Source of the DNA: Taibaiella koreensis
GTDB lineage: Bacteria > Bacteroidota > Bacteroidia > Chitinophagales > Chitinophagaceae
Reading direction: 5' to 3'
NCBI RefSeq assembly: GCF_003545715.1
Contig: NZ_QVNU01000006.1
Location: forward strand, 124,001-188,000
DNA length: 64,000 bases
Part shown: piece by piece, positions 1-64,000 of the stretch
Numbering within the stretch: position 1 is the stretch's first letter
How the letters are laid out: every line of letters begins with the position of its first letter
Program-made: the position numbers and the translations under genes
The notes under the pieces: model-generated
What the model was told of the DNA's origin: nothing
Seen by the model: the letters and a program-made list of their open reading frames with translations, nothing else
Databases searched by the model: none

Positions 1-71
1 CAGCCGCCACCGAGCACAGTCCATACCAGAACTAATGCCATTATAGTGATTTTTGATAATTTTCTTTTCAT
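1..71 (-). CDS. SusD/RagB-like lipoprotein, N-terminal fragment
   Basis: Only the first 23 codons lie in the window. They start with ATG at 71-69 and read MKRKLSKITIMALVLV followed by WTVLGGG, a lysine-rich start plus hydrophobic core typical of an export signal; the next, cut codon begins TG and could be the lipobox cysteine. It begins 10 bp after the SusC-like gene stops, on the same strand. In SusC/SusD loci this slot holds the glycan- or peptide-binding surface lipoprotein. The identity rests on position and signal only, since no SusD domain is visible. Confidence 0.6.
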   Translation of the reverse strand, partial: MKRKLSKITIMALVLVWTVLGGG

Positions 72-81
72 GCTCAATTAA

Positions 82-3000
82 TTAAAGTCCTGCTTTGATA
101 CCAACTGTGATAGTACGCAAAGGAGGCAAAATGTAAGTGGACTGGACTTCGGGATCAGGGCCCGGATATTTGGAAATGGTCAACAGGTTTTGTCCTTCCA
201 GATAAACGTTCAGAGACTTGATCCTTGCCGGCTTTATCCAATGGCCGGGGAACTGATAGCTTAACGATGCCGTTTTAAGCCGGATATAAGAAGCATCAGT
301 TAACTGCGCACTGGAATTAGATACTCTGTCATAGGAATCCGCCAATTCCGTCCCGTAGGCTTGCGTAAATTTCGCATACCTGGCCTGGTCTCCCGCTTTG
401 GTCCAATGGTTGTCTACCACGTATTTGGGGATATTGCCAATCCCACCAAGCAAGGAACTAGTGCTAAATATTGGCTCACGTCCCATTTGTTTGGTGAATT
501 GAAATAGGACACTTAACGCGAAGCCACGGAAAGTGAAGGTGTTTTGAAAACCACCATAAAATCGTGGGTCGGTATTGCCAATAATTACGTAGTCTTTATC
601 ATTATAGACACCATCGTTATTCTGATCCTTGACTTTATAAACACCTGTTTGCAGGTCTACCCCAAGGTACTGATATCCGAATTGGACGCTTAACGGCTGG
701 CCTATGGCAAAGCTGTTAGCGTAACTGGAATTTGCCAGGTCAGGGAAGCGTAAAAGCCTATTGCGGGGAACAGTAATATTAAAATTAGTTGTCCAGGAAA
801 ATTTACCGGATTTGATATTATCCGATCTTAATTCGATCTCCCAGCCTTTATTTTCTACCCTGCCTGGAAAATTCAATAAAATGGAAGCAAAGCCGGTTTG
901 CCCGGGAAGAGAGTAATCGATCAACTGGTTATCACTTCGGTTACGGTAATAGTTTCCCGATATATAAAACCTGTCATTAAAAAAGCCCAATTCAACGGCC
1001 GCCTCTAATTTTGTAAATTGTTCCCAGCTGTAATCTTTGTTAAAGAGCCGTGTTGGCAGCAGACTGAGTGCCTGTTGATAGGTTAACGTACTTGGGGCAT
1101 AACTATCCAAATAATTGTAATTTCCAATCTGGTCGTTGCCCGAGGTTCCAAAGCTCAACCGAAGCTTTCCAAAGCTTAAAAAGGTTTGCTTTTCCTTAAA
1201 GAAATCAAGCTGCGAGAAGATCCATCCCGCGCCTATCGAACCAAAATTGGCAAATTGGTTTCCGGGACCAAATCGCGAAGAACCATCCCTACGACCTGTA
1301 AAATTGAGTAGATAAGTATCCTCCCAGTTTAAGGTGAGTCTACCGAAAATGGCGTTGTAGTGATATAAATTATAAGCGTTTCGTGCCTTTATCGTAGCTG
1401 CGCCGCCAATCGTATTGATCAGCGCGTCGCTTACATAGCCAGAACCGGCCATATAGTCTTTGATGCTTTCGTTTTGTTGAAAGCTGGTACCAATAACAGC
1501 ATCAAACCGGCCTTTACTTTTAAAGGAACCTGAGTATTGCAGCTGCGGCTCGACGCTCCAGTTGCGGGTAAGCGTATGTCCGAAGCTTGCACTCCCTTTT
1601 ACGTTATTGACTGGATTTTGTGCAGCGATAGGATTATTTAGGTTCTCATTATAATCCAATAAGTTATATCCGCCGTTTGCCTTAAGAACCAGGCCAGGTA
1701 GTAGTCGGTAGCTAACCACCACACCGGTTGTAACCAAATCGGTAAAGCCATTGTAATGTTTTAAGGTGACATTTAAAGGATTGCCGTAATACTCCGCTGC
1801 CCCGGTCCATATCAATCTTCCACTGGGGTCCTTAAAGGTAAAGCCGTAAGGAGGTATGGGAAGCCTTTGTGTAAGATCATCTGGGATGAGTTTGCTTTGA
1901 TTATAGGCATAACTTGAGGATAGCTGTAAATTGAATTTTTTATCCGTAGAAGAATGACTAACCGCGAAATTGATCGATTTCCGGTTACTGCCAAAGTCAC
2001 CAGGAAAGACCGTCCCCTCCGTGAAAAAGTTAGCGCCTGCAGTAAACTGTGTATTTACATTACCACCGGAAACTCGTAATTGGGCATTGGTAGTCGATGC
2101 AGTCCTTCCGATCAGTGTTTTCGTAAAATCATTTACGATAGTAGTGTCAAATGCAACAAGATCATAAGCATTATTGATATCCGGCACAACGCCGTCATTA
2201 GCTAAGGCCTCGCGACGCATGGCACGATACTGCTGCCCGTTTAGCAAATCCAGCGACCGCGCTACCTTGCTCCAGCCAGTGCGAAGATCAAAATTAACGT
2301 TTAGATTTCCCGGGCGGGCCTTTTTAGTTGTAATAAGGATAACGCCATTTGCTCCCCTGGAACCATATATCGAAGTCGCATCTGCATCTTTGAGGACTTC
2401 TATACTTTCAATATCTCCAGGATTGATTGAGTTAAACGGATTGACAATATTCATTTGCCCGGTGGCAACTGCTTGAGTCGGGTTGGATGCGTCAAATGGT
2501 ATGCCGTCTATAATGTAGAGTGGTGTGGTACCTTGGGAAATCGAATTTTTGCCCCTAATCAAAATATTGAACCCAGAGCCAGGGAGGCCGTTTGATTGTG
2601 TAATGAACAGACCCGGAACTCGCCCCTGCAGTGCCAGAATTGGATTAGACACGGGCTGCTTTTCTATTTCCGATCCGGTAATTTTGGTTACGGAACCAGT
2701 AGTTAATCTTTGGGTTGTAATACCGTAACCTATGATCTTTACTTCGTCAAGCTTTGAATAGCTTTTATGAAGTGCAATTTTAATAGGACTTGGATAATCG
2801 CCGGACACTTCCAGTGTTTCAAAGCCGATATAAGTAAATACTAAAACAGCTTTTTCCGGGACTACCAGGCTAAAAGCTCCATCGGCGGCAGTTACGGTAC
2901 TGAGCATTGTACCTTTTACGCGTACACTGACACCTGAAATTGTAGTACCAGTGGTATCGGTAACAGTGCCGGTGACCTTTCTATCTTCTTTGGCATTATT

Positions 3001-3387
3001 TTTTTTCTGTGGTATAGCTGTTGGTATAATGCTTTTGACAACAATAGTTTTACCAACGATCTCGTAACTAAGAGGCTGATCTTTAAAACAGGCTTCCAGT
3101 GCAGTTTTCAGGCTGACGTTCTTTAGTGATAATGTTACCTTGTTCGCATTTTTCAACGCGTCGTCTCTGTACCAAAACGTATAGCCGGTTTGCTTTTTGA
3201 TCTGTGTAAATACGCTTTCTATCGAAGCATCTTTTACGTTCAGGCTGATCTGCTGGCCTACCGATGCGGTCGTATGTAGCGAGAGGCAAAGGGTGAGGAA
3301 AACGATCAGCCGCATAACGAGTAATGGGGATGAAGTACCGCAGCGCTTTTGCCCCAAAGGGTGCGCCGGGCATAATTTTAAATTCAT
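82..3387 (-). CDS. SusC/RagA-family TonB-linked outer membrane transporter with STN domain
   Basis: Large TonB-dependent transporter of about 1101 aa. After a signal segment (MRLIVFLTLCLSLHTTAS) comes an STN domain (about residues 47-100), then a carboxypeptidase-regulatory-like beta sandwich (KVTGTVTDTTGTTISGVSV, about 137-215), a plug with the SusC hallmarks LQGRVPGL and SRGANGVILITTKK (about 230-355), and a barrel to the C-terminus. The STN domain is the part that signals to a FecR anti-sigma factor, and fecR and an ECF sigma gene lie directly upstream, so the gene is probably induced by its own substrate. The frame is open up to 3480 (1132 aa), but the 31 extra residues look non-signal-like, so the ATG at 3387 was chosen. 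The substrate cannot be read from the sequence. Confidence 0.95.
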   Translation of the reverse strand: MNLKLCPAHPLGQKRCGTSSPLLVMRLIVFLTLCLSLHTTASVGQQISLNVKDASIESVFTQIKKQTGYTFWYRDDALKNANKVTLSLKNVSLKTALEACFKDQPLSYEIVGKTIVVKSIIPTAIPQKKNNAKEDRKVTGTVTDTTGTTISGVSVRVKGTMLSTVTAADGAFSLVVPEKAVLVFTYIGFETLEVSGDYPSPIKIALHKSYSKLDEVKIIGYGITTQRLTTGSVTKITGSEIEKQPVSNPILALQGRVPGLFITQSNGLPGSGFNILIRGKNSISQGTTPLYIIDGIPFDASNPTQAVATGQMNIVNPFNSINPGDIESIEVLKDADATSIYGSRGANGVILITTKKARPGNLNVNFDLRTGWSKVARSLDLLNGQQYRAMRREALANDGVVPDINNAYDLVAFDTTIVNDFTKTLIGRTASTTNAQLRVSGGNVNTQFTAGANFFTEGTVFPGDFGSNRKSINFAVSHSSTDKKFNLQLSSSYAYNQSKLIPDDLTQRLPIPPYGFTFKDPSGRLIWTGAAEYYGNPLNVTLKHYNGFTDLVTTGVVVSYRLLPGLVLKANGGYNLLDYNENLNNPIAAQNPVNNVKGSASFGHTLTRNWSVEPQLQYSGSFKSKGRFDAVIGTSFQQNESIKDYMAGSGYVSDALINTIGGAATIKARNAYNLYHYNAIFGRLTLNWEDTYLLNFTGRRDGSSRFGPGNQFANFGSIGAGWIFSQLDFFKEKQTFLSFGKLRLSFGTSGNDQIGNYNYLDSYAPSTLTYQQALSLLPTRLFNKDYSWEQFTKLEAAVELGFFNDRFYISGNYYRNRSDNQLIDYSLPGQTGFASILLNFPGRVENKGWEIELRSDNIKSGKFSWTTNFNITVPRNRLLRFPDLANSSYANSFAIGQPLSVQFGYQYLGVDLQTGVYKVKDQNNDGVYNDKDYVIIGNTDPRFYGGFQNTFTFRGFALSVLFQFTKQMGREPIFSTSSLLGGIGNIPKYVVDNHWTKAGDQARYAKFTQAYGTELADSYDRVSNSSAQLTDASYIRLKTASLSYQFPGHWIKPARIKSLNVYLEGQNLLTISKYPGPDPEVQSTYILPPLRTITVGIKAGL

Positions 3388-3567
3388 ACTTTTGTTTTTG
3401 TTGGAATAGTGATTAAACTCTGTTAGGTGTTGTGAGCTACCCAACTTCGGCCGCCGGTGTTCGTTGCACCGGGCGGCCATTTTTATGTTGGGGAACTTAT
3501 TAATTAACTAAACGAATCTTATTTCTGCATAGGCAAACTGTTTTGGTTTATGATGGGTTGATTATTT

Positions 3568-4722
3568 TCATGGCGTGATAATTAATGTCCGTCCGGCAAG
3601 CTTGTAATGCACGTCGCTACTCTTCAATAATTTTAGAATGGCATCCAGGTCTGCATTACGGGGCGTTTCACCGGAAATGGTATAGTCGGGTGCGGCACCT
3701 TCATACTGTATCCTGATGTCGTACCAGCGCGATATTTCTCGAAGCACCTGTTGTACAGGCGTATGGGAAAATGCGATCCGGCCATCCTTCCAGGCTACGG
3801 CAAGCTGCGTATCTGCATCTGAGATTTGAATGGCGGCATTGCTTACCCCAGCCTGCTGGCCTGGTTTTAGGATCTTGACCTGTTGTCCGACAGTAACCTT
3901 CACCGAACCTTCAAGGAGCGTCGTCGTAAATTTCTTTTCGTCAGCATAGGCGTTCACATTGAAATGGGTTCCGAGCACGGTAATGGTCTGGCCCGGCGTT
4001 GCTACAACAAAGGGATGGGCTTTGTCCCTGGCGACTTCAAAGTAAACTTCGCCGGTGATCTGTACTTCTCTTTGGCTACCGGTAAATGCTGTTGGGAACC
4101 GCAGGGATGATGCGGCGTTCAGCCAGGCGTGGCTACCGTCAGGTAAAGCGACCTGGTAAGTACCGCCGTTGGGTGTATTGATCGTATTATATAAAATTGG
4201 TGCGTTCCCTGCTTCCTTGGTGCTTTGATAAGCCACGATGCCGGAGCCGGTCTTGCTGATCTGCGTAGCGCCTTGCCCGGCGATGACACCAGCTTTTGCA
4301 TCATCAAGCGTTATGGCTTTCCCATCGGCGAGGGTAAGGGTTGCCTTGTTACTGCCGGGGCGAATAGTACGTTGGCTGGCTTGTGGATCGATAACGGGTC
4401 GCTGCTGGATCTGTAAAATAGGATATAAGGTAACGGCACCGATCGCCAATGCTATAGCAGCTGCCAAAGCCACCCATTGCCATAGCTCCAGCCCTAAAGG
4501 CGGCCGCTTATTCTCATTACGGATACGCTCCAGGATCATCCGGTGGTTACGGTCGCGTATTTCCAGCGGGTTACTGGCATAGCCCTCCGGCAGTTCGATC
4601 TCGCCCGAGCGCCACCGATCGTACCATCGGTTAAAATACGCCCGTTCCTCTTCCGTAAGAGTTCCCCGCTGCCATTTATCTGCCAGCTCGTTAATGTACG
4701 CTTCGTTATAGGGTTCCGCCAT
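3568..4722 (-). CDS. FecR-family anti-sigma factor
   Basis: 384-aa single-pass inner-membrane regulator. The N-terminal roughly 80 residues are cytoplasmic and start with an acidic helix that would bind the sigma factor; a membrane segment follows (about 82-105, WVALAAAIALAIGAVTLYPI). The periplasmic FecR domain (about 115-290) contains GGTYQVALPDGSHAWLNAAS and FNVNAYADE. The last 75 residues form the DUF4974-type C-terminal domain (VLREISRWYDIRIQYEG) common in Bacteroidota FecR. It lies 126 bp after the sigma gene and 180 bp before the SusC gene. It should relay transporter occupancy through the STN domain to the sigma factor. Confidence 0.95.
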   Translation of the reverse strand: MAEPYNEAYINELADKWQRGTLTEEERAYFNRWYDRWRSGEIELPEGYASNPLEIRDRNHRMILERIRNENKRPPLGLELWQWVALAAAIALAIGAVTLYPILQIQQRPVIDPQASQRTIRPGSNKATLTLADGKAITLDDAKAGVIAGQGATQISKTGSGIVAYQSTKEAGNAPILYNTINTPNGGTYQVALPDGSHAWLNAASSLRFPTAFTGSQREVQITGEVYFEVARDKAHPFVVATPGQTITVLGTHFNVNAYADEKKFTTTLLEGSVKVTVGQQVKILKPGQQAGVSNAAIQISDADTQLAVAWKDGRIAFSHTPVQQVLREISRWYDIRIQYEGAAPDYTISGETPRNADLDAILKLLKSSDVHYKLAGRTLIITP

Positions 4723-4848
4723 AAAGGTGCTTTTCTTATATAGTCGGCATTTCTTTGGCTTACCCTACATCCATGTAAAGAAATTATGAAAATAATATTA
4801 ACAGCATTACACAGATATCGGAAAGAATGGTTTAGAATGGGACGTGGA

Positions 4849-5445
4849 TTACTTATTGCTTTCAATAAGGTACATGAGTAATACAGCACTGGCAGTAGTA
4901 ATGTTACTGCGGATACCTTTCAACGCGCGGGAAATATGCGCCTCTACAGCTTTTTCAGAGATTTCGAGTTCAGCGCCGATCTGCTTATTGGTCCTGCCTT
5001 CTTCGCGGCTCATCTTAAAAACGATCCTGCATTTTTCGGGCAACTTGTCGATGGTTTGCTGGATGCTTTGCCATAACTCTTTTTCAAGCAGCAGGTCTTC
5101 TGTAGAAAGTACGCTTGCCTCAGTAGCTTCATCGAGTGAAGCAAAGGCAATTTTATTATTCAGCCGGTGAGCTTTTGCGCGGTAGTCGATGATCTTATAC
5201 TTAACTGCAACGGCAAGGTAGGAAGAAAGGTTATGTGTGATCTCCAGCTCTGTTCTTCTTTCCCAAAGACGGATGAATATATCCTGCAGGATTTCTTCAG
5301 CATCTTCCGGTTTAACGGTATTCTGGGCGGCCTTAACAAATAGCTTATCCCAATACCGAAAGTAAAGCGCAGATAACGCCTGTTCATCACTCTTTTTGAG
5401 CAGTGCTATTAATTCCTTATCTGAAAGATCTTTATATCCCGCCAT
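4849..5445 (-). CDS. ECF RNA polymerase sigma factor (sigma-70 family)
   Basis: 198-aa extracytoplasmic-function sigma factor. Region 2 covers about residues 20-85 (ALSALYFRYWDKLF, EEILQDIFIRLWERR) and region 4 about 130-185 (LPEKCRIVFKMSREEGRTNK then ISEKAVEAHISRAL, the helix-turn-helix). This is the FecI/RpoE-like type found throughout Bacteroidota in front of fecR and susC. The frame is open to 5481, but the ATG at 5445 (MAGYKDLSDKEL) gives the usual N-terminus. It is the first gene of the minus-strand sigma-fecR-susC-susD operon. Confidence 0.93.
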   Translation of the reverse strand: MAGYKDLSDKELIALLKKSDEQALSALYFRYWDKLFVKAAQNTVKPEDAEEILQDIFIRLWERRTELEITHNLSSYLAVAVKYKIIDYRAKAHRLNNKIAFASLDEATEASVLSTEDLLLEKELWQSIQQTIDKLPEKCRIVFKMSREEGRTNKQIGAELEISEKAVEAHISRALKGIRSNITTASAVLLMYLIESNK

Positions 5446-5481
5446 AGGGCCCTCCGCTGCTTGGAATTTTAAATATAGCAA

Positions 5482-5813
5482 GACGAAAGGCCCTTTGCAA
5501 ATTTATTGCTAAGTAAAATTGAGTGTGCCTGCCCTTTAGATGGAGAGCTCCTTTGTTATTGTTGTTCCCATGTACGCCATTGCAAGCCTCTAAGGTGACA
5601 CCTGTTGAAATTGCAACTATTGGAGCATGATAAAATATTCATTGATACTATTGTCTGACATGATTACATAAGCGGATTTAATTATTTATATAAATAATTA
5701 AGCTATGGTTAAAACTTATTCGGCCTGGACATGTTGTATTAGCACATCATAACTCTCCTCACCGGGATTTATTCTGGGAACTACCATCCATTTACCGCTA
5801 AATAACGATCATC
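5482..5813. other. Divergent intergenic region with a 22-bp AT palindrome
   Basis: 332 bp between the divergent sigma-factor and catalase genes, so it must hold both promoters. Positions 5679-5700 form a perfect 22-bp AT-only palindrome. No gene was recognised here. Confidence 0.5.
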
Positions 5814-6761
5814 ATGTTTCATCATGTAAAAGACTTACAATTTAATGCCAGGGTATCCAGGCCAGACCCACGTTTTGCCAATTTATTATTGGAGCAATTC
5901 GGGGGTGAGAATGGAGAGCTAGCCGCAGCAATGCAATATTTCACTCAGGCGTTCGGCGCGAAAGCTGCGCACCCGGATAAATACGATATGCTCATGGATA
6001 TCGCTACAGAAGAATTCAGTCATCTGGAGATCGTTGGGGCTACTATCCAAATGCTGCTCAAAGGAGTGAATGGTGATCTCAAAGATGCCGCCGAACAAAG
6101 CGAGATCATGGTCGCCATGAATGGCAAAGCCGAAAAGGAAAGTGTGATCCATGCGGCCTTATCTGCTAACCCACAGTTTGCCATTATTACCGGAGGTGGG
6201 GTAACCCCTCGCAATAGCCAGGGCATTCCATGGTGCGCATCCTATGTTAATTCGAATGGTGACTTAACAGTCGATCTACGCACCAATTTAGCGTCAGAAT
6301 CCCGGGCCAAACTGGTTTACGAGCACCTGATGAAATTCACCGATGATACCTATATCCATGAAACCTTGTCATTTCTGATGACGCGCGAAGTAACCCACTA
6401 TAAAATGTTCGAAGCTGCCTTAAACAGCATCTCGGATAATTTCCCGCCGGGCGTATTAGCTGCAGATCCGAGGTTTTTACAAAACGTCTATAACATGTCT
6501 GCGGGTACAGTAAAAGGCCCCTGGAACGAAGGCGAAATACCAGGCATGGATAAAAACTGGGTTTACGTTTCAGACCCGATTGCGCAAGCCAGGGAAACGG
6601 TTGGGCAAACCAAACTGCCAGATGATTTCGGCAAGGAAGTAAAAGACACAGAAAAGCTCGATAAGAAAATGAGCAAAATGAAAAGTATGGAAGAGAAAAA
6701 AGCAGAGCCCTCAGGCGTTGCGCAGTGGAGCGATTATCAAAACAACAAAAATAAAGTTTAA
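5814..6761 (+). CDS. Manganese catalase
   Basis: 315-aa non-haem catalase that dismutates hydrogen peroxide at a dimanganese centre. The four-helix-bundle metal ligands can be followed: Glu in LLEQFGGENGELAAAMQYF (about 27-45), Glu and His in DIATEEFSHLEIVG (about 62-75), Glu in ASESRAKLVYEHLMKF (about 160-175) and His in TREVTHYKMFEAAL (about 190-203). The C-terminal 50 residues are a lysine- and glutamate-rich tail (KKMSKMKSMEEKKAEPSG), as is usual for the family. A DUF892 ferritin-like gene starts 17 bp downstream, so both are probably one oxidative or general stress transcript. Confidence 0.95.
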   Translation: MFHHVKDLQFNARVSRPDPRFANLLLEQFGGENGELAAAMQYFTQAFGAKAAHPDKYDMLMDIATEEFSHLEIVGATIQMLLKGVNGDLKDAAEQSEIMVAMNGKAEKESVIHAALSANPQFAIITGGGVTPRNSQGIPWCASYVNSNGDLTVDLRTNLASESRAKLVYEHLMKFTDDTYIHETLSFLMTREVTHYKMFEAALNSISDNFPPGVLAADPRFLQNVYNMSAGTVKGPWNEGEIPGMDKNWVYVSDPIAQARETVGQTKLPDDFGKEVKDTEKLDKKMSKMKSMEEKKAEPSGVAQWSDYQNNKNKV

Positions 6762-6778
6762 CAAACAACGGAAATATT

Positions 6779-7303
6779 ATGACAACAACAGCAAAAACCG
6801 GCAAAATGGGAAACGCCGAATTCCACAAATTCTTTGTAGATGAATTAAAGGATATCTATTGGGCGGAAAAGCACCTGGTTACGGCGCTACCTAAAATGAA
6901 GAAAGCAGCGACCAGCCCTGAACTTGCTGCGGCCTTTGATAAACATTTGGGTGAAACCAAAACACACGTGGAAACTTTGGAAAAAGTATTTGAACTACTG
7001 GGAGAAAAAGCTGCAGCAAAAAAATGTGATGCCATGGCCGGTATTTTAGCGGAAGCCAGCAGCATCATTGAGGATACTGAAAAAGATACCATGATCCGTG
7101 ATTGCGGGCTGATTCTAGGCGCACAAAAGGTAGAGCATTATGAGATCGCAACTTATGGCGGGTTGCGTACTTTGGCGACCACGATGGGACACAAGGACGT
7201 CGCAGCATTATTACAGCAAACACTGGATAACGAAAAAGCAACCGACGAAGCATTAACAGGCATAGCCGAAAGCCTGGTAAATGCGGGTGCCGTAGCCGAA
7301 TAA
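6779..7303 (+). CDS. DUF892 (YciE/YciF-like) ferritin-like protein
   Basis: 174-aa all-helical protein of the DUF892 family. It opens with the family signature FFVDELKDIYWAEKHLVTAL, and carries Glu/His-rich helices (HLGETKTHVETLEKVFELLG, LGAQKVEHYEIATYGGLRTL) expected to hold a di-iron centre. Family members are stress-induced and of unsettled biochemical role. It is cotranscribed with the upstream manganese catalase and ends at a strong terminator. A relic of a second copy lies at 11041-11121. Confidence 0.92.
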   Translation: MTTTAKTGKMGNAEFHKFFVDELKDIYWAEKHLVTALPKMKKAATSPELAAAFDKHLGETKTHVETLEKVFELLGEKAAAKKCDAMAGILAEASSIIEDTEKDTMIRDCGLILGAQKVEHYEIATYGGLRTLATTMGHKDVAALLQQTLDNEKATDEALTGIAESLVNAGAVAE

Positions 7304-7330
7304 GGTAATCGAACAAGATATTTTTAATAA

Positions 7331-7356
7331 AGGCCGCCAAATGGCGGCCTTTTTTT
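7331..7356 (+). terminator. Rho-independent terminator of the catalase/DUF892 operon
   Basis: AGGCCGCC-AAAT-GGCGGCCT hairpin followed by a run of seven T, 27 bp after the DUF892 stop codon. Confidence 0.9.
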
Positions 7357-7522
7357 GTAAGTTTTCAAAAATCAATTATGATTCGTTCTTACCTGTGCTG
7401 GCAGGTAGTGTTTACGCGATCAGGCTGTTTTGGAAGGGGTACTTAAATCGTATTAGAGAACCTTTTGGCCTCCCATTATTTTAACATACAAGGTAAAGCA
7501 GAATGGCAGTCCCTTCCCAAAT

Positions 7523-7900
7523 TTATTGGTAACGAAAAACTATTGTAGCCTTTCCTGTAAAGGCATAGCCACCTTTGGTATCGTCACCTACTTGGGCGAA
7601 GCCGTCGGTTAATGTCAGCTTGCTGCTCCTCGGGTCGCTCGGGTCTGGGACGACAACGCCGACAGGTACATCTGAATTGATACCAACGTACAGCTGCGCG
7701 GCGGTATAGCGGACGAACCGTTCATCAAGTCCGGACAGATATTTGTTCTGCTGGTCCGAAAGCTTGAAATGCTGGGCCATCCAGCCCCTGAAATTGGAAG
7801 TTAAAGTGTCGGTCTGTCTTAATCGTTCTGGGCCGGGTAGTAAAGCTAGTTCTTTGAGTTTGGCGTTCACACCCGCCTGGGTAAAAGGTTGTTGTGTCAT
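7523..7900 (-). CDS. Hypothetical protein
   Basis: 125-aa protein not assigned to a family. It has no signal peptide or membrane segment. The N-terminal half is helical (MTQQPFTQAGVNAKLKELAL, LSDQQNKYLSGLDERFVRYT), and the C-terminal half looks like beta strands ending in YAFTGKATIVFRYQ. It stands alone, convergent with the DUF892 operon and divergent from the LytTR gene at 8007. No function is proposed. Confidence 0.65.
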   Translation of the reverse strand: MTQQPFTQAGVNAKLKELALLPGPERLRQTDTLTSNFRGWMAQHFKLSDQQNKYLSGLDERFVRYTAAQLYVGINSDVPVGVVVPDPSDPRSSKLTLTDGFAQVGDDTKGGYAFTGKATIVFRYQ

Positions 7901-8006
7901 AGTAAAGGAATATGGTTTAACAATAAAGCAAATCTATCGTCGTTTGTTTTAAACAGATTAACCCAAGTTTCCTTTTTGACAAAAATATTATATTAGGAGA
8001 AATATC

Positions 8007-8873
8007 ATGCAAACATCCGCGGTAATGAAAGCTCACCTAAAGCCGGTACAATACCACGATCTTATATTCAGACTTACCGCCTGTCTTATCGGCGCCCATA
8101 TTGTCGTGGTCTATGGCGATCCACGATCCACTTTCGAAATATTGCTATTGAAGTCCTACTACCTGGCGCTGGCCGGCAGCTTCGTCATCGCTTTTGTCTT
8201 GTTCTCCCTGATGCGCTGGATTATTATACGGCTTGACCACAACTTTGACTGGAACCGGCATCCAGCTCAGCGTGCCGGTATGCAGTTGGTAGCTGGCCTG
8301 GGATTACCGGCTTTGCTGGCCTTCCTGCTGGCCTGGGCATATTTTCAGCTACGCGGCGGGGTTAACATCCTGCACACTTCTTATATCCGCTATGATTTCG
8401 AGTTCATCGTCTCACTGCTGGTCATGATCAACCTTTATTATGTCGCTTATTCCTTTTTCGCCCGCTGGAAGCAAGCCGAGCAACTAATCCGTTCTATACC
8501 GCATACTTCGATATCGGAACCAAAGCGTGCAACTTACCAGGTGAGCAAAGGCGCAACAAACTTTTTGCTACCGATGGACGCCATTGCGTGCTTTTACCGG
8601 GATCAGAACCTGAATAAGCTCCGCACTTTTGAGAACGAGGAATATTTCATTGAGGAGACGCTGGATGAAGTTACCGCGGTTCTGCCGGAAGATAATTTCT
8701 TTCGTGCGAACCGGCAACTGATCGTAAACCGCGAAGCCTGCAAGGGTTTTGACTTGCTGAGTTATGGTAAGCTTGATCTGCGCCTGCATCCTGATATGAG
8801 TACAAATACTGTCATCAGCCAGAAACGTGCCGTACAGTTCAAAAAATGGCTGGAACAAAATGCTGCGGCATAA
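8007..8873 (+). CDS. Membrane-anchored LytTR-domain transcription regulator
   Basis: 288-aa one-component regulator. The N-terminal half has about four membrane segments (around residues 17-38, 50-72, 88-112 and 130-152; for example YYLALAGSFVIAFVLFSLM and LVAGLGLPALLAFLLAWAYF). The C-terminal 105 residues are a LytTR DNA-binding domain (GATNFLLPMDAIACFYRDQN, DNFFRANRQLIVNREACKGF). There is no receiver domain, so the signal is probably sensed through the membrane part. An AGGAGA ribosome-binding site sits 9 bp before the ATG, unusually good for this phylum. The gene is monocistronic; its target is unknown. Confidence 0.9.
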   Translation: MQTSAVMKAHLKPVQYHDLIFRLTACLIGAHIVVVYGDPRSTFEILLLKSYYLALAGSFVIAFVLFSLMRWIIIRLDHNFDWNRHPAQRAGMQLVAGLGLPALLAFLLAWAYFQLRGGVNILHTSYIRYDFEFIVSLLVMINLYYVAYSFFARWKQAEQLIRSIPHTSISEPKRATYQVSKGATNFLLPMDAIACFYRDQNLNKLRTFENEEYFIEETLDEVTAVLPEDNFFRANRQLIVNREACKGFDLLSYGKLDLRLHPDMSTNTVISQKRAVQFKKWLEQNAAA

Positions 8874-9127
8874 CCATATTCCAAACACAAGGTCGCCCGA
8901 TCAAATCAATAAAAAACCTGTGGCATTTGAATATCCATGCAATTTGAAATTTCAGGTGAGCCGCTGTGCAATTTAAAGCCCCATAAACCTCATTATCTTT
9001 AATCCCTATAAATTAAAAGATCGTCGTTTATTGTATCAATTCTGCAAGAGCCCTCTTTTGTTATAATTATCGAATTTTAGGTTGACAGTTTATTTATAAA
9101 CAGGCATGTCGCCACCAACACAATGAT

Positions 9128-9628
9128 ATGAGCAAAAAGAAACCTGATAAAAACACAAGCGAAATTGCAGAGGATATTCCAAAGCAACCTTCGGATCAAG
9201 ATATCGCGAAGATAGCTGCGGCCTTTAAAGGTTTTCGAGTTGTTAATGCCCTTACGGAGAACGGTTATAGCATAAAATATAAAAAGCTTAACCCGACATT
9301 TTTTGATACAGGCACTCTTATTCCTGAAGATATTGACGACGTACCCAGAGTTATAGTTGGGCCAGCAGATTCAGTTTGCGATGATTGGAAAGATTGGAAG
9401 CTTCCTCATGGAATCTCCGAACAGCGGCCTTTTTTTTGGAACATCTCAACTGCTTTACCAATCGATAAAGTCGATGTTGATATTGATAGAGGGACAGCTT
9501 CCGATGAACAGATTGCGGATATCTTATCTGAATTGTCTTTGCTTAATCGTATGATGGGTGGATCAGGAATAAATTTTGAGTTAACCGGAATCTTCAACCT
9601 CGAAAACGATGAGCCATGCATGAAATAA
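9128..9628 (+). CDS. Hypothetical protein, partner of the next gene
   Basis: 166-aa soluble protein without a recognised domain. It starts with a charged, probably disordered 25-residue segment (MSKKKPDKNTSEIAEDIPKQ), then mixed alpha/beta sequence with acidic patches such as ALPIDKVDVDIDRGTASDEQ. It overlaps the next gene by 13 bp in another frame, implying coupled translation and a two-gene unit. The pair is more AT-rich than the flanking genes, which hints at acquisition by transfer. Confidence 0.7.
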   Translation: MSKKKPDKNTSEIAEDIPKQPSDQDIAKIAAAFKGFRVVNALTENGYSIKYKKLNPTFFDTGTLIPEDIDDVPRVIVGPADSVCDDWKDWKLPHGISEQRPFFWNISTALPIDKVDVDIDRGTASDEQIADILSELSLLNRMMGGSGINFELTGIFNLENDEPCMK

Positions 9629-10032
9629 AAGATCCCGTTATTCGAACTGAGATAGAGCGCTATACCGGTATACCTAATGGCTCATCCGTAAAGGTAAAGT
9701 CTGCATGGAAAAGGTTTATAGAGTTTATTACGCCATGGCTTAACGAGAAGCGCCTCCTTGCTGAAAGGCTTTTGGAAGCTGAAGTTCGGAAAAGAGAAGC
9801 CGAAGCGTTGAATACCACTGCAGATGCAGAACTTAAGTTTCAACAAGCAAAAAAAATAGCTACGGAAACAGCCATAATGGAGCAAGACAAACTCAACACA
9901 ATCGATATAAACCATATTTCTGTTGAAGATATCGAGGCAACAATGCAATCTCTAAAAGATAAACTTGCCTATCTCAGCGCTGTACATGGAACACGTATAG
10001 ACATTTATCCTTCGAAGGGAGAATCGAAATAG
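9616..10032 (+). CDS. Hypothetical coiled-coil protein
   Basis: 138-aa protein with a long charged helix, probably a coiled coil, at about residues 42-100 (EKRLLAERLLEAEVRKREAE and QQAKKIATETAIMEQDKL). No signal peptide, membrane segment or enzyme motif is visible. It overlaps the preceding gene by 13 bp and ends 18 bp before a perfect palindromic terminator. The two are probably partners, but no function can be assigned. Confidence 0.7.
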   Translation: MHEIKDPVIRTEIERYTGIPNGSSVKVKSAWKRFIEFITPWLNEKRLLAERLLEAEVRKREAEALNTTADAELKFQQAKKIATETAIMEQDKLNTIDINHISVEDIEATMQSLKDKLAYLSAVHGTRIDIYPSKGESK

Positions 10033-10050
10033 ACTTTACAGTTGTTACAC

Positions 10051-10080
10051 AGAAAAAGCCTCCAATTGGAGGCTTTTTCT
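10051..10080. terminator. Perfect palindromic bidirectional terminator
   Basis: A 30-bp perfect palindrome, AGAAAAAGCCTCCAA and its complement, with an A-run on the left and a T-run on the right. It closes the 9128-10032 gene pair. Confidence 0.92.
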
Positions 10081-10225
10081 ACTGGTGTTTATCTGAGGTG
10101 AGTTTTCGGGCCAGTTTAAAACACCATTGTTATTTCCTTTAGCTCTGGTATTGGATGCAGGCATTAAATGATCTGAACACCAATGGACCATCCGGTTGTT
10201 ATAAACTTCAATAACAGGTTTTATT

Positions 10226-10903
10226 ATGAACAAGACCATATTAAAGGCTTTTGTCGGTTTATTATTCCTGATCGTCGTCATGGGTATTGTGCTTTTTAGT
10301 GCTGTAGGGACGCTGCATTACCGGGCGGGCTGGGTTTACCTATCGGTGTTCTTTCTCTGTTGCGCTGCGATCACAGGTTACCTGGTTAAAAAAGATATGG
10401 AACTACTGAAAAGGCGGTTAAGTGCCGGCCCGGCAGGAGAAAAGGAAAAAAGCCAGAAGATCATACAGTCTATTGCACAGCTTGCCTTTATCGCAATATA
10501 TGTCGTAGCCGGCCTGGACAGGCGCTGCAGTTGGTCTTTGTTGCCGAAATATCTGTACATCATTGGCGATGCCGTGGTTCTTGTCGGTTTTTATATTGTT
10601 TTTAAAACTTTTGCGGTAAATACATTTACGGCAGCTAACATACAAGTAGCCAAGGCGCAAACGGTGATCACTACCGGGCCTTATGCTATTGTACGGCATC
10701 CCATGTATAGCGGTGCACTACTGTTGCTCCTCGGCACGCCTGTTGCATTGAATTCCTGGTGGGCATTACTTTCAGTGCTGCCGATGTTCGTGGTCATCAT
10801 CGCCAGGTTAATGGACGAGGAACGGTTTCTTAAAAAAAACCTGTCCGGCTATACCGACTATTGTCTCAAGGTCAAATGGAGGCTACTTCCGGGAGTATTC
10901 TAA
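10226..10903 (+). CDS. Isoprenylcysteine carboxyl methyltransferase-like membrane protein
   Basis: 225-aa integral membrane protein with about five hydrophobic segments. The C-terminal half carries the ICMT/PEMT-type signature TTGPYAIVRHPMYSGALLLL and a later Glu-Glu pair (ARLMDEERFLKKNLSGYTDY), which match SAM-dependent membrane methyltransferases. In bacteria the substrate of such proteins is usually unknown; lipid or small-molecule methylation is likely. It stands alone, and the ATG at 10226 is preceded by an intergenic region of about 145 bp after the palindromic terminator. Confidence 0.85.
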   Translation: MNKTILKAFVGLLFLIVVMGIVLFSAVGTLHYRAGWVYLSVFFLCCAAITGYLVKKDMELLKRRLSAGPAGEKEKSQKIIQSIAQLAFIAIYVVAGLDRRCSWSLLPKYLYIIGDAVVLVGFYIVFKTFAVNTFTAANIQVAKAQTVITTGPYAIVRHPMYSGALLLLLGTPVALNSWWALLSVLPMFVVIIARLMDEERFLKKNLSGYTDYCLKVKWRLLPGVF

Positions 10904-11040
10904 AAATCAGGAAATTTAAGCGGTTGTAAGGTCTGCCCTTTCGATCAAAGTATCAGCTGTTAAAAACATAAAGCCGGGCGACGCGTCGAAATACTATGTA
11001 ATTCTTTTGATCCTTTATGTCAATGAAATCTGGAATATCA

Positions 11041-11121
11041 ATGGGACACGAGTTCGTAGCGGTATTATTACAAACCGGCATAGTCAAATACCTGGTGAAT
11101 GCAGAAGCAGTAGCGGAATAA
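11041..11121 (+). pseudogene. Relic of a second DUF892 gene
   Basis: The 26 codons MGHEFVAVLLQTGIVKYLVN AEAVAE end in TAA and match the end of the DUF892 protein at 6779-7303 (MGHKDVAALLQQ ... GIAESLVNAGAVAE) with one internal loss of about 13 codons. Homology continues past the stop codon: CGAACGCAATATCTTTAAAC corresponds to CGAACAAGATATTTTTAATA after the intact gene. This is the 3' end of a decayed duplicate, and the rest of the gene is gone. Confidence 0.7.
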
Positions 11122-11158
11122 TTTATGCGAACGCAATATCTTTAAACAAGGCTGCTAT

Positions 11159-12235
11159 TTAGCCGGGCAATGTGAAAATGATATCCGTTCCCGGAGTGCT
11201 TTTTTCCTGGATTGCAATGCTGCCACCATGCCGGGCAATGATTTCTGAACATAGAAAAAGACCGATACCCAGTCCTTCAACAGGTCCGGTATTTGCAGCG
11301 CGGTAAAATTTATCGAATACCTTCCTTCTGTCCTCGCTTGCGATACCGCGACCCTGGTCGCTCACAATGATAGATGTTTCATTTTCACTCCCATTTAAGT
11401 ATACATCAACTTCCGGCGTTTCCTTGGTGTACTTTACGGAATTATTGATCAGGTTGGTGAGTACCTGTCCGATTCGGTATGGGTCGGCATTGACAAGGAT
11501 GCCCGTTTGGGGGCCGTGAACGGTAATCCTTAATTCCGGATGGACCATGACCGCGTTCTGCGCGATCTCATGCGTTAATTTCTCGAGGTCAAATGGCGAT
11601 TTATCCAGGAAAATTTCCTTTCCTTTCGCGAGTATCGGGGTCGCCATCTCATCCAAGAGCCTGGTGATCCTGTCTGTTGACTTCAGCGCCCTGGAAACAA
11701 TTTTGGTTATCGGGTCTTCCGGTTGCCCGTCGAGATGGCGTTCCAGGATCTGTAGTGATCCCTTGACTGCGGAAAGCGGTGTCTTCAGTTCATGCATGGC
11801 TACGCTGAGCATTTCGTCACGTAGAATTTCAAGGTCTTTTTTTTCGGTAATGTCCTGGGTGGTACCCGATATCTTTTGAGGTATCCCATTCTCATAAGCT
11901 ACCATGCCACGCGCTTCAATCCAATGGAGGCTGCCATCGGGATGCCTCACCCGGTATTGTGCTATGTAGGCTTCATTATTCATGATCGCCTGCATTACCC
12001 GTTCCTGCATACCGCCTCTGTCTTGCGGTAGTATACAGTCCAGCATATCGTCATAGCGGAATGTCTCTTTCGTATCCCACCCGAAATTTCTTTTGCACTG
12101 ATCGGTACAAGCCATAAAATTCCCTTCCACCAGATTAACTTCCCAAAAGCCAAGCGAAACCTGGTTGAGCGCCAACGACAGTTGCTCCTGGGAAACATTA
12201 AAAGTGGAATCGGAATCCGGTAAGTTTTGCTTCAT
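11159..12235 (-). CDS. PAS-domain sensor histidine kinase
   Basis: 358-aa cytoplasmic kinase. A PAS/PAC domain of the PAS_3 type fills about residues 15-130 (EAYIAQYRVRHPDGSLHWIE). It is followed by a HisKA domain with phosphoacceptor His in MLSVAMHELKTPLSAVKGSL (about 145-165). The HATPase_c domain has an N box (QVLTNLINNSVKYTKE), a G1 box (VSDQGRGIASEDRRKVFDKF) and a G2 box (GLGIGLFLCSEIIARHGG). There is no membrane segment, and no response regulator adjoins it, so it is an orphan kinase sensing a cytoplasmic cue. Confidence 0.93.
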   Translation of the reverse strand: MKQNLPDSDSTFNVSQEQLSLALNQVSLGFWEVNLVEGNFMACTDQCKRNFGWDTKETFRYDDMLDCILPQDRGGMQERVMQAIMNNEAYIAQYRVRHPDGSLHWIEARGMVAYENGIPQKISGTTQDITEKKDLEILRDEMLSVAMHELKTPLSAVKGSLQILERHLDGQPEDPITKIVSRALKSTDRITRLLDEMATPILAKGKEIFLDKSPFDLEKLTHEIAQNAVMVHPELRITVHGPQTGILVNADPYRIGQVLTNLINNSVKYTKETPEVDVYLNGSENETSIIVSDQGRGIASEDRRKVFDKFYRAANTGPVEGLGIGLFLCSEIIARHGGSIAIQEKSTPGTDIIFTLPG

Positions 12236-12332
12236 ATTTCTAATAGCAAATTAAATAATACTTCCGTTAATTTTAAAATAAAGTCGACTACAAACCAATA
12301 CTATAACCACTTTTTTACTTTAAAAAAAACGA

Positions 12333-13130
12333 TTATTTCTTTTTCAGTTCCTGCAATACCTGGTCGATCATGACTTTTATTTCCTGCACTTCCGTCGGTT
12401 TTTCGGGTAATACGTTGGTTTGGTGCTTATAGTATTTCCATATTTCCAGTACTTCCGATATCTGTACCGTATAAGGAGCAAACAGGTCGTTAAGCGACTT
12501 GAGCAGTAATGTCCCATCATTTTGTACGGTAACTTGTTTGAATACAAACTCCTGGTCGCCTTTTAAGATCACGATACAGGGCGTGTCCGGCTTGATGGCT
12601 TTCCAGTCCTCGATGTACTGCGCGATAACTTCGCTGTTCTCCGGTATCGGCAGCATCGAATCGCCCGTAGTGGGGAACATCCTGAAAGTGCCTTTGCCCT
12701 GAAGATTGGGCATGCTGAATTTCGGTAACGTGGCGATAAATTCCGGGTCGTTGTACCCGGCCCGGTAACCGGCCTTTGCCCTGACCGGTACATACTCCAG
12801 GTTTTCTTTGTTGTCCTTGTCAACCGTGATCGCCAGCACCCTGATCTTGCTGCCGGTCATATAGACATCGTTGCCGGCCTCCAGTTCCCGCATTTTCAAT
12901 CCTCCAAGTTTGCCCAGGTCAACTTTCAACAAACTATCGACACTGATCTTAAAAAATTCCGAGATCATGATCAGGTCCTCAGGTTGTGGCGCTTTGGTTG
13001 CACCGCTTTCAATGGCGGCCAGCTTAGAACGGGTGAATGCCAATTGGTTAGCCAAAGCTTCCTGGCTCAATTTTTTACGTTCCCGGAGGAATTTGATGTT
13101 AACGGAAAAAAAAACTTTTTGGTTATTCAT
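12333..13130 (-). CDS. XRE/S24-family repressor, probable regulator of the mutasome
   Basis: 265-aa protein with an N-terminal helix-turn-helix (about residues 8-65, INKFLRERKKLSQEALANQL-like; seen as REKKLSQEALANQLAFTRSK with one extra R) and a C-terminal LexA/CI-type S24 fold (about 125-235; FRMFPTTGDSMLPIPENSEV). The Ser of GDSM is at the catalytic serine position; a Lys in VILKGDQEFVFKQV could be its partner. It is divergent from imuA, and a 19-bp palindrome lies between the two starts. The layout suggests it represses imuA-imuB-dnaE2 and itself, with damage-triggered self-cleavage as in LexA; the latter is inference. No obvious Ala-Gly cleavage pair was identified with confidence. Confidence 0.88.
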   Translation of the reverse strand: MNNQKVFFSVNIKFLRERKKLSQEALANQLAFTRSKLAAIESGATKAPQPEDLIMISEFFKISVDSLLKVDLGKLGGLKMRELEAGNDVYMTGSKIRVLAITVDKDNKENLEYVPVRAKAGYRAGYNDPEFIATLPKFSMPNLQGKGTFRMFPTTGDSMLPIPENSEVIAQYIEDWKAIKPDTPCIVILKGDQEFVFKQVTVQNDGTLLLKSLNDLFAPYTVQISEVLEIWKYYKHQTNVLPEKPTEVQEIKVMIDQVLQELKKK

Positions 13131-13159
13131 TTTGTAATGTTATTATTGATAACAACAAA

Positions 13160-13178
13160 TTGTCACCATTGGTGACAA
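13160..13178. promoter_or_regulatory. Operator-like palindrome between repressor and imuA
   Basis: TTGTCACCA-T-TGGTGACAA is a perfect inverted repeat with 9-bp arms around one base. It lies 30 bp before the repressor start and 38 bp before the imuA start, where it could block both divergent promoters. It is the natural binding site for the adjacent XRE/S24 repressor. Confidence 0.75.
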
Positions 13179-13215
13179 AATTAAAAAATTATCCGGATTT
13201 ACAAATAGCATCGTT

Positions 13216-13941
13216 ATGAAAAGTGAAGTGATCGAAAGGCTGCGAAAAGATATCCTTGCTATGGAGGGGTTTAAGCTGACTGATGAAAGCAAGCGCCTGA
13301 AGCTTGACCTGGGGCCAATGACCGCAGCCTTCCCCGGAGAAACCTTTCCCTGTGGCGCTGTGCATGAATTCCTGAGCGCTACAAAAGAGGATGCCGCGGC
13401 AACCACCGGCTTTATCGCGGGTTTGCTTAGCGGGCTGATGCGGGATGGCGGTATTTGTCTTTGGATCAGCACGCGGCGCACGCTGTTCCCGCCTGCCTTG
13501 CGCCTTTTCGGGATCGACCCCGAAAAGGTCATTTTTATCGACCTCAGTAAAACATCTGATATCCTCTGGATGGTGGAAGAAGCGCTCAAATGCGAAGCGC
13601 TGGCCGCTGTCTTCGGCGATATTTCCGAAATAGATTTTGCCCAATCCCGCAGGTTCCAACTGGCAGTCGAACATAGCCGGGTGACCGGCCTTATCCATCG
13701 GTATCAGCCGCGGAACATGGGTACCAATACATTTGTCGCCCGCTGGAAGATATCTTCATTACCGGGTACCCTGCAGGACGGCCTGCCCGGTGTCGGCGAC
13801 CCAAGCTGGCGGGTGGAATTAATAAAAATTCGCAACGGCAGGCCTGGCACCTGGGTCATGCAATGGGCAAATGGTGGCTTTCGTCATAGCCGCAGGCGGG
13901 CCGCGGCAACCGCGCACAAACCATTACAAAAAGTGGGATAG
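13216..13941 (+). CDS. imuA: ImuA, RecA-like mutasome protein
   Basis: 241-aa protein related to the RecA/SulA-like ImuA family. The early part (LDLGPMTAAFPGETFPCGAV, HEFLSATKEDAAATTGFIAG) matches the ImuA region that recruits RecA-like core; the core (GICLWISTRRTLFPPALRLF, VEEALKCEALAAVFGDISEI) aligns with the RecA ATPase fold but no clean Walker A is visible. It is the first gene of imuA-imuB-dnaE2, only 2 bp before imuB. In known systems ImuA interacts with RecA and supports damage-induced mutagenesis. Confidence 0.87.
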   Translation: MKSEVIERLRKDILAMEGFKLTDESKRLKLDLGPMTAAFPGETFPCGAVHEFLSATKEDAAATTGFIAGLLSGLMRDGGICLWISTRRTLFPPALRLFGIDPEKVIFIDLSKTSDILWMVEEALKCEALAAVFGDISEIDFAQSRRFQLAVEHSRVTGLIHRYQPRNMGTNTFVARWKISSLPGTLQDGLPGVGDPSWRVELIKIRNGRPGTWVMQWANGGFRHSRRRAAATAHKPLQKVG

Positions 13942-13943
13942 CA

Positions 13944-15443
13944 ATGGCGGGGCGTTTTGTAGTCATATGGTTTCCTCACCTGACAACAGACAGGTTTATA
14001 TCCCGTCAGCCGGAATTAAAGGATATGTCCTTTGTCCTGGCTGCACCGGAACGCGGCCGCATGGTCATCAGGGCCGCCAGTATCCCTGCGGAAGCATCGG
14101 GCATAACATCAGGTATGGTAGTGGCCGACGCCAAAGCGCTGCTTCCCTCCCTGGTGGTGATCGACGACCGGTCCGAGCTGGCGGGGAAGCTGCTGGCCTA
14201 CCTGGCCGAATGGTGCCTGCGCTATACGCCTGTCGTGGCCGTAGCGCTGCCGGATAGCCTCATCCTGGACATAAGAGGCTGCGCGCACCTTTGGGGCGGT
14301 GAGCAGGTTTATTTAAAAGACATACTTTCCAAGCTCAATAATATGGGTTACGATGCGCGGGCTGCCATCGCCGATACCATTGGCGCGGCCTGGGCAGTTT
14401 GCCGTTATGGCAAGGTTTCGCCCTTTGTTGACGCAGGCGCGCAACTGGAAGCCCTGCTGCCCTTACCACCTGCCGCCCTGCGCCTGGAACCGGCTACTTT
14501 GCAACGGATGCAAAAGCTGGGCCTTTACAGGATCAGCAGCTTTATACAAATGCCGCGCAATGTTTTGCGCAGGCGTTTCGGCCCGCTGCTGCTTGAACGG
14601 CTGGACCAGGCCCTCGGGCAGCTAAAGGAACCTATAGAGCCGATCCGGCCTGTTGAACCTTACCAGGAGCGCCTGCCCAGCCAGGAGCCTATTCGGACGG
14701 CTACGGGTATCAAGATCGCTTTACAGCGCTTATTGGAAACGCTTTGCAAACGGCTGGTCATGGAAGGTAAGGGTTTGCGTAAGGCGGTATTCAAAGGCTA
14801 TCGTATTGACGGCAAACTGCAGCAGATCGAAATCGGCACCAATGCTGCCTCTTGTAACGTCGATCACCTTTTCCGCCTTTTTGAACTAAAGGTCACGACC
14901 ATTGCGCCCGCCCTGGGCATCGAGCTATTTATCCTGGAAGCGCCGGTAGTGGAAGATCTTTCCAAAGTGCAGCAAACCATGTGGCAAAGTGGCCGGGAGC
15001 AGGCCGATAAAAAGATAGCCGAATTGCTGGACCGCATGACGGCCAGGGGCGGTATGGATATCATTCACCGTTACCTGCCCGCGGAACATTACTGGCCGGA
15101 GCGGTCGGTCAAAGTTGCGGTCTCCCTTGACGAAAAGCCAGCTACTGCCTGGCGAACGGAGCTGCCTCGGCCGGTACACCTGCTGCCGGTTCCCGAACTC
15201 ATAGAGGTAGCGGCGCCCATACCCGATTATCCGCCGATGCTTTTTATCTACAAAGGAACGGTACATAAGATCACCAGGGCGGACGGCCCCGAGCGTATAG
15301 AACAGGAATGGTGGATCGAAAACAGCCTGCACCGGGACTATTACCAGGTCGAGGATGATAAAGGGGCGCGGTACTGGCTGTTCCGCCTGGGCCATTATGA
15401 TGAGGGCGATCCCCAATGGTTTATTCATGGCTTTTTTGCCTGA
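13944..15443 (+). CDS. imuB: ImuB, catalytically inactive Y-family polymerase homologue
   Basis: 499-aa Y-family polymerase-like protein. The catalytic first motif of active enzymes (DxDxFF) is replaced by VIWFPHLTTDRF, and the second acidic motif by LILDIRGCAHLWGG, which is the pattern of ImuB proteins rather than DinB. The little-finger region lies around 230-340. ImuB is thought to act as a hub linking DnaE2 to the sliding clamp and ImuA. The gene begins 2 bp after imuA and dnaE2 follows 15 bp downstream, so the three are one operon. Confidence 0.93.
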   Translation: MAGRFVVIWFPHLTTDRFISRQPELKDMSFVLAAPERGRMVIRAASIPAEASGITSGMVVADAKALLPSLVVIDDRSELAGKLLAYLAEWCLRYTPVVAVALPDSLILDIRGCAHLWGGEQVYLKDILSKLNNMGYDARAAIADTIGAAWAVCRYGKVSPFVDAGAQLEALLPLPPAALRLEPATLQRMQKLGLYRISSFIQMPRNVLRRRFGPLLLERLDQALGQLKEPIEPIRPVEPYQERLPSQEPIRTATGIKIALQRLLETLCKRLVMEGKGLRKAVFKGYRIDGKLQQIEIGTNAASCNVDHLFRLFELKVTTIAPALGIELFILEAPVVEDLSKVQQTMWQSGREQADKKIAELLDRMTARGGMDIIHRYLPAEHYWPERSVKVAVSLDEKPATAWRTELPRPVHLLPVPELIEVAAPIPDYPPMLFIYKGTVHKITRADGPERIEQEWWIENSLHRDYYQVEDDKGARYWLFRLGHYDEGDPQWFIHGFFA

Positions 15444-15458
15444 TCAAATAACATTGTT

Positions 15459-18686
<3,228 letters not shown>

Positions 18687-18867
18687 TCATACCGATTTAT
18701 GAAGTTACATTCTAAATAAAAGTGGCCAACACGATATACAGTACTGATTTTCATTCAATTAACAACAATCATGTACTACAATAGCAATTAATGCATAGTG
18801 TATTTGCATCGTGATATTTGCGTATAAATAAGTAACTACTATCTTTAATCCATTAAACCTAAACCAA

Positions 18868-19911
18868 ATGGCAACAATTCATTTTTTAAATGTCCTAGAA
18901 GGAGATTGCAACATTATTCAACATGATTCCGGTAGGATATCTATGATTGACGTCAGTAATGCCTATAACGAAGATGATACACAGGAGGAGCTTATTGTGA
19001 AAAATTCAAATGCAAGACAGGAAATGCTTAATCGCACAAATGTTCCTCCTGGTAAAACTGATTACGGCCAGAAAAAGATTCCTGATAATCCAATTGACTA
19101 TTTGAAGAAACTGGGCATCTCAAATATTTTTCGCTTTATAATAACGCATCCCGATATGGACCATATTGACGGGATTCGAGATTTGTATTCGGAATTTAAT
19201 ATTGCAAACACGTGGGATACAGATAATAACAAAGAAATCGAGAGCTTTAAATTTCCTTATAAATTCAATAGAGCAGATTGGAGTTTTTACGAAACTTTAC
19301 GTGCCGGAAAATATTCTCAAACAAAGAGATTGACCTATTTTGATACTGACGACAGTTTGTACTGGAATCAGGATGACATCAAAATACTTGCACCGTCAAA
19401 GGAATTGCTACAATTGGCAAACAGTAACGAGGGAAATATCCATGACTTATCTTATGTACTCCTTTTTACTCCACCCAAAAAAAACGGCGGTAAGTGGAAA
19501 ATTATCTTTGCAGGTGATAGTCATGATAACACATGGGATCATATCCTTAACACATACAAAGAAGAGATTACCAATGTAGATGTTTTATTTGCCCCTCATC
19601 ATGGCCGGGATTCTGATCGCGATTATGAGTTTTTTAAAGTTCTAAATCCCCAGGTAACTCTTTTTGGCAATGCAAGTTCAAAGCATTTGGCTTATGGCAA
19701 CTACAATTCGTCAAGAAATACAAGAATCACGAATAACCAAGCTGGTTATGTTATTCTGAACACAAACTTAGACAGGCTACTGGTTTGCGTTAAGAATCAA
19801 ACGTTTGCAAACTACTATTGTAATAATCAAAAACGTAGCAGGGACTGGGGAGCGCCCAGTTATTTTAAGGAACTGGATGCTTATGGTTTATTTCAGATAA
19901 CCGCAAAATAG
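18868..19911 (+). CDS. Metallo-beta-lactamase-fold hydrolase (ComEC-like domain), possible defence protein
   Basis: 347-aa soluble protein with a metallo-beta-lactamase fold. The metal-binding motif is FIITHPDMDHIDGIRD (about residues 90-106, HxDxDH); later ligands are in IIFAGDSHDNTWDHIL (about 212-227) and LFAPHHGRDSDRDYEF (about 238-253). The arrangement matches the hydrolase domain seen in ComEC/Rec2, but the membrane and competence domains are absent. The next gene, 6 bp downstream, encodes a membrane protein. The pair is far more AT-rich than the preceding mutasome operon, which suggests transfer. Similar hydrolases are found in defence islands; the substrate is unknown. Confidence 0.85.
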   Translation: MATIHFLNVLEGDCNIIQHDSGRISMIDVSNAYNEDDTQEELIVKNSNARQEMLNRTNVPPGKTDYGQKKIPDNPIDYLKKLGISNIFRFIITHPDMDHIDGIRDLYSEFNIANTWDTDNNKEIESFKFPYKFNRADWSFYETLRAGKYSQTKRLTYFDTDDSLYWNQDDIKILAPSKELLQLANSNEGNIHDLSYVLLFTPPKKNGGKWKIIFAGDSHDNTWDHILNTYKEEITNVDVLFAPHHGRDSDRDYEFFKVLNPQVTLFGNASSKHLAYGNYNSSRNTRITNNQAGYVILNTNLDRLLVCVKNQTFANYYCNNQKRSRDWGAPSYFKELDAYGLFQITAK

Positions 19912-19917
19912 ATTCAT

Positions 19918-20499
19918 ATGAATTTCAAAGCTTACGATATACTTTCCTCGTTGGTCCCCGGTTTTTTAGCCTTGCTAGTATTACTTAATTTCTTTAACCT
20001 GCAATATGACAACGACTTTGTTATAGGGTATACCGCCATTGCATTCTTTTTGGGTTATCTATTGAACACTATTTCCAGCTGGCTTGAAGGATTCTATTTT
20101 ATGACTTGGGGTGGGAAACCTTCTTCCAAAATGCTCGATGGAAAAAACATCTGGAAAGTCAATTTCTATCATGGCAGTAAAGCAAAAGCATTACTGCTGA
20201 TTGATGCCGGAAACCCCAATGCGTCCAACAATGAATTATTTTTAATTGCTGTAAGACTTGTAAATGGCATCAAGGATACAAGAGTTGAGGATTTTAATAC
20301 TTTGTACGCATTTTCCAGAGCGCTGTTAACTACAACCCTCTTAGGCACAATTTTTTTACTTATAGAAAATCATAATGACTGGAGATATTATATTGTCTTA
20401 ATTCCCTCGCTGATAATTGTATGGTTAAGGTCCAAACAACGAGCCTATTACTATGTCAGAGAGGTATTGAACGTATACCTAAAGGCCAAAACTCCTTAG
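19918..20499 (+). CDS. Multi-pass membrane protein paired with the MBL hydrolase
   Basis: 193-aa protein with four predicted membrane helices: two near the N-terminus (VPGFLALLVLLNFFNL about 13-30, and FVIGYTAIAFFLGYLLNTIS about 34-54) and two near the C-terminus (LLTTTLLGTIFLLIE about 142-156, and YYIVLIPSLIIVWLRSK about 160-176), around a soluble loop of about 85 residues. No family is recognised. It starts 6 bp after the hydrolase stop, so translation is coupled. The layout, soluble enzyme plus small membrane protein, resembles two-gene abortive-infection systems; that is inference. Confidence 0.8.
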   Translation: MNFKAYDILSSLVPGFLALLVLLNFFNLQYDNDFVIGYTAIAFFLGYLLNTISSWLEGFYFMTWGGKPSSKMLDGKNIWKVNFYHGSKAKALLLIDAGNPNASNNELFLIAVRLVNGIKDTRVEDFNTLYAFSRALLTTTLLGTIFLLIENHNDWRYYIVLIPSLIIVWLRSKQRAYYYVREVLNVYLKAKTP

Positions 20500-20532
20500 T
20501 TCGATTTCCTGAATTAAGAACTATGAATCGGC

Positions 20533-20796
20533 CTACATGGCTTGCGATGATGTCCCCGTCTGGTTTTGAATAGCCTTTTCCAACTGCTGCAGGCGCTTTA
20601 ACGGCGGATTGAATGGATGGCTGGGGTTAAAGGTGGCGGCTGCATTCAATTCCAGCCTAATAAATTGTGGGATGTCTTTTACCACCATGCAGCCCTCGCG
20701 CCATTCGGAGATCAGGATCGGCGTTGTCTCAAAAAATACTCTTAGTCGTTCGACTTCGGCAAGGATCGCCGGGTCTTGGGATATTTTTCTTTGCAT
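20533..20796 (-). CDS. DUF6965-like small protein
   Basis: 87-aa soluble protein. The pattern AEVERLRVFFETTPILISEW, then VVKDIPQFIRLELNAA and PPLKRLQQLEKAIQ, fits my memory of the DUF6965 family, small proteins frequent on Bacteroidota mobile elements. The function is unknown. It is convergent with the membrane protein gene and lies ahead of the element backbone. Confidence 0.7.
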   Translation of the reverse strand: MQRKISQDPAILAEVERLRVFFETTPILISEWREGCMVVKDIPQFIRLELNAAATFNPSHPFNPPLKRLQQLEKAIQNQTGTSSQAM

Positions 20797-20891
20797 CCAT
20801 GCAAAGGTAGGCCGGTTTTATTTGATCACGATTTATCACTTACTCCATCTGCAGAAATGCCTGAACGTATTTCCCGATTTTTATCTAAAAT

Positions 20892-22334
20892 TTATGCAGA
20901 AATGGCTATATCATCTACTTTAATATAATAGTTAAAACCAGGAATAGGATCTGCAAGACCACTTGTATATCCACGATCTTTACCTTGTGCGTTTATCTCC
21001 AGCATTTTAAGTTTTAAAACGTCGATGTTATCAATTCCCAGGACTCCTTTTATTTTTTCAAAGTGCTTTTTAGACACCAGTCTTGAAAGGAAATCAAAAG
21101 CATCCCTCTCATCCCTTCGATATATGTAGGTGATCGGGAACCAAGTCCAGTCATTCAGTTGAGCAATATAATAACACAGCAGGTCAGCGTTTACGATGAG
21201 ACTTGGTGAGACACCTTCAGGAACATTGATCGTAATATAGTCAGCATGCGGGCTATAATAGTTCCTGCCGAAATGTTTTTTGTAAAACTGGTCCATTGTT
21301 TCATAGTAATAGCGAAATTTTGTAAAATTGTTCGACTCCTGCGGCCTTGCATATTTATCCTTTATAAAATACCTGGAATGAAAAACATCTGCCAAAAGTT
21401 GAAAGCTGTTATATTTCAATGCCAGGCCGACCGTGTAAAGGAAAAGTTCATGAATAATGAGCTTAAAATGGTCATAACTATATGAAGGCAAATTTGAGCT
21501 ATCATCCTCCCATGCCGATAATAACATGGGCAAACGCTCAAAGAAGTGCAGTAAGAGATCGTGATCGAAAAGGACCCCGCTTTTTATCAGCCTGCCTATA
21601 TAGTCGATATAATCGGCCTTAAGCAGTTTGTATTGATTAAACTTATTATATACGGCTTCTCCAACATCAAGATAGGAATTACTTGCTACTCGGTCTAATT
21701 TGAACTGTTTCAAATTCTCAAAATATTCTTCAAGAAAATCGGTTAGATAACTGTTGGCTCTGAATGGATTTTTATCCAATAAGGCTTCAAGACCACGCGC
21801 CATAGCAGTTGTTTTGTACCTGATAGGAGAATCATCAAACAGGTACTTTGGTGGCTTTCCTAAACTTGGTTTGGTTAAGCTAGGCCTGCTGAAAATACTT
21901 CTTAGAAGCTTTTCATAGTTAGCTTCAAAATGATCTTTGTCCGAAAGGTCAATGTATATTCTTGCACTTAAAAAAACAGGGAGAAAGGCTTTCCCGTTTT
22001 CATCAACTTCTGTAACGACCGGAATGAATTTTTCTTGAACGACATCGTTATAAAGCTCCGGGCTTATTATCATAGTTTCCGTTCCTACGCCTCCTTTTCT
22101 ATCATTCGCACGTTCGGAATACTTTTTATCGAGTATGATCAATACTTTAAAAATATCAGGTGATTTTACCATCGATTCCATAAAGTGATATTTGTCGTGC
22201 CCTTCTTTAAGGTCCCATTTATCTAAAGCCACATCAACACCATCCTGTACCAGGCGGTTTGCTAACTCTACCACCCAATCTTCATGCGCCGGCGTTGACC
22301 AGCTATAGGATATAAACACTTTTTTGTTTTCCAT
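20892..22334 (-). CDS. SEFIR-domain protein with long C-terminal extension
   Basis: 480-aa protein. The N-terminal 150 residues are a SEFIR domain (KKVFISYSWSTPAHEDWVVE, VDVALDKWDLKEGHDKYHFM, KVLIILDKKYSERANDRKGG, GTETMIISPELYNDV), a TIR-related signalling fold. The remaining about 330 residues are mostly helical, Tyr/Phe-rich and not recognised; they could sense a trigger or be an effector. In bacteria SEFIR and TIR proteins often act in phage defence, some as NAD hydrolases; a catalytic glutamate in this protein was not established. The gene is alone on the minus strand, AT-rich, and next to the MBL/membrane pair. Confidence 0.88.
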   Translation of the reverse strand: MENKKVFISYSWSTPAHEDWVVELANRLVQDGVDVALDKWDLKEGHDKYHFMESMVKSPDIFKVLIILDKKYSERANDRKGGVGTETMIISPELYNDVVQEKFIPVVTEVDENGKAFLPVFLSARIYIDLSDKDHFEANYEKLLRSIFSRPSLTKPSLGKPPKYLFDDSPIRYKTTAMARGLEALLDKNPFRANSYLTDFLEEYFENLKQFKLDRVASNSYLDVGEAVYNKFNQYKLLKADYIDYIGRLIKSGVLFDHDLLLHFFERLPMLLSAWEDDSSNLPSYSYDHFKLIIHELFLYTVGLALKYNSFQLLADVFHSRYFIKDKYARPQESNNFTKFRYYYETMDQFYKKHFGRNYYSPHADYITINVPEGVSPSLIVNADLLCYYIAQLNDWTWFPITYIYRRDERDAFDFLSRLVSKKHFEKIKGVLGIDNIDVLKLKMLEINAQGKDRGYTSGLADPIPGFNYYIKVDDIAISA

Positions 22335-22702
22335 TCTGACGAACTCATTTTTTAACCTCTAAAGTTAAGAGAAAATCAGTAATAGCCATAAGTGCCGCAT
22401 CATTATACACTGTCGTTGGTCTATAGTGACTTTATATTGGCCGTTCCCTTCGGGCCGGGCTATCCGCTGCAAGTCCTCGTCCCCACCGATGGCTGGGACT
22501 GTGGGCTTTCCACTACTATCCCTAACGGGAATGGGTGGCGGTATCGAATCAATCATATCACAAAATCAGGCAAGGCCTTTCTGAAGCGCCGTAAAGACTA
22601 CGGCATAAACCGCTGCGCTATTTATTCCGTTTCCTTCACGGCTTGATCAGGCCTTACCTGGTGCTGTTCCATCATTCATTCTTTAACCTCAATTCAGAAA
22701 TT
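22335..22702. other. Intergenic stretch upstream of the radC-like gene
   Basis: 368 bp between the SEFIR gene and the JAB-domain gene. It is GC-richer than the SEFIR gene and contains an 84-codon open frame at 22392-22646 with poor coding character. The divergent layout means both promoters lie here. No RNA or operator was recognised. Confidence 0.4.
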
Positions 22703-23170
22703 ATGGAACTTTTTCAAAGTAATTCAACGATGGTGGTCGCCGAGATCGAGCTTTCTTATAACCCAACGTTACTGCCATGCGAGATGCCGGAGATCGGTAA
22801 GTCCCTGCATGCCTATGAGCTTTTCCGGGATAACTGGAATGCCGGTAAAATGCACCTGCAGGAACAATTCAAGATCATGCTCCTGAATGCTGCCTCCCGT
22901 GTCCTGGGCATTTACGAATGCTCCAGCGGCGGCATCAGCGGCACGGTTGCCGATGTGAGGATCATATTTGCGGCAGCGCTAAAGGCCAGTGCGGCGAGGA
23001 TCATTCTTTGTCACAATCATCCCAGCGGGAACCTTAAGCCCAGCGAATGTGACAAACGTATAACACATAAGCTCCAGGCTGCGGGCAAGATCCTGGAAAT
23101 ACAGGTCACAGATCATATCATTATCACCAGCGGAGGCTTTTTCTCCTTTAGTGATGAAGGGCTCTTGTAG
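22703..23170 (+). CDS. RadC/JAB-domain protein of mobile elements
   Basis: 155-aa protein of the RadC-like JAB family. The metal-binding JAMM motif is plain: IILCHNHPSGNLKPSECDKR (about residues 108-127), with an upstream Glu-rich segment. The N-terminal helix-hairpin-helix of chromosomal RadC is missing, as in the short forms carried by Bacteroidota integrative elements. Biochemical activity is unknown. The frame extends to 22643, but the ATG at 22703 (MELFQSNSTM) fits the family. It begins the element backbone. Confidence 0.87.
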   Translation: MELFQSNSTMVVAEIELSYNPTLLPCEMPEIGKSLHAYELFRDNWNAGKMHLQEQFKIMLLNAASRVLGIYECSSGGISGTVADVRIIFAAALKASAARIILCHNHPSGNLKPSECDKRITHKLQAAGKILEIQVTDHIIITSGGFFSFSDEGLL

Positions 23171-23565
23171 CAATTTTTTATTCTCCCTTTTTTCTGCAAT
23201 CATTATTCTGATTATCCATTGCTACGGGCGTGTCGTATAGCCTGACTTCCTTACTCTTTTCTCCCCTGCTTCCTGATCATCCTATTCCCAAGCCTGTAAG
23301 ATTTTCTTTGGCGCCTCACCGCGCCATTTTCTTTTCTCGAACCGGCCAAAAGGCAGCTAAGATGGGGCTGCCCGCCGCCCGCTGCGAACACATAATGCCG
23401 GTCCTGCCGGCCCCGGCACCAAAGGACTTATTGTTCTCCACGGCCGGCCGGCACCCCCTGTATCTGCTTTCTTTTTACCGGTTCTCTCCCAAAAAACATA
23501 AACACGGGAAAGCCGGCCAAAAAGAAAAGAAATGAACAGATTTTTTAACCATTAACAACAAAGTT
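23171..23565. other. Pyrimidine-rich intergenic region before the ssb gene
   Basis: 395 bp with a strong bias of C and T on the plus strand and several inverted GC-rich stretches (for example around GGCCGGCCGGC near 23441-23451). Short frames occur but none looks like a protein. Such spacers are common in element backbones. A replication or transfer site cannot be excluded. Confidence 0.4.
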
Positions 23566-23961
23566 ATGCAACAGGTAACGGGAAGGCTCACCGCAGATGC
23601 CACAGTAAAAATGCTCGAAAGCGGACAGGTGGTAGTAAACTTTTCTATCGCAGACAATCAGGACTACAAACCCAAAGGCGCTACAGAATGGGTGAAGAAC
23701 CCGACATTCTTTTCCTGCGCCTATTGGGGCAGGACAGCCATAGCAAAGGTTTTGCGCAAAGGCACAGAAGTACTGCTACAGGGACAAATAAAGACACGTA
23801 TCTATCGAACCAACACCGATGAAATTGGCGCCGCCTTGAATTTCAAAGTTAGAGATATACAGATTATCAAATACGCTGCGAAAGCTGCGGATAACGCAGG
23901 TGCTGGCGATTTGCAGGAGGTACAACCGCAGGGCAAAGACAAAGATGACCTGCCCTTTTAA
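23566..23961 (+). CDS. Single-stranded DNA-binding protein of a mobile element
   Basis: 131-aa SSB with an OB fold (MQQVTGRLTADATVKMLESG, FFSCAYWGRTAIAKVLRKGT, LLQGQIKTRIYRTNTDEIGA). It ends in the acidic tail KDKDDLPF, the conserved SSB C-terminal tip that binds replication and repair proteins. The linker is shorter than in chromosomal SSB. It is followed 44 bp downstream by the DUF932 gene. It probably protects single strands during element transfer or replication. Confidence 0.93.
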   Translation: MQQVTGRLTADATVKMLESGQVVVNFSIADNQDYKPKGATEWVKNPTFFSCAYWGRTAIAKVLRKGTEVLLQGQIKTRIYRTNTDEIGAALNFKVRDIQIIKYAAKAADNAGAGDLQEVQPQGKDKDDLPF

Positions 23962-24005
23962 CCTCATCCCTCCTAATCAATTTTCAAATCTCAAATTTTC
24001 AAATC

Positions 24006-25076
24006 ATGGCACATCAATTGAATTTCAACGAACAGACAGGACAATACAGCTATTTCAGCGTTAAGGAAATCGCCTGGCACGGCTTAGGCCAAATCGTACA
24101 GGAACACCCCACCTCCGCAGAGGCGATGCAATTAGCAGGGCTGGATTATGAGGTCATTAAAACACCCTTGTATACGAAGAATGACCGTATTGCTATATCG
24201 AGCAGTGGCGAAACCATATGGGGCGAGGAAATCGAAGTCCCTGCAGCATACGCTACCCTGCGCACGGATAATAATAACGTGCTCGGTGTAGTCGGCAAGG
24301 ATTACGAGATAGTACAGAACCGTGACGCCTTTTCCTTTTTCGACAGCATCGTAGGCAGTGGCAAGGGTGTCCGGTACGAAACCGCCGGGGCATTGGGCAA
24401 GGGTGAACGTATTTTCATTACCGCCAAATTAGACGACGATATCAAGGTCGGCAGCAATGATTATATCGGCAAATACCTTTTCCTGACCACTTCCCATGAC
24501 GGTAGCGGTAGTATTACCGCAGCCTTTACGCCTATCCGCATCGTTTGCGCCAACACCCTGAGCGCAGCATTGGGTAAAATGACCGGTGCTGTCCGCATCC
24601 GCCATACGGCGAACGCCAAAGAGCGTTTGGAAAATGCCCACAAAATTATGGGTATCGCCTGCGACATGGGCGAACAATTAGAGACGATATTCAATCAATG
24701 GGCAAAAGTGCGCATCACCGACAATGAGGTGAAAAAACTGATACAACTGGCGCTTGCCCCGAACAAGGAGGTTTACAACAGCCTTTCCATTGGCGAGGAA
24801 ACAGAACTATCCACCAAGTTCAAGAATACCTGTGACGATGTATTCGAATACGCCATGACCAGCGACACTCAACTATTGGAAACCACGAAGGGCACGGTGT
24901 TCGGCGCATACAATGCGGTTACGGGTTACTTCCAAAACGTTTGCGAATACGATAACAGCGAAGCGAAAGTAAAATCTATCCTCTTAGGCGGTAACGCTCA
25001 GAAAAGGACACAGATAGCTTTTGACCTGTGCGACCAGTACACCCGCAAAGGCAACGGCATTTTTCAATTGAACTAA
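24006..25076 (+). CDS. DUF932 protein (phage/plasmid-like)
   Basis: 356-aa member of DUF932, found on plasmids, phages and integrative elements. Recognised segments are YSYFSVKEIAWHGLGQIVQE (residues 14-33), GVVGKDYEIVQNRDAFSFFD (about 98-117) and FTPIRIVCANTLSAALGK (about 176-193). The family is sometimes described as related to LambdaSa04-type proteins; its function is unknown. It sits between ssb and small element genes, with consistent orientation and spacing. Confidence 0.9.
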   Translation: MAHQLNFNEQTGQYSYFSVKEIAWHGLGQIVQEHPTSAEAMQLAGLDYEVIKTPLYTKNDRIAISSSGETIWGEEIEVPAAYATLRTDNNNVLGVVGKDYEIVQNRDAFSFFDSIVGSGKGVRYETAGALGKGERIFITAKLDDDIKVGSNDYIGKYLFLTTSHDGSGSITAAFTPIRIVCANTLSAALGKMTGAVRIRHTANAKERLENAHKIMGIACDMGEQLETIFNQWAKVRITDNEVKKLIQLALAPNKEVYNSLSIGEETELSTKFKNTCDDVFEYAMTSDTQLLETTKGTVFGAYNAVTGYFQNVCEYDNSEAKVKSILLGGNAQKRTQIAFDLCDQYTRKGNGIFQLN

Positions 25077-25122
25077 TTCCTTAACGGCAGTCCCTACGGG
25101 GGCTGCCCTAAATACATTCTTT

Positions 25123-25527
25123 ATGAAATCATTAAAAGAAATGAACAATACAGAAAAGGCAAAACTACTGGCATCCCTTTTCCCTGAACACATACAGCCG
25201 ATGTCAGAAGCGATAAGCGATGGCTGCCATTATCTGCTCAACAACACGGACATCGTTAAAGAGGAATGGGATAACCCCATCTTGACTGCCAACTTTTGGC
25301 TACAGGTAGCAACGGACGTAGCAGGCACATTGAAAACCGCCCATAGGAATATCGGCAGGAGCGCGGCAGTATTCAGTGATAATCTCTTCTATAGCTTCCG
25401 GGCTTTAATAAGCATCGAATATGTGCTGCGTTATGCGATGGCACTGGAAGGCGAAAAGAAATTCAGGCTTGCCGTACAGATGCTCTTTGAGGAAGAAGGC
25501 CATAACAATTTCATCCAAAACAATTAG
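25123..25527 (+). CDS. Hypothetical mobile-element protein
   Basis: 134-aa soluble helical protein (MNNTEKAKLLASLFPEHIQP, KTAHRNIGRSAAVFSDNLFY, IEYVLRYAMALEGEKKFRLA). No family was recognised. The translation has two start options, ATG at 25123 and at 25141; the first was kept. It is the first of four small genes between DUF932 and PRTRC protein E. Confidence 0.75.
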   Translation: MKSLKEMNNTEKAKLLASLFPEHIQPMSEAISDGCHYLLNNTDIVKEEWDNPILTANFWLQVATDVAGTLKTAHRNIGRSAAVFSDNLFYSFRALISIEYVLRYAMALEGEKKFRLAVQMLFEEEGHNNFIQNN

Positions 25528-25547
25528 CCCAAATCAACAAATCAAAG

Positions 25548-26033
25548 ATGATGAGCAGTAGAACATTTAGTCCGGAACGGCTTTTTAAAATTCGCAGGCT
25601 TCGTAAAGCACGAAGGCTATTTAAAAAAGAGCCGCTGTTTGCCTTTCATAACATGTGCATCGAATACCCGGATTATACGATAACGGAATTTCAGGACGAC
25701 CTGCGCCGGAGGACAAAAAAGAAAAAGAAGTTCAGCAAAACCCCTTTGTCACGGTACGGAAGGTACTGGCGCATGTTGCAACTTAAAGACCGCTATCAAT
25801 GTACCAAAGATGAAAAACTAATTATTAAGGCGATGAAGCTACAGGCTAATATGACTAAACCCTATCGGCTTAGGGTTAGGTTAAAGGATTTATGTTGGGA
25901 GTATCAATTTTCCCCACTAATTCCTATTGGAGAAATTGAAAGTCTGGTGCAGCAGTTTAATGCCTGCCAAACTGAACGGGAAGTTGAAACTATCTACAAA
26001 ACGTTTGCAGAAAGCTCATCGATTCCCTATTGA
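25548..26033 (+). CDS. Hypothetical basic mobile-element protein
   Basis: 161-aa strongly basic protein, especially residues 8-30 (RLFKIRRLRKARRLFKKEPL) and 50-68 (DDLRRRTKKKKKFSKTPLSR), which suggests nucleic-acid binding. No domain was recognised. It begins 21 bp after the previous gene and is followed 25 bp later by the membrane protein gene, as one run. It has an AT-richer second half than its neighbours. Confidence 0.7.
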   Translation: MMSSRTFSPERLFKIRRLRKARRLFKKEPLFAFHNMCIEYPDYTITEFQDDLRRRTKKKKKFSKTPLSRYGRYWRMLQLKDRYQCTKDEKLIIKAMKLQANMTKPYRLRVRLKDLCWEYQFSPLIPIGEIESLVQQFNACQTEREVETIYKTFAESSSIPY

Positions 26034-26057
26034 CCACATTGCTAAAAATTAAAGGAA

Positions 26058-26348
26058 ATGGAAAATACATTAAATCACGCATCCTCACTTCACGTCGCAT
26101 GGCTTATCGTCATCTTGCTTATTCTGACTGTGCGGGTAATAGGCTACAGCAACGGTATCCTATTGCAAGCTGGCTTGTGGATAATCAAGAAACTGTTTTG
26201 GCTTTTACTGTTCGCCACCCTGCTATTTGTCATCATTTCCCGCACAGGCCACAGCAAAAGCGGCCACGGGAAGCCCGCAGGAAAAAGCCACGCCGTAATT
26301 ATTACACCACAAACTAAAATTTATGGAAAAGCTAATCATCTGTTATGA
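26058..26348 (+). CDS. Small membrane protein
   Basis: 96-aa protein with two hydrophobic segments (HVAWLIVILLILTVRVIGY about residues 13-31, and KLFWLLLFATLLFVIIS about 48-64) and a basic tail (TGHSKSGHGKPAGKSH). A ribosome-binding-like AAAGGAA precedes the ATG. It overlaps the next gene by 26 bp. The competing frame at 26030-26317 was rejected. Function unknown. Confidence 0.65.
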   Translation: MENTLNHASSLHVAWLIVILLILTVRVIGYSNGILLQAGLWIIKKLFWLLLFATLLFVIISRTGHSKSGHGKPAGKSHAVIITPQTKIYGKANHLL

Positions 26349-26640
26349 GTTTGCCCTGACCATGTCGGTACGCAAACGCAACGGCAAAGTTTATAAACGC
26401 CACATAGAACAGGCTTCGGGCATGAATTTCGAGAATGCCGTATGGACAGCCTTTTTTAAACTGAAAAGAAACAAAGCGGAAATACTGTCTATCAGCGAAG
26501 CAAGGGCATTCCGTATCACCTTCGCCTTTGAAAAAGGTACATTAAAACGGGCAGACATCAATCTCTCGGACTTCCCGCCGGACATCCCTCAAGACCTGAA
26601 TGCGGTGCTGCAAAAGCTACCCAAAAAGAAAGACCTGTAG
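26323..26640 (+). CDS. Hypothetical mobile-element protein
   Basis: 105-aa mixed alpha/beta protein. It opens with beta-strand-like sequence (KLIICYEFALTMSVRKRNGK) and ends with a Lys-rich tail (LPKKKDL). It lies immediately before PRTRC protein E and is probably part of the same transcript. No family recognised. Confidence 0.72.
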   Translation: MEKLIICYEFALTMSVRKRNGKVYKRHIEQASGMNFENAVWTAFFKLKRNKAEILSISEARAFRITFAFEKGTLKRADINLSDFPPDIPQDLNAVLQKLPKKKDL

Positions 26641-26698
26641 AGCAGGCGAACAACAGGCTTTGCCTGCAAAATCAATTATTCAATCAATACTTAAAATT

Positions 26699-27211
26699 AT
26701 GGAAACAACATTCTTTAAACAGCTTGCCGCATTGGGTCTTAAAGCTGACCTGCATATCGCCATTGCCCAGCCCCGTGAAAACTATATGGTGGTTACTGTT
26801 CGCCTTAGTGATGACCAGTGCGGGGACGATGCCGCCAAGCTTATACCGCCCCTTAACCTAAAGGGTAGCCCCGAAGATTTTGACAGCAGCTTCTTTAGCA
26901 ATATCGGGCAACCCCTCAAAGTTACCGACACCCTCTTTGCCAATATGGAGGTTTACCTGAAACAGCAGGAAGTCGCCTTGGCAGCATCAAAAATGGCAAA
27001 GGAAAAAGCAGCGCAGGAAGAAAAGAACAAAAGCGAAAAAGAAAAAAAATACGACGAGGGGCTTAAGAAAGCTGCCGAACTCGAAGCAGAAGGTAAGCAC
27101 CGTGAGGCTTGGATGAAAGTCCCTGACCCATCGCTGTACCCCGAACATGCCGAAGAAATCCGGCAAAAAAGGGAAGCACTTTCCGCCCACTTCGCCCCAA
27201 GTCTTTTTTAA
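26699..27211 (+). CDS. PRTRC system protein E
   Basis: 170-aa protein matching PRTRC protein E: METTFFKQLAALGLKADLHI start, then a central region VVTVRLSDDQCGDDAAKLIP and PLNLKGSPEDFD, followed by a long charged helix (KMAKEKAAQEEKNKSEKEKK, about 100-125) and a conserved end (YPEHAEEIRQKREALS). The PRTRC cassette (ParB-related, ThiF-related cassette) occurs on plasmids and integrative elements; its role is unknown. The frame is open from 26600, but the ATG at 26699 gives the family N-terminus. Confidence 0.87.
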   Translation: METTFFKQLAALGLKADLHIAIAQPRENYMVVTVRLSDDQCGDDAAKLIPPLNLKGSPEDFDSSFFSNIGQPLKVTDTLFANMEVYLKQQEVALAASKMAKEKAAQEEKNKSEKEKKYDEGLKKAAELEAEGKHREAWMKVPDPSLYPEHAEEIRQKREALSAHFAPSLF

Positions 27212-27234
27212 CCGTTCACCAAAAATTTGAAATC

Positions 27235-27453
27235 ATGTTAGTAGCAACAGCATTGAAACGTGTGTTCCTGATGACCGAAAAAGGAACGGAACTCACCCTG
27301 ACCGACCCTGAACCCTCTTTTTCCAAAGAACGGGTAAGGGACTTTTACAGCCATACTTATCCTGTACTGACCACCGCAACCATTGAGGGGCCGGAAGTAC
27401 AGGACGACCAGCTCAGGTACCGTTTTGTCAACACCATCGGCACAAAAGGATAG
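27235..27453 (+). CDS. PRTRC system protein C
   Basis: 72-aa protein typical for PRTRC protein C in size and sequence: KRVFLMTEKGTELTLTDPEP, VRDFYSHTYPVLTTATIEGP, LRYRFVNTIGTKG. It has a beta-rich pattern and may be a small binding domain. It lies 23 bp after protein E and just before the protein F region, the usual gene order. Confidence 0.88.
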   Translation: MLVATALKRVFLMTEKGTELTLTDPEPSFSKERVRDFYSHTYPVLTTATIEGPEVQDDQLRYRFVNTIGTKG

Positions 27454-27457
27454 CCTT

Positions 27458-27628
27458 ATGAAAAAGAAGAAGCAAGTATTTGTCAAACCCATAAACAACC
27501 AGCAATGCAAACTCCATCAAGACCTCAGCCATTTTCTACAGGCCATGCACAGCCCGAAGGATGCCGAACAGGCGTTACAGGACAGGCCGCAATGTGCCCC
27601 AGTGGAACTCCTGCCGATGGTTTTTTAA
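27458..27628 (+). CDS. Small PRTRC-associated protein overlapping protein F
   Basis: 56-aa ORF, ATG 4 bp after the protein C stop. It reads MKKKKQVFVKPINNQQCKLH then QDLSHFLQAMHSPKDAEQAL and ends PVELLPMVF, a basic N-terminus and a helical middle. It overlaps the first 124 bp of the annotated protein F frame. Tight spacing and normal composition favour it as real; in that case protein F may start later. Confidence 0.5.
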   Translation: MKKKKQVFVKPINNQQCKLHQDLSHFLQAMHSPKDAEQALQDRPQCAPVELLPMVF

Positions 27629-28590
27629 GGCAATCTTTCCTGCCCCTGTGTCAGACAGGGGGCAGGGACTTGCCCCCGCAAGAGCAGGCAGAAGCGGCAT
27701 TCTTTCGCTCTTATGAAAAGATGTGCGGCTTGTATCACGTTGAGCCGTTTGTATCGGAATACAGTTACCCCGCCAATGTCCTGCTAAGCCTATGGGATGC
27801 CGAACGGCAGTTGGTCAAACAACGGCATTACCGCAGGCTTTGTATCTCCGACGAAGGAACAGCCCTTTGCGTATCGGAATATATCGATATCGGCCATAGC
27901 CTTTACTATATCCCCGTATTGCCTTTGTGCTGTCTCCTGAAACAAAACAGGAAAGCGGGTATGCTGTTGGTATCGGTTTTTTCCTACCTGTTCAGGGAGG
28001 CCGGGGTATGTTATTACCGGGATGAGGGAACTTATCTCTACAGCGAGTATGATTGTGTTGGCATGTGGCTCGAGGAGGAAACTTACGACGATGAGAACCT
28101 GTTGCAACTGGAGGAATTTCGCAAGGCGGAGGCTATCGGCGACCGCATGTTTAAAATCATCCTGAAAAAAAACAATCTGAGCCTTTTTGAAAGGCGGCTG
28201 AAAGCGTTTCAGCCACGGAATGATTGGGAAATCAGGTGTGGGAAATTGGCAAAGGATTTTTTACAGCTATATGCTGAATTTCCCGAGGCGAGCATTTACA
28301 GCCACGTTACCATTCCCTCTGAAGAGGAATACAACGGGGACTACAATGATGACCATGTGATGCTGCCCTGTCACTACCTCTCTTTTGTGGCGGACACCAA
28401 AGGCTGTCTTTGGGAAAGTGTTTTCAGCAATGTCAATAACTGCCTTGCGGAATATAGTTACATCAGGGAACCTGAATGTCATTTGCTGATGGATGATAGC
28501 AGGAAGGAAATCGATGACAATATTACCTATGAATACCGCCTGCTCCGACTTGTGGGCGAATTGATAACACTCTTAGAAGAATTACCATGA
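27505..28590 (+). CDS. PRTRC system protein F
   Basis: Up to 361 aa. The convincing part starts near residue 50 (EAAFFRSYEKMCGLYHVEPF, YSYPANVLLSLWDAERQLVK, then GHSLYYIPVLPLCCLLKQNR), and the C-terminal half contains SEYDCVGMWLEEETYDDENL and YNDDHVMLPCHYLSFVADTK. Length and position, between C and B, agree with PRTRC protein F. The first 40 residues overlap the small ORF at 27458-27628 and look like out-of-frame sequence, so the true start may be at 27592 or a non-ATG codon. The stop overlaps the next start by 4 bp. Confidence 0.8.
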   Translation: MQTPSRPQPFSTGHAQPEGCRTGVTGQAAMCPSGTPADGFLRQSFLPLCQTGGRDLPPQEQAEAAFFRSYEKMCGLYHVEPFVSEYSYPANVLLSLWDAERQLVKQRHYRRLCISDEGTALCVSEYIDIGHSLYYIPVLPLCCLLKQNRKAGMLLVSVFSYLFREAGVCYYRDEGTYLYSEYDCVGMWLEEETYDDENLLQLEEFRKAEAIGDRMFKIILKKNNLSLFERRLKAFQPRNDWEIRCGKLAKDFLQLYAEFPEASIYSHVTIPSEEEYNGDYNDDHVMLPCHYLSFVADTKGCLWESVFSNVNNCLAEYSYIREPECHLLMDDSRKEIDDNITYEYRLLRLVGELITLLEELP

Positions 28591-29303
28591 ACAATATAAC
28601 GGAACAATTTGGCAGACTCTATTTCCCGCAGGCTGCCATCATCCTCTACCAAAGCAAAAATGTAGGGGACAAGGTTTATGTAGAGGCTTACGGTATGGAT
28701 GGCAATGGCTGCGCCGTCAACGGCCACCCGTTGACTATTGCGGAGGCAGGGCAACTGGCTACCGTACTGGACAGCGCAGGTGATTTGAACAGCAATTTCC
28801 TGAAATCAAAGGGGCTAATGCCGGATAATGTGCTGCACCTCTCCGCAGGGAGCAACGCCTACCTGTTATGGCATACACCCGCAGCTCACAGGCATTTGAG
28901 TTTTACGTCAAGCATGGGATTAACCGATACCGTTTACCCTGTTCCCCCGATGCTTTGGAAAGCGGGGAAAAATGCCTTGCAGGTTTTTGCCTTAAAACAA
29001 GACTGTAAACCAAAAATGAAAACGGTTATCTATCATGCCCCGTTTTTTAACATCTATGATGACGGAAAGGTCTGTATGGGAACGACAAAGACCCGTATCC
29101 CGCCGGAAGCAGGTATGGAGGAATTTATGCGGACATGGGAGCACTTTTTTTGGGCAAGCAGCTTTAGTCATCTGCTGCGAAATACCAGCCCCGTTAAAGG
29201 CAATATTATCGACTGTTTCCTAAACCTACAGGACAAGACAGAAGCATTCCCTGTTGATATCCTGCGCAAACATCCGTTCACCCTTCAAAATTTAATCCGA
29301 TGA
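28587..29303 (+). CDS. PRTRC system protein B
   Basis: 238-aa protein consistent with PRTRC protein B. Family-like stretches are QAAIILYQSKNVGDKVYVEA, YLLWHTPAAHRHLSFTSSMG and PVPPMLWKAGKNALQVFALK, then YHAPFFNIYDDGKVCMGTTK. ATGA overlaps link it with protein F upstream and the ThiF gene downstream, so the three are translationally coupled. Biochemical role unknown. Confidence 0.87.
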   Translation: MNNITEQFGRLYFPQAAIILYQSKNVGDKVYVEAYGMDGNGCAVNGHPLTIAEAGQLATVLDSAGDLNSNFLKSKGLMPDNVLHLSAGSNAYLLWHTPAAHRHLSFTSSMGLTDTVYPVPPMLWKAGKNALQVFALKQDCKPKMKTVIYHAPFFNIYDDGKVCMGTTKTRIPPEAGMEEFMRTWEHFFWASSFSHLLRNTSPVKGNIIDCFLNLQDKTEAFPVDILRKHPFTLQNLIR

Positions 29304-30106
29304 AAACTACTTCCTATATGCATTTTACACACCCATATTTTTTAGAACCGACCAACCCCGTAAAGGTGAACCTGATCGGGGCAGGCGGTACCGGCTCACA
29401 GATGCTCACCTGTCTTGCCCGTATGCACCATACACTGCGCCAGCTTGGCCACCCCGGTTTTCAGGTTACGACCTTTGACCCCGACAAGGTGAGCGATGCC
29501 AACCTCGGCAGGCAGCTTTTCGCCGAAAGCGAACTCGGCATGAATAAAGGCGTTGCGCTTACGAACCGCATCAACCGTTTTTTCGGTACGGATTGGCGGG
29601 CTACCGAAAATTTGTTTGCATGGACGCCGGACGACCGGCTGCCCGCCCACAGCGAGGCAAACCTTTTCATAAGCTGTGTTGATACCGCTCAGGCAAGGTT
29701 TGAGATTGCGGAGATTTTGCAGGCTTTGGCAAACCGCAACGCATTAAGCAGGGACAATGCGCTATACTGGATGGATTGTGGTAATTCCCGTAGCAGCGGA
29801 CAGGTTATCCTGTCTACGGTAAAGCCCATCCGGCAGCCACGTTCGGAATTGTATATTACGGTGGACAGCCTGCCGCAAGTGACCACCGAGTTTAAAGAAC
29901 TACTCCAAAGCCAGGACGAAAGCAGCGAACCCTCCTGCTCATTGGCCGAAGCACTGGAAAAACAAGACCTGTTTATTAATTCCACGATTGCCACGATGGG
30001 GGCATCCCTCCTGTTTAGCCTTTTTCGCCACGCTATGACCGCAAAACGGGGACTTTTTCACAACATGGACACTGGTGTCACCCAGCCACTGTCTGTGGCC
30101 GCATAA
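29300..30106 (+). CDS. PRTRC system ThiF-family protein
   Basis: 268-aa E1-like protein. The nucleotide-binding loop is VNLIGAGGTGSQMLTCLARM (about residues 24-43), followed by FDPDKVSDANLGRQLFAESE (about 64-83), which matches the ThiF/MoeB adenylation fold with the R of NLxRQ. A later CVDTAQARFEI (about 127-137) also fits. No CxxC zinc pair was seen. The family adenylates a partner protein C-terminus; the partner in PRTRC is not known. It closes the coupled F-B-ThiF run. Confidence 0.9.
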   Translation: MKTTSYMHFTHPYFLEPTNPVKVNLIGAGGTGSQMLTCLARMHHTLRQLGHPGFQVTTFDPDKVSDANLGRQLFAESELGMNKGVALTNRINRFFGTDWRATENLFAWTPDDRLPAHSEANLFISCVDTAQARFEIAEILQALANRNALSRDNALYWMDCGNSRSSGQVILSTVKPIRQPRSELYITVDSLPQVTTEFKELLQSQDESSEPSCSLAEALEKQDLFINSTIATMGASLLFSLFRHAMTAKRGLFHNMDTGVTQPLSVAA

Positions 30107-30434
30107 GCCCCTGAGCGCGGCGGCAGCCTGCACCTCCGTACCGGAGAAGCAGGCCGCCGCAAAATTGGCGCAGCCCCGGCATTAAATCCCTTGTCTGTTT
30201 TGTGATGGGGATTTAATGCCAGGGCTGCAGGTTTTATATTGGCTATTCCATTAGCTGTTTCTTTTAAGCACGGGCCATTTTTTCTTTCGCCGGCTACCTG
30301 AAACTATATTTACCCCGCCACACTCCTGGACCCGCATGCGGCGGCGAAAGCGGTGCAGCCCCGTCCTTGTTCATGGTATAGGGGCTGAACAAAGTCGGGG
30401 CTGCGGGTTGATCATTTGCTATACCGTTTGCTTT
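30107..30434. repeat. Two related long hairpin modules downstream of the PRTRC genes
   Basis: 328 bp full of secondary structure. Hairpin A, 30170-30228, has 21-bp arms with one mismatch (GCAGCCCCGGCATTAAATCC on the left). Hairpin B, 30355-30404, has arms GCAGCCCCG/CGGGGCTGC plus an inner TTGTTCA/TGAACAA. After each hairpin comes a related stretch ending in GCTATnCC-TT-GCTnTTT, and before each a GCGGCGG-type stretch, so this looks like a duplicated module. A third GC hairpin lies at about 30117-30162. Terminator, transfer or replication roles are possible. Confidence 0.7.
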
Positions 30435-30977
30435 TTAACGGGGTGTCAACGGATTCTGCCTCATGCCATCAGCTTTGCGGAGCGCACCGTAACTTTTTTT
30501 ACCGTTTACCAGGTAGTCGCCGTCAAAAAGGCGACAGTCACATTCACCCAGGTAGCCCATTGCCCCGTTGTACAGGTAAGGCCGGTAGCGGAAACCGGAA
30601 ACCCAGAAATACCTGCGGTCTGCTCCCGAGGTTTGCACAACAACAGTGTCTGTTTTTTTGAATATTGCAAACGGTATGATCCCCGAATAGTAATTGTCCT
30701 TACCCTGAAAGGCTTCCCGGACAAGGGTATTTGCAATAATCCGATGACCCCGGACAAGAAAGTACTTCAGGTTTGTGATCTCGTTCCGCTGAAATCCCTC
30801 GAAACTGATATACACCTTCGAGGAAATGGTTTGGACCGTATCACAGATCTTTTCGTACCGGGCCTCATCAGCCGCTGCCTTTAGACGGTTCCTTTTGTGG
30901 CTCCACAGATACCACACCACGACAAGCGCCAGCAACAGGAGGACAACTAGCAATACCATACCGTTTCTCTTCTTCAT
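30435..30977 (-). CDS. Membrane-anchored hypothetical protein
   Basis: 180-aa protein with one N-terminal membrane anchor (MVLLVVLLLLALVVVWYLW, about residues 7-25) and a periplasmic or extracytoplasmic domain of about 150 residues (KVYISFEGFQRNEITNLKYF, YFWVSGFRYRPYLYNGAMGY). No family was recognised. It is convergent with the PRTRC run, with the long hairpins just beyond its 3' end. GC content is like the element backbone. Confidence 0.72.
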   Translation of the reverse strand: MKKRNGMVLLVVLLLLALVVVWYLWSHKRNRLKAAADEARYEKICDTVQTISSKVYISFEGFQRNEITNLKYFLVRGHRIIANTLVREAFQGKDNYYSGIIPFAIFKKTDTVVVQTSGADRRYFWVSGFRYRPYLYNGAMGYLGECDCRLFDGDYLVNGKKSYGALRKADGMRQNPLTPR

Positions 30978-31117
30978 TTCAATCTTCCGCTATGAGGATT
31001 TCGTGTGTCCTACAAACATACAAGTCTTCAGGAATTTCCTCTATACCCGCCTTGCTTTTTATAGCCATTAAATTCCATCTGCATTCATACAAGAATACAT
31101 CTGGCCATCCTCCACCA

Positions 31118-31408
31118 TTACCTCGCTTGACCGGCCTTGCTAAACGTTAGCAGCTTGCCGTTCAGCTCGGTCAGCTCCGCCTTCGCCAAGCAGTCCCCTA
31201 CCAGCGCCTGCATTTCAGCAAGGCTTCCTTCCGGCATCGCAGATAACAGCCCGACGATATCCGGGTTCTCTTTTTTCAGGCCACTCTGCATGACCTGGGC
31301 CAGCAGTAGTACATGGTTACGGCTGATCCTAAGATCGATCTTTACTTTTTCATTCATGCCCGGTACGCTTAGCAGCATACTGTACAGCATCTCCATTTGA
31401 TTGTTCAT
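31118..31408 (-). CDS. Hypothetical small helical protein
   Basis: 96 to 97-aa protein, mostly helical (MEMLYSMLLSVPGMNEKVKI, LRISRNHVLLLAQVMQSGLK, MPEGSLAEMQALVGDCLAKA). The frame runs to 31438, but the Met pair at 31408-31403 is the better start. It is divergent from the primase gene at 31565. No signal, membrane helix or known motif. Confidence 0.65.
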   Translation of the reverse strand: MNNQMEMLYSMLLSVPGMNEKVKIDLRISRNHVLLLAQVMQSGLKKENPDIVGLLSAMPEGSLAEMQALVGDCLAKAELTELNGKLLTFSKAGQAR

Positions 31409-31564
31409 CATAATCTCTTTTTCGTCAACACTAAACAATGCCCCAAAGATAAAATGCTTCCTGTTCCTTTACTTAGGTAGAATTTACCTAACTCATTGCT
31501 CTGCCATATCCCGTGGATAGTTTTGCATCACTGTTTAGTTTGAGCAGTGGTAAAGATTTGTGAT

Positions 31565-32470
31565 ATGGAAAATGCAAACTGGATAGATTGCCGGCAGGCA
31601 AAACAAATGGACCTCGTGGCCTATCTCCGCTCCCTGGGATATGAGCCGCAGAAGATAAAGGGAGGAAACGCCTGGTACCATTCCCCGTTCCGGGAGGAAG
31701 GTGAACCCAGCTTCAAGATCAACCTTTCGATGAACCGCTGGTATGATTTCGGTGAAGGTAAAGGCGGCGACCTGGTGGAATTCGGCACCCGGTATTTCAA
31801 ATGTAGTGTTGGTGACTTCCTGTTGCGGCTGAACAATGGACCCAGCCAAAGTACAAAGCCATTTGCGGGGGTAGCTGCGAAAAGCAGTGAACCGCAGATC
31901 ACGATTGACCTGGTTAAATCGCTTACGCACGCCGGCCTGACCGATTACCTGACACAAAGGAAGATCCCTCTTTCTCTGGCCGGCCAGTACTGTAAGGAGG
32001 TTCATTATTTCAACGGCGGTAAAAAATACTTTGCCATCGGCTTTCCCAACGACTCCGGCGGTTACGAATTGCGCAACCGCTATTTTAAAGGGGCAAGTAC
32101 ACCAAAGGATATCTCCCGCATCGGTCTTGGATATAACAATGTCGCAGTTGTGGAGGGCTTTATGGATATGCTTTCCTACCTGCAGCTCAAAAGCAAGTGG
32201 GACCAACCTGGTCGGGATATACTCGTCCTCAACAGTCTCTCCTTCGTCGAGCGGGCGCTACCGGTACTGCAGAACTATAATGAGGTTGCCTTACTGCTGG
32301 ATGGCAACGCGCCCGGGTTGAAGGCTACCGAGGCGATTACCCAGGCTATTCCGAAGGCGGTAAGCTATAGTCATCTTTTCAGCCCCTATGATGACATCAA
32401 CGAGTATCACCAGCATACCGATCCCGTTAGCCAGAAGCTGCCACAGAAAAGCCGGAAGCTCCGGCGCTAA
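31565..32470 (+). CDS. Toprim-domain primase-like protein with degenerate CHC2 zinc finger
   Basis: 301-aa mobile-element primase. The N-terminal 90 residues align with the CHC2 zinc-finger domain (AWYHSPFREEGEPSFKINLS, MNRWYDFGEGKGGDLVEFGT), but the zinc-ligand cysteines are absent, as in related Bacteroidota element primases. The Toprim domain (about 190-285) shows NVAVVEGFMDMLSYLQLKS (Glu of motif I) and EVALLLDGNAPGLKATEAIT (DxxxxG, with DGN in place of the DxD). It probably primes the transferred strand. It opens a run of element transfer genes. Confidence 0.87.
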   Translation: MENANWIDCRQAKQMDLVAYLRSLGYEPQKIKGGNAWYHSPFREEGEPSFKINLSMNRWYDFGEGKGGDLVEFGTRYFKCSVGDFLLRLNNGPSQSTKPFAGVAAKSSEPQITIDLVKSLTHAGLTDYLTQRKIPLSLAGQYCKEVHYFNGGKKYFAIGFPNDSGGYELRNRYFKGASTPKDISRIGLGYNNVAVVEGFMDMLSYLQLKSKWDQPGRDILVLNSLSFVERALPVLQNYNEVALLLDGNAPGLKATEAITQAIPKAVSYSHLFSPYDDINEYHQHTDPVSQKLPQKSRKLRR

Positions 32471-32653
32471 TCAATAAGCCAACATTTTTGGCCGAAAGCA
32501 TGCTACGATCATGTAGCTGATAGGAATTTCCTATTTCATGCGAAATCGGCAAGGTGTTCCCAAGTATCACTTGGGTTTTTAGGGCCCCCATGCTCGGAAC
32601 TCGCGGGGCCATGCTTTTTAATCATTTTATGTAAACGTGAAAAAGATATTGTG
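32471..32653. other. Candidate oriT/terminator region before the mobilization genes
   Basis: 183 bp between primase and mobA-like genes. Positions 32559-32575 form CCCAAGT-ATC-ACTTGGG followed by five T, which reads as a short terminator for the primase gene. Positions 32583-32610 hold GGCCCC/GGGGCC around a 16-bp loop. In Bacteroidota mobilizable elements oriT usually lies just upstream of the mob genes, so this is the best oriT candidate in the window. Confidence 0.45.
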
Positions 32654-33046
32654 ATGAACGACAAGAAGATCATTAAGGACAAATGGCTGCACCTGCGCCT
32701 GTCCAACGAAGAGCTGTTACAGCTCCAGAAAGCCTTTTCAAAGACCACAGAAAAGAAGATCAGCAAGTATGCCAGGAACATTTTACTGGGCAAACCGATG
32801 ATCGCAACGTACCGGAATTTATCGATGGACAGCCTGCTTACAGCGTTCGTTCAGCTCAACAAAACGCTCAATGGCATTGCCAATAATTACAATCAAAGCG
32901 TACATCGCCTGCATACTTTCGACCACGATCCGCAGGTCAGGGCATGGTTGCTTAGCCAGTCCGAAACTGGCCAAATGCTCCTGGAAAACATCGCAGAAAT
33001 CAGGTTATTGATCCGAAAGATCACGGAAGATGATAGCCGTTATTAA
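32654..33046 (+). CDS. MobA-like mobilization accessory protein
   Basis: 130-aa protein typical of the small accessory gene upstream of Bacteroidota relaxases. The N-terminal part (LHLRLSNEELLQLQKAFSKT, KKISKYARNILLGKPMIATY) fits a ribbon-helix-helix-like DNA-binding domain, and a helical tail follows (LVQLNKTLNGIANNYNQSVH-like, seen as FVQLNKTLNGIANNYNQSVH). It would help the relaxase recognise oriT. Its end overlaps the relaxase start by 17 bp. The ATG at 32654 was chosen over GTG at 32651. Confidence 0.87.
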   Translation: MNDKKIIKDKWLHLRLSNEELLQLQKAFSKTTEKKISKYARNILLGKPMIATYRNLSMDSLLTAFVQLNKTLNGIANNYNQSVHRLHTFDHDPQVRAWLLSQSETGQMLLENIAEIRLLIRKITEDDSRY

Positions 33047-34319
33047 GCCCGGCAGGTCCTTGCGCAAGAGCTTTTTTTATAATGAAAATAAGGTTAGCGA
33101 GGGTGCCGCGGTCCTGCTGGACGCGGTTAATTATCCATTGAATACCGACGAACTTTCTGAATTCTTAAGGCTCAATATGCTTGAGCGCACGAGCCAGCTG
33201 CACCCTGATGTGAAGGTTCCCGGCATCCATATTTCTTTGAATTTCTCGCAGGAAGAACGGCTTTCGGAAGACCAGCTGCGACAGATCAGCGGGGAATATA
33301 TGGAGGCTATTGGTTTCGGCGACCAGCCTTATCTGCTCTACCAGCACTTCGACGCGGGCCATCCCCATGTACACATTGTGACCTTGCGCGTAAGGCCTGA
33401 TGGGACCAACATAGACACCTTTAACATTGGCAAACGCTTGTCCGTGCCGGCCGTGCAGGCCCTTGAACAAAAGTATGATCTGGTTAGATGGGCTGACCAT
33501 AAGAAGGAGTTTTTTAAGCTTAACCCGATCGATGCCACTGCAGTAAAATACGGAAAGACCGGCACCAAAAGGGCTATAGGCAACGTCCTTTCTAAGGTAT
33601 TGGAACAGTATAAATACTGCTCCCTGCAGGAGCTTAATGCTGTGCTCAACCTTTATAATGTTCATGCTGATGGCGGCCAGGAAGAAAGCCGGTTACACAA
33701 TTTTCGTGGGCTGATCTACAAGGTGATCGGGCCGGATGGTAAAGGTATTAGCGTGCCGATCAAAGCCAGCGCCTTTGCCTACAAAGCAAAGCTGGCGGAT
33801 ATCGAGAAACGCTTTTTACGGAGTGATGTGGAAAGGCAGCGCAGCAAACCTGCGCTGCGTCTTGCCATCGACAAAGCCATTCGGCAGCCTGGGGTAACTG
33901 ATTTTACTGCCCTTAAGGAGGAACTGAAGAAGGCCGGCGTGGACCTCGTTCTGCGACAAAACAAAGACGGCTATATCTATGGCCTGACCTATGTCGACCA
34001 CCGTAACAAGGTTGTATTCAACGGCAGCGACCTGGGCAACTACAGTGCAAAGGCCATTGCAGAAAGACTTGCCGAAACATTTATCCGGGAAAAACCACAG
34101 GCGGTACTGGCCATCGCAGAGCGACAAAGCACAAACAAAAACGCTGATGCCGGTCGGATTTACACTAATGTAAACGGCCCTTATCCCTTCTCCACAGCCC
34201 CCGGCGATCAACAAAAATCCATCATCGAAATGCTCCTGCAACCGGAATATACCAGCAATTACCTGCCCTACGAGCTGCGCAGGACACGCCGCAAGAAAAG
34301 AAAACGAATCAATAAATAA
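33030..34319 (+). CDS. Relaxase/mobilization nuclease
   Basis: 429-aa relaxase of the MobP-like group. The metal-binding histidine triad is in LLYQHFDAGHPHVHIVTLRV (about residues 100-120). An N-terminal Tyr, perhaps in KSFFYNENKVSEGAAVLLDA, could be the nicking residue. The C-terminal half (about 270-429) is less conserved and ends in a basic tail (RRTRRKKRKRINK). It nicks oriT and carries the strand to the recipient. It overlaps the accessory gene upstream and is followed 22 bp later by the coupling-protein gene. Confidence 0.92.
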   Translation: MIAVIKPGRSLRKSFFYNENKVSEGAAVLLDAVNYPLNTDELSEFLRLNMLERTSQLHPDVKVPGIHISLNFSQEERLSEDQLRQISGEYMEAIGFGDQPYLLYQHFDAGHPHVHIVTLRVRPDGTNIDTFNIGKRLSVPAVQALEQKYDLVRWADHKKEFFKLNPIDATAVKYGKTGTKRAIGNVLSKVLEQYKYCSLQELNAVLNLYNVHADGGQEESRLHNFRGLIYKVIGPDGKGISVPIKASAFAYKAKLADIEKRFLRSDVERQRSKPALRLAIDKAIRQPGVTDFTALKEELKKAGVDLVLRQNKDGYIYGLTYVDHRNKVVFNGSDLGNYSAKAIAERLAETFIREKPQAVLAIAERQSTNKNADAGRIYTNVNGPYPFSTAPGDQQKSIIEMLLQPEYTSNYLPYELRRTRRKKRKRINK

Positions 34320-34341
34320 ACAACACTTAAATCCAAATGTG

Positions 34342-36330
34342 ATGCAGACAGGTGAAAACGAACAGGCTTTAAGGAAGATAGTGGACATGACCAGGCTGAT
34401 CGCTATGGTCGTCCTTTTCCTTCATTTTTATTACCAGCTTTATGCTGCTTTTAGTTTATGGCATGTACAGTCGGCCTTCTCCGACCGCGTACTGTCCAAT
34501 ATTGTCAGGACCGGTTTATTTTCCAGCTTTCACAAGGCAAAGCTAATCGCCCTGGGCTTCCTGGCAGTCTCCCTGCTTGGGGCAAAGGGCCGAAAAGACG
34601 AGAAGATGGGTTACAAAACCTGCTTCGCGTATTTGATCACCGGGCTGACCTGCTACTTTATCAGCTACTTATTACTGCGGTTTTCGCTTTCCGTTGAGGC
34701 CGTTGCCATGCTCTACATGGCCCTGACCGGCTTCGGCTTTTTGCTGGTATTGTCGGGCGGCACGATGCTGACCAGGATCATCAAGAACAACCTGAAGCAC
34801 GATATTTTCAATAGCGAAAACGAAACGTTCCCCCAGGAGGAGCGCTTGCTGGAAAATGAATACAGCATTAATCTGCCGGCAAAATACCGGCTGAAAAGCA
34901 AGGTTCGCAACAGCTGGATATCGATCATCAATCCCTTCAGGGGCATCCTGGTTTCCGGTACTCCCGGCTCCGGGAAATCTTATTTCGTGATCCGCCACAT
35001 CATTACTCAGCACATCAAAAAGGGTTTTGCGATGTTCGTTTACGACTTCAAGATGCCCGACCTGTCGGTGATCGTCTATAATACCTGGCTAAAGCACAAG
35101 CATGTTTATAAAAGCAAAAGCGAGTGTTATTTTATCAACTTCGACGACCTGGAAAGAAGCCATCGTTGCAACCCGCTGGACCCGGCAGCCATGAGTGATA
35201 TTACCGATGCAGCGGAATCGTCCAGGACCATTCTGTTAGGGCTAAACAAGCTCTGGATAACAAAACAAGGGGATTTTTTCATAGAGTCGAGTATCAATTT
35301 CCTGACCGCCATCATCTGGTTTCTGCGCAAATACAAGTTCGGGATCTACTGCACTTTACCGCATGTGATCGAGCTCATGCAGGCAGACTACGATAGCTTA
35401 TTTAGCGTACTGCAGCTTGAAAAGGAGATTGCTGTTTACATCAATCCTTTTGTAAAGGCTTACCTGAACGATGCTGCCGAACAGTTGGAAGGCCAGATCG
35501 GTTCTACCAAGATCGCGATAGCCAGGTTGTCATCCCCGCAGCTTTACTACGTGCTTTCCGGGCGCGATTTTTCGCTGGATATCAATAACCCCGACGCACC
35601 AAAGATCCTTTGCATGGGCAACAACCCGCAAAAGATACAGATCTACGGCGCGGTACTATCCTTATATGTCAACCGGCTGATCAAGCTAGTCAATCAACCC
35701 GGGAAACTTAAGAGCAGCCTCGTTTTTGACGAGTTTCCCACCATATACTTAAACGGTATTGATAGCCTGATCGCCACCGCCAGGAGTAATAAAGTCTCTA
35801 CTACACTGGGCCTGCAGGACCTCTCGCAACTTAGAAAAGATTACGGCAGGGAACAGTCGGATGTGATCATGGGTATTGTCGGCAATGTTATTTCCGGCCA
35901 GGTTACCGGTGACACGGCTAAGGCCTTGTCGGACAGGATCGGTAAGATCATGCAGGACAGGCAGAGCCTTTCGATCAATAGCCAGGACACCAGCGTGAGC
36001 AAATCTACGCAACTCGAAGCGGCTGTTCCACCCTCGAGGATCTCTTCTTTATCTTCGGGCGAATTTGTGGGCATGGTCGCCGATGATCCCGATAATAAAA
36101 TTGAATTGAAGGCATTTCACGCAGCAATTATCAACGATCATGATGCGATTAATGCAGAGATAAAAGGCTATAAGTCCTTACCACTGGTAAGGCAGGTGGA
36201 CGAGCAAATGGTGCAAAATAATTACATGAGCATCAAACGGGAGATCGAAGACCTGATAGATATTGAGCTGGACCGGATGTCCAATGATCCGGAGTTGAGG
36301 CATCTTGTTATCAGGAAGAAGGCTGCATAA
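34342..36330 (+). CDS. VirD4/TraG-type coupling protein (MobC-like)
   Basis: 662-aa ATPase that links the relaxase complex to a mating channel. Membrane segments lie at about residues 12-33, 54-74, 85-108 and 112-132. The Walker A motif is ILVSGTPGSGKSYFVIRHII (about 202-221) and the Walker B is KSSLVFDEFPTIYLNGI (about 460-476). A conserved LGLQDLSQLRKDYG follows. It is the last gene of the mobilization run. The window has no other type IV secretion genes, so a helper element would be needed, or the remaining tra genes lie elsewhere. Confidence 0.93.
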   Translation: MQTGENEQALRKIVDMTRLIAMVVLFLHFYYQLYAAFSLWHVQSAFSDRVLSNIVRTGLFSSFHKAKLIALGFLAVSLLGAKGRKDEKMGYKTCFAYLITGLTCYFISYLLLRFSLSVEAVAMLYMALTGFGFLLVLSGGTMLTRIIKNNLKHDIFNSENETFPQEERLLENEYSINLPAKYRLKSKVRNSWISIINPFRGILVSGTPGSGKSYFVIRHIITQHIKKGFAMFVYDFKMPDLSVIVYNTWLKHKHVYKSKSECYFINFDDLERSHRCNPLDPAAMSDITDAAESSRTILLGLNKLWITKQGDFFIESSINFLTAIIWFLRKYKFGIYCTLPHVIELMQADYDSLFSVLQLEKEIAVYINPFVKAYLNDAAEQLEGQIGSTKIAIARLSSPQLYYVLSGRDFSLDINNPDAPKILCMGNNPQKIQIYGAVLSLYVNRLIKLVNQPGKLKSSLVFDEFPTIYLNGIDSLIATARSNKVSTTLGLQDLSQLRKDYGREQSDVIMGIVGNVISGQVTGDTAKALSDRIGKIMQDRQSLSINSQDTSVSKSTQLEAAVPPSRISSLSSGEFVGMVADDPDNKIELKAFHAAIINDHDAINAEIKGYKSLPLVRQVDEQMVQNNYMSIKREIEDLIDIELDRMSNDPELRHLVIRKKAA

Positions 36331-36410
36331 ATAGGTCGCGGCGATTTAAAATGGATGGCTGTAGGGCCATCCATTTTTTGATTTTATCTTACGACGGAGG
36401 TTTAATTTTG

Positions 36411-37097
36411 CTATAGTAAAAGGTTGTCTCTGTAAGAACGACTCACACTCAGGCTTATCCCACCAATTAATTCCACCTCGTCATACTTTGTCTTAACGAT
36501 CTTTTTCTTGTTCACAATAAAGCCCCTGTGGACTCTTGCGAATATGGAGGATGGAAAAATTGATTCTATGTCTTTAAGTTTTAGAGTAAGTTTTGCTGAG
36601 CTGCTTTCGTCGTAGTAGACGGAAGTATAATAGCCCTTGGCTTCTATATAAATGATCCTGCTGAAGGCTATATTTTGTACTCCCGCATCCGTTAAAAACG
36701 GATAAGCAGCTTCATTTTCAAAACCGGTATTGTCTACTTTCTGAGGAAAGTTTGCTTCGATCTTTTTAACAGCGATGACAAAACGATCGAACTCTACTCT
36801 TTTGACCAGGTAGTCAATTGTGTTGGGATGGCTAAGCGCGTCATTGGTGAGGCCGTCACTTGCCGTTACAAATACGACACGATTGTCGATCATCTCGACC
36901 AGTTCAAGCCCCGAAACTTTTTGCATGCCAATATCAAGGAATACCACGTCAACTTTATTGGCCTTGAGAAACTTTAGTCCATCATGTGGCTCGGTCGTCG
37001 CCCCTACCAATTGGAGGCTTGGCGTTTTCTCTATAAGCCGCGTCAGGACTTTAATTGATGCGGGTTCGTCGTCAATTATAAAGCAGGTAATCGCCAT
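36411..37097 (-). CDS. LytTR response regulator
   Basis: 228-aa regulator with a receiver domain (about residues 1-115; phosphoacceptor Asp in NKVDVVFLDIGMQKVSGLEL) and a C-terminal LytTR DNA-binding domain (about 130-228; NIAFSRIIYIEAKGYYTSVY, SIFARVHRGFIVNKKKIVKT). Its start overlaps the kinase gene end by 26 bp, so the two are coupled. It most likely binds the tandem repeats at 38433-38512 upstream of this operon. Confidence 0.94.
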   Translation of the reverse strand: MAITCFIIDDEPASIKVLTRLIEKTPSLQLVGATTEPHDGLKFLKANKVDVVFLDIGMQKVSGLELVEMIDNRVVFVTASDGLTNDALSHPNTIDYLVKRVEFDRFVIAVKKIEANFPQKVDNTGFENEAAYPFLTDAGVQNIAFSRIIYIEAKGYYTSVYYDESSSAKLTLKLKDIESIFPSSIFARVHRGFIVNKKKIVKTKYDEVELIGGISLSVSRSYRDNLLL

Positions 37098-38130
37098 GTG
37101 TCATTATATTTTGAATCGTAAGAGATAGGTTATACTGTCCTTCTTTATCCTCTGTTTTCAGGAAATATTGTTCAGGATAAAATTTATCCAGTTGACTTTT
37201 GATATATCGCATGCCTATTCCCCTTGACTCGTCCTTTTGCAATCCACCTTTCGTATTTGAGACCCTAAAGATTAAATCCTCTTCTGTTTGCTCAATGTGT
37301 ATGGCCAATTTATTGTTGGAACCCGTGAAGCTGCCATGTTTAAAGGCGTTCTCAACCGGCGCGACCAGTACATGGGGGATTATCAGTATATCGTCGTAGA
37401 CTTTGTTTGTATATTCAATATTCGCATTGGGATACCGTTGTCTGAAAATGGTGATTAGGCTGTCCATTGCCCTTAGCTCATTGAACAAGGATATCCTACC
37501 GCTTTCGTCGGTTGACACAATACTATTACCTACAAAGGTGGTCATCGCGGCGATACCCTCAGCAATTTCAGGGTGAGTGTCTTCAATTCCGACCCTGAAA
37601 TATTCCATAGTATTTACAAAAAAATGCGGGTTGATCTGGGCTCGAAGTGCGGCATTTTCGAGTCTTAGTTTTTCATTCTCCGACCTCACCTGTTCCCTTA
37701 CCCGGGCTTCTTTTTGTTGGCGAATTATCTTTTTGGCAAGCCAATAACCTGTCGAATACATAAAGAAAGGCAACAGTTGCCAGCTGTATACAAGCGCTAA
37801 ATGGACGATAGGCAGTTCTGACACAGAAGAAGGTTTGCCTGTTATGAAAGGCAGTAAAAACTCGCCTCCCAGGTACTTAACAGTAAAATTAAAAAGGAAA
37901 AGGAGAATTGCCGAAGCACAATAAATGAATATCTTATTTCTTCCTAAAAACAGTGGTAGCAATACAAATGCATTAATGTAGAACTGACCGATCAGCACCA
38001 AATATGACCCAGTTGTTTCAAACACTATAGATTGCGTAGACCCTAGATATGATCTGTAAACAAAAATCGCAAAAGTGATATACAGTATCCACAGAGAAAT
38101 ATGAATGGTTATCTCTTTAGTTCTGGACAT
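37072..38130 (-). CDS. LytS-type sensor histidine kinase
   Basis: 352-aa kinase of the His_kinase/LytS type. Four membrane helices fill about residues 8-135 (LWILYITFAIFVYRSY, YLVLIGQFYINAFVLLPLFL, IYCASAILLFLFNFTVKYLG, YSWQLLPFFMYSTGYWLA). After a short coiled coil (EQVRSENEKLRLENAALRAQ) comes the phosphoacceptor His in INPHFFVNTMEYFRVGIEDT (about 168). The HATPase part has VLVAPVENAFKHGS and SRGIGMRYIKSQLDKFYPE. No large periplasmic domain exists, so a membrane-level or peptide signal is likely. It follows 72 bp after a small peptide gene and is coupled to the regulator gene. Confidence 0.94.
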   Translation of the reverse strand: MSRTKEITIHISLWILYITFAIFVYRSYLGSTQSIVFETTGSYLVLIGQFYINAFVLLPLFLGRNKIFIYCASAILLFLFNFTVKYLGGEFLLPFITGKPSSVSELPIVHLALVYSWQLLPFFMYSTGYWLAKKIIRQQKEARVREQVRSENEKLRLENAALRAQINPHFFVNTMEYFRVGIEDTHPEIAEGIAAMTTFVGNSIVSTDESGRISLFNELRAMDSLITIFRQRYPNANIEYTNKVYDDILIIPHVLVAPVENAFKHGSFTGSNNKLAIHIEQTEEDLIFRVSNTKGGLQKDESRGIGMRYIKSQLDKFYPEQYFLKTEDKEGQYNLSLTIQNIMTHGDYLLYN

Positions 38131-38202
38131 GATCTTTGGTGTTTGGGTTAGTTCAGCGCCACCGGAACGGTAGCGCTGAATTGAATAAATATGATCGCTT
38201 CA

Positions 38203-38352
38203 TTATGGACATCCCCATGTCGCGGGACATCCAACGGTAAAATTGCAGTTAAGTGGAACACTTGCACCGCCGTTTATTGGGTTCGACCGGGACCGTAATT
38301 GAATAATCTTAATCTTTTTAATGTCGAGCTTTTTGGGTTGTTTCTTTTTCAT
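38203..38352 (-). CDS. Class I lanthipeptide-like precursor peptide
   Basis: 49-aa ORF, too short for most gene callers. The leader starts MKKKQPKKLDIKKIKIIQLR and ends at NPINGG. The core after the double glycine is ASVPLNCNFTVGCPATWGCP, with three Cys, one Ser and two Thr. The KKLxIKKIKIxxL leader followed by GG and a Cys/Ser/Thr-rich tail is the pattern of Bacteroidota class I lanthipeptide precursors. It lies 72 bp upstream of a LytS-type kinase on the same strand. No lanthionine synthetase or exporter is seen in the window. The agr-like order, peptide-kinase-regulator, suggests a signal, but that is inference. Confidence 0.7.
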   Translation of the reverse strand: MKKKQPKKLDIKKIKIIQLRSRSNPINGGASVPLNCNFTVGCPATWGCP

Positions 38353-38421
38353 AAAGGGTGCTTTTTTGGTTAGCTAATGAGTAAAATTACCTTGCTTTCG
38401 ACCAAAAAAGCATTTCGGTTT

Positions 38422-38512
38422 GCTGAATGACGCGTCATTCAGCTTAAAAAAACGTTACTCAGCTCAAAAAACCGTTATCTGGCTCGATTTCCTGTTATCT
38501 AGCGCAATATTT
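38422..38512. promoter_or_regulatory. 22-bp palindrome plus four 20-bp tandem repeats, likely LytTR sites
   Basis: Positions 38422-38443 are a perfect 22-bp palindrome (GCTGAATGACG and complement). From 38433 four imperfect repeats follow at exactly 20-bp spacing: starts 38433 CGTCATTCAGCTTAAAAAAA, 38453 CGTTACTCAGCTCAAAAAAC, 38473 CGTTATCTGGCTCGATTTCC, 38493 TGTTATCTAGCGCAATATTT. The CGTTA core with two-turn spacing is what LytTR proteins bind as direct repeats. The block lies between the divergent peptide/kinase/regulator operon and the 38585 gene. Confidence 0.7.
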
Positions 38513-38534
38513 TTTTTATGACAGGAAAGCCAAA

Positions 38535-38542
38535 TTACTTTG
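38535..38542 (+). promoter_or_regulatory. Possible -7 promoter element of the 38585 gene
   Basis: TTACTTTG is close to the Bacteroidota -7 element TAnnTTTG, one base short in spacing. It lies 43 bp before the ATG and about 23 bp after the last of the tandem repeats, the expected place for an activator site. The match is weak. Confidence 0.35.
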
Positions 38543-38584
38543 TCCTCATCTTCTAAAAGAAGTTACCAAACTAAACAGAATTAT

Positions 38585-38815
38585 ATGGAAACTTATATCT
38601 CTACTTCTTTTCAATTAAGGGTCGATCCGGCCGCATCATTCCCAGGCTTTGGCTATCCCGCTACATCTCTGAAGCGCTTCCAGGAAACTGCCGGAGCCTA
38701 TTCGATCCTTTTGCAAAACGGCAACATTGTGCATTTTGAACCTAAAGATCCGGTTGCATTTAAAAACTGGTTGCATTCATTCAAAGTTCCTGATGCTTCT
38801 TCTTTTTTCTTATAA
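38585..38815 (+). CDS. Small hypothetical protein, putative target of the LytTR system
   Basis: 76-aa soluble protein: METYISTSFQLRVDPAASFP, then ATSLKRFQETAGAYSILLQN, then VHFEPKDPVAFKNWLHSFKV. Looks like a small alpha/beta fold; no family was recognised. The frame is open from 38540, but the ATG at 38585 is better placed relative to the putative promoter. It is divergent from the lanthipeptide-like gene, with the tandem repeats between them, so it is probably the main regulated output of the two-component system. Confidence 0.65.
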   Translation: METYISTSFQLRVDPAASFPGFGYPATSLKRFQETAGAYSILLQNGNIVHFEPKDPVAFKNWLHSFKVPDASSFFL

Positions 38816-39536
38816 CAACTAGCATCTGGTAGTTTATATCACTTACCCTATTTGCAGTAGGCCATTCTTGTTACATGCTGCATTTGATTGTTGATTGTTT
38901 AGTTCGTGCACGCGGTGTTTGGTTAGACCTGGCTATTCTTAGCCGGGTAAATTTTAAATTCGGGGGTAAAAATAATGATAGGTTGGGCTTAAGCACCAGG
39001 TTTTTGACTGTAATTTTTTCAGGTTAAATATTTCAGATACTTAACTTTTATCCAGTGTTAATGGATTAGTACTGATTCCTTTACAAAGATTAACGCTTGC
39101 AAAACAGACGTTTTCAATGAACAAGTTGAAGCTAAAACAGGTATATCTACCTGCTGCTGTTTTGGGTTTATGAGTAATATTTGTGACGATTTGATAGATA
39201 TTATTTTCTATACAAACTAATTCGCGTCGTGTAAATACAAGACATTCTATTGAACTTCTTTGCGTGTTCCGCAGGTAGATTCGATTCACAGCTGTTCAAC
39301 ACAACCGATTCACGAGGCAGTTTAATCCGGGAATGTCAGTTTGGCTTTGCCACATTTACCTTTAAATCTCAATAAAAAGGCATAACTCTGATTGACTATT
39401 AAATGTATTTCTAAAAAATTGAAAGCGGCCGCAACAATCAGGATGGCATCAATAACCTGCCTAAAACAGATGCACGCTGAACGAATGCTCCCATAGGCGG
39501 TAAAGAAATGGGACAAGCTAACATTTTAATATTCAG
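38816..39536. other. Gene-poor 721-bp stretch before the grasp-with-spasm locus
   Basis: No convincing gene. It contains minus-strand frames (39041-39289, 39322-39516) with poor character. At 39117-39173 a plus-strand frame starts MNKLKLKQVYLPAAVLGL and stops; its KLKLK start recalls a RiPP leader, so it might be a decayed precursor. The 3' part must contain the promoter of the precursor at 39537. Confidence 0.4.
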
Positions 39537-39803
39537 ATGAAAAAAATCAAATTGGAAAGTATGAATTCTGCCCTTTTCACCAAGACGAAAGTAGGTGACG
39601 AGGTGTTAAGCATGATCCGCGGAGGCTCCTCCAGGACGAGCTCCGATATTGCAGATGGCAAAGTAGTGACAGACACTTATACCTATTCCTGCACAGGGGA
39701 AGGTCGTTTTGATTGCACAACTACATGGCCCGGTAGCAACATGACGATACGTCGCGAAAGCCTTAAGATGTTCGACAACACTTCCGCAGGCGATTACCAG
39801 TAA
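39537..39803 (+). CDS. Grasp-with-spasm type RiPP precursor (GG leader)
   Basis: 88-aa precursor. The leader MKKIKLESMNSALFTKTKVG through VLSMIRGG ends in a double glycine at residues 29-30, the usual Bacteroidota natural-product cleavage signal. The core (residues 31-88) is rich in Ser, Thr, Asp and Glu (SSRTSSDIADGKVVTDTYTY, then SCTGEGRFDCTTTWPGS), which suits ATP-grasp formation of ester or amide rings between Thr/Ser/Lys and Asp/Glu. Two Cys are present (SCTGEGRFDC). It is followed by a strong hairpin and then by the maturase genes. Confidence 0.83.
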   Translation: MKKIKLESMNSALFTKTKVGDEVLSMIRGGSSRTSSDIADGKVVTDTYTYSCTGEGRFDCTTTWPGSNMTIRRESLKMFDNTSAGDYQ

Positions 39804-39823
39804 TAATGTGTATTAAATAACAC

Positions 39824-39855
39824 AACGCGCCTGCCAATATCGGGCAGGCGCGTTT
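39824..39855 (+). terminator. Strong hairpin after the precursor gene (partial terminator)
   Basis: AACGCGCCTGCC and GGCAGGCGCGTT form a perfect 12-bp stem around a 7-nt loop. Only three T follow the stem start, so read-through is likely. It would leave much precursor mRNA and less maturase mRNA, and protects the precursor transcript end. Confidence 0.8.
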
Positions 39856-39872
39856 AACACCAATTCGAAGTC

Positions 39873-40808
39873 ATGCGTCTCAAAAACCTTTGCCTCATGG
39901 TTCTTTTACCGATATCGCAAGCTGCAGCTCAAGAGAACTTAAAAACGTTTATTACAATTGATAGCGTAAAACAATACAAATTAGATAGTGCAACTGCCAG
40001 GCGCGAGTTAGAGATCCGTAACCATGATAGCGTTACCGCTTCCTTTAGAGCGATCAATAACGCGCTTTTTAATCAGAAAAAATATGCTGACATAATAGAG
40101 ACTTGTAAGCTATACGACCTGGATTATCTCAATTCGGATGTCAATTGCTATTTGGTAGGGGCGTATTATGCTATAGGCAGCCATTTTAAAAGCGACAGTA
40201 TGCTAAAAGTTACGCTTAAATACGCCGATAGTACTTTCAGCACCTATAATGCTACCACGTGTATGAATGCTGTAGGCTACAACGTGGCCATGCAGGAATA
40301 TCTGAGCAATTCTCAAAATTGGAAAAAAGTAGAACAGTTAGTATTCGAACATTATGAGCGATTGGAGAAGCCAAAAAACAGGCGGGCTTCAATGGAACTA
40401 TGGCACTTGTTACTGAAAGACCAATATATAAGAGGGCAAAATATTAAAGCACCAGAAAGAAAAGAAGAGTTTGCAATCGCAAACGAAAATAATTTAGAAG
40501 AACAATTCAACGTGTATAAGAGATCGGGGCACATATTCAGTTCAGCTGAAATTGGTGCCGGCCTTCACAATGAGCAATTTTTTCTTTTCGCCCATGAGGG
40601 GAACCGCGAGCGACGGAAATGGTATCTCGAACTAATCAAGGCCGGTGCTAAGCAAGGCCTTTGTGAGTTGCGAAGAGTACCCGATTTTATCCTTCGTACG
40701 GAAAAGCAAGATAAAGGGCCACGTCAATTTTTGATTGATCTGGAGCAGAGGGAATCTGAAATAAGAAAAGAGTACAACCTCCCTGATTACTATTACCAAT
40801 TCCCTTAA
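39873..40808 (+). CDS. Exported DUF6624-like protein of the grasp-with-spasm locus
   Basis: 311-aa protein with a signal peptide (MRLKNLCLMVLLPISQAAAQ). The C-terminal 150 residues resemble DUF6624: WHLLLKDQYIRGQNIKAPER (DQxxR), ANENNLEEQFNVYKRSGHIF, SSAEIGAGLHNEQFFLFAHE and PDFILRTEKQDKGPRQF. It is the first gene after the precursor and ends 3 bp before the ATP-grasp maturase gene, so it belongs to the operon. A periplasmic place suggests a role in leader removal, maturation or immunity; none is proven. Confidence 0.75.
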   Translation: MRLKNLCLMVLLPISQAAAQENLKTFITIDSVKQYKLDSATARRELEIRNHDSVTASFRAINNALFNQKKYADIIETCKLYDLDYLNSDVNCYLVGAYYAIGSHFKSDSMLKVTLKYADSTFSTYNATTCMNAVGYNVAMQEYLSNSQNWKKVEQLVFEHYERLEKPKNRRASMELWHLLLKDQYIRGQNIKAPERKEEFAIANENNLEEQFNVYKRSGHIFSSAEIGAGLHNEQFFLFAHEGNRERRKWYLELIKAGAKQGLCELRRVPDFILRTEKQDKGPRQFLIDLEQRESEIRKEYNLPDYYYQFP

Positions 40809-40811
40809 ATC

Positions 40812-41798
40812 ATGGTACTCATTTTATCAGAACATCAGGATGCTAGTACTGTAGAAGTCTTGAAGTGGCTAAACCATTTCGGAATAACGTGGATAAGGAT
40901 TAACGAGGACGATGAAGTCCGGTTCGATTGCCTTGAATTTGCTGGCAATCAACTTGCAGGGTTAGTTATCACGATTAATGGGAAACCATTGAATTTGGTT
41001 GAAGTAAAATCTTATTGGTACCGACGTGGCTGGTTACATTATGGAGCTCAGTATATTTCTGGTAAGATTTCAAATCATAGTTTGGTGAATGAAAATATGC
41101 ACCAATATTTACAAGAAGAGCTTGATAATGTGATGGAATTTGTCCATCGGTATTTGCAAAGTGAAAAGCAATGTATCAACTCTTATTTGAGCGCTAAAAA
41201 TAATAAAACCTACTATCATTATGTTGCTTCGAAGGCTGGTTTCGACCTTCCTGACACGTTAATTGCCACACAAAAAAAAGATCTTGAAAGATTCAGTGAC
41301 GAGAGCGGTAGAGGCAGCTTGATAACGAAAAGCATAAATGAAATGTTCTCTTTCACCCACGATGGAAAGTGCTACCGTAACCTGACAAATGAGGTACGGC
41401 AAAGCGACATCCAGGAAGGCAATAAAGTTTTTTATCCTACACTTTTTCAAACTTATGTTGAAAAATTCTTCGAGTTACGTGTGTTTTATATACTCGGAGA
41501 AATTTATTCAATGGCAATATTTTCACAACTCAACGCAAAAACTCAATTTGACTTTAGGAATTATGATCACGAATATTCAAATCGTAATGTCCCATTTATT
41601 TTACCTGCCTCAATCGCTCAAAAAGTAAAAGTTTTCATGGCAGAAATCGATCTCAATTGTGGCTCTTTGGATATGATCGTAACTGCCGACGGAAGATTTG
41701 TATTTCTGGAAGTTAATCCTGTGGGACAATTCGGCATGGTGTCTAACCCTTGTAATTATTACCTGGAAAAGAGAATTGCTGAGATATTAAGCCAATAA
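40812..41798 (+). CDS. gwsG: Grasp-with-spasm system ATP-grasp peptide maturase
   Basis: 328-aa ATP-grasp ligase. Early residues show EVKSYWYRRGWLHY (about 66-79), the R-R-G signature of RiPP-modifying ATP-grasp enzymes. The ATP-grasp core includes KTYYHYVASKAGFDLPDTLI, LFQTYVEKFFELRVFYI and CGSLDMIVTADGRFVFLEVN PVGQF, with the metal-binding D and ExN. It would make ring bonds in the precursor at 39537. The spacing in the operon (3 bp after the upstream gene) and the SPASM partner downstream fit the grasp-with-spasm family. Confidence 0.88.
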   Translation: MVLILSEHQDASTVEVLKWLNHFGITWIRINEDDEVRFDCLEFAGNQLAGLVITINGKPLNLVEVKSYWYRRGWLHYGAQYISGKISNHSLVNENMHQYLQEELDNVMEFVHRYLQSEKQCINSYLSAKNNKTYYHYVASKAGFDLPDTLIATQKKDLERFSDESGRGSLITKSINEMFSFTHDGKCYRNLTNEVRQSDIQEGNKVFYPTLFQTYVEKFFELRVFYILGEIYSMAIFSQLNAKTQFDFRNYDHEYSNRNVPFILPASIAQKVKVFMAEIDLNCGSLDMIVTADGRFVFLEVNPVGQFGMVSNPCNYYLEKRIAEILSQ

Positions 41799-41806
41799 CA
41801 TAGGCC

Positions 41807-41992
41807 ATGAATAATAAAATGCATCTAAAAGAAGGATTACTTATCAATACTGAGAGCCTTCCCTTCTCTGTACGCTTATGGACAGCAACGTCTGTTCAAA
41901 TTCCGTTCAAAGGACCGCGGGAAGTTAAAAGCTTCGGAACCAGGGAATATAAATACAAAAAATATTACAAATACATCTCAAGAAGAGGTTGA
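41807..41992 (+). CDS. Small ORF between the two maturase genes
   Basis: 61-aa basic peptide: MNNKMHLKEGLLINTESLPF, then TATSVQIPFKGPREVKSFGT, then EYKYKKYYKYISRRG. It fills the gap exactly: 8 bp after the ATP-grasp stop and 1 bp before the SPASM start. No GG leader. It may be a maturation partner or a second substrate, or non-coding; no family was recognised. Confidence 0.5.
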   Translation: MNNKMHLKEGLLINTESLPFSVRLWTATSVQIPFKGPREVKSFGTREYKYKKYYKYISRRG

Positions 41993-41993
41993 T

Positions 41994-43067
41994 ATGTCTG
42001 ACAAGATCGTGTTTCGGTTGTTTTCATCCTGCCTGCTTACCGCAGGCAGTACCCGCGCACTTATCTGCGACCCGCAAAGGGGCAATTATTATACCATACC
42101 CTTATCTCTATATTCGATAATCGCAGAGCAAAAAAAAGCAAGCATTGAAGAAACGCTAGCTATTTGCGAAGATCAGGAAGAAGCAGAAATTTTGAAATCT
42201 TATTTCAACTTCTTACTTGAACATGAGCTGATCTTTCTATGTAGAGAGGATTTAGCAGATAACTTTACTCCAATAAAATACGAATTCGATGTGCCGGCAA
42301 TTATAGCCAATGCAATAGTCCAGATAGGGAAAAAGGCGGAATATCTTGTTGATACTCTCGCACAGTTAAAACTACTTGGCTGTCAAGCTTTCGAATTAGT
42401 AGTTATGACGGATTGCCCCCTCTCATTTTTGTCACACATTCTCGAACTCTGTAAAGGCCAAGAGCTGGACGAAGTTAATTTATACATTCCATTTAATCCG
42501 GAAACAGATTATGAAGCACTTATTGAAGAGTATTGCTTCCTCAGTTCTGTAACGATATGCAATGCGCCCACTAACGAGGAAATATTCCTTAATGGCGATA
42601 GCTGCACGCTTAGATTCTCTACAAAAGACCTTCGTGATCATCGCCACTGTGGTATAATTGCCGAAAAATATTTTATTCCGGATTTAGTGCACCATTCGGA
42701 ATCCCTTCAGCATAATACTTGTCTGAATAGAAAAATAGCAATCGATGTAAATGGTAACATCAAGAATTGTCCCTCACTTAATGAAAGCTTTGGCAACATT
42801 AAGGATATCACTCTTGAAGAAGCAATATGTCAGCCGCATTTTAAAAAATATTGGAACATCAACAAAGATCAAATAGAGGTTTGTAAAGATTGCGAATTTC
42901 GGCACGTTTGTACTGACTGTCGCGCATATCTTGAAGATCCTTCAAATGTTTACAGCAAGCCACTAAAATGTGGTTATGACCCATACACCTGTACATGGGA
43001 GGACTGGAGTAAAAATCCATTGAAGGAGAATATCATTATCCAATACGGAATCCATTCTATCGAATGA
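41994..43067 (+). CDS. gwsS: Grasp-with-spasm system SPASM-domain peptide maturase, no radical-SAM motif
   Basis: 357-aa protein. The C-terminal SPASM-type cluster region has paired Cys (NTCLNRKIAIDVNGNIKNCP about residues 242-261, then VCKDCEFRHVCTDCRAYLED about 299-318 and LKCGYDPYTCTWEDW). The N-terminal 230 residues contain no CxxxCxxC radical-SAM motif, as described for the SPASM member of grasp-with-spasm pairs. N-terminal residues (RLFSSCLLTAGSTRALICDP) resemble a peptide-recognition region. It presumably binds precursor or assists the ATP-grasp enzyme, with an auxiliary Fe-S cluster; exact chemistry is unknown. Confidence 0.83.
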   Translation: MSDKIVFRLFSSCLLTAGSTRALICDPQRGNYYTIPLSLYSIIAEQKKASIEETLAICEDQEEAEILKSYFNFLLEHELIFLCREDLADNFTPIKYEFDVPAIIANAIVQIGKKAEYLVDTLAQLKLLGCQAFELVVMTDCPLSFLSHILELCKGQELDEVNLYIPFNPETDYEALIEEYCFLSSVTICNAPTNEEIFLNGDSCTLRFSTKDLRDHRHCGIIAEKYFIPDLVHHSESLQHNTCLNRKIAIDVNGNIKNCPSLNESFGNIKDITLEEAICQPHFKKYWNINKDQIEVCKDCEFRHVCTDCRAYLEDPSNVYSKPLKCGYDPYTCTWEDWSKNPLKENIIIQYGIHSIE

Positions 43068-43197
43068 ATTTGTTATTCATAATGCTTTGATTTTGTCTCC
43101 TAACATTAAAAGTCCATGACAAGTAATGTTTACCTTTTAAGTTTTTGGAAATTGAATTACGTACCCTTTGCTTTGATATCAGAAATTCCACTTTGCG

Positions 43198-43308
43198 TCC
43201 GTTTCATTTAACCTCCTTGAATGAAACGGAGCATCACGAAGGCCATAGAAGTCCCCTCCTATTACGGTTTGTATGGGGCGGTTAGCTCCGCCAACTTATG
43301 GCGGTGCT
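43198..43308. other. Hairpins between the maturase operon and the RHS genes
   Basis: Two inverted repeats lie in this 305-bp gap. Positions 43198-43230 form an 11-bp perfect stem (TCCGTTTCATT/AATGAAACGGA) with an 11-nt loop and no T-run. Positions 43284-43308 form AGCTCCGCCA/TGGCGGTGCT, one mismatch. They may act as terminators of the upstream operon or as mRNA structure near the RHS promoter. Confidence 0.5.
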
Positions 43309-43372
43309 GAATTAAAGCTTTGCAAATAATTAGAAATATAAATCAACAATTAAATATCACATCCCCTTTCCT

Positions 43373-46300
43373 ATGAAGCAGCTATTCAAAGTTGGCCTCT
43401 TAGCGGTTTGTTGCGGGTTATTTGGTCTGGTGAAGGCTAATGCACAAGCACAAGATCCTTCCGCTAAAATCGAACGACAGATCAAGCCGGACCCTGAAGC
43501 CGGGAATCTTGGCAAGTACGGCAACTACAACCTCAACCTGTCGACCGGTCAGGTAGGTATAACCGTACCATTATTTACCCTTTCCGGCGCCACAATACAA
43601 TATCCCATTTCCCTCAACTACGATCATAAGGGTATCCAGGTCGATGAAAGAGCCACCAGTGCCGGGCAGAATTGGGTCATTTCACTCATGGGAAACATTT
43701 CAAAAACGATGAATGGCTGGTCAGACGAAAAGCCAAGTATTGGTTTTAATGCGAATTATGCGGCTATAACAGGGAATAATTTGCCCGGCACCAACTATAA
43801 TCCCGCCAGTTTTAATGATCTTTATTACAGGGCAACGGTTGGCTTTCTTGATCTGCAGGCGGATAATTTTACGTTTAGCTTCAACGGCCGGAGCGGAAAA
43901 TTCTTTTTTAACCCGGAGGACGGCCAGTATTATACCATACCTTATTCGAAGCTGAAGATCGAGAAGATCCCCGTTCCGAACGATGGTGATTATTTTATTC
44001 TTACGGACGAAGAAGGCTACCGGTACACTTTTGACCGGAAGGTTAAAACCTCTTTTGAAAGTACATCGTCCGGGGATGCTTTTACAAATGATATCTATGA
44101 TGGTCATTGGTATCTCACAAAGATTACCAACCCTGATGACATCACAGAGATTGAGTTGGAATACATCCAGGATAACCTCTTACTGGATGTCAATAAATAT
44201 AGCTATACCGAGCGCTATTTGCAAGCTATTCAATCTATTGGTGGCCCTAATTGTTCTTCGTCAACCTCTCCTTATTTGGAACTTTCAGGCGGCAGCACCT
44301 CCAACACCACGATCCACTACGGCTCCCTACTGGTATCCAGGATCAAAACACCTTTTGAAGACTTACGGATGGCCTACGCTCCTCGTAACGACGAATCACT
44401 TCGGATCGATTCGATGGTGCTGGTACGTAAGGACAATACTCTGAAGCAGGGCTATAAATTCTATCACGGTTATTATGCTTCTGCCAATAAGCTGCGGCTC
44501 GATTCAATTGAGCTGTTTGACAATACCGGCAGCATCAATAAACATAAATTCTTTTACAACCCGGGCAATATTCTGCCCATCAACAGCAAGGGAAAGGATC
44601 ACTGGGGCTATGCCTATACCTTAAACAATGTTTCTTCACTATTCCCGAAGATGTGGTATACCATGCAGTATATAGGCGATGTAGACAGGAGCGCAACCAA
44701 TGTTACTTTGAACGGCGTATTAAATAAGATTGTTTACCCTACAGGTGGTGCGACCGAATTTGAGTATGAGCTCAACGATTACGGTAGGATCGGCAAAAAC
44801 TCGCCAGCAGGGAATGTCTCCGTTGCGGTCCTCGGGACAGGTGGGACTCAATGCATGAGAAGGACTACTCAAGACGGTGCCGGAACCACTACCTGTACGT
44901 TTACCACAGCCATTTCTGGAGTAGTTCATTTTGCTACAAAAAGGGATAACTGTGATGGCAACCCTCCTAATGGCGGGCAGAATTGCACCATTGAGCCCTG
45001 CCAAACCCAAATGACACTAAACGGGCCGGGATTACCGGTGAATACAAGCCTTAATGGCGCGTCGACCGTATGGAAGGAAATAGATATGTTCCTCGCAGCG
45101 GGTACGTATACCATTACGATTACAACCTTTGAAACCCTGGATTATGGCAAGGTCATGGTAACTTATCCAGTGGTTCAGGGATATAGCTACAAACCCAACG
45201 CCGGGGGCCTGCGAATCAAATCCATTAAAAACTATGATCAGTTCTCCGGTTATACCGTCAGAAAGTTTAGTTATACAGATCCCATCGATCCCAGTCGTTC
45301 GTCAGGTATTGTTCCACGTGAGCCAGAGTATACTTATACGAGCCGTTCCGGCAGCGATTGCACGGGCAATGCAGCACCTGCCTGCAACACCACTAAGATT
45401 TATGTCAATCTAACCTCAGAATGCAATTCGAGCATTGTATTTAGCGATGGTAGCCCAGTGAGTTATACCCGTGTATTGGAAACAATAGGAAATAACGGCG
45501 AAGGTGGTTCTATCGATCATCGTTTTTCTTTCTTTAACGACGCCCAGGATGCTATTTTTCCTTACAATGCACCAACGGATTATAGCTGGCGGCGAGGACT
45601 GCCAATAAATACCGTCTACTTAAGTGCAAGCAATGTGCCGGTAAAAGAGGAAATTAATGAATACGTCAACTCAGCGACCAATTTTGCCGATGTTAAAAGC
45701 GCCAAATTCGGGTTTCTAATGAATTGTCCTTACCGTGCCTACCAGGTCGAATTGACCTATGCACTTACACACGCCATTTCCCAATGGAGCTATTTAAGTA
45801 AAAGCACAACGAAAACCTATCTTAACGGCGGCACCCAAAGCGAAGAGACCAGCTATTTTTACGATAATCCCGATCACATCCAATTGACCCGCACGCAAAC
45901 CACCGCCAGCGATGGCAGTATCAAGGTGCAGCGGATCACTTATCCCCTGGATTATGCAACCAGCGCCTCGGGCGATGCCATGACCAGCGCCCTGGATCAA
46001 CTGAAGCATCAAAACCGGTTGGGGGTACCGATATCGGAAACAGAATCGGTGATCAAAGGCGGCCAGGAATATATCCTGGGTTCCGCACTCACCACCTATA
46101 AAATATTTCCTTCCGGTAGGGTTTATCCCTGGAAAAGCTTTTCGCTGGAAACCACAGCAGCGATCCCTTACCTGAACCTGGCGACATCTACCGGAACGGC
46201 CTTCAGCCAGGATAGCCGGTACCATTTTAACGCCGAGTACAGAACCTATAACACTACCGGGCAGCTAAGCGAGCTGACCGATGAAACAGATCGTAGTTTC

Positions 46301-46792
46301 AGCATGCTCTACGCGCACAACGCCCTGCTGCCGGTCGCCTACGTAAAGAATGCGAAGCTGGGAGAAGTATATTATAATGGCTTCGAGGAAGCGCCTTCTG
46401 GCGCGATAGCTACGGCCAAATATGGCTCCTATGGCTATAGCGGTGTATTTACCATCGCCGGACTGGCACTCGCGCCGGGCACCTATCTGAAAACCTGGTG
46501 GCAGTTTGACGGTACAGATTGGACCTATCAGTCCGAAACGCTGTACCACAACGGTATTGCAAGCATCCAGGTCGGCAATGGCAGCATTATCGACGAGGTG
46601 GCTATTCGACCGATTGCTTCATCGCTTACTAGCTACTCCAATGAACCTGGCGTAGGAATAAAGGCCAAAGTGGGCGATAACGGCATCGGGACCAAATTTG
46701 AATTCGATGGCCTGGGCCGGCTCCGTTATGTCAAAGATCATTTTGATAACATCCTTAAAAAGAACGACTATCAATACCAGGTAGCTCAATAA
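43373..46792 (+). CDS. Large exported RHS/YD-repeat-like protein
   Basis: 1139-aa protein with a signal peptide (MKQLFKVGLLAVCCGLFG ... KANAQAQ). N-terminal beta-rich repeats begin with GNYNLNLSTGQVGITVPLFT and LNYDHKGIQVDERATSAGQN, which is the SpvB-like/RHS start found in Bacteroidota. YD-type repeats appear in the last third (TYNTTGQLSELTDETDRSFS, EFDGLGRLRYVKDHFDN). The protein lacks the RHS core signature and toxin tip; it ends just before the second RHS gene, 11 bp away. It likely acts with that gene as a surface or shell partner. Confidence 0.87.
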   Translation: MKQLFKVGLLAVCCGLFGLVKANAQAQDPSAKIERQIKPDPEAGNLGKYGNYNLNLSTGQVGITVPLFTLSGATIQYPISLNYDHKGIQVDERATSAGQNWVISLMGNISKTMNGWSDEKPSIGFNANYAAITGNNLPGTNYNPASFNDLYYRATVGFLDLQADNFTFSFNGRSGKFFFNPEDGQYYTIPYSKLKIEKIPVPNDGDYFILTDEEGYRYTFDRKVKTSFESTSSGDAFTNDIYDGHWYLTKITNPDDITEIELEYIQDNLLLDVNKYSYTERYLQAIQSIGGPNCSSSTSPYLELSGGSTSNTTIHYGSLLVSRIKTPFEDLRMAYAPRNDESLRIDSMVLVRKDNTLKQGYKFYHGYYASANKLRLDSIELFDNTGSINKHKFFYNPGNILPINSKGKDHWGYAYTLNNVSSLFPKMWYTMQYIGDVDRSATNVTLNGVLNKIVYPTGGATEFEYELNDYGRIGKNSPAGNVSVAVLGTGGTQCMRRTTQDGAGTTTCTFTTAISGVVHFATKRDNCDGNPPNGGQNCTIEPCQTQMTLNGPGLPVNTSLNGASTVWKEIDMFLAAGTYTITITTFETLDYGKVMVTYPVVQGYSYKPNAGGLRIKSIKNYDQFSGYTVRKFSYTDPIDPSRSSGIVPREPEYTYTSRSGSDCTGNAAPACNTTKIYVNLTSECNSSIVFSDGSPVSYTRVLETIGNNGEGGSIDHRFSFFNDAQDAIFPYNAPTDYSWRRGLPINTVYLSASNVPVKEEINEYVNSATNFADVKSAKFGFLMNCPYRAYQVELTYALTHAISQWSYLSKSTTKTYLNGGTQSEETSYFYDNPDHIQLTRTQTTASDGSIKVQRITYPLDYATSASGDAMTSALDQLKHQNRLGVPISETESVIKGGQEYILGSALTTYKIFPSGRVYPWKSFSLETTAAIPYLNLATSTGTAFSQDSRYHFNAEYRTYNTTGQLSELTDETDRSFSMLYAHNALLPVAYVKNAKLGEVYYNGFEEAPSGAIATAKYGSYGYSGVFTIAGLALAPGTYLKTWWQFDGTDWTYQSETLYHNGIASIQVGNGSIIDEVAIRPIASSLTSYSNEPGVGIKAKVGDNGIGTKFEFDGLGRLRYVKDHFDNILKKNDYQYQVAQ

Positions 46793-46803
46793 ATAGTTTA
46801 TCC

Positions 46804-49800
46804 ATGAAATCAGCTATAAATATTACGCGCCTTGTACTGCTTACTTTATTGACCGGGCCCTTAGCGGCAACGGCCCAGCAGCTAAGCGATCCTACGACCA
46901 ATATACCGCAGACGCCCGTCAGCAACTCCGGACCGGTGACCTATCCTTACCTGCACGACGAACCGGCAGACCGGCTGTACAATGCGGTTACGACACAGGC
47001 ACCTTATGTGCCGGTCAAGAGCTGGCCGCCGCCCGCAGAGGCCTACCAGCAAAGTAAGGAGCTGGTCGATGGCCTGGGCCGCCCGTTGCAGACCGTCTTA
47101 CGGAAAGCCCATGCCACCGGTGCCGATATCGTACAGCCGCATGTTTACGATGAATTGGGCCGGGAGCAGTACCAATACCTGCCCTACACCAGGCAGCCTT
47201 TTCTGTCAGATGGTATAGCAGATCATGTAGCTTACTACAACCTGAGTAATTTTTACAATGGTGCAGGAGAGCCACCTTATAGCCGGGTAGAAACCGAAAG
47301 TTCTCCATTGAACAGGGTTTTGCGAAAGTCTGCGCCGGGCGCCGGCTGGGTAGGCGCCGGAAGAGGAATCCGCCACGAATACCGCTTTAACGAAGCCAAT
47401 GAGATCAGGCTGTGGACTATCGGTAACGCAGCAACCGATCTGCCCGTCTCCAATGGCTTTTATAATGCCGGGGAGATCAGCATCGTAACAACTACCGACG
47501 AAGACGGGAAGTTCGGCATTGAATATAAAGACAAGGAAGGCCGGATCGTACTGAAGAAAGTGTACATGTACGACAACCATCAGCCGCAGACGGCCCATAA
47601 TGGCTACGCCTGTACCTATTATGTCTATGATGACATGCAACGGCTGCGCTATATGATCCCGCCGATGGCTGTGGAACAACATACTGAATCGGGCAATACC
47701 TGGAGCATCTCTGCTGCTGTAGCGGACGGTCTTTGCTATAGCTATTTGTACGATGCCCGTGGCCGTAGGGTAGAGAAAAAGACACCGGGAAAAGAAGTGG
47801 AATACTATATCTATGATAAACGAGACCGATTGGTTCTCTACCAGGATGGTAATCTTAGGGCGAAGCAAAATTGGACCTTCCATACTTATGATGCCCTGGA
47901 CCGGGAACTATCGAGTGGCTTGATGGTGGGCAGCCTAGGTCGTGGGCAGACCGCCGATTATATAGACAACAATACCACCTGGCCCAATACCGATCTGCTG
48001 TACTACCTTAAGACATATGACCTTTACCAAGTCTATCCACCAGAGAATCTTGCCGGCTGCATCCTGTTGCGTTATACCTATTATGATGAATATGGCAAGC
48101 TGTCTGGTTTCAACTTCGATGCAGGTCAATTCACGGGGCAAGTACCCGTGGGTGATCCGAAGATCGTATATCCTAAAATTGCTTCGACGACTAAGGGCTC
48201 GGTAACAGGCACCATGCAAAAAATAATAACATCTGATAATAGTGTAGGCGATTGGTTGACGACGGTCAATTATTACGATGACAAGGGCCGCCTGCTGCAA
48301 TCACAAGCGCAAAACAGTAAAGGCGGCCTGGACATCAGCTCCAATATTTATTATTTCCAGGGTGCGCTCTGGCGCAATATCCTACGGCATGAGCAGCCCA
48401 ATGCGAAGCCGGTAGCCGGCGCTACAGATGGCGCGCATACCCAGATCAAACTCATCACCACCTCCGACCGCAATATGGGCAGCAATGGCGGAACGCAGTT
48501 GATACAGATCACGCAGCAGATCGACGGCGGTATCGAATATACCCTGGCCGGCTATTCTTACGATCATATGGGCCGCCTGGTCACCAAGCAGACGCCTGCA
48601 GGTAATACCCTGCAGGAGTATAATGTACGTGGCTTCCTCAACCATATCGATGTGGCCAATGCCAATAACGATCCGGACAGCACGCACTTATTCGAAGAAA
48701 ACTTATACTATGATCAGGGGTTTGGCAACCGGCTGTTTAACGGCAATATAGCAGGCATTACCTGGCGCAAGGCCGGCAATAATGCACCTGTAGAGGCTTA
48801 CGGTTACAGCTACGATAACCTGAACCGGCTCAGCCATGCCGAATACCGGCAAAAAAACACCCTGAACCAATGGTCCCATGCTGCCTACGATTATACCGCC
48901 TCCGGCATCGATTACGATGCCAATGGCAATATCCTGCACATGAACCAGCGGGGCATCGATCCGCCGGGGATCAATACCCCGATCGACATGGACCAGCTGA
49001 CCTATACCTATGCGCCGGCTAGCAATCGTCTGGTGAAAGTGCAGGATGCAGTGGCGCCATCTGCAACAATGTCGCTGCCCGATTTCAAAGACAATGCCAA
49101 CTCGGCCCAGGAGTACAGCTACGACCCCAACGGCAATATGCTCACCGATGCCAATAAAGGTATCAACAACCCAATTACCTATAACTATCTGAACAAGCCG
49201 TCATTTATAGTACTTCCACAGGGTGAAATTGGCTATTACAGTGACGCTTCCGGAGTTCGCATCCAAAAAAGACTCAAGACCTATAGCACGGGTATGAAGG
49301 ATATATATGATTATATTGGTAACTTCGTCTACAAGAATGACACCCTTCAATACATAACAAATAGTGAAGGAAGAGCTAGACCAGTTGTCAATAGCACGGG
49401 ACAGACAAAGTTTGTTTACGATTATTTTGTAAAAGATCACCTGGGCAATGTGCGCAGCACGGTTAATGCAACACCCATCGATGAAATTTACCTGGCCCGG
49501 CACGAAATAGCCCTGGCCGGTATAGAACAAATGGTCTTTGACAATATACCCGCCGTGCGCGACAGCAAACCCGGAAGTAACGATCCCGAAGACCGTATGG
49601 CCGCCAAATTGAACGGCAGCGATAAAAAGGTAGGAACGGCTATTATGCTGAAGACCATGCCCGGTGACCGCTTTATCGTTAAATCGGATGCCTTTTATGA
49701 AGGTGGCTTCAAGCCCAACGGCGATAGCGGACCGGAGGCGATGGTGGAATCATTAATGAGCGCTTTATTAGGCGGCAATACCTACGCCGGTGTGCCCATC

Positions 49801-51132
49801 GCAGAACTGCCCGAAAATGTACGGATCGTTAAAAATGCTTTGTCAAATCCTTCGCTGATCGGTCAGCTCAATAAACTGTCTGCCAACGATGATCCGGAGC
49901 GTCCGAAGGCGCATTTAAATGTGCTGTTCTTTGATAAGAAGCTACAGCTGGTAGAGCGGGGAAGCAGCGTTACTCAGGTACCTTCCGGCGGAATTAACGG
50001 CTGGAATACTTTTGGACCAATACCTGAATTCAATGGCCCCCCAGATATTGGTGTAGTGAGCAATGGGGAGGGTTATGTATTGGTATATGTCGATAACCAG
50101 AGCATCGGCAAAGATGTATGGTTTGACAACATCATGATCGAGCACTATACTGGCAAAATATTAGAAGAAGACCATTATTATCCGCATGGACTTGCAGTGA
50201 ATATAGACCGGGATTTAAATCACAAAGATCAGCCGTTTAAGTATAATGGTAAAGAACTGGAAAAACACTTTGGACTTGAAATGTATGATTACGGTGCAAG
50301 GATGCAAGACCCTCAATTGGGCGTTTGGCATGCTATTGATCCAATGGCTGAGAAATTTCCGTACGAATCACCATTTGTATATGCGGGTAATAATCCTGTA
50401 AGAAATATAGACCTTGGTGGTAATCTAAAACTAACGTATGATGCAGCGGAGCTTAGGCGGTTGGGTGTAGCTCAAAGTGACCTAAATACCTTTAGAACTA
50501 TTGTAGCAAACGTTGGAAATATGCTCCACGACAATCCTCAGGCTTTAGACGTAATGTCAAAGACCACAGGTTTAAGTCCGGGTACCATCTTAAATGATCT
50601 AAAGCCTGGTAATGGTCCTGATGTAAATTTGACGGAGTATCTTCCAGGGGCTAGAGGGGGCAAGAGTGGTATCGTAATCGATTCAAAAATGGTAACGTAC
50701 TTATCAAAAGTTCCAGTTGGTTCGGATGAATACAATAATCAGCTTTTAGGATTAGGGACAACCTTATTACATGAGTACGATCATTATGGTGATCAAACTA
50801 CTAATGGAGGAAATACAGGTAACTTCAATGTATCAACCACTACTGATGCTAAAGGCAACACCAAAACAGAAAGAAAAGTAGCCAAGGATTCGAAGGAAGC
50901 AGGTACACAATACTATAAAACTTCACTAACTGGAGAACGTGGACATGACGTCGATGTTTATGGATTTGGCGTTAATGTTACATCTCGTCGAGAGAATGGG
51001 AAATTTGATATTACTCCTGCTGCGAACAACAAGTATCCAACACTGAATCAAACAAATGTTCCACAAATTCCTACTGAGATTCCGTCAAACGTAAAAAACA
51101 ACAATATTTCACACACCTTAGGATTGGACTAA
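46804..51132 (+). CDS. DUF6443 RHS-repeat protein with C-terminal zinc-peptidase-like toxin tip
   Basis: 1442-aa protein. Signal peptide (LVLLTLLTGPLAATAQQ), then a DUF6443 domain (about 30-180; SKELVDGLGRPLQTVLRKAH), many YD repeats, and the RHS core region ending near residue 1205 (YGARMQDPQLGVWHAIDPMA, FVYAGNNPVRNIDLGG). An unusual insertion of about 180 residues sits between DHLGNVRSTVNATPID and the end of the core. The variable tip (about 1206-1442) has LLHEYDHYGDQTTNGG with HExxH at 1323-1327, and later GERGHDVDVYGFGVN. The tip is more AT-rich than the shell. It is most likely a metallopeptidase toxin released from the RHS cage. Export pathway unknown. Confidence 0.92.
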   Translation: MKSAINITRLVLLTLLTGPLAATAQQLSDPTTNIPQTPVSNSGPVTYPYLHDEPADRLYNAVTTQAPYVPVKSWPPPAEAYQQSKELVDGLGRPLQTVLRKAHATGADIVQPHVYDELGREQYQYLPYTRQPFLSDGIADHVAYYNLSNFYNGAGEPPYSRVETESSPLNRVLRKSAPGAGWVGAGRGIRHEYRFNEANEIRLWTIGNAATDLPVSNGFYNAGEISIVTTTDEDGKFGIEYKDKEGRIVLKKVYMYDNHQPQTAHNGYACTYYVYDDMQRLRYMIPPMAVEQHTESGNTWSISAAVADGLCYSYLYDARGRRVEKKTPGKEVEYYIYDKRDRLVLYQDGNLRAKQNWTFHTYDALDRELSSGLMVGSLGRGQTADYIDNNTTWPNTDLLYYLKTYDLYQVYPPENLAGCILLRYTYYDEYGKLSGFNFDAGQFTGQVPVGDPKIVYPKIASTTKGSVTGTMQKIITSDNSVGDWLTTVNYYDDKGRLLQSQAQNSKGGLDISSNIYYFQGALWRNILRHEQPNAKPVAGATDGAHTQIKLITTSDRNMGSNGGTQLIQITQQIDGGIEYTLAGYSYDHMGRLVTKQTPAGNTLQEYNVRGFLNHIDVANANNDPDSTHLFEENLYYDQGFGNRLFNGNIAGITWRKAGNNAPVEAYGYSYDNLNRLSHAEYRQKNTLNQWSHAAYDYTASGIDYDANGNILHMNQRGIDPPGINTPIDMDQLTYTYAPASNRLVKVQDAVAPSATMSLPDFKDNANSAQEYSYDPNGNMLTDANKGINNPITYNYLNKPSFIVLPQGEIGYYSDASGVRIQKRLKTYSTGMKDIYDYIGNFVYKNDTLQYITNSEGRARPVVNSTGQTKFVYDYFVKDHLGNVRSTVNATPIDEIYLARHEIALAGIEQMVFDNIPAVRDSKPGSNDPEDRMAAKLNGSDKKVGTAIMLKTMPGDRFIVKSDAFYEGGFKPNGDSGPEAMVESLMSALLGGNTYAGVPIAELPENVRIVKNALSNPSLIGQLNKLSANDDPERPKAHLNVLFFDKKLQLVERGSSVTQVPSGGINGWNTFGPIPEFNGPPDIGVVSNGEGYVLVYVDNQSIGKDVWFDNIMIEHYTGKILEEDHYYPHGLAVNIDRDLNHKDQPFKYNGKELEKHFGLEMYDYGARMQDPQLGVWHAIDPMAEKFPYESPFVYAGNNPVRNIDLGGNLKLTYDAAELRRLGVAQSDLNTFRTIVANVGNMLHDNPQALDVMSKTTGLSPGTILNDLKPGNGPDVNLTEYLPGARGGKSGIVIDSKMVTYLSKVPVGSDEYNNQLLGLGTTLLHEYDHYGDQTTNGGNTGNFNVSTTTDAKGNTKTERKVAKDSKEAGTQYYKTSLTGERGHDVDVYGFGVNVTSRRENGKFDITPAANNKYPTLNQTNVPQIPTEIPSNVKNNNISHTLGLD

Positions 51133-51133
51133 T

Positions 51134-51760
51134 ATGAGAAACCAAATTTTTAGCTTTTTAGCTATTGTATTCGCACTGACGCCGCAACTGTGCTTTTGTC
51201 AAGAGGAGACCAAGATATGGTCTGCGGCAGCGACTGCTATTTATAATAGACAATCGCATATTGTTTACTCAAAGGTAAATGAACCAATAGATCCGACTGT
51301 CTCCACAGAATCAATTGAAAAAATCAAGGCAAATGACCCATTTATAATGCGCATAAAACGAAAGCCCGAAAAGAACACGCAAGGCATGGCAAAGATAATA
51401 ACCTCTGAAATGCTCAAAAAGAATAGAACGGAAACAAAGTTCTATTTACCTAACCAAGAAACAAGCATCATAAAAATAGACACGTCAAATATTGACTTCT
51501 GTTTTGAATATGATGATAGTGCAACTGAAACTGAATTAAATAAGAAAAGGTCCTGCGATAAATATCCAACAGCAGAGATATCAACGAAATTGCTTTCGAT
51601 GTCCCAAATCATGTATTCCAAAGACAAGACAAAGGCCGTCTTATGGGGTGACTTCATATCGATTAATTATGATAAACAAGATGAAATTTGGGGCATGCTG
51701 CTTCGTAGAAATCGAGGTAAATGGACAGTTGTAGAATTAGTATTTGAGCCTTCACGCTAG
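51134..51760 (+). CDS. Exported protein, candidate immunity protein
   Basis: 208-aa protein with a signal peptide (IFSFLAIVFALTPQLCFCQ). The C-terminal part (KAVLWGDFISINYDKQDEIW, then LLRRNRGKWTVVELVFEPSR) resembles an NTF2-like or beta-rich end, but no family was recognised. It starts 1 bp after the RHS toxin stop and has the same AT-rich composition as the tip, so it probably moved with it. Position makes it the first candidate for the cognate immunity protein, acting in the periplasm. Confidence 0.75.
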   Translation: MRNQIFSFLAIVFALTPQLCFCQEETKIWSAAATAIYNRQSHIVYSKVNEPIDPTVSTESIEKIKANDPFIMRIKRKPEKNTQGMAKIITSEMLKKNRTETKFYLPNQETSIIKIDTSNIDFCFEYDDSATETELNKKRSCDKYPTAEISTKLLSMSQIMYSKDKTKAVLWGDFISINYDKQDEIWGMLLRRNRGKWTVVELVFEPSR

Positions 51761-51875
51761 TCCTAATGGTATAGTTAACAAAGTGGACTTATCACTTTTG
51801 AGCAAAAAATTTGTTCAATAGCTATCCTCAGTAATCATTTTACTTCCAAGGTCTACAATAGCACCTGATATAAAC

Positions 51876-52445
51876 ATGAAACGGTTTTTGTGTTCTGCCA
51901 TTATCGTTCTGATGTGCATCTCAAATGTCAACTCTCAAAAATTTGAGCAGAGTTTGTTTAGACAGTTGTGTAATAAGCTAATTGAGGAGAATAAGGCTTT
52001 TATTCTAAGAAAGGAACTAGTAGGTACGGAGCTGCTGACAGATCCTATAAGCGGCGAACAAACAATTGCGTATGGTCCCGCATCAAAAGCCCTTGATAAA
52101 TTTAAATGTTTATCAAAACAACAACAAGTTGATATATTGTCAGCTACTGATTTACCAATATTTCCGCTGAAAGATACATTCATCATTTTCGATCCAAACA
52201 ACTTCTTTACGACTGGAATACATTATAAATCAGAGGAGGTGTTTTTCCTAACAGATGATCAAGCGAACAAAAAAAGTCAATCGAAAAGCTTCCAGCTATA
52301 TCAAATTGGCACAAGGGACAACAGTCTTATTCTTTCTTTTCCATCTTCGCAAAGTGATGAATTCTATAATTTCCAATTTGGGTTAAAAGCCCAGGACATC
52401 TCTGTTAAATTAACTAGGGTCGACAAAGCGCGTCTCAAAGAATAA
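51876..52445 (+). CDS. Exported orphan protein downstream of the toxin
   Basis: 189-aa protein with a signal peptide (FLCSAIIVLMCISNVNSQ). The mature part is hydrophilic (FEQSLFRQLCNKLIEENKAF, PLKDTFIIFDPNNFFTTGIH). It is AT-rich like the toxin tip and ends at a strong terminator, so it may belong to the toxin-immunity transcript. No family is recognised. Confidence 0.7.
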   Translation: MKRFLCSAIIVLMCISNVNSQKFEQSLFRQLCNKLIEENKAFILRKELVGTELLTDPISGEQTIAYGPASKALDKFKCLSKQQQVDILSATDLPIFPLKDTFIIFDPNNFFTTGIHYKSEEVFFLTDDQANKKSQSKSFQLYQIGTRDNSLILSFPSSQSDEFYNFQFGLKAQDISVKLTRVDKARLKE

Positions 52446-52452
52446 CTAAAAC

Positions 52453-52484
52453 AAGCCGGCGCAGTATTACTGTGCCGGCTTTTT
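52453..52484 (+). terminator. Rho-independent terminator of the RHS/immunity transcript
   Basis: AAGCCGGCGCAG-TATTA-CTGTGCCGGCTT stem (12 bp, one G.T pair) followed by TTT and A-rich sequence, 8 bp after the stop codon. Confidence 0.9.
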
Positions 52485-52933
52485 AAAACACACCCTCAGA
52501 TACTACAAAGGTTTGAAATGCAACCAGCGTTATTAGTTGCAAAAAAAATGCGGGAAGCATCTATCATTCCTACAATGGAAAAATCTTTCCTTATCTCCAT
52601 TTGATTTTCCATTATTCGATAGTCTCGGTGTAACTAAGAATAAAAAGGAAATTCTATCTCCCATCATATCGTGCGATTTTAAATTTCTAAGATAACGCAG
52701 TTAGCCGAATGGCTCTTGGAACAGCCGTTGCATCTCTAAAGGAAATTTAAGTTGGCGGTAAATATGTAGAAATCAAAAGCGCATTTTGTTGAATGTTCGG
52801 TTTTAGATTTTTGCGAATTTATTTAAATGGTACTCTTTTTGTTCAAAAGTTATAGCAAAGATTATCCATTTAGTTAACTGTAAGGATGACCTATACCAAA
52901 TAGGGCTATCACAAATTGCCAGAGAAAAAATGT
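52485..52933. other. Gene-free AT-rich stretch
   Basis: About 450 bp with no plausible gene. Sequence is AT-rich with many short stop-containing frames. Probably contains the promoter for the genes starting at 52934. Confidence 0.4.
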
Positions 52934-53833
52934 ATGAATTCAAATGACGAGAAAGACTTTTTAAAGAGATTACTGAAATCAATAGAAAAGAGTTTTAGCA
53001 GCCGACAATATGATCCGGATTATGTCCAATTTTTAGAAGCAAGTGAAACCTCTTTTATCAGAATGAATAAAGAAGAGTTCACCACGACTTTCGAAGAATT
53101 TGGTGAAACATTTACGACCACTTTTGATGTACTCGGAATACTGGAAAACGTAGGTAGCTTGCATATAGAAGCGGCCATACTTCATTTCCAGAAGCGACAA
53201 GACCAACATAGTTTTGACCAGCTGATCAACAGCTATTACTATTTCATTTTGCTTCAGCTTCGGGCACAACGTGAACAGCTGCTTGCCAGCGCCGTGTTCC
53301 TGCCGGATATAGTGTTATCGATGCTACTCTCTGCCCTTTACTTTCCCCAAGATTTTCCTACGCTTGCTGACTACTTTAGTTTGTACAAGCAACAGGAGAA
53401 GGAACTATCTCCAAATTTAGCCGGTCGCAGCGCGGTCTATACACATTTGTTTCCGCTATATTCTTTTGTCGTAGAAAAAACCAATATAAACGACATTAAT
53501 ACTATTGCATCAGTAAGCACCAGCCCAGCGGCTAATATCTATCAGGCCGCTATGGATCATGTATTTTCAAGTGATGAAGACACCGTTTGCAATTGGGTAA
53601 ATGATATGGTTGCATTTCATATTGCAGGGAGCAAAGATGACTGGACTTTGCCCTTTAATAATCTGATCTGGCAATATTTCCCTGTCGAAATATTGTCGTT
53701 GTTGACATTAAGAGCAAAAAATGGTTTGTCAAACAATTTTATAAACAATCCCTTGATTAAAACCTTTATACCATTTATAGATCAGCAATTTGAGCTTTCC
53801 GAAAAGAGCCAGCTGCTAAGGTCCAGAGTTTAA
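52934..53833 (+). CDS. Cytoplasmic helical orphan protein, perhaps immunity-type
   Basis: 299-aa protein with no signal peptide or membrane helix. It is mainly helical (FLKRLLKSIEKSFSSRQYDP, HIEAAILHFQKRQDQHSFDQ). The C-terminal segment IWQYFPVEILSLLTLRAKNG is similar in style to large all-helical immunity proteins of polymorphic toxin systems such as Imm49, but that is a guess. The ATG at 52934 was chosen over TTG at 52916. It leads a new AT-rich group ending near 55281. Confidence 0.7.
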   Translation: MNSNDEKDFLKRLLKSIEKSFSSRQYDPDYVQFLEASETSFIRMNKEEFTTTFEEFGETFTTTFDVLGILENVGSLHIEAAILHFQKRQDQHSFDQLINSYYYFILLQLRAQREQLLASAVFLPDIVLSMLLSALYFPQDFPTLADYFSLYKQQEKELSPNLAGRSAVYTHLFPLYSFVVEKTNINDINTIASVSTSPAANIYQAAMDHVFSSDEDTVCNWVNDMVAFHIAGSKDDWTLPFNNLIWQYFPVEILSLLTLRAKNGLSNNFINNPLIKTFIPFIDQQFELSEKSQLLRSRV

Positions 53834-53845
53834 TAGAGAACCGTT

Positions 53846-54802
53846 ATGATAAAACAGGCAGCAACCATCATATTGTCAATGGCATTTACGATGTGCAAAG
53901 GACAAACCAACAACGGGGAAAATCAATTGGCCTCATTGTATAAGCAGGTCAGGTTTCGGGATCGGGCAGTAGAATATCGCACAAATATCGAGGTGGGCGC
54001 CTGCAATTTCGAGCTCCTGATCAATGATGTGCCGGTAGAACAATATTTCGGGGATGCCGAAGGCACAGTAAATACCAGTGTTCCAATAAATGACGCCATT
54101 TTGCAGACAGGCGCTCAGCACTGGAAGCTGATCGTTTATCCTGGCGAGCGGAAGGGCAAGCAACTCGAAGAGCTCTCGCCAAATGTGCTGATCGATATCG
54201 AGATCGAGAAAATAACAAAGGGCGGCAGCCAACAGGAAGCAGGCGCGGTAAAAAAGCTGGTAACTACGTCGCTTGTTAAAAGGGATGGCAGGGAGGTGTT
54301 TGCGGATGCCGGCAAAAGGATAGTTGTCTATGAAGGTTCCTTTCCTGCGTCGGTGCCATATAACATACCGGGTTGGACAAAAGGGCAGGATCTGCAAAAG
54401 GAAGATTCCCTGGCCTTGCAGCGTGAGGTATTGGCCTACTATCAAAAGTATGCCGGCTTTTATAACGAGAAAAACGTCGAAGGTATCTATTCGGCAGTCT
54501 TAGCCAAAGAACGGGAACGTGCACAGTACTTTTTCCTGGACGCCGAAGGATGTAAGGAAACTATAAAGGATTATAAAGAATTTCTGAGTTTTCCTTCGCC
54601 AAATGTCCTGCCTGTTGAGCACTACCGGATGCGGTTTTATGGCAACGGAAAGATCGTGGCTCTTGAGCGTACTGATCCACCCAATAAAGGCGAACCCGTA
54701 ACACGTATAGAATATAAAGACAAAAACGGCAAGACGGTTACCGAATTTATGTACTGCTACCTGATGCGCAATGCTTCAGGCCAACTTGAAATGATCCGAT
54801 GA
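53846..54802 (+). CDS. Exported orphan protein
   Basis: 318-aa protein with a signal peptide (AATIILSMAFTMCKGQT). The mature part is beta-rich with strands such as VGACNFELLINDVPVEQYFG and LIVYPGERKGKQLEEL, then a helical stretch (LQREVLAYYQKYAGFYNEKN). No family recognised. It is 12 bp after the 52934 gene and overlaps the next one by 4 bp (ATGA), so the three form an operon. Confidence 0.75.
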   Translation: MIKQAATIILSMAFTMCKGQTNNGENQLASLYKQVRFRDRAVEYRTNIEVGACNFELLINDVPVEQYFGDAEGTVNTSVPINDAILQTGAQHWKLIVYPGERKGKQLEELSPNVLIDIEIEKITKGGSQQEAGAVKKLVTTSLVKRDGREVFADAGKRIVVYEGSFPASVPYNIPGWTKGQDLQKEDSLALQREVLAYYQKYAGFYNEKNVEGIYSAVLAKERERAQYFFLDAEGCKETIKDYKEFLSFPSPNVLPVEHYRMRFYGNGKIVALERTDPPNKGEPVTRIEYKDKNGKTVTEFMYCYLMRNASGQLEMIR

Positions 54803-55281
54803 GTGTAGCAAGTAACAAAACACAATGGCAGAATTATGCAACATGTATTGGAACTTTTGCAATGCTAATAGCTTGCCTTACTTTTTTGCTTCCTTCGTGC
54901 GGTTCAGACCATACTAAGTTCATACCGACAACTGTCAGTAACTATTATCTGATTCAGAACCCACCTAAAGATAAAAGGGCTTTAATACAGAAAATTGCAG
55001 CCTTTATACAGGACAAGAGAAAAAAGGGAAACTACCGATCGGATAGTTATTTCTACCAATACTCACGAAATACGGCCTATTTTATCAGACACAAACCAGA
55101 CCCAGGTGGACACTTCAGTGAAGATTTCGATTTTTATGAGCAGGATAAGGTCGCATCGTTTGGCTTAATGCCCTGCCCGAACGATTCTCTCAAGCAGATA
55201 GGATTGCTCCGCTTTTTTAATAATTGGGGTAATTATTATCAGCCTGACACTTTGTTTAATGGATGTGATACTAATTTTTAA
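54799..55281 (+). CDS. Small lipoprotein-like exported protein
   Basis: 160-aa protein with a hydrophobic segment (FAMLIACLTFLLPSC about residues 19-33) ending in a lipobox-like LPSCG, so it is probably a lipoprotein. The mature part is rich in Tyr and charged residues (YYLIQNPPKDKRALIQKIAA, YFIRHKPDPGGHFSEDFDFY). Start overlaps the preceding stop (ATGA). Function unknown. Confidence 0.7.
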   Translation: MSVASNKTQWQNYATCIGTFAMLIACLTFLLPSCGSDHTKFIPTTVSNYYLIQNPPKDKRALIQKIAAFIQDKRKKGNYRSDSYFYQYSRNTAYFIRHKPDPGGHFSEDFDFYEQDKVASFGLMPCPNDSLKQIGLLRFFNNWGNYYQPDTLFNGCDTNF

Positions 55282-55449
55282 CGATGACTAGCTTTACCCC
55301 TCAAAAAAGAAATTTATGTTCATTATTAATAAGATGCCTCGTCAGATCTCGTAAACTGCATTTTTATGCTAAAACAAAAATTATGGCTTTTGGCGGACCA
55401 GTATAAGGAGGTACGAACATTACTTCAAAAACAATAGAATCGGAGAAAG

Positions 55450-56613
55450 ATGTACGGACAAACAGGAACATTGAGTAAAGTGTATAATAGTCTATTTACA
55501 CAAGCTTTGGGGACGAAACTACGGGTGATCGTATACTTGTTTTTTCTAAGCAGCAACACTTTTGCACAAACTGTCTTTTCGGTGCATCCCGCGCTTACTA
55601 TACCACTGAAGGATGGTTATACGCTCGTATTTTTAGAAAAAGAGCAAAAGGCCAATTTATACCGACAGCCCAGGATAAATGCTGAGGGCCTTGTAAGAAA
55701 AATTAAGGGCTATGATGATAACAACTTTTCATCATCACGGGTAAAGATCTCACCTGACGGTGCTTACCTCGTTATGGAGAATATCATCAAAGGGTATGTT
55801 CATCCATCGCAAACGGATAGCTTACTTCATGAAAATTATGGTTGTGTTATTATCGATCTAAAGAAAGCCGAAGTTGTACATTATCTTCAATCTGATTGCG
55901 ATGGTGCCTGGAACAAGAACAACGAATGGGTAAGTAACAGCGCAATTGTTTACAGGGGTAACGATACTATAAATGCAGATCGGCAGTTGCCAAGGCTCAG
56001 TAGTAACAATATGGCATCCTGGTTAAACAGCCTTAAGTTAACCCCATCAGGACACACGGGATCGAACCTGATATTAAGAGATTTTCCGGTCAACTGGTCT
56101 GTTTCCACTTACGATAAAAAGAAAGAAATAACTGCCTCCAATACCCGGTATATCGATAGTTTAAATTATTTGCTGCATAAGGCTGTCAATTCACCTAACC
56201 GAAAATATTTCCGTGCTGACAATGCGCTAAGGGCAAAGATCATTCCTACCGTTTTCAAAGAAAATTTTGTCCTGTCAGATTCGACTGTTTTCGGTGTGTT
56301 ATTGTTGCGGCGCGGCGTTAATAGCCTCTACTCTATCACTACAGCCGGTAAGGTGCCTTGTAAAAGTTGTGAAAACGACCAATACAGGACTATGGAAATC
56401 TGGATTTCTGTTTCGCGCAACAAGATTGTCGGTCAAGTACTGGTGGCTTATGACGACGGCGATGATATATTGAGGCGGATGCGGTATTATTACTTTGATC
56501 AAAAACATGGTCTACTGCTAAAAGACTTCATCATACGTGAACTGTCTATCAGTTATAAAAATCAAGAGCAATGGCAGATAGATGCTGCAAACCGGGTGAC
56601 AAAATTGAAGTGA
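55450..56613 (+). CDS. Exported orphan protein
   Basis: 387-aa protein with a hydrophobic segment near the start (LRVIVYLFFLSSNTFAQ, about residues 24-40) consistent with a signal peptide if translation begins at 55450, although the 23-residue hydrophilic lead is long for one. The mature part is beta-rich (VKISPDGAYLVMENIIKGYV, LVTTAGKVPCKSC-like; seen as SITTAGKVPCKSCENDQY). No family recognised. GC content is near that of the genome core. Confidence 0.7.
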   Translation: MYGQTGTLSKVYNSLFTQALGTKLRVIVYLFFLSSNTFAQTVFSVHPALTIPLKDGYTLVFLEKEQKANLYRQPRINAEGLVRKIKGYDDNNFSSSRVKISPDGAYLVMENIIKGYVHPSQTDSLLHENYGCVIIDLKKAEVVHYLQSDCDGAWNKNNEWVSNSAIVYRGNDTINADRQLPRLSSNNMASWLNSLKLTPSGHTGSNLILRDFPVNWSVSTYDKKKEITASNTRYIDSLNYLLHKAVNSPNRKYFRADNALRAKIIPTVFKENFVLSDSTVFGVLLLRRGVNSLYSITTAGKVPCKSCENDQYRTMEIWISVSRNKIVGQVLVAYDDGDDILRRMRYYYFDQKHGLLLKDFIIRELSISYKNQEQWQIDAANRVTKLK

Positions 56614-56698
56614 CATCCCTCGCGTAGCTGCATCCATTTTTGCATTCATTTTAATCTGCCGTGCAAGTTTTGTAAATTAGCGGGAAGAAAATTTGTGT

Positions 56699-57466
56699 AT
56701 GAGAGAGTTTGTAATGGGCGATATTCATGGTGCTCATAAGGCTATGGTTCAATGTCTGGAAAGATCTGGATTTGATTTCGAAAATGACTTATTGATACAA
56801 GTTGGAGATATCGTAGACGGGTATCCTGAAGCATTCGAATGCGTAGAAGAATTACTTAAGGTAAAAAACTTGATAGCGATCAAAGGCAATCACGATGACT
56901 GGTTTTGCGAATTTAACCAGACTGATTTTCATCCTCGTTATTGGACTTACGGAGGTAAGGGAACGCTAATTTCCTACCTTAAAATTGCAGGAAAGGAAGG
57001 CATATACTTTGCGTCCGGCAGCGGCTTCAAAACCGCTCTCGTCGCAAGCGATATTCCGTACAGTCACAAGAAATTATTTAGCGAACAACAGCCATACCAC
57101 ATTGATAAGAAAAAGCGCTGCTTTGTGCATGGTGGCTTTAAGCGGCATATTCCATTTGCGCAGCAAGAGCCTACGGATTTTTATTGGGACCGAACACTTT
57201 GGACCGATGCTTTGAAAAGTAAAGAAAATGGCGTCAAAAGCGAGGCCTTTGAAATCGCAACCAAGTTTAAAGAAATTTACGTAGGGCACACCCCAACTAC
57301 AAAACTTGGTAAGGACAAGCCACTCAAAAAATACAATATTATCAATATGGACACTGGTGCAGGTCATCAGGGTAGGCTGACAATTATGGATATCAACTCA
57401 AAAGAATTTTGGCAGTCCGATCCCGTGTCTACTCTATATCCTGAAAATTACCGGGATAGTGCATAA
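56699..57466 (+). CDS. Calcineurin-like metallophosphatase
   Basis: 255-aa protein of the bacterial serine/threonine protein phosphatase type. The metal-binding motifs are plain: FVMGDIHGAHKAM (GDxHG, about residues 4-16), LIQVGDIVDGYPEAF (GDxxD, about 36-50) and IAIKGNHDDWFC (GNHD, about 66-77), with VGHTPTT later (about 204-210). The substrate could be phosphoprotein or a nucleotide such as Ap4A. The frame is open from TTG at 56693; the ATG at 56699 was chosen. It is monocistronic. Confidence 0.92.
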   Translation: MREFVMGDIHGAHKAMVQCLERSGFDFENDLLIQVGDIVDGYPEAFECVEELLKVKNLIAIKGNHDDWFCEFNQTDFHPRYWTYGGKGTLISYLKIAGKEGIYFASGSGFKTALVASDIPYSHKKLFSEQQPYHIDKKKRCFVHGGFKRHIPFAQQEPTDFYWDRTLWTDALKSKENGVKSEAFEIATKFKEIYVGHTPTTKLGKDKPLKKYNIINMDTGAGHQGRLTIMDINSKEFWQSDPVSTLYPENYRDSA

Positions 57467-58122
57467 TCCCTATCGACAGAAGCTCTGCCCCTGACCTTAT
57501 CCCGCGTTTGTTCGTTTCTTTTCTCAGGCAATCAATGGGCCATTCAACCCCACTGAATCACATAGTCCCTACAGGACCTATTTGCTATTCGTGAGCGTTG
57601 CTTACTTTTTCCCGCAAGATCTGGCACTGCCCCCAACCCCTGGTGCGTGTTCAACCTGAACTGTCTTTTTTTCAAACTTCCCGCGAAACTACGATCTGGC
57701 GCCGAGCCGCCGAAAGTCTGAGTCGACCTGAAGGGGCCGCCTCGCCTTCGGTTTTAGAAAAAAAATCTCCACCGTTCTTATTCCGCCCCTAGTGAAAATT
57801 GGGCGGAGACCGGTCGTATTTTTTTTCAAAAAACTTTCTCTGGCCTCTGCCAGCTCGTTTCCTTTTCTCGGTTTGAAAAGGCAGTCCAGCTCATTTTCAA
57901 GCCCCACAATGACCGGGGGCATAGTAGTCGAGTTCCCGCAGTGGCAAAAACCGGGCAGATTGGCTCCCTGAACAGCAAATAGCTCAGTAAGCGCCCGACA
58001 TCGGAGACAGCGGATTGGTTGACTTGTCCCAATTGTTCGCTACCCGAGTAAAAAGGGCGTCTGCCGGTATGCTTCCGGTACCGATGAGGCCAGGCAGGCC
58101 GAAACGCTAAACAATCAATGCT
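57467..58122. other. Gene-free 656-bp stretch, GC- and pyrimidine-rich
   Basis: No convincing gene. A 64-codon frame at 57598-57792 looks non-coding. The composition shifts to GC- and C/T-rich, similar in style to the intergenic spacer before the ssb gene at 23171-23565; both hold a TTTTCTCG ... AAAAGGCAG run. It may be a relic of a mobile element spacer. Confidence 0.4.
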
Positions 58123-58800
58123 ATGAACGAAATGGAAGAATTCTCGATGAAAGCAATGCAGGAGTATTGCGACAAACTTTCCGAAGACGGCAAAAAACTT
58201 TCCGTCTATTGGAAAGCTGAAGAAGAGGACGGCGATCTGTGGGTTTTAATCGATGACGAAGAGATAAATGATCCAAGCCCTATCGAATTGGATATTCTAA
58301 GAGTAGTAGAATTTGCACTTGGATATGGTAACAAGAGAGACAGCTACTTAACCGAAGGTACGGTCATCTATGACCCGGATAAAAAATGCTTTTTCGGCAC
58401 CGACAATTATTGTTTACCAAAATGGAGTGAAGTTGAGTGTTCCGTAGACATCTGTTTTCCTAGAGGTCTTTGGTTCAATAGCATTACTATATCCGTGAGT
58501 GGAGAAAGAGATTGCAACATTGAGGTAAGTGTGTCAATGTTTATTACTCATGCAAAGATCCCTAAATCCTTTGAATTGGTACGGTCATTAAATGAAGAGC
58601 AACTTGCTAAGGTATTCTCTGAAAAGTTATCGATTACTGAGAATTATTATAGGATTTCGGAATCGATTGATATCCCCAAAACATCCTTTAAGGTTATCGA
58701 TAGCCTGCAGTGCTACACAATCAAAAAATTGACGTACGAGTATAGGAAATTTGAGACAAGGGAGATGTACATTCCAATAACAGAGAATCCGAACTCATAA
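58123..58800 (+). CDS. Acidic hypothetical protein
   Basis: 225-aa soluble acidic protein (MKAMQEYCDKLSEDGKKLSV, EEEDGDLWVLIDDEEINDPS). The middle is beta-rich (GLWFNSITISVSGERDCNIE), the end mixed. No family is recognised. It stands alone after the gene-free stretch and ends at a bidirectional terminator. Confidence 0.75.
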   Translation: MNEMEEFSMKAMQEYCDKLSEDGKKLSVYWKAEEEDGDLWVLIDDEEINDPSPIELDILRVVEFALGYGNKRDSYLTEGTVIYDPDKKCFFGTDNYCLPKWSEVECSVDICFPRGLWFNSITISVSGERDCNIEVSVSMFITHAKIPKSFELVRSLNEEQLAKVFSEKLSITENYYRISESIDIPKTSFKVIDSLQCYTIKKLTYEYRKFETREMYIPITENPNS

Positions 58801-58803
58801 GAA

Positions 58804-58837
58804 CAAAGAAGGGGAAGCTAAAGCTTCCCCTTCTTTG
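58804..58837. terminator. Strong bidirectional terminator
   Basis: CAAAGAAGGGGAAGCT and its complement form a perfect 16-bp stem around AA, between the convergent 58123 gene and the minus-strand barrel gene. Confidence 0.92.
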
Positions 58838-58854
58838 AAACTATTCATCATAGG

Positions 58855-61524
58855 TTACAAGTTAAATGTTGCCGTTAAAAGAATGATTCTGCCCGGGAGC
58901 TGGTAGGTGCTTGAGGTAAAACTATTGGAAGACAGCATAAGCACATTGTAGCTTTTGACATTGAAAATATTCGCCCCGCTTAATTCCAGATCTAATTTTG
59001 AACCACTGATCTGATACCGGATGCTGGCATCCACAAAGTTGTAGTTCACATTCGAACCGCCCCTTTGTGAAGCATGCCGGTAATCATCCGATAAGGCCAG
59101 GTAAATATTTGTTGCAGGGATATATTCTAAGGTCGCTGACTGCTGAAAAATATTGATCCTTGTTTTACTGGCATCCGTTTTAAGCTTGCTGTTTATATTA
59201 TTGTAGGCGCCCTTATAGGTGAAGTTTAGCCGCTCGGAAATTTTAGTATCGGTATTGAACGAAACCGACGGGATCGTAGTGACATAAGGCAGTAAGTTAT
59301 TATTTTGAAACAGGTTTGTCTGTAGGATCTGATAAGATAGTGTACTGGATACCGTTGACCGCAGGCCGTAAATGTATTTACTTATTCTCCCATTGAAGAA
59401 GTATTCGTTGGTCGCATTATTGTAGGGAAGCGTCACCGTCCTGCTGAACGTATTGGTTAAGATGCTGTTGAAGATAGAATTGGCATTTGTATGTTTGAAG
59501 TTGGCGGAAACCGTCACAAAAAGCAATTTGACGGCACGCCTGAAATTAAAGGCAACATTGGCATTGTGTATCTTTTGCTCGTTCAGATTGGCATTGTTGG
59601 CTTGCAGTGACCGGTAATCGGTCAGTACCAGGCCCCGGTAATTGTCTTCAACGGTCCCGAACTCATTCTTATAAGAATAGTTCAGCGTGAAGTTATTTTC
59701 ATTACCCGACGCCACCTTCAGGTACAGATCGGGAGCCACAAACAGCCGATTGACGGTGTTACTAAAACTAAATCCTTTGTCGCTGTAGGCGACGCTCTGG
59801 TAATTGAGGGGAACTTTTAAGTTGACCTGAATGCGGTCGCCAATATAGTCATACATTCCCTCGAAGTACACTTTACTCTTGGTCCACATTAAATTATTGA
59901 TACTGCTGTCTATGGCCGGTAGCTGCTGCCCATCAACCTGCGTTCCAAAGAGCGTAGACTTTAACCTTTGCGACTGCAGGTAGTAACCGGCCTTATAACT
60001 TTGCTTGATCGTCCCTTCCAGAAACCTGACCGATACATAGGCATTTTGGGAGAATGTCGGGATCTCGGTTTGTTGGGTGATGCTGGCATAGGGAATATTG
60101 CTGTTGAAAATCGCCGGCGCGATACCGGGTTCTATGATCCTTTTTTCCGGCTCTTTATAACTATTGATAAACGAATAAAACTCGATTACCTGTTTTGATT
60201 TTAAGGTCGTCATCAAATTGAACTCGTTTGAAAAGTCATACACATTATCGTAGTACTTTTGACTAAGACCTGCCCCATTGCTCAGCAAGTTCGAGTAGTT
60301 GCTATTGAGTGTCGTATTCAGTATCAGGTCATTTTTTATATAGGACTTGTCTCTATTATCCAGGAAGGTCACCTGCGCATGCATAATATCGGGACGCAGG
60401 CGATTACTTTGTTTCTCGGTATAATGAATGGTATCTCCCGGCAGATAAATTTCTTTGCTGCTGCTATACTCCTGCCTCTGAAAGTCCCTCAGATAATAAA
60501 CGTTTGCCTTTATCTGCCTGGTCGGACTGAGATTTACCAGGTTGTTCAGGTTGATGATTGCCGATCGGTTAAACAAATACCTTTCTAGTGGTAGTTCCGG
60601 CTTTTGAATCGTTCCTAAAGAAAGTAGATTGTGGGGCTTCGAGTTGAATGTTTGGTTGAGGTAATCCAAATAGTTGTGCGAAATGATATCGCTTTGCAGA
60701 TCATAGCTCGTATTGTTGGCCTTGAGGTTATCTATTGCCTTGAATTTCTTTTTTAATAGCAGCGCGTTGAGATCGGCATAGTAGTTCCCAGGCAAACCAC
60801 CCCCTACGGTTTCCTGGCCGACAATATTTACTTTGGCGGAATCCTTTATCGTCAGGTTCAGGGCCGTGTTCCTGCTCACCACCTTATTGCGCAGCATCTT
60901 GATAGGCTGGTTATTTTGCAATACCTGAACCCTATCAACAACCCCGTTGGGAATTGACCTTGTGGCAATGTTGTACTTATCGTCCAGTACATCGTCGCCA
61001 TCAATAAAGAGGTTGGAAATGGCCTTCCCATTATAAAATATTTTGCCCTCTTTGGACATCTCGATACCCGGCAGTTTTCTGATCACGTCTCCGATCACCC
61101 TGTCACCTTTGGCCGAAAAGTCCGCCACCTTATAACTTAGGGTATCACCGCGGACTTTTAGTTTAGGCCGGTCGTCCTTTATCGTTACGGTTTTAAGCGC
61201 CGTCGTGTTGGGACGCAAAATGAGCAGGTAGTCGTGTTTATCGGGGAGAAGGGGAATGCTCATTTTGGTATAACCAACCGAGCTGGCTTCGATACGGTAT
61301 TGCCTACCTGCAATGTGGGGAATGTTTCTAAAGGTGAACGCACCCGATTCGTTGGACACCGTATAGCTCACCATCTGACTACCGTCCATGATATAAACCG
61401 AAATAGAAGCCAGTGCTGTATTTGTAGTGTCTTTTACGATGCCCTGAATGGTCTGTGCATAAACAGGACTTAAGAAGGCCACAAAAAGAACACAGGCGCA
61501 AATATGCCTGATATAGCTCATCAC
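58855..61524 (-). CDS. Outer membrane beta-barrel, TonB-dependent-receptor-like
   Basis: 889-aa exported protein. After the signal peptide (HICACVLFVAFLSPVYAQ) comes a carboxypeptidase-regulatory-like domain (QTIQGIVKDTTNTALASISV, about 24-105), a plug-like region (GDRVIGDVIRKLPGIEMSKE, KAISNLFIDGDDVLDDKYNI, about 130-225) and a long barrel to the C-terminal LTATFNL. It lacks SusC-specific motifs, so it belongs to the outer-membrane-beta-barrel group that is often next to GLPGLI genes. It lies 2 bp after the GLPGLI gene. Confidence 0.92.
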   Translation of the reverse strand: MMSYIRHICACVLFVAFLSPVYAQTIQGIVKDTTNTALASISVYIMDGSQMVSYTVSNESGAFTFRNIPHIAGRQYRIEASSVGYTKMSIPLLPDKHDYLLILRPNTTALKTVTIKDDRPKLKVRGDTLSYKVADFSAKGDRVIGDVIRKLPGIEMSKEGKIFYNGKAISNLFIDGDDVLDDKYNIATRSIPNGVVDRVQVLQNNQPIKMLRNKVVSRNTALNLTIKDSAKVNIVGQETVGGGLPGNYYADLNALLLKKKFKAIDNLKANNTSYDLQSDIISHNYLDYLNQTFNSKPHNLLSLGTIQKPELPLERYLFNRSAIINLNNLVNLSPTRQIKANVYYLRDFQRQEYSSSKEIYLPGDTIHYTEKQSNRLRPDIMHAQVTFLDNRDKSYIKNDLILNTTLNSNYSNLLSNGAGLSQKYYDNVYDFSNEFNLMTTLKSKQVIEFYSFINSYKEPEKRIIEPGIAPAIFNSNIPYASITQQTEIPTFSQNAYVSVRFLEGTIKQSYKAGYYLQSQRLKSTLFGTQVDGQQLPAIDSSINNLMWTKSKVYFEGMYDYIGDRIQVNLKVPLNYQSVAYSDKGFSFSNTVNRLFVAPDLYLKVASGNENNFTLNYSYKNEFGTVEDNYRGLVLTDYRSLQANNANLNEQKIHNANVAFNFRRAVKLLFVTVSANFKHTNANSIFNSILTNTFSRTVTLPYNNATNEYFFNGRISKYIYGLRSTVSSTLSYQILQTNLFQNNNLLPYVTTIPSVSFNTDTKISERLNFTYKGAYNNINSKLKTDASKTRINIFQQSATLEYIPATNIYLALSDDYRHASQRGGSNVNYNFVDASIRYQISGSKLDLELSGANIFNVKSYNVLMLSSNSFTSSTYQLPGRIILLTATFNL

Positions 61525-61526
61525 AA

Positions 61527-62336
61527 TTACTTCACTAATTCCAGCGGGTTATTCGGGGCTGGTTTACGCACATATGGAGCGGGCAGTTTTATATTGGTAA
61601 CACCAGGCATCGAAGCCTTTATATAGGCTGTAGGATTGCTTAAAAACAATTCCCTCATTTTCAGATATTCCGGCTTGGTCGTTACCACGAGTCCCGGGTC
61701 ATGGTCAATAACAACGGGTGGGTTAACATTGCTTTCATAAGCGACCAATTGAAATTCCACCTGTTTTTTTGTGTCATAGGCCTGCAGGATAAGCCCAGGC
61801 AAACCGTTCAGTTTCCAGGGCCCGGCCCGGAAGGGAATGTCCTTACAAAACCAAACAATATAAGTTCTGCCTTTCCAATCGCCGGTAGCTTTTTGACACA
61901 GTTGACCTTTTATTGTGGCGGTGTCTGGCGCAATATGCCATTCTATTGTTGGATACTCAATAGGGTAGATATACTTGTTGACCAGGAAGTCCTGCTGAAA
62001 GGCTTTGTGGGTGTCATTCTCCAGATAAAGTACCGTATGGCTGCCGTTATTGGCAACAGGCGATCCGGCACCCGTAGCTTTTGATTTGAATTTTGCCAAT
62101 ATTGTTGAATCGCTTTTCATGCGGTCAATGCTCCGGTAGATGGTAGACGTTTTTCCCAGCAGCAGTACCATATTGTCGGTGACGGCATAGTTAAGGTTCA
62201 GCGTGTCTGGAATATGAGAGAAGCTATAGTATGCTTTGGCAAGAACGGGTTCTTTTTTTTGGGCATACAAATTCGGTATGCTGCATAAAAGGAATGCAGT
62301 AAAAATTGTAATGCGGAAAGTAGCGTGCAGTTTCAT
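61527..62336 (-). CDS. GLPGLI-family exported protein
   Basis: 269-aa protein with a signal peptide (MKLHATFRITIFTAFLLCSI). It contains the family name motif in FRAGPWKLNGLPGLILQAYD (about residues 173-192), preceded by WKGRTYIVWFCKDIP. GLPGLI proteins are Bacteroidota-specific, of unknown function, and regularly next to an outer-membrane barrel as here. The frame runs to 62351; the ATG at 62336 gives the better signal peptide. Genes for two small secreted proteins lie immediately upstream on the same strand. Confidence 0.92.
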   Translation of the reverse strand: MKLHATFRITIFTAFLLCSIPNLYAQKKEPVLAKAYYSFSHIPDTLNLNYAVTDNMVLLLGKTSTIYRSIDRMKSDSTILAKFKSKATGAGSPVANNGSHTVLYLENDTHKAFQQDFLVNKYIYPIEYPTIEWHIAPDTATIKGQLCQKATGDWKGRTYIVWFCKDIPFRAGPWKLNGLPGLILQAYDTKKQVEFQLVAYESNVNPPVVIDHDPGLVVTTKPEYLKMRELFLSNPTAYIKASMPGVTNIKLPAPYVRKPAPNNPLELVK

Positions 62337-62364
62337 AACTATATAAATCAATTCTGGTATAGGT

Positions 62365-62628
62365 TTAATTGTTTTCTGGTATAGTACAAATGACGTAATC
62401 GAACGCGGTTGAAAAAATTAAAAACTGGGCATCTGACATCTTATAATTTGTAGTCATAAAGACGGTTTGGCCGCAGGTAGTCATAAACGCGTAGTAATAA
62501 TTTTGCGGAAGCTGGAATTTTTTAAGTTTAGAAATTGTCGCAAGTTTAGCGTCAATTTTATGTGGGGTAGCAAAGGCCGAAGTTGCAAACGCAACTGTTA
62601 CGACCAATAGTATTAGTAGTTTTTTCAT
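62365..62628 (-). CDS. Small exported protein A of a paralogous pair
   Basis: 87-aa protein with a signal peptide (KLLILLVVTVAFATSAFA). The mature part of about 67 residues aligns with the protein at 62750-63043: KKFQLP, YYAFMTTCG, MSDAQFLIF, FDYVICTIPENN against KKLQDP, VYIFLTSCG, LSPQQWVAM, FELLCHIPDAE. Two cysteines are shared and may form a disulfide bond. It lies 28 bp before the GLPGLI gene, probably in one transcript. Confidence 0.78.
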   Translation of the reverse strand: MKKLLILLVVTVAFATSAFATPHKIDAKLATISKLKKFQLPQNYYYAFMTTCGQTVFMTTNYKMSDAQFLIFSTAFDYVICTIPENN

Positions 62629-62749
62629 GTTTTTTAATGTTAAGGTTTATTGACGTTTTTCTCCAGAATTGATTTATATAGCAATGATTTTTGCTTCAGC
62701 TCCTTAAAGGATAAGCAAATTGAAATAGCCAATCTTGCAACGTATCTTA

Positions 62750-63043
62750 TTATTCAGCGTCAGGTATGTGGCATAATAACTCAAAAGTCGCCCACATAGC
62801 AACCCATTGTTGGGGGCTTAATTCGCCAGGCATTGTTAAAGAACCTAAGCCGCAGGAAGTAAGAAAAATATAAACGTGCGGATCTTGAAGTTTTTTAGGA
62901 GAAAGTGCATTTGTATTCGTTCCTATCTGAGTAGTCACGTATGTTGTAGGGATGGAGATCGCTGCTTGTTTATCAGCAGAACGCGCAATAGAGAAACTTA
63001 CCACGCAGGTAAGTAAAACAAGTAAAGAAAATAGTTTTTTCAT
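62750..63043 (-). CDS. Small exported protein B of a paralogous pair
   Basis: 97-aa protein with a signal peptide (KLFSLLVLLTCVVSFSIA). The mature part ends SPQQWVAMWATFELLCHIPD AE and shares the CG ... Q ... F ... C-IP pattern with protein A. Same strand and order as protein A and the GLPGLI gene. No family known to me. They may be secreted factors or cargo of the barrel/GLPGLI pair. Confidence 0.78.
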   Translation of the reverse strand: MKKLFSLLVLLTCVVSFSIARSADKQAAISIPTTYVTTQIGTNTNALSPKKLQDPHVYIFLTSCGLGSLTMPGELSPQQWVAMWATFELLCHIPDAE

Positions 63044-63200
63044 TTGGTCAGTGATTAAGGTGAATTGGAATTAAATTAATTAAAATGCAAAATTGGCTTT
63101 TGCAAGATACATACATATTAATATAATTTAATATACCGAAACAGGGATTATTTTATTAGTTCTACAGTTAATTTTTAAACGCATGTTACCAGCATAGCAT

Positions 63201-63713
63201 TTACTTCTTTGTAAATTCAACGGTAAGCAGCCTATTCTTCGATAAAAAGCCTAACTTGCTACCATAGGTCCCCTCAGTCCATACACTCTGAAAATCTTTG
63301 GCAGGAATGGCTGACAATTGCGCTGCGTATTTGTGCAACCATGCTTTAGCCGGCAAACCGGACAAGCGCTCTGCAATACGCTCCACCAGGTCAAGGTGCC
63401 TTCCCTGGTTTTTGTTGTTATCGATGATGATGATGAATTTAACGGTCTTTACAGACTGTCCTGTGCCAATAAGGGCAACGGAAAACTTACCTTCCTGGTT
63501 TGCGAAATAGTGCGGCAATTGATTGATGTCTGTACCCTGTTTGAAGGATAGTGTCGGTTCAATGTCCTGGATCGCTTTAATTAATTCCGCCCGCGTAGAA
63601 GTCCCTTGAAAATGTACTTTATTATGCCTTTTAACAGAAGTTGTCGCGGTGGGTAAAATTGAGGCAGCAGAAAAGGAAATTAAAACCAATAGAGATACAA
63701 ATAAGACTTTCAT
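63201..63713 (-). CDS. Exported hypothetical protein
   Basis: 170-aa protein with a signal peptide (VLFVSLLVLISFSAASI). The mature part has a basic start (TTSVKRHNKVHFQGTSTRAE) and a mixed alpha/beta body (FSVALIGTGQSVKTVKFIII, LVERIAERLSGLPAKAWLHK). No family recognised. It is the most upstream gene of the minus-strand group, 157 bp before protein B, so it may be separately transcribed. Confidence 0.72.
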   Translation of the reverse strand: MKVLFVSLLVLISFSAASILPTATTSVKRHNKVHFQGTSTRAELIKAIQDIEPTLSFKQGTDINQLPHYFANQEGKFSVALIGTGQSVKTVKFIIIIDNNKNQGRHLDLVERIAERLSGLPAKAWLHKYAAQLSAIPAKDFQSVWTEGTYGSKLGFLSKNRLLTVEFTKK

Positions 63714-63912
63714 ATAATGGTATTTAATGTGTAAACTAATGTAGTAAAAGTATTTGTATTTTCATGTAAATAGAATGCCCCTTGAAGAATATGTGATTTC
63801 AATTTCAGGAGTAGAGAACTAGGTTTTGTTATTTTTGATTTTCTTTAAACACAGGATTTGATTATCTATACTTCGTGTAAAAAAAGCTCTTTAAAACAAG
63901 CTAAAACAGGTC

Positions 63913-63946
63913 AAAAAAAAATGGGACCCTTGGGACCCATTTTTTT
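63913..63946. terminator. Bidirectional terminator at the right end
   Basis: AAAAAAATGGG and CCCATTTTTTT form an 11-bp stem, with an inner CCC/GGG. A-run and T-run make it work in both directions. Confidence 0.8.
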
Positions 63947-64000
63947 AATCATCAATTTTAATGCCTCCAAGGCTATTTTTCCATACCTTCCGTGATCCAG
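63945..64000 (-). CDS. Possible C-terminal end of a minus-strand gene
   Basis: The 17 codons before TAA at 63945-63947 read GSRKVWKNSLGGIKIDD, and the stop runs into the terminator, as is common. Other frames are also open in so short a piece (one ends WITEGMEK at 63973), so the frame is uncertain. Confidence 0.3.
   Translation of the reverse strand, partial: GSRKVWKNSLGGIKIDD

Follow-up and report, generated by a model that had tools for sequence, protein, structure and literature searches.

A small precursor peptide with a lanthipeptide-type leader lies directly ahead of a LytS-like histidine kinase and a LytTR response regulator in Taibaiella koreensis, and the same order recurs within one clade of kinases of its genus. 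The reading that we moderately favour is that the peptide is a lanthipeptide-type autoinducer, which would be matured in trans, exported and sensed by the LytS-type kinase, the LytTR regulator then providing positive feedback; autoinduction by such a signal is the best, if unproven, reading of the mechanism. The DNA analysed (the window) is a stretch of 64,000 nucleotides belonging to a 5.94-Mb genome (G000), and the operon comprises the following genes.

38203 to 38352, minus strand: precursor peptide of 49 aa, with the leader KLDIKKIKIIQL, GG at residues 28-29 and the core ASVPLNCNFTVGCPATWGCP.
37072 to 38130, minus strand: LytS-like (PF06580) histidine kinase of 352 aa, with about four membrane segments and no sizeable extracytoplasmic domain.
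36411 to 37097, minus strand: LytTR response regulator with Response_reg and LytTR matches, sharing 26 bases with the end of the kinase gene.

The 49-codon ORF, which the earlier note had singled out for its leader, its GG site and its Cys/Ser/Thr core, is real, as both its translation (MKKKQPKKLDIKKIKIIQLRSRSNPINGGASVPLNCNFTVGCPATWGCP) and a shuffled-window control agree. In 30 block-shuffled windows, 9,856 ORFs had a length of 40-80 aa; 12 of them carried the leader motif, and none combined it with GG, AG or GE and a Cys late in the sequence. The real window has 271 ORFs of that size, of which one, the peptide itself, shows the motif. The leader is lysine-rich, and the core of 20 residues holds three Ser/Thr and three Cys, with two T-x-x-C pairs. 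An LxLxKx5L leader followed by a GG site is described for Bacteroidota class I lanthipeptide precursors in the accessible text of PMC7268733, and both elements are present here, LDIKKIKIIQL carrying I in place of the second L. Profile scores are low: NF038153 (lant_leader_L1a) does not list the peptide to E 1, and NF038158 (L1b) gives 11.9 bits for a cut-off of 27. A search across 99 genomes returned, the peptide itself apart, nothing at or below E 0.001, the best match standing at 0.0014; many of the weaker matches inspected were other leader-type precursors, and others were chance frames.

The stop codon of the peptide gene is separated by 72 nt from the kinase start on the same strand, and the nature of the two genes behind it, also as claimed in the earlier note, is supported by 41 bits for the kinase against PF06580 (cut-off 25.2) and 56.6 bits for the regulator against PF04397 (LytTR). 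The description of the kinase as a four-helix protein devoid of a sensor domain likewise agrees with hydropathy, which places three membrane segments at a threshold of 1.5 (residues 7-25, 44-62 and 66-84) and four at 1.3 (also 106-124). Among Pfam matches to E 1, the 5TMR_LYT sensor domain of LytS sensu stricto is absent; the AgrC-type GHKL profile PF14501 scores 16.1 bits, under its cut-off of 22, and phmmer retrieved no related solved structure at E 0.01. To the left of the operon, MobC is found at 34339-36330, with ORFs that resemble mobilisation genes by eye.

A survey of upstream DNA covered 55 LytS-type kinases shorter than 520 aa, 52 of which come from four genomes of the window's genus. 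A leader-type peptide lies ahead on the same strand in nine of the 52, eight being detected by regular expression and one (L217) spotted by eye, the latter having later matched NF038153 under the cut-off. As three genomes together contain 248 leader matches (E up to 0.1), it could be supposed that one of many dispersed precursors had come to lie next to a kinase by chance; against this, the leader density predicts, on a rough estimate, about 0.25 adjacencies among the 52 kinases and nine are seen, seven of them within one clade of nine kinases, by which chance is refuted at clade level and left with practically no probability. Elsewhere in the genus such a peptide precedes two of 43 kinases, L239 and L200 (Fisher p 9e-6 for clade versus rest; 6/9 and p 1e-4 with the regular-expression hits alone). 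No leader-motif peptide was found on the opposite strand for any of the 55 kinases, in a count that covered ORFs up to 130 aa; L075 has a longer divergent leader-type ORF outside this limit. Peptide-to-kinase gaps in the seven clade loci amount to 72-100 nt, and the neighbourhood survey that the earlier note had called for thus upholds the gene order in relatives. At L239 (G001:C2:284700-289191), an 84-aa leader-motif peptide lies about 130 bp ahead of a kinase-LytTR pair, and three further L1a leaders occur upstream on the same strand.

Within the clade, the closest kinase, 62% identical to that of the window (L072, on G000:C23), has a regulator and no peptide, and is possibly an orphan receptor for the peptide of another system. 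At L077 a leader-like peptide, KIELKKAIIVQL, stands one gene ahead of the kinase with an S41 peptidase between them, and this locus was scored as a miss; in the region L077:2395-9746 a single run comprises the leader-like peptide, the S41 peptidase, the kinase, a LytTR gene and genes related to the ATP-grasp and SPASM maturases of the window. The peptide is kept ahead of the kinase with no adjacent regulator in L075, L076 and L243, and the L217 locus has a regulator. A profile built from eight clade kinases was run on 394 family genomes, the best five or fewer candidates per genome being scored; those eight, which occur in three of the four genus genomes, gave 470-581 bits, L077 gave 301 and kinases elsewhere at most 228, the drop from 470 to 301 bits being partly by construction as the model was made from the same eight. 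In a quick tree with a long-branch root, the eight kinases with L077 received 99% SH-aLRT and the eight without it 59%. Because of this value, of the origin of the profile drop, and of the similar phmmer scores of L217 and L077 against the window kinase, the nine-kinase clade was taken as the reference set. Its sister group is formed by L078 and L079, of which L078 lies within a LanB-LanC cluster. The clade sample comes from three genomes of one genus and includes the orthologs L073 and L074, so its loci are not all independent.

All seven clade peptides share a KLxLxKxxIxxL-type leader with a GG or AG site, and six have the core motif [ST][WY]xC, in the forms TWGC, SYGC (twice), TYAC, TYLC and TWDC, the core of L075 departing from it with SSFC; P[YF]NAPP[YF] is also common to the L076, L217 and L243 peptides. 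Against NF038153 the sister peptides score 22.9 (L073), 21.8 (L074), 17.8 (L075), 18.3 (L076), 22.6 (L243) and 17.0 bits (L217), two of six passing the cut-off of 22, so that the proposed comparison with class I lanthipeptide models fails for the window peptide and succeeds for part of its family. Ser/Thr is found at i-3 in eight of 13 core Cys, a count reached by none of 20,000 permutations (seven of 12, p 0.00055, without the ortholog L074). Eight dispersed precursors of the genus show it too, at 30 of 67 Cys (0/5,000 permutations), and this spacing is therefore regarded as general to the lanthipeptide-type cores of the genus.

Conservation at the protein level could be followed in one comparable ortholog pair, L073/L074, in which dN and dS are 0.25 and 1.06 for the leader, 0.61 and 0.62 (ratio about 1) for the 23-codon core, and 0.07 and 1.34 for the kinase. 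The expectation of a constrained peptide is thus borne out for the leader and fails for the core taken in its entirety, where the end, SYGCTL, is unchanged and the remainder drifts. The ratio near one in the core is counted against the signalling reading and, as far as these sequences suggest, goes part of the way to what had been set beforehand as grounds for giving it up, namely such a ratio in leader and core.

Three further elements surround the peptide gene.

38152 to 38180, minus strand: hairpin with a 13-bp stem, between the peptide stop and the kinase start, with no U-tract after it.
38434 to 38505, minus strand: four imperfect direct repeats, RMGCYRRRTRAC, with a period of exactly 20 bp, lying upstream of the peptide gene and forming a candidate operator for LytTR.
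38422 to 38443, no strand assigned: perfect 22-bp palindrome, GCTGAATGACG/CGTCATTCAGC, sharing bases with the repeat that is closest to the peptide.

By dinucleotide shuffling, the hairpin of the window has a z of -3.8, compared with -2.1 in L073, -3.0 in L074, -5.1 in L075, -5.6 in L076, -4.9 in L217 and -1.9 in L243; values below -2.5 are found in five of the seven clade loci versus two of 39 controls taken 90 nt ahead of other kinase ORFs, the hairpins of L073 and L243 being weak. The Flavihumibacter-type loci L257 and L271 give -5.9 and -3.7, and L239 gives -1.8. No clear U-tract was seen by eye behind the hairpins of the loci inspected, and they are for this reason read as processing or stability elements, not as terminators. 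Their near-constant position between ORF and kinase would also suit a small ORF acting as a translation-coupled attenuator of the kinase mRNA, the hairpin being regulatory and no product being secreted. This explanation is very improbable in view of the amino-acid-level constraint on the leader in the ortholog pair, the matches to a lanthipeptide leader profile, the GG or AG site common to the peptides, and the stems themselves, which by eye differ in sequence from locus to locus, the ortholog pair apart.

The four-copy score of the repeat array was reached by none of 400 shuffles. A repeat-pair pattern taken from this very array occurs nowhere else in the window when up to 3 mismatches are allowed, nor in 2.07 Mb of partly overlapping loci when up to 2 are allowed. 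In L073 and L074, AACTACGAT pairs occur with the same 20-bp period as in the window (2/400 and 0/400 shuffles); repeats of this period are absent upstream in L217, where a regulator is present, and in L075, L076 and L243, where none is adjacent. The DNA sites of LytTR proteins are direct repeats spaced by about two helical turns, and on this ground the array at 38434-38505 is a candidate autoregulatory operator. A sigma-70 scan of 38100-39560 found 3 promoters for 3.4 expected and was uninformative; promoters in Bacteroidota differ in type from sigma-70 ones. The peptide gene has the intergenic region that carries the repeats in common with a divergent frame of 76 aa (38585-38815, plus strand), which has no family match over cut-off.

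The absence of LanB and LanC from the window and the possibility of maturation in trans, both put forward in the earlier note, agree with whole-genome searches. A LanB with both dehydratase domains is encoded on contig C16, where genes for a C39-peptidase ABC exporter and an HlyD protein come after it; a second, shorter LanB (C20:115702-118470) lies 5.5 kb to the left of the window and about 44 kb from the peptide, and the four LanC matches are spread over four contigs other than that of the window. The operon itself has no LanB, LanC or transporter, and LanB and LanC do not share a cluster with the peptide; since LanB, LanC and C39 genes exist elsewhere in the genome, trans maturation of the peptide is plausible. 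The short LanB adjoins a LytTR-kinase pair and two tandem divergent small peptides (L004:7702-12674, on C20), which end in TIPTLTKFC and TIPTITRFC, and nearby ORFs look conjugation-like by eye.

To the right of the peptide operon, at a distance of 1.2 kb and divergent from it, a second RiPP locus is found.

39537 to 43067, plus strand: grasp-with-spasm RiPP cluster, with an 88-aa GG-bearing ORF, a 311-aa ORF, the ATP-grasp maturase TIGR04192, a 61-aa ORF and the SPASM maturase TIGR04193.

The 88-aa ORF reaches no curated Pfam or NCBIfam cut-off. The cluster is a possible target of the peptide circuit; no copy of the repeat motif was found near it, and its inclusion in the regulon was set aside for want of a site. 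Its proximity, together with a similar cluster by the related kinase of L077, the distance of LanB and LanC, and the position of the window peptide under the lanthipeptide leader cut-offs, could suggest that the peptide is a signal but not a lanthipeptide, either acting without modification once cut at GG or being modified by different enzymes, for example the grasp-with-spasm pair. We hold this to be improbable, given that the sister peptides match lant_leader_L1a, two of them over the cut-off, that Ser/Thr occupies position i-3 of Cys far more often than under permutation, and that the grasp-with-spasm cluster has its own candidate precursor at 39537.

Matches to NF038153 at E up to 0.1, some of which are under the curated cut-off, number 110 in G000, 73 in G001, 65 in G003 and none in G002, a genome that has neither LanB nor the kinase clade; in the first three they are spread over many contigs (for example L043, L047, L049, L051 and L056). 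At E 0.001, ten of 147 family genomes are positive, with at least 49 matches in G000 and at least 45 in G003 (the best 49 candidates being scored in each) and one to seven in each of the other eight, which lie outside the genus. Judged from these profiles, G000 appears to have a very large set of scattered class I lanthipeptide-like precursors for only two LanB and four LanC loci. LanB adjoins a related kinase in nine of 27 next-tier family loci, and LanB or LanC is present in eight of 80 kinase loci from named genomes, among the matches listed (at least 80 loci in all). The window system may accordingly be read as the regulatory module of a lanthipeptide cluster that has become separated from its enzymes.

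The same repertoire gives some weight to an alternative in which the product is an antimicrobial or effector lanthipeptide, the kinase and regulator sensing this product or envelope stress and controlling production and immunity, so that cell-cell signalling would not be the point: most of the roughly 110 leader-matched peptides are unlikely to be pheromones, and kinases of the wider family adjoin LanB or LanC much as LanK/LanR do. However, a scan of ten window ORFs showed no ABC immunity gene among them, L075, L076 and L243 retain the peptide with no adjacent regulator, and small cores with a common [ST][WY]xC resemble ligands of one receptor family; such a role is considered unlikely, though it deserves more weight than the other alternatives.

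According to the autoinducer reading, the precursor, with its class I lanthipeptide-type leader, would probably be dehydrated and cyclised in trans by LanB and LanC encoded elsewhere, cut at the GG site and exported by the C39 ABC transporter. The mature Cys-ringed peptide would be sensed by the adjacent LytS-type kinase, which would phosphorylate the LytTR regulator; the latter may bind the 20-bp-period repeats and increase transcription of the peptide operon in a positive feedback, and the hairpin behind the peptide gene may keep peptide output above kinase output. A broader proposal, advanced here only tentatively, is that a single Bacteroidota genome maintains several parallel private pheromone channels, made of [ST][WY]xC lanthionine-ringed peptides, cognate LytS-type receptors and shared trans-acting enzymes, which would have originated by duplication and splitting from complete lanthipeptide clusters. 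If true, it would amount to RiPP-based quorum sensing in Bacteroidota, with trans lanthipeptide synthesis serving signalling, and it offers a use for part of the dispersed gene set. Ligand, receptor and promoter are directly testable in the genus, because it provides paired peptide and receptor paralogues, one ortholog pair, a candidate operator and a LanB/LanC/C39 set.

Peptide signalling through kinases is textbook knowledge in Gram-positive bacteria, as treated in the accessible part of PMC8895600. For Bacteroidota, the literature searches gave only a suggestion of kinase-read peptide signalling: the available text of PMC10352776 reports that one Bacteroidales RiPP cluster contains a paired kinase and regulator, and suggests such peptides as possible signals. 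The statement of the earlier note that this arrangement was not known in Bacteroidota was therefore too strong, also in view of Flavihumibacter cheonanensis, where the order LanB, peptide, kinase, LytTR, LanC occurs (L127). No paper on peptide-LytS-LytTR pairs in Bacteroidota was found among the matches listed, judged by titles and abstract openings and with subscription papers thinly covered. What is new is the pairing and the fact that it recurs, the parts themselves being known.

Among known systems, prochlorosins are many dispersed lanthipeptide precursors served by one synthetase, the class II LanM; the genus resembles them in having many dispersed precursors and few enzymes, and differs in using LanB/LanC instead of LanM. 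We know of no kinase pairing for prochlorosins. The agr system (AgrD-AgrC-AgrA) comprises a small precursor, a membrane kinase, a LytTR regulator and positive feedback, and the nisin regulator is of the OmpR type. The window shares with agr the small precursor, membrane kinase and LytTR regulator, and candidate positive feedback, whereas its kinase is of a different class and its leader is GG-type and lanthipeptide-like. AgrB (PF04647) has no match in G000 at E 0.01, one sub-cut-off match in G001 and none in G003, and no control genome exceeds the cut-off. Membership of agr was rejected on this ground and on the kinase scores (PF06580 at 41 bits, PF14501 at 16.1, under 22); of the agr-like reading, the peptide-kinase-LytTR order stands, with a working that would resemble nisin or agr autoinduction. 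LanK/LanR autoinduction, exemplified by NisK-NisR of nisin in the accessible part of PMC8895600, is alike in that a lanthipeptide-type product has its own two-component system, and differs from the present case, where the kinase is PF06580 LytS-like, the regulator is LytTR and the enzymes would act in trans. The Bacteroidota class I lanthipeptide precursors (NF038153; PMC7268733, in its accessible text) resemble the window family in leader motif, GG site and Ser/Thr/Cys core; compared with them, the window peptide scores under the cut-offs, has a short core and is followed by a kinase and regulator, with no LanB, LanC or C39 in the operon. The Flavihumibacter L127 locus differs from the window in that its enzymes are in the cluster and its core lacks [ST][WY]xC, and its kinase is identical over 342 aa to that of L271 (G269, a genome of the window's family, which this identity indicates to be Chitinophagaceae); as in the window, its peptide precedes a related kinase and LytTR regulator, here with a gap of 60 nt, and the like loci L257 and L271 have the hairpin.
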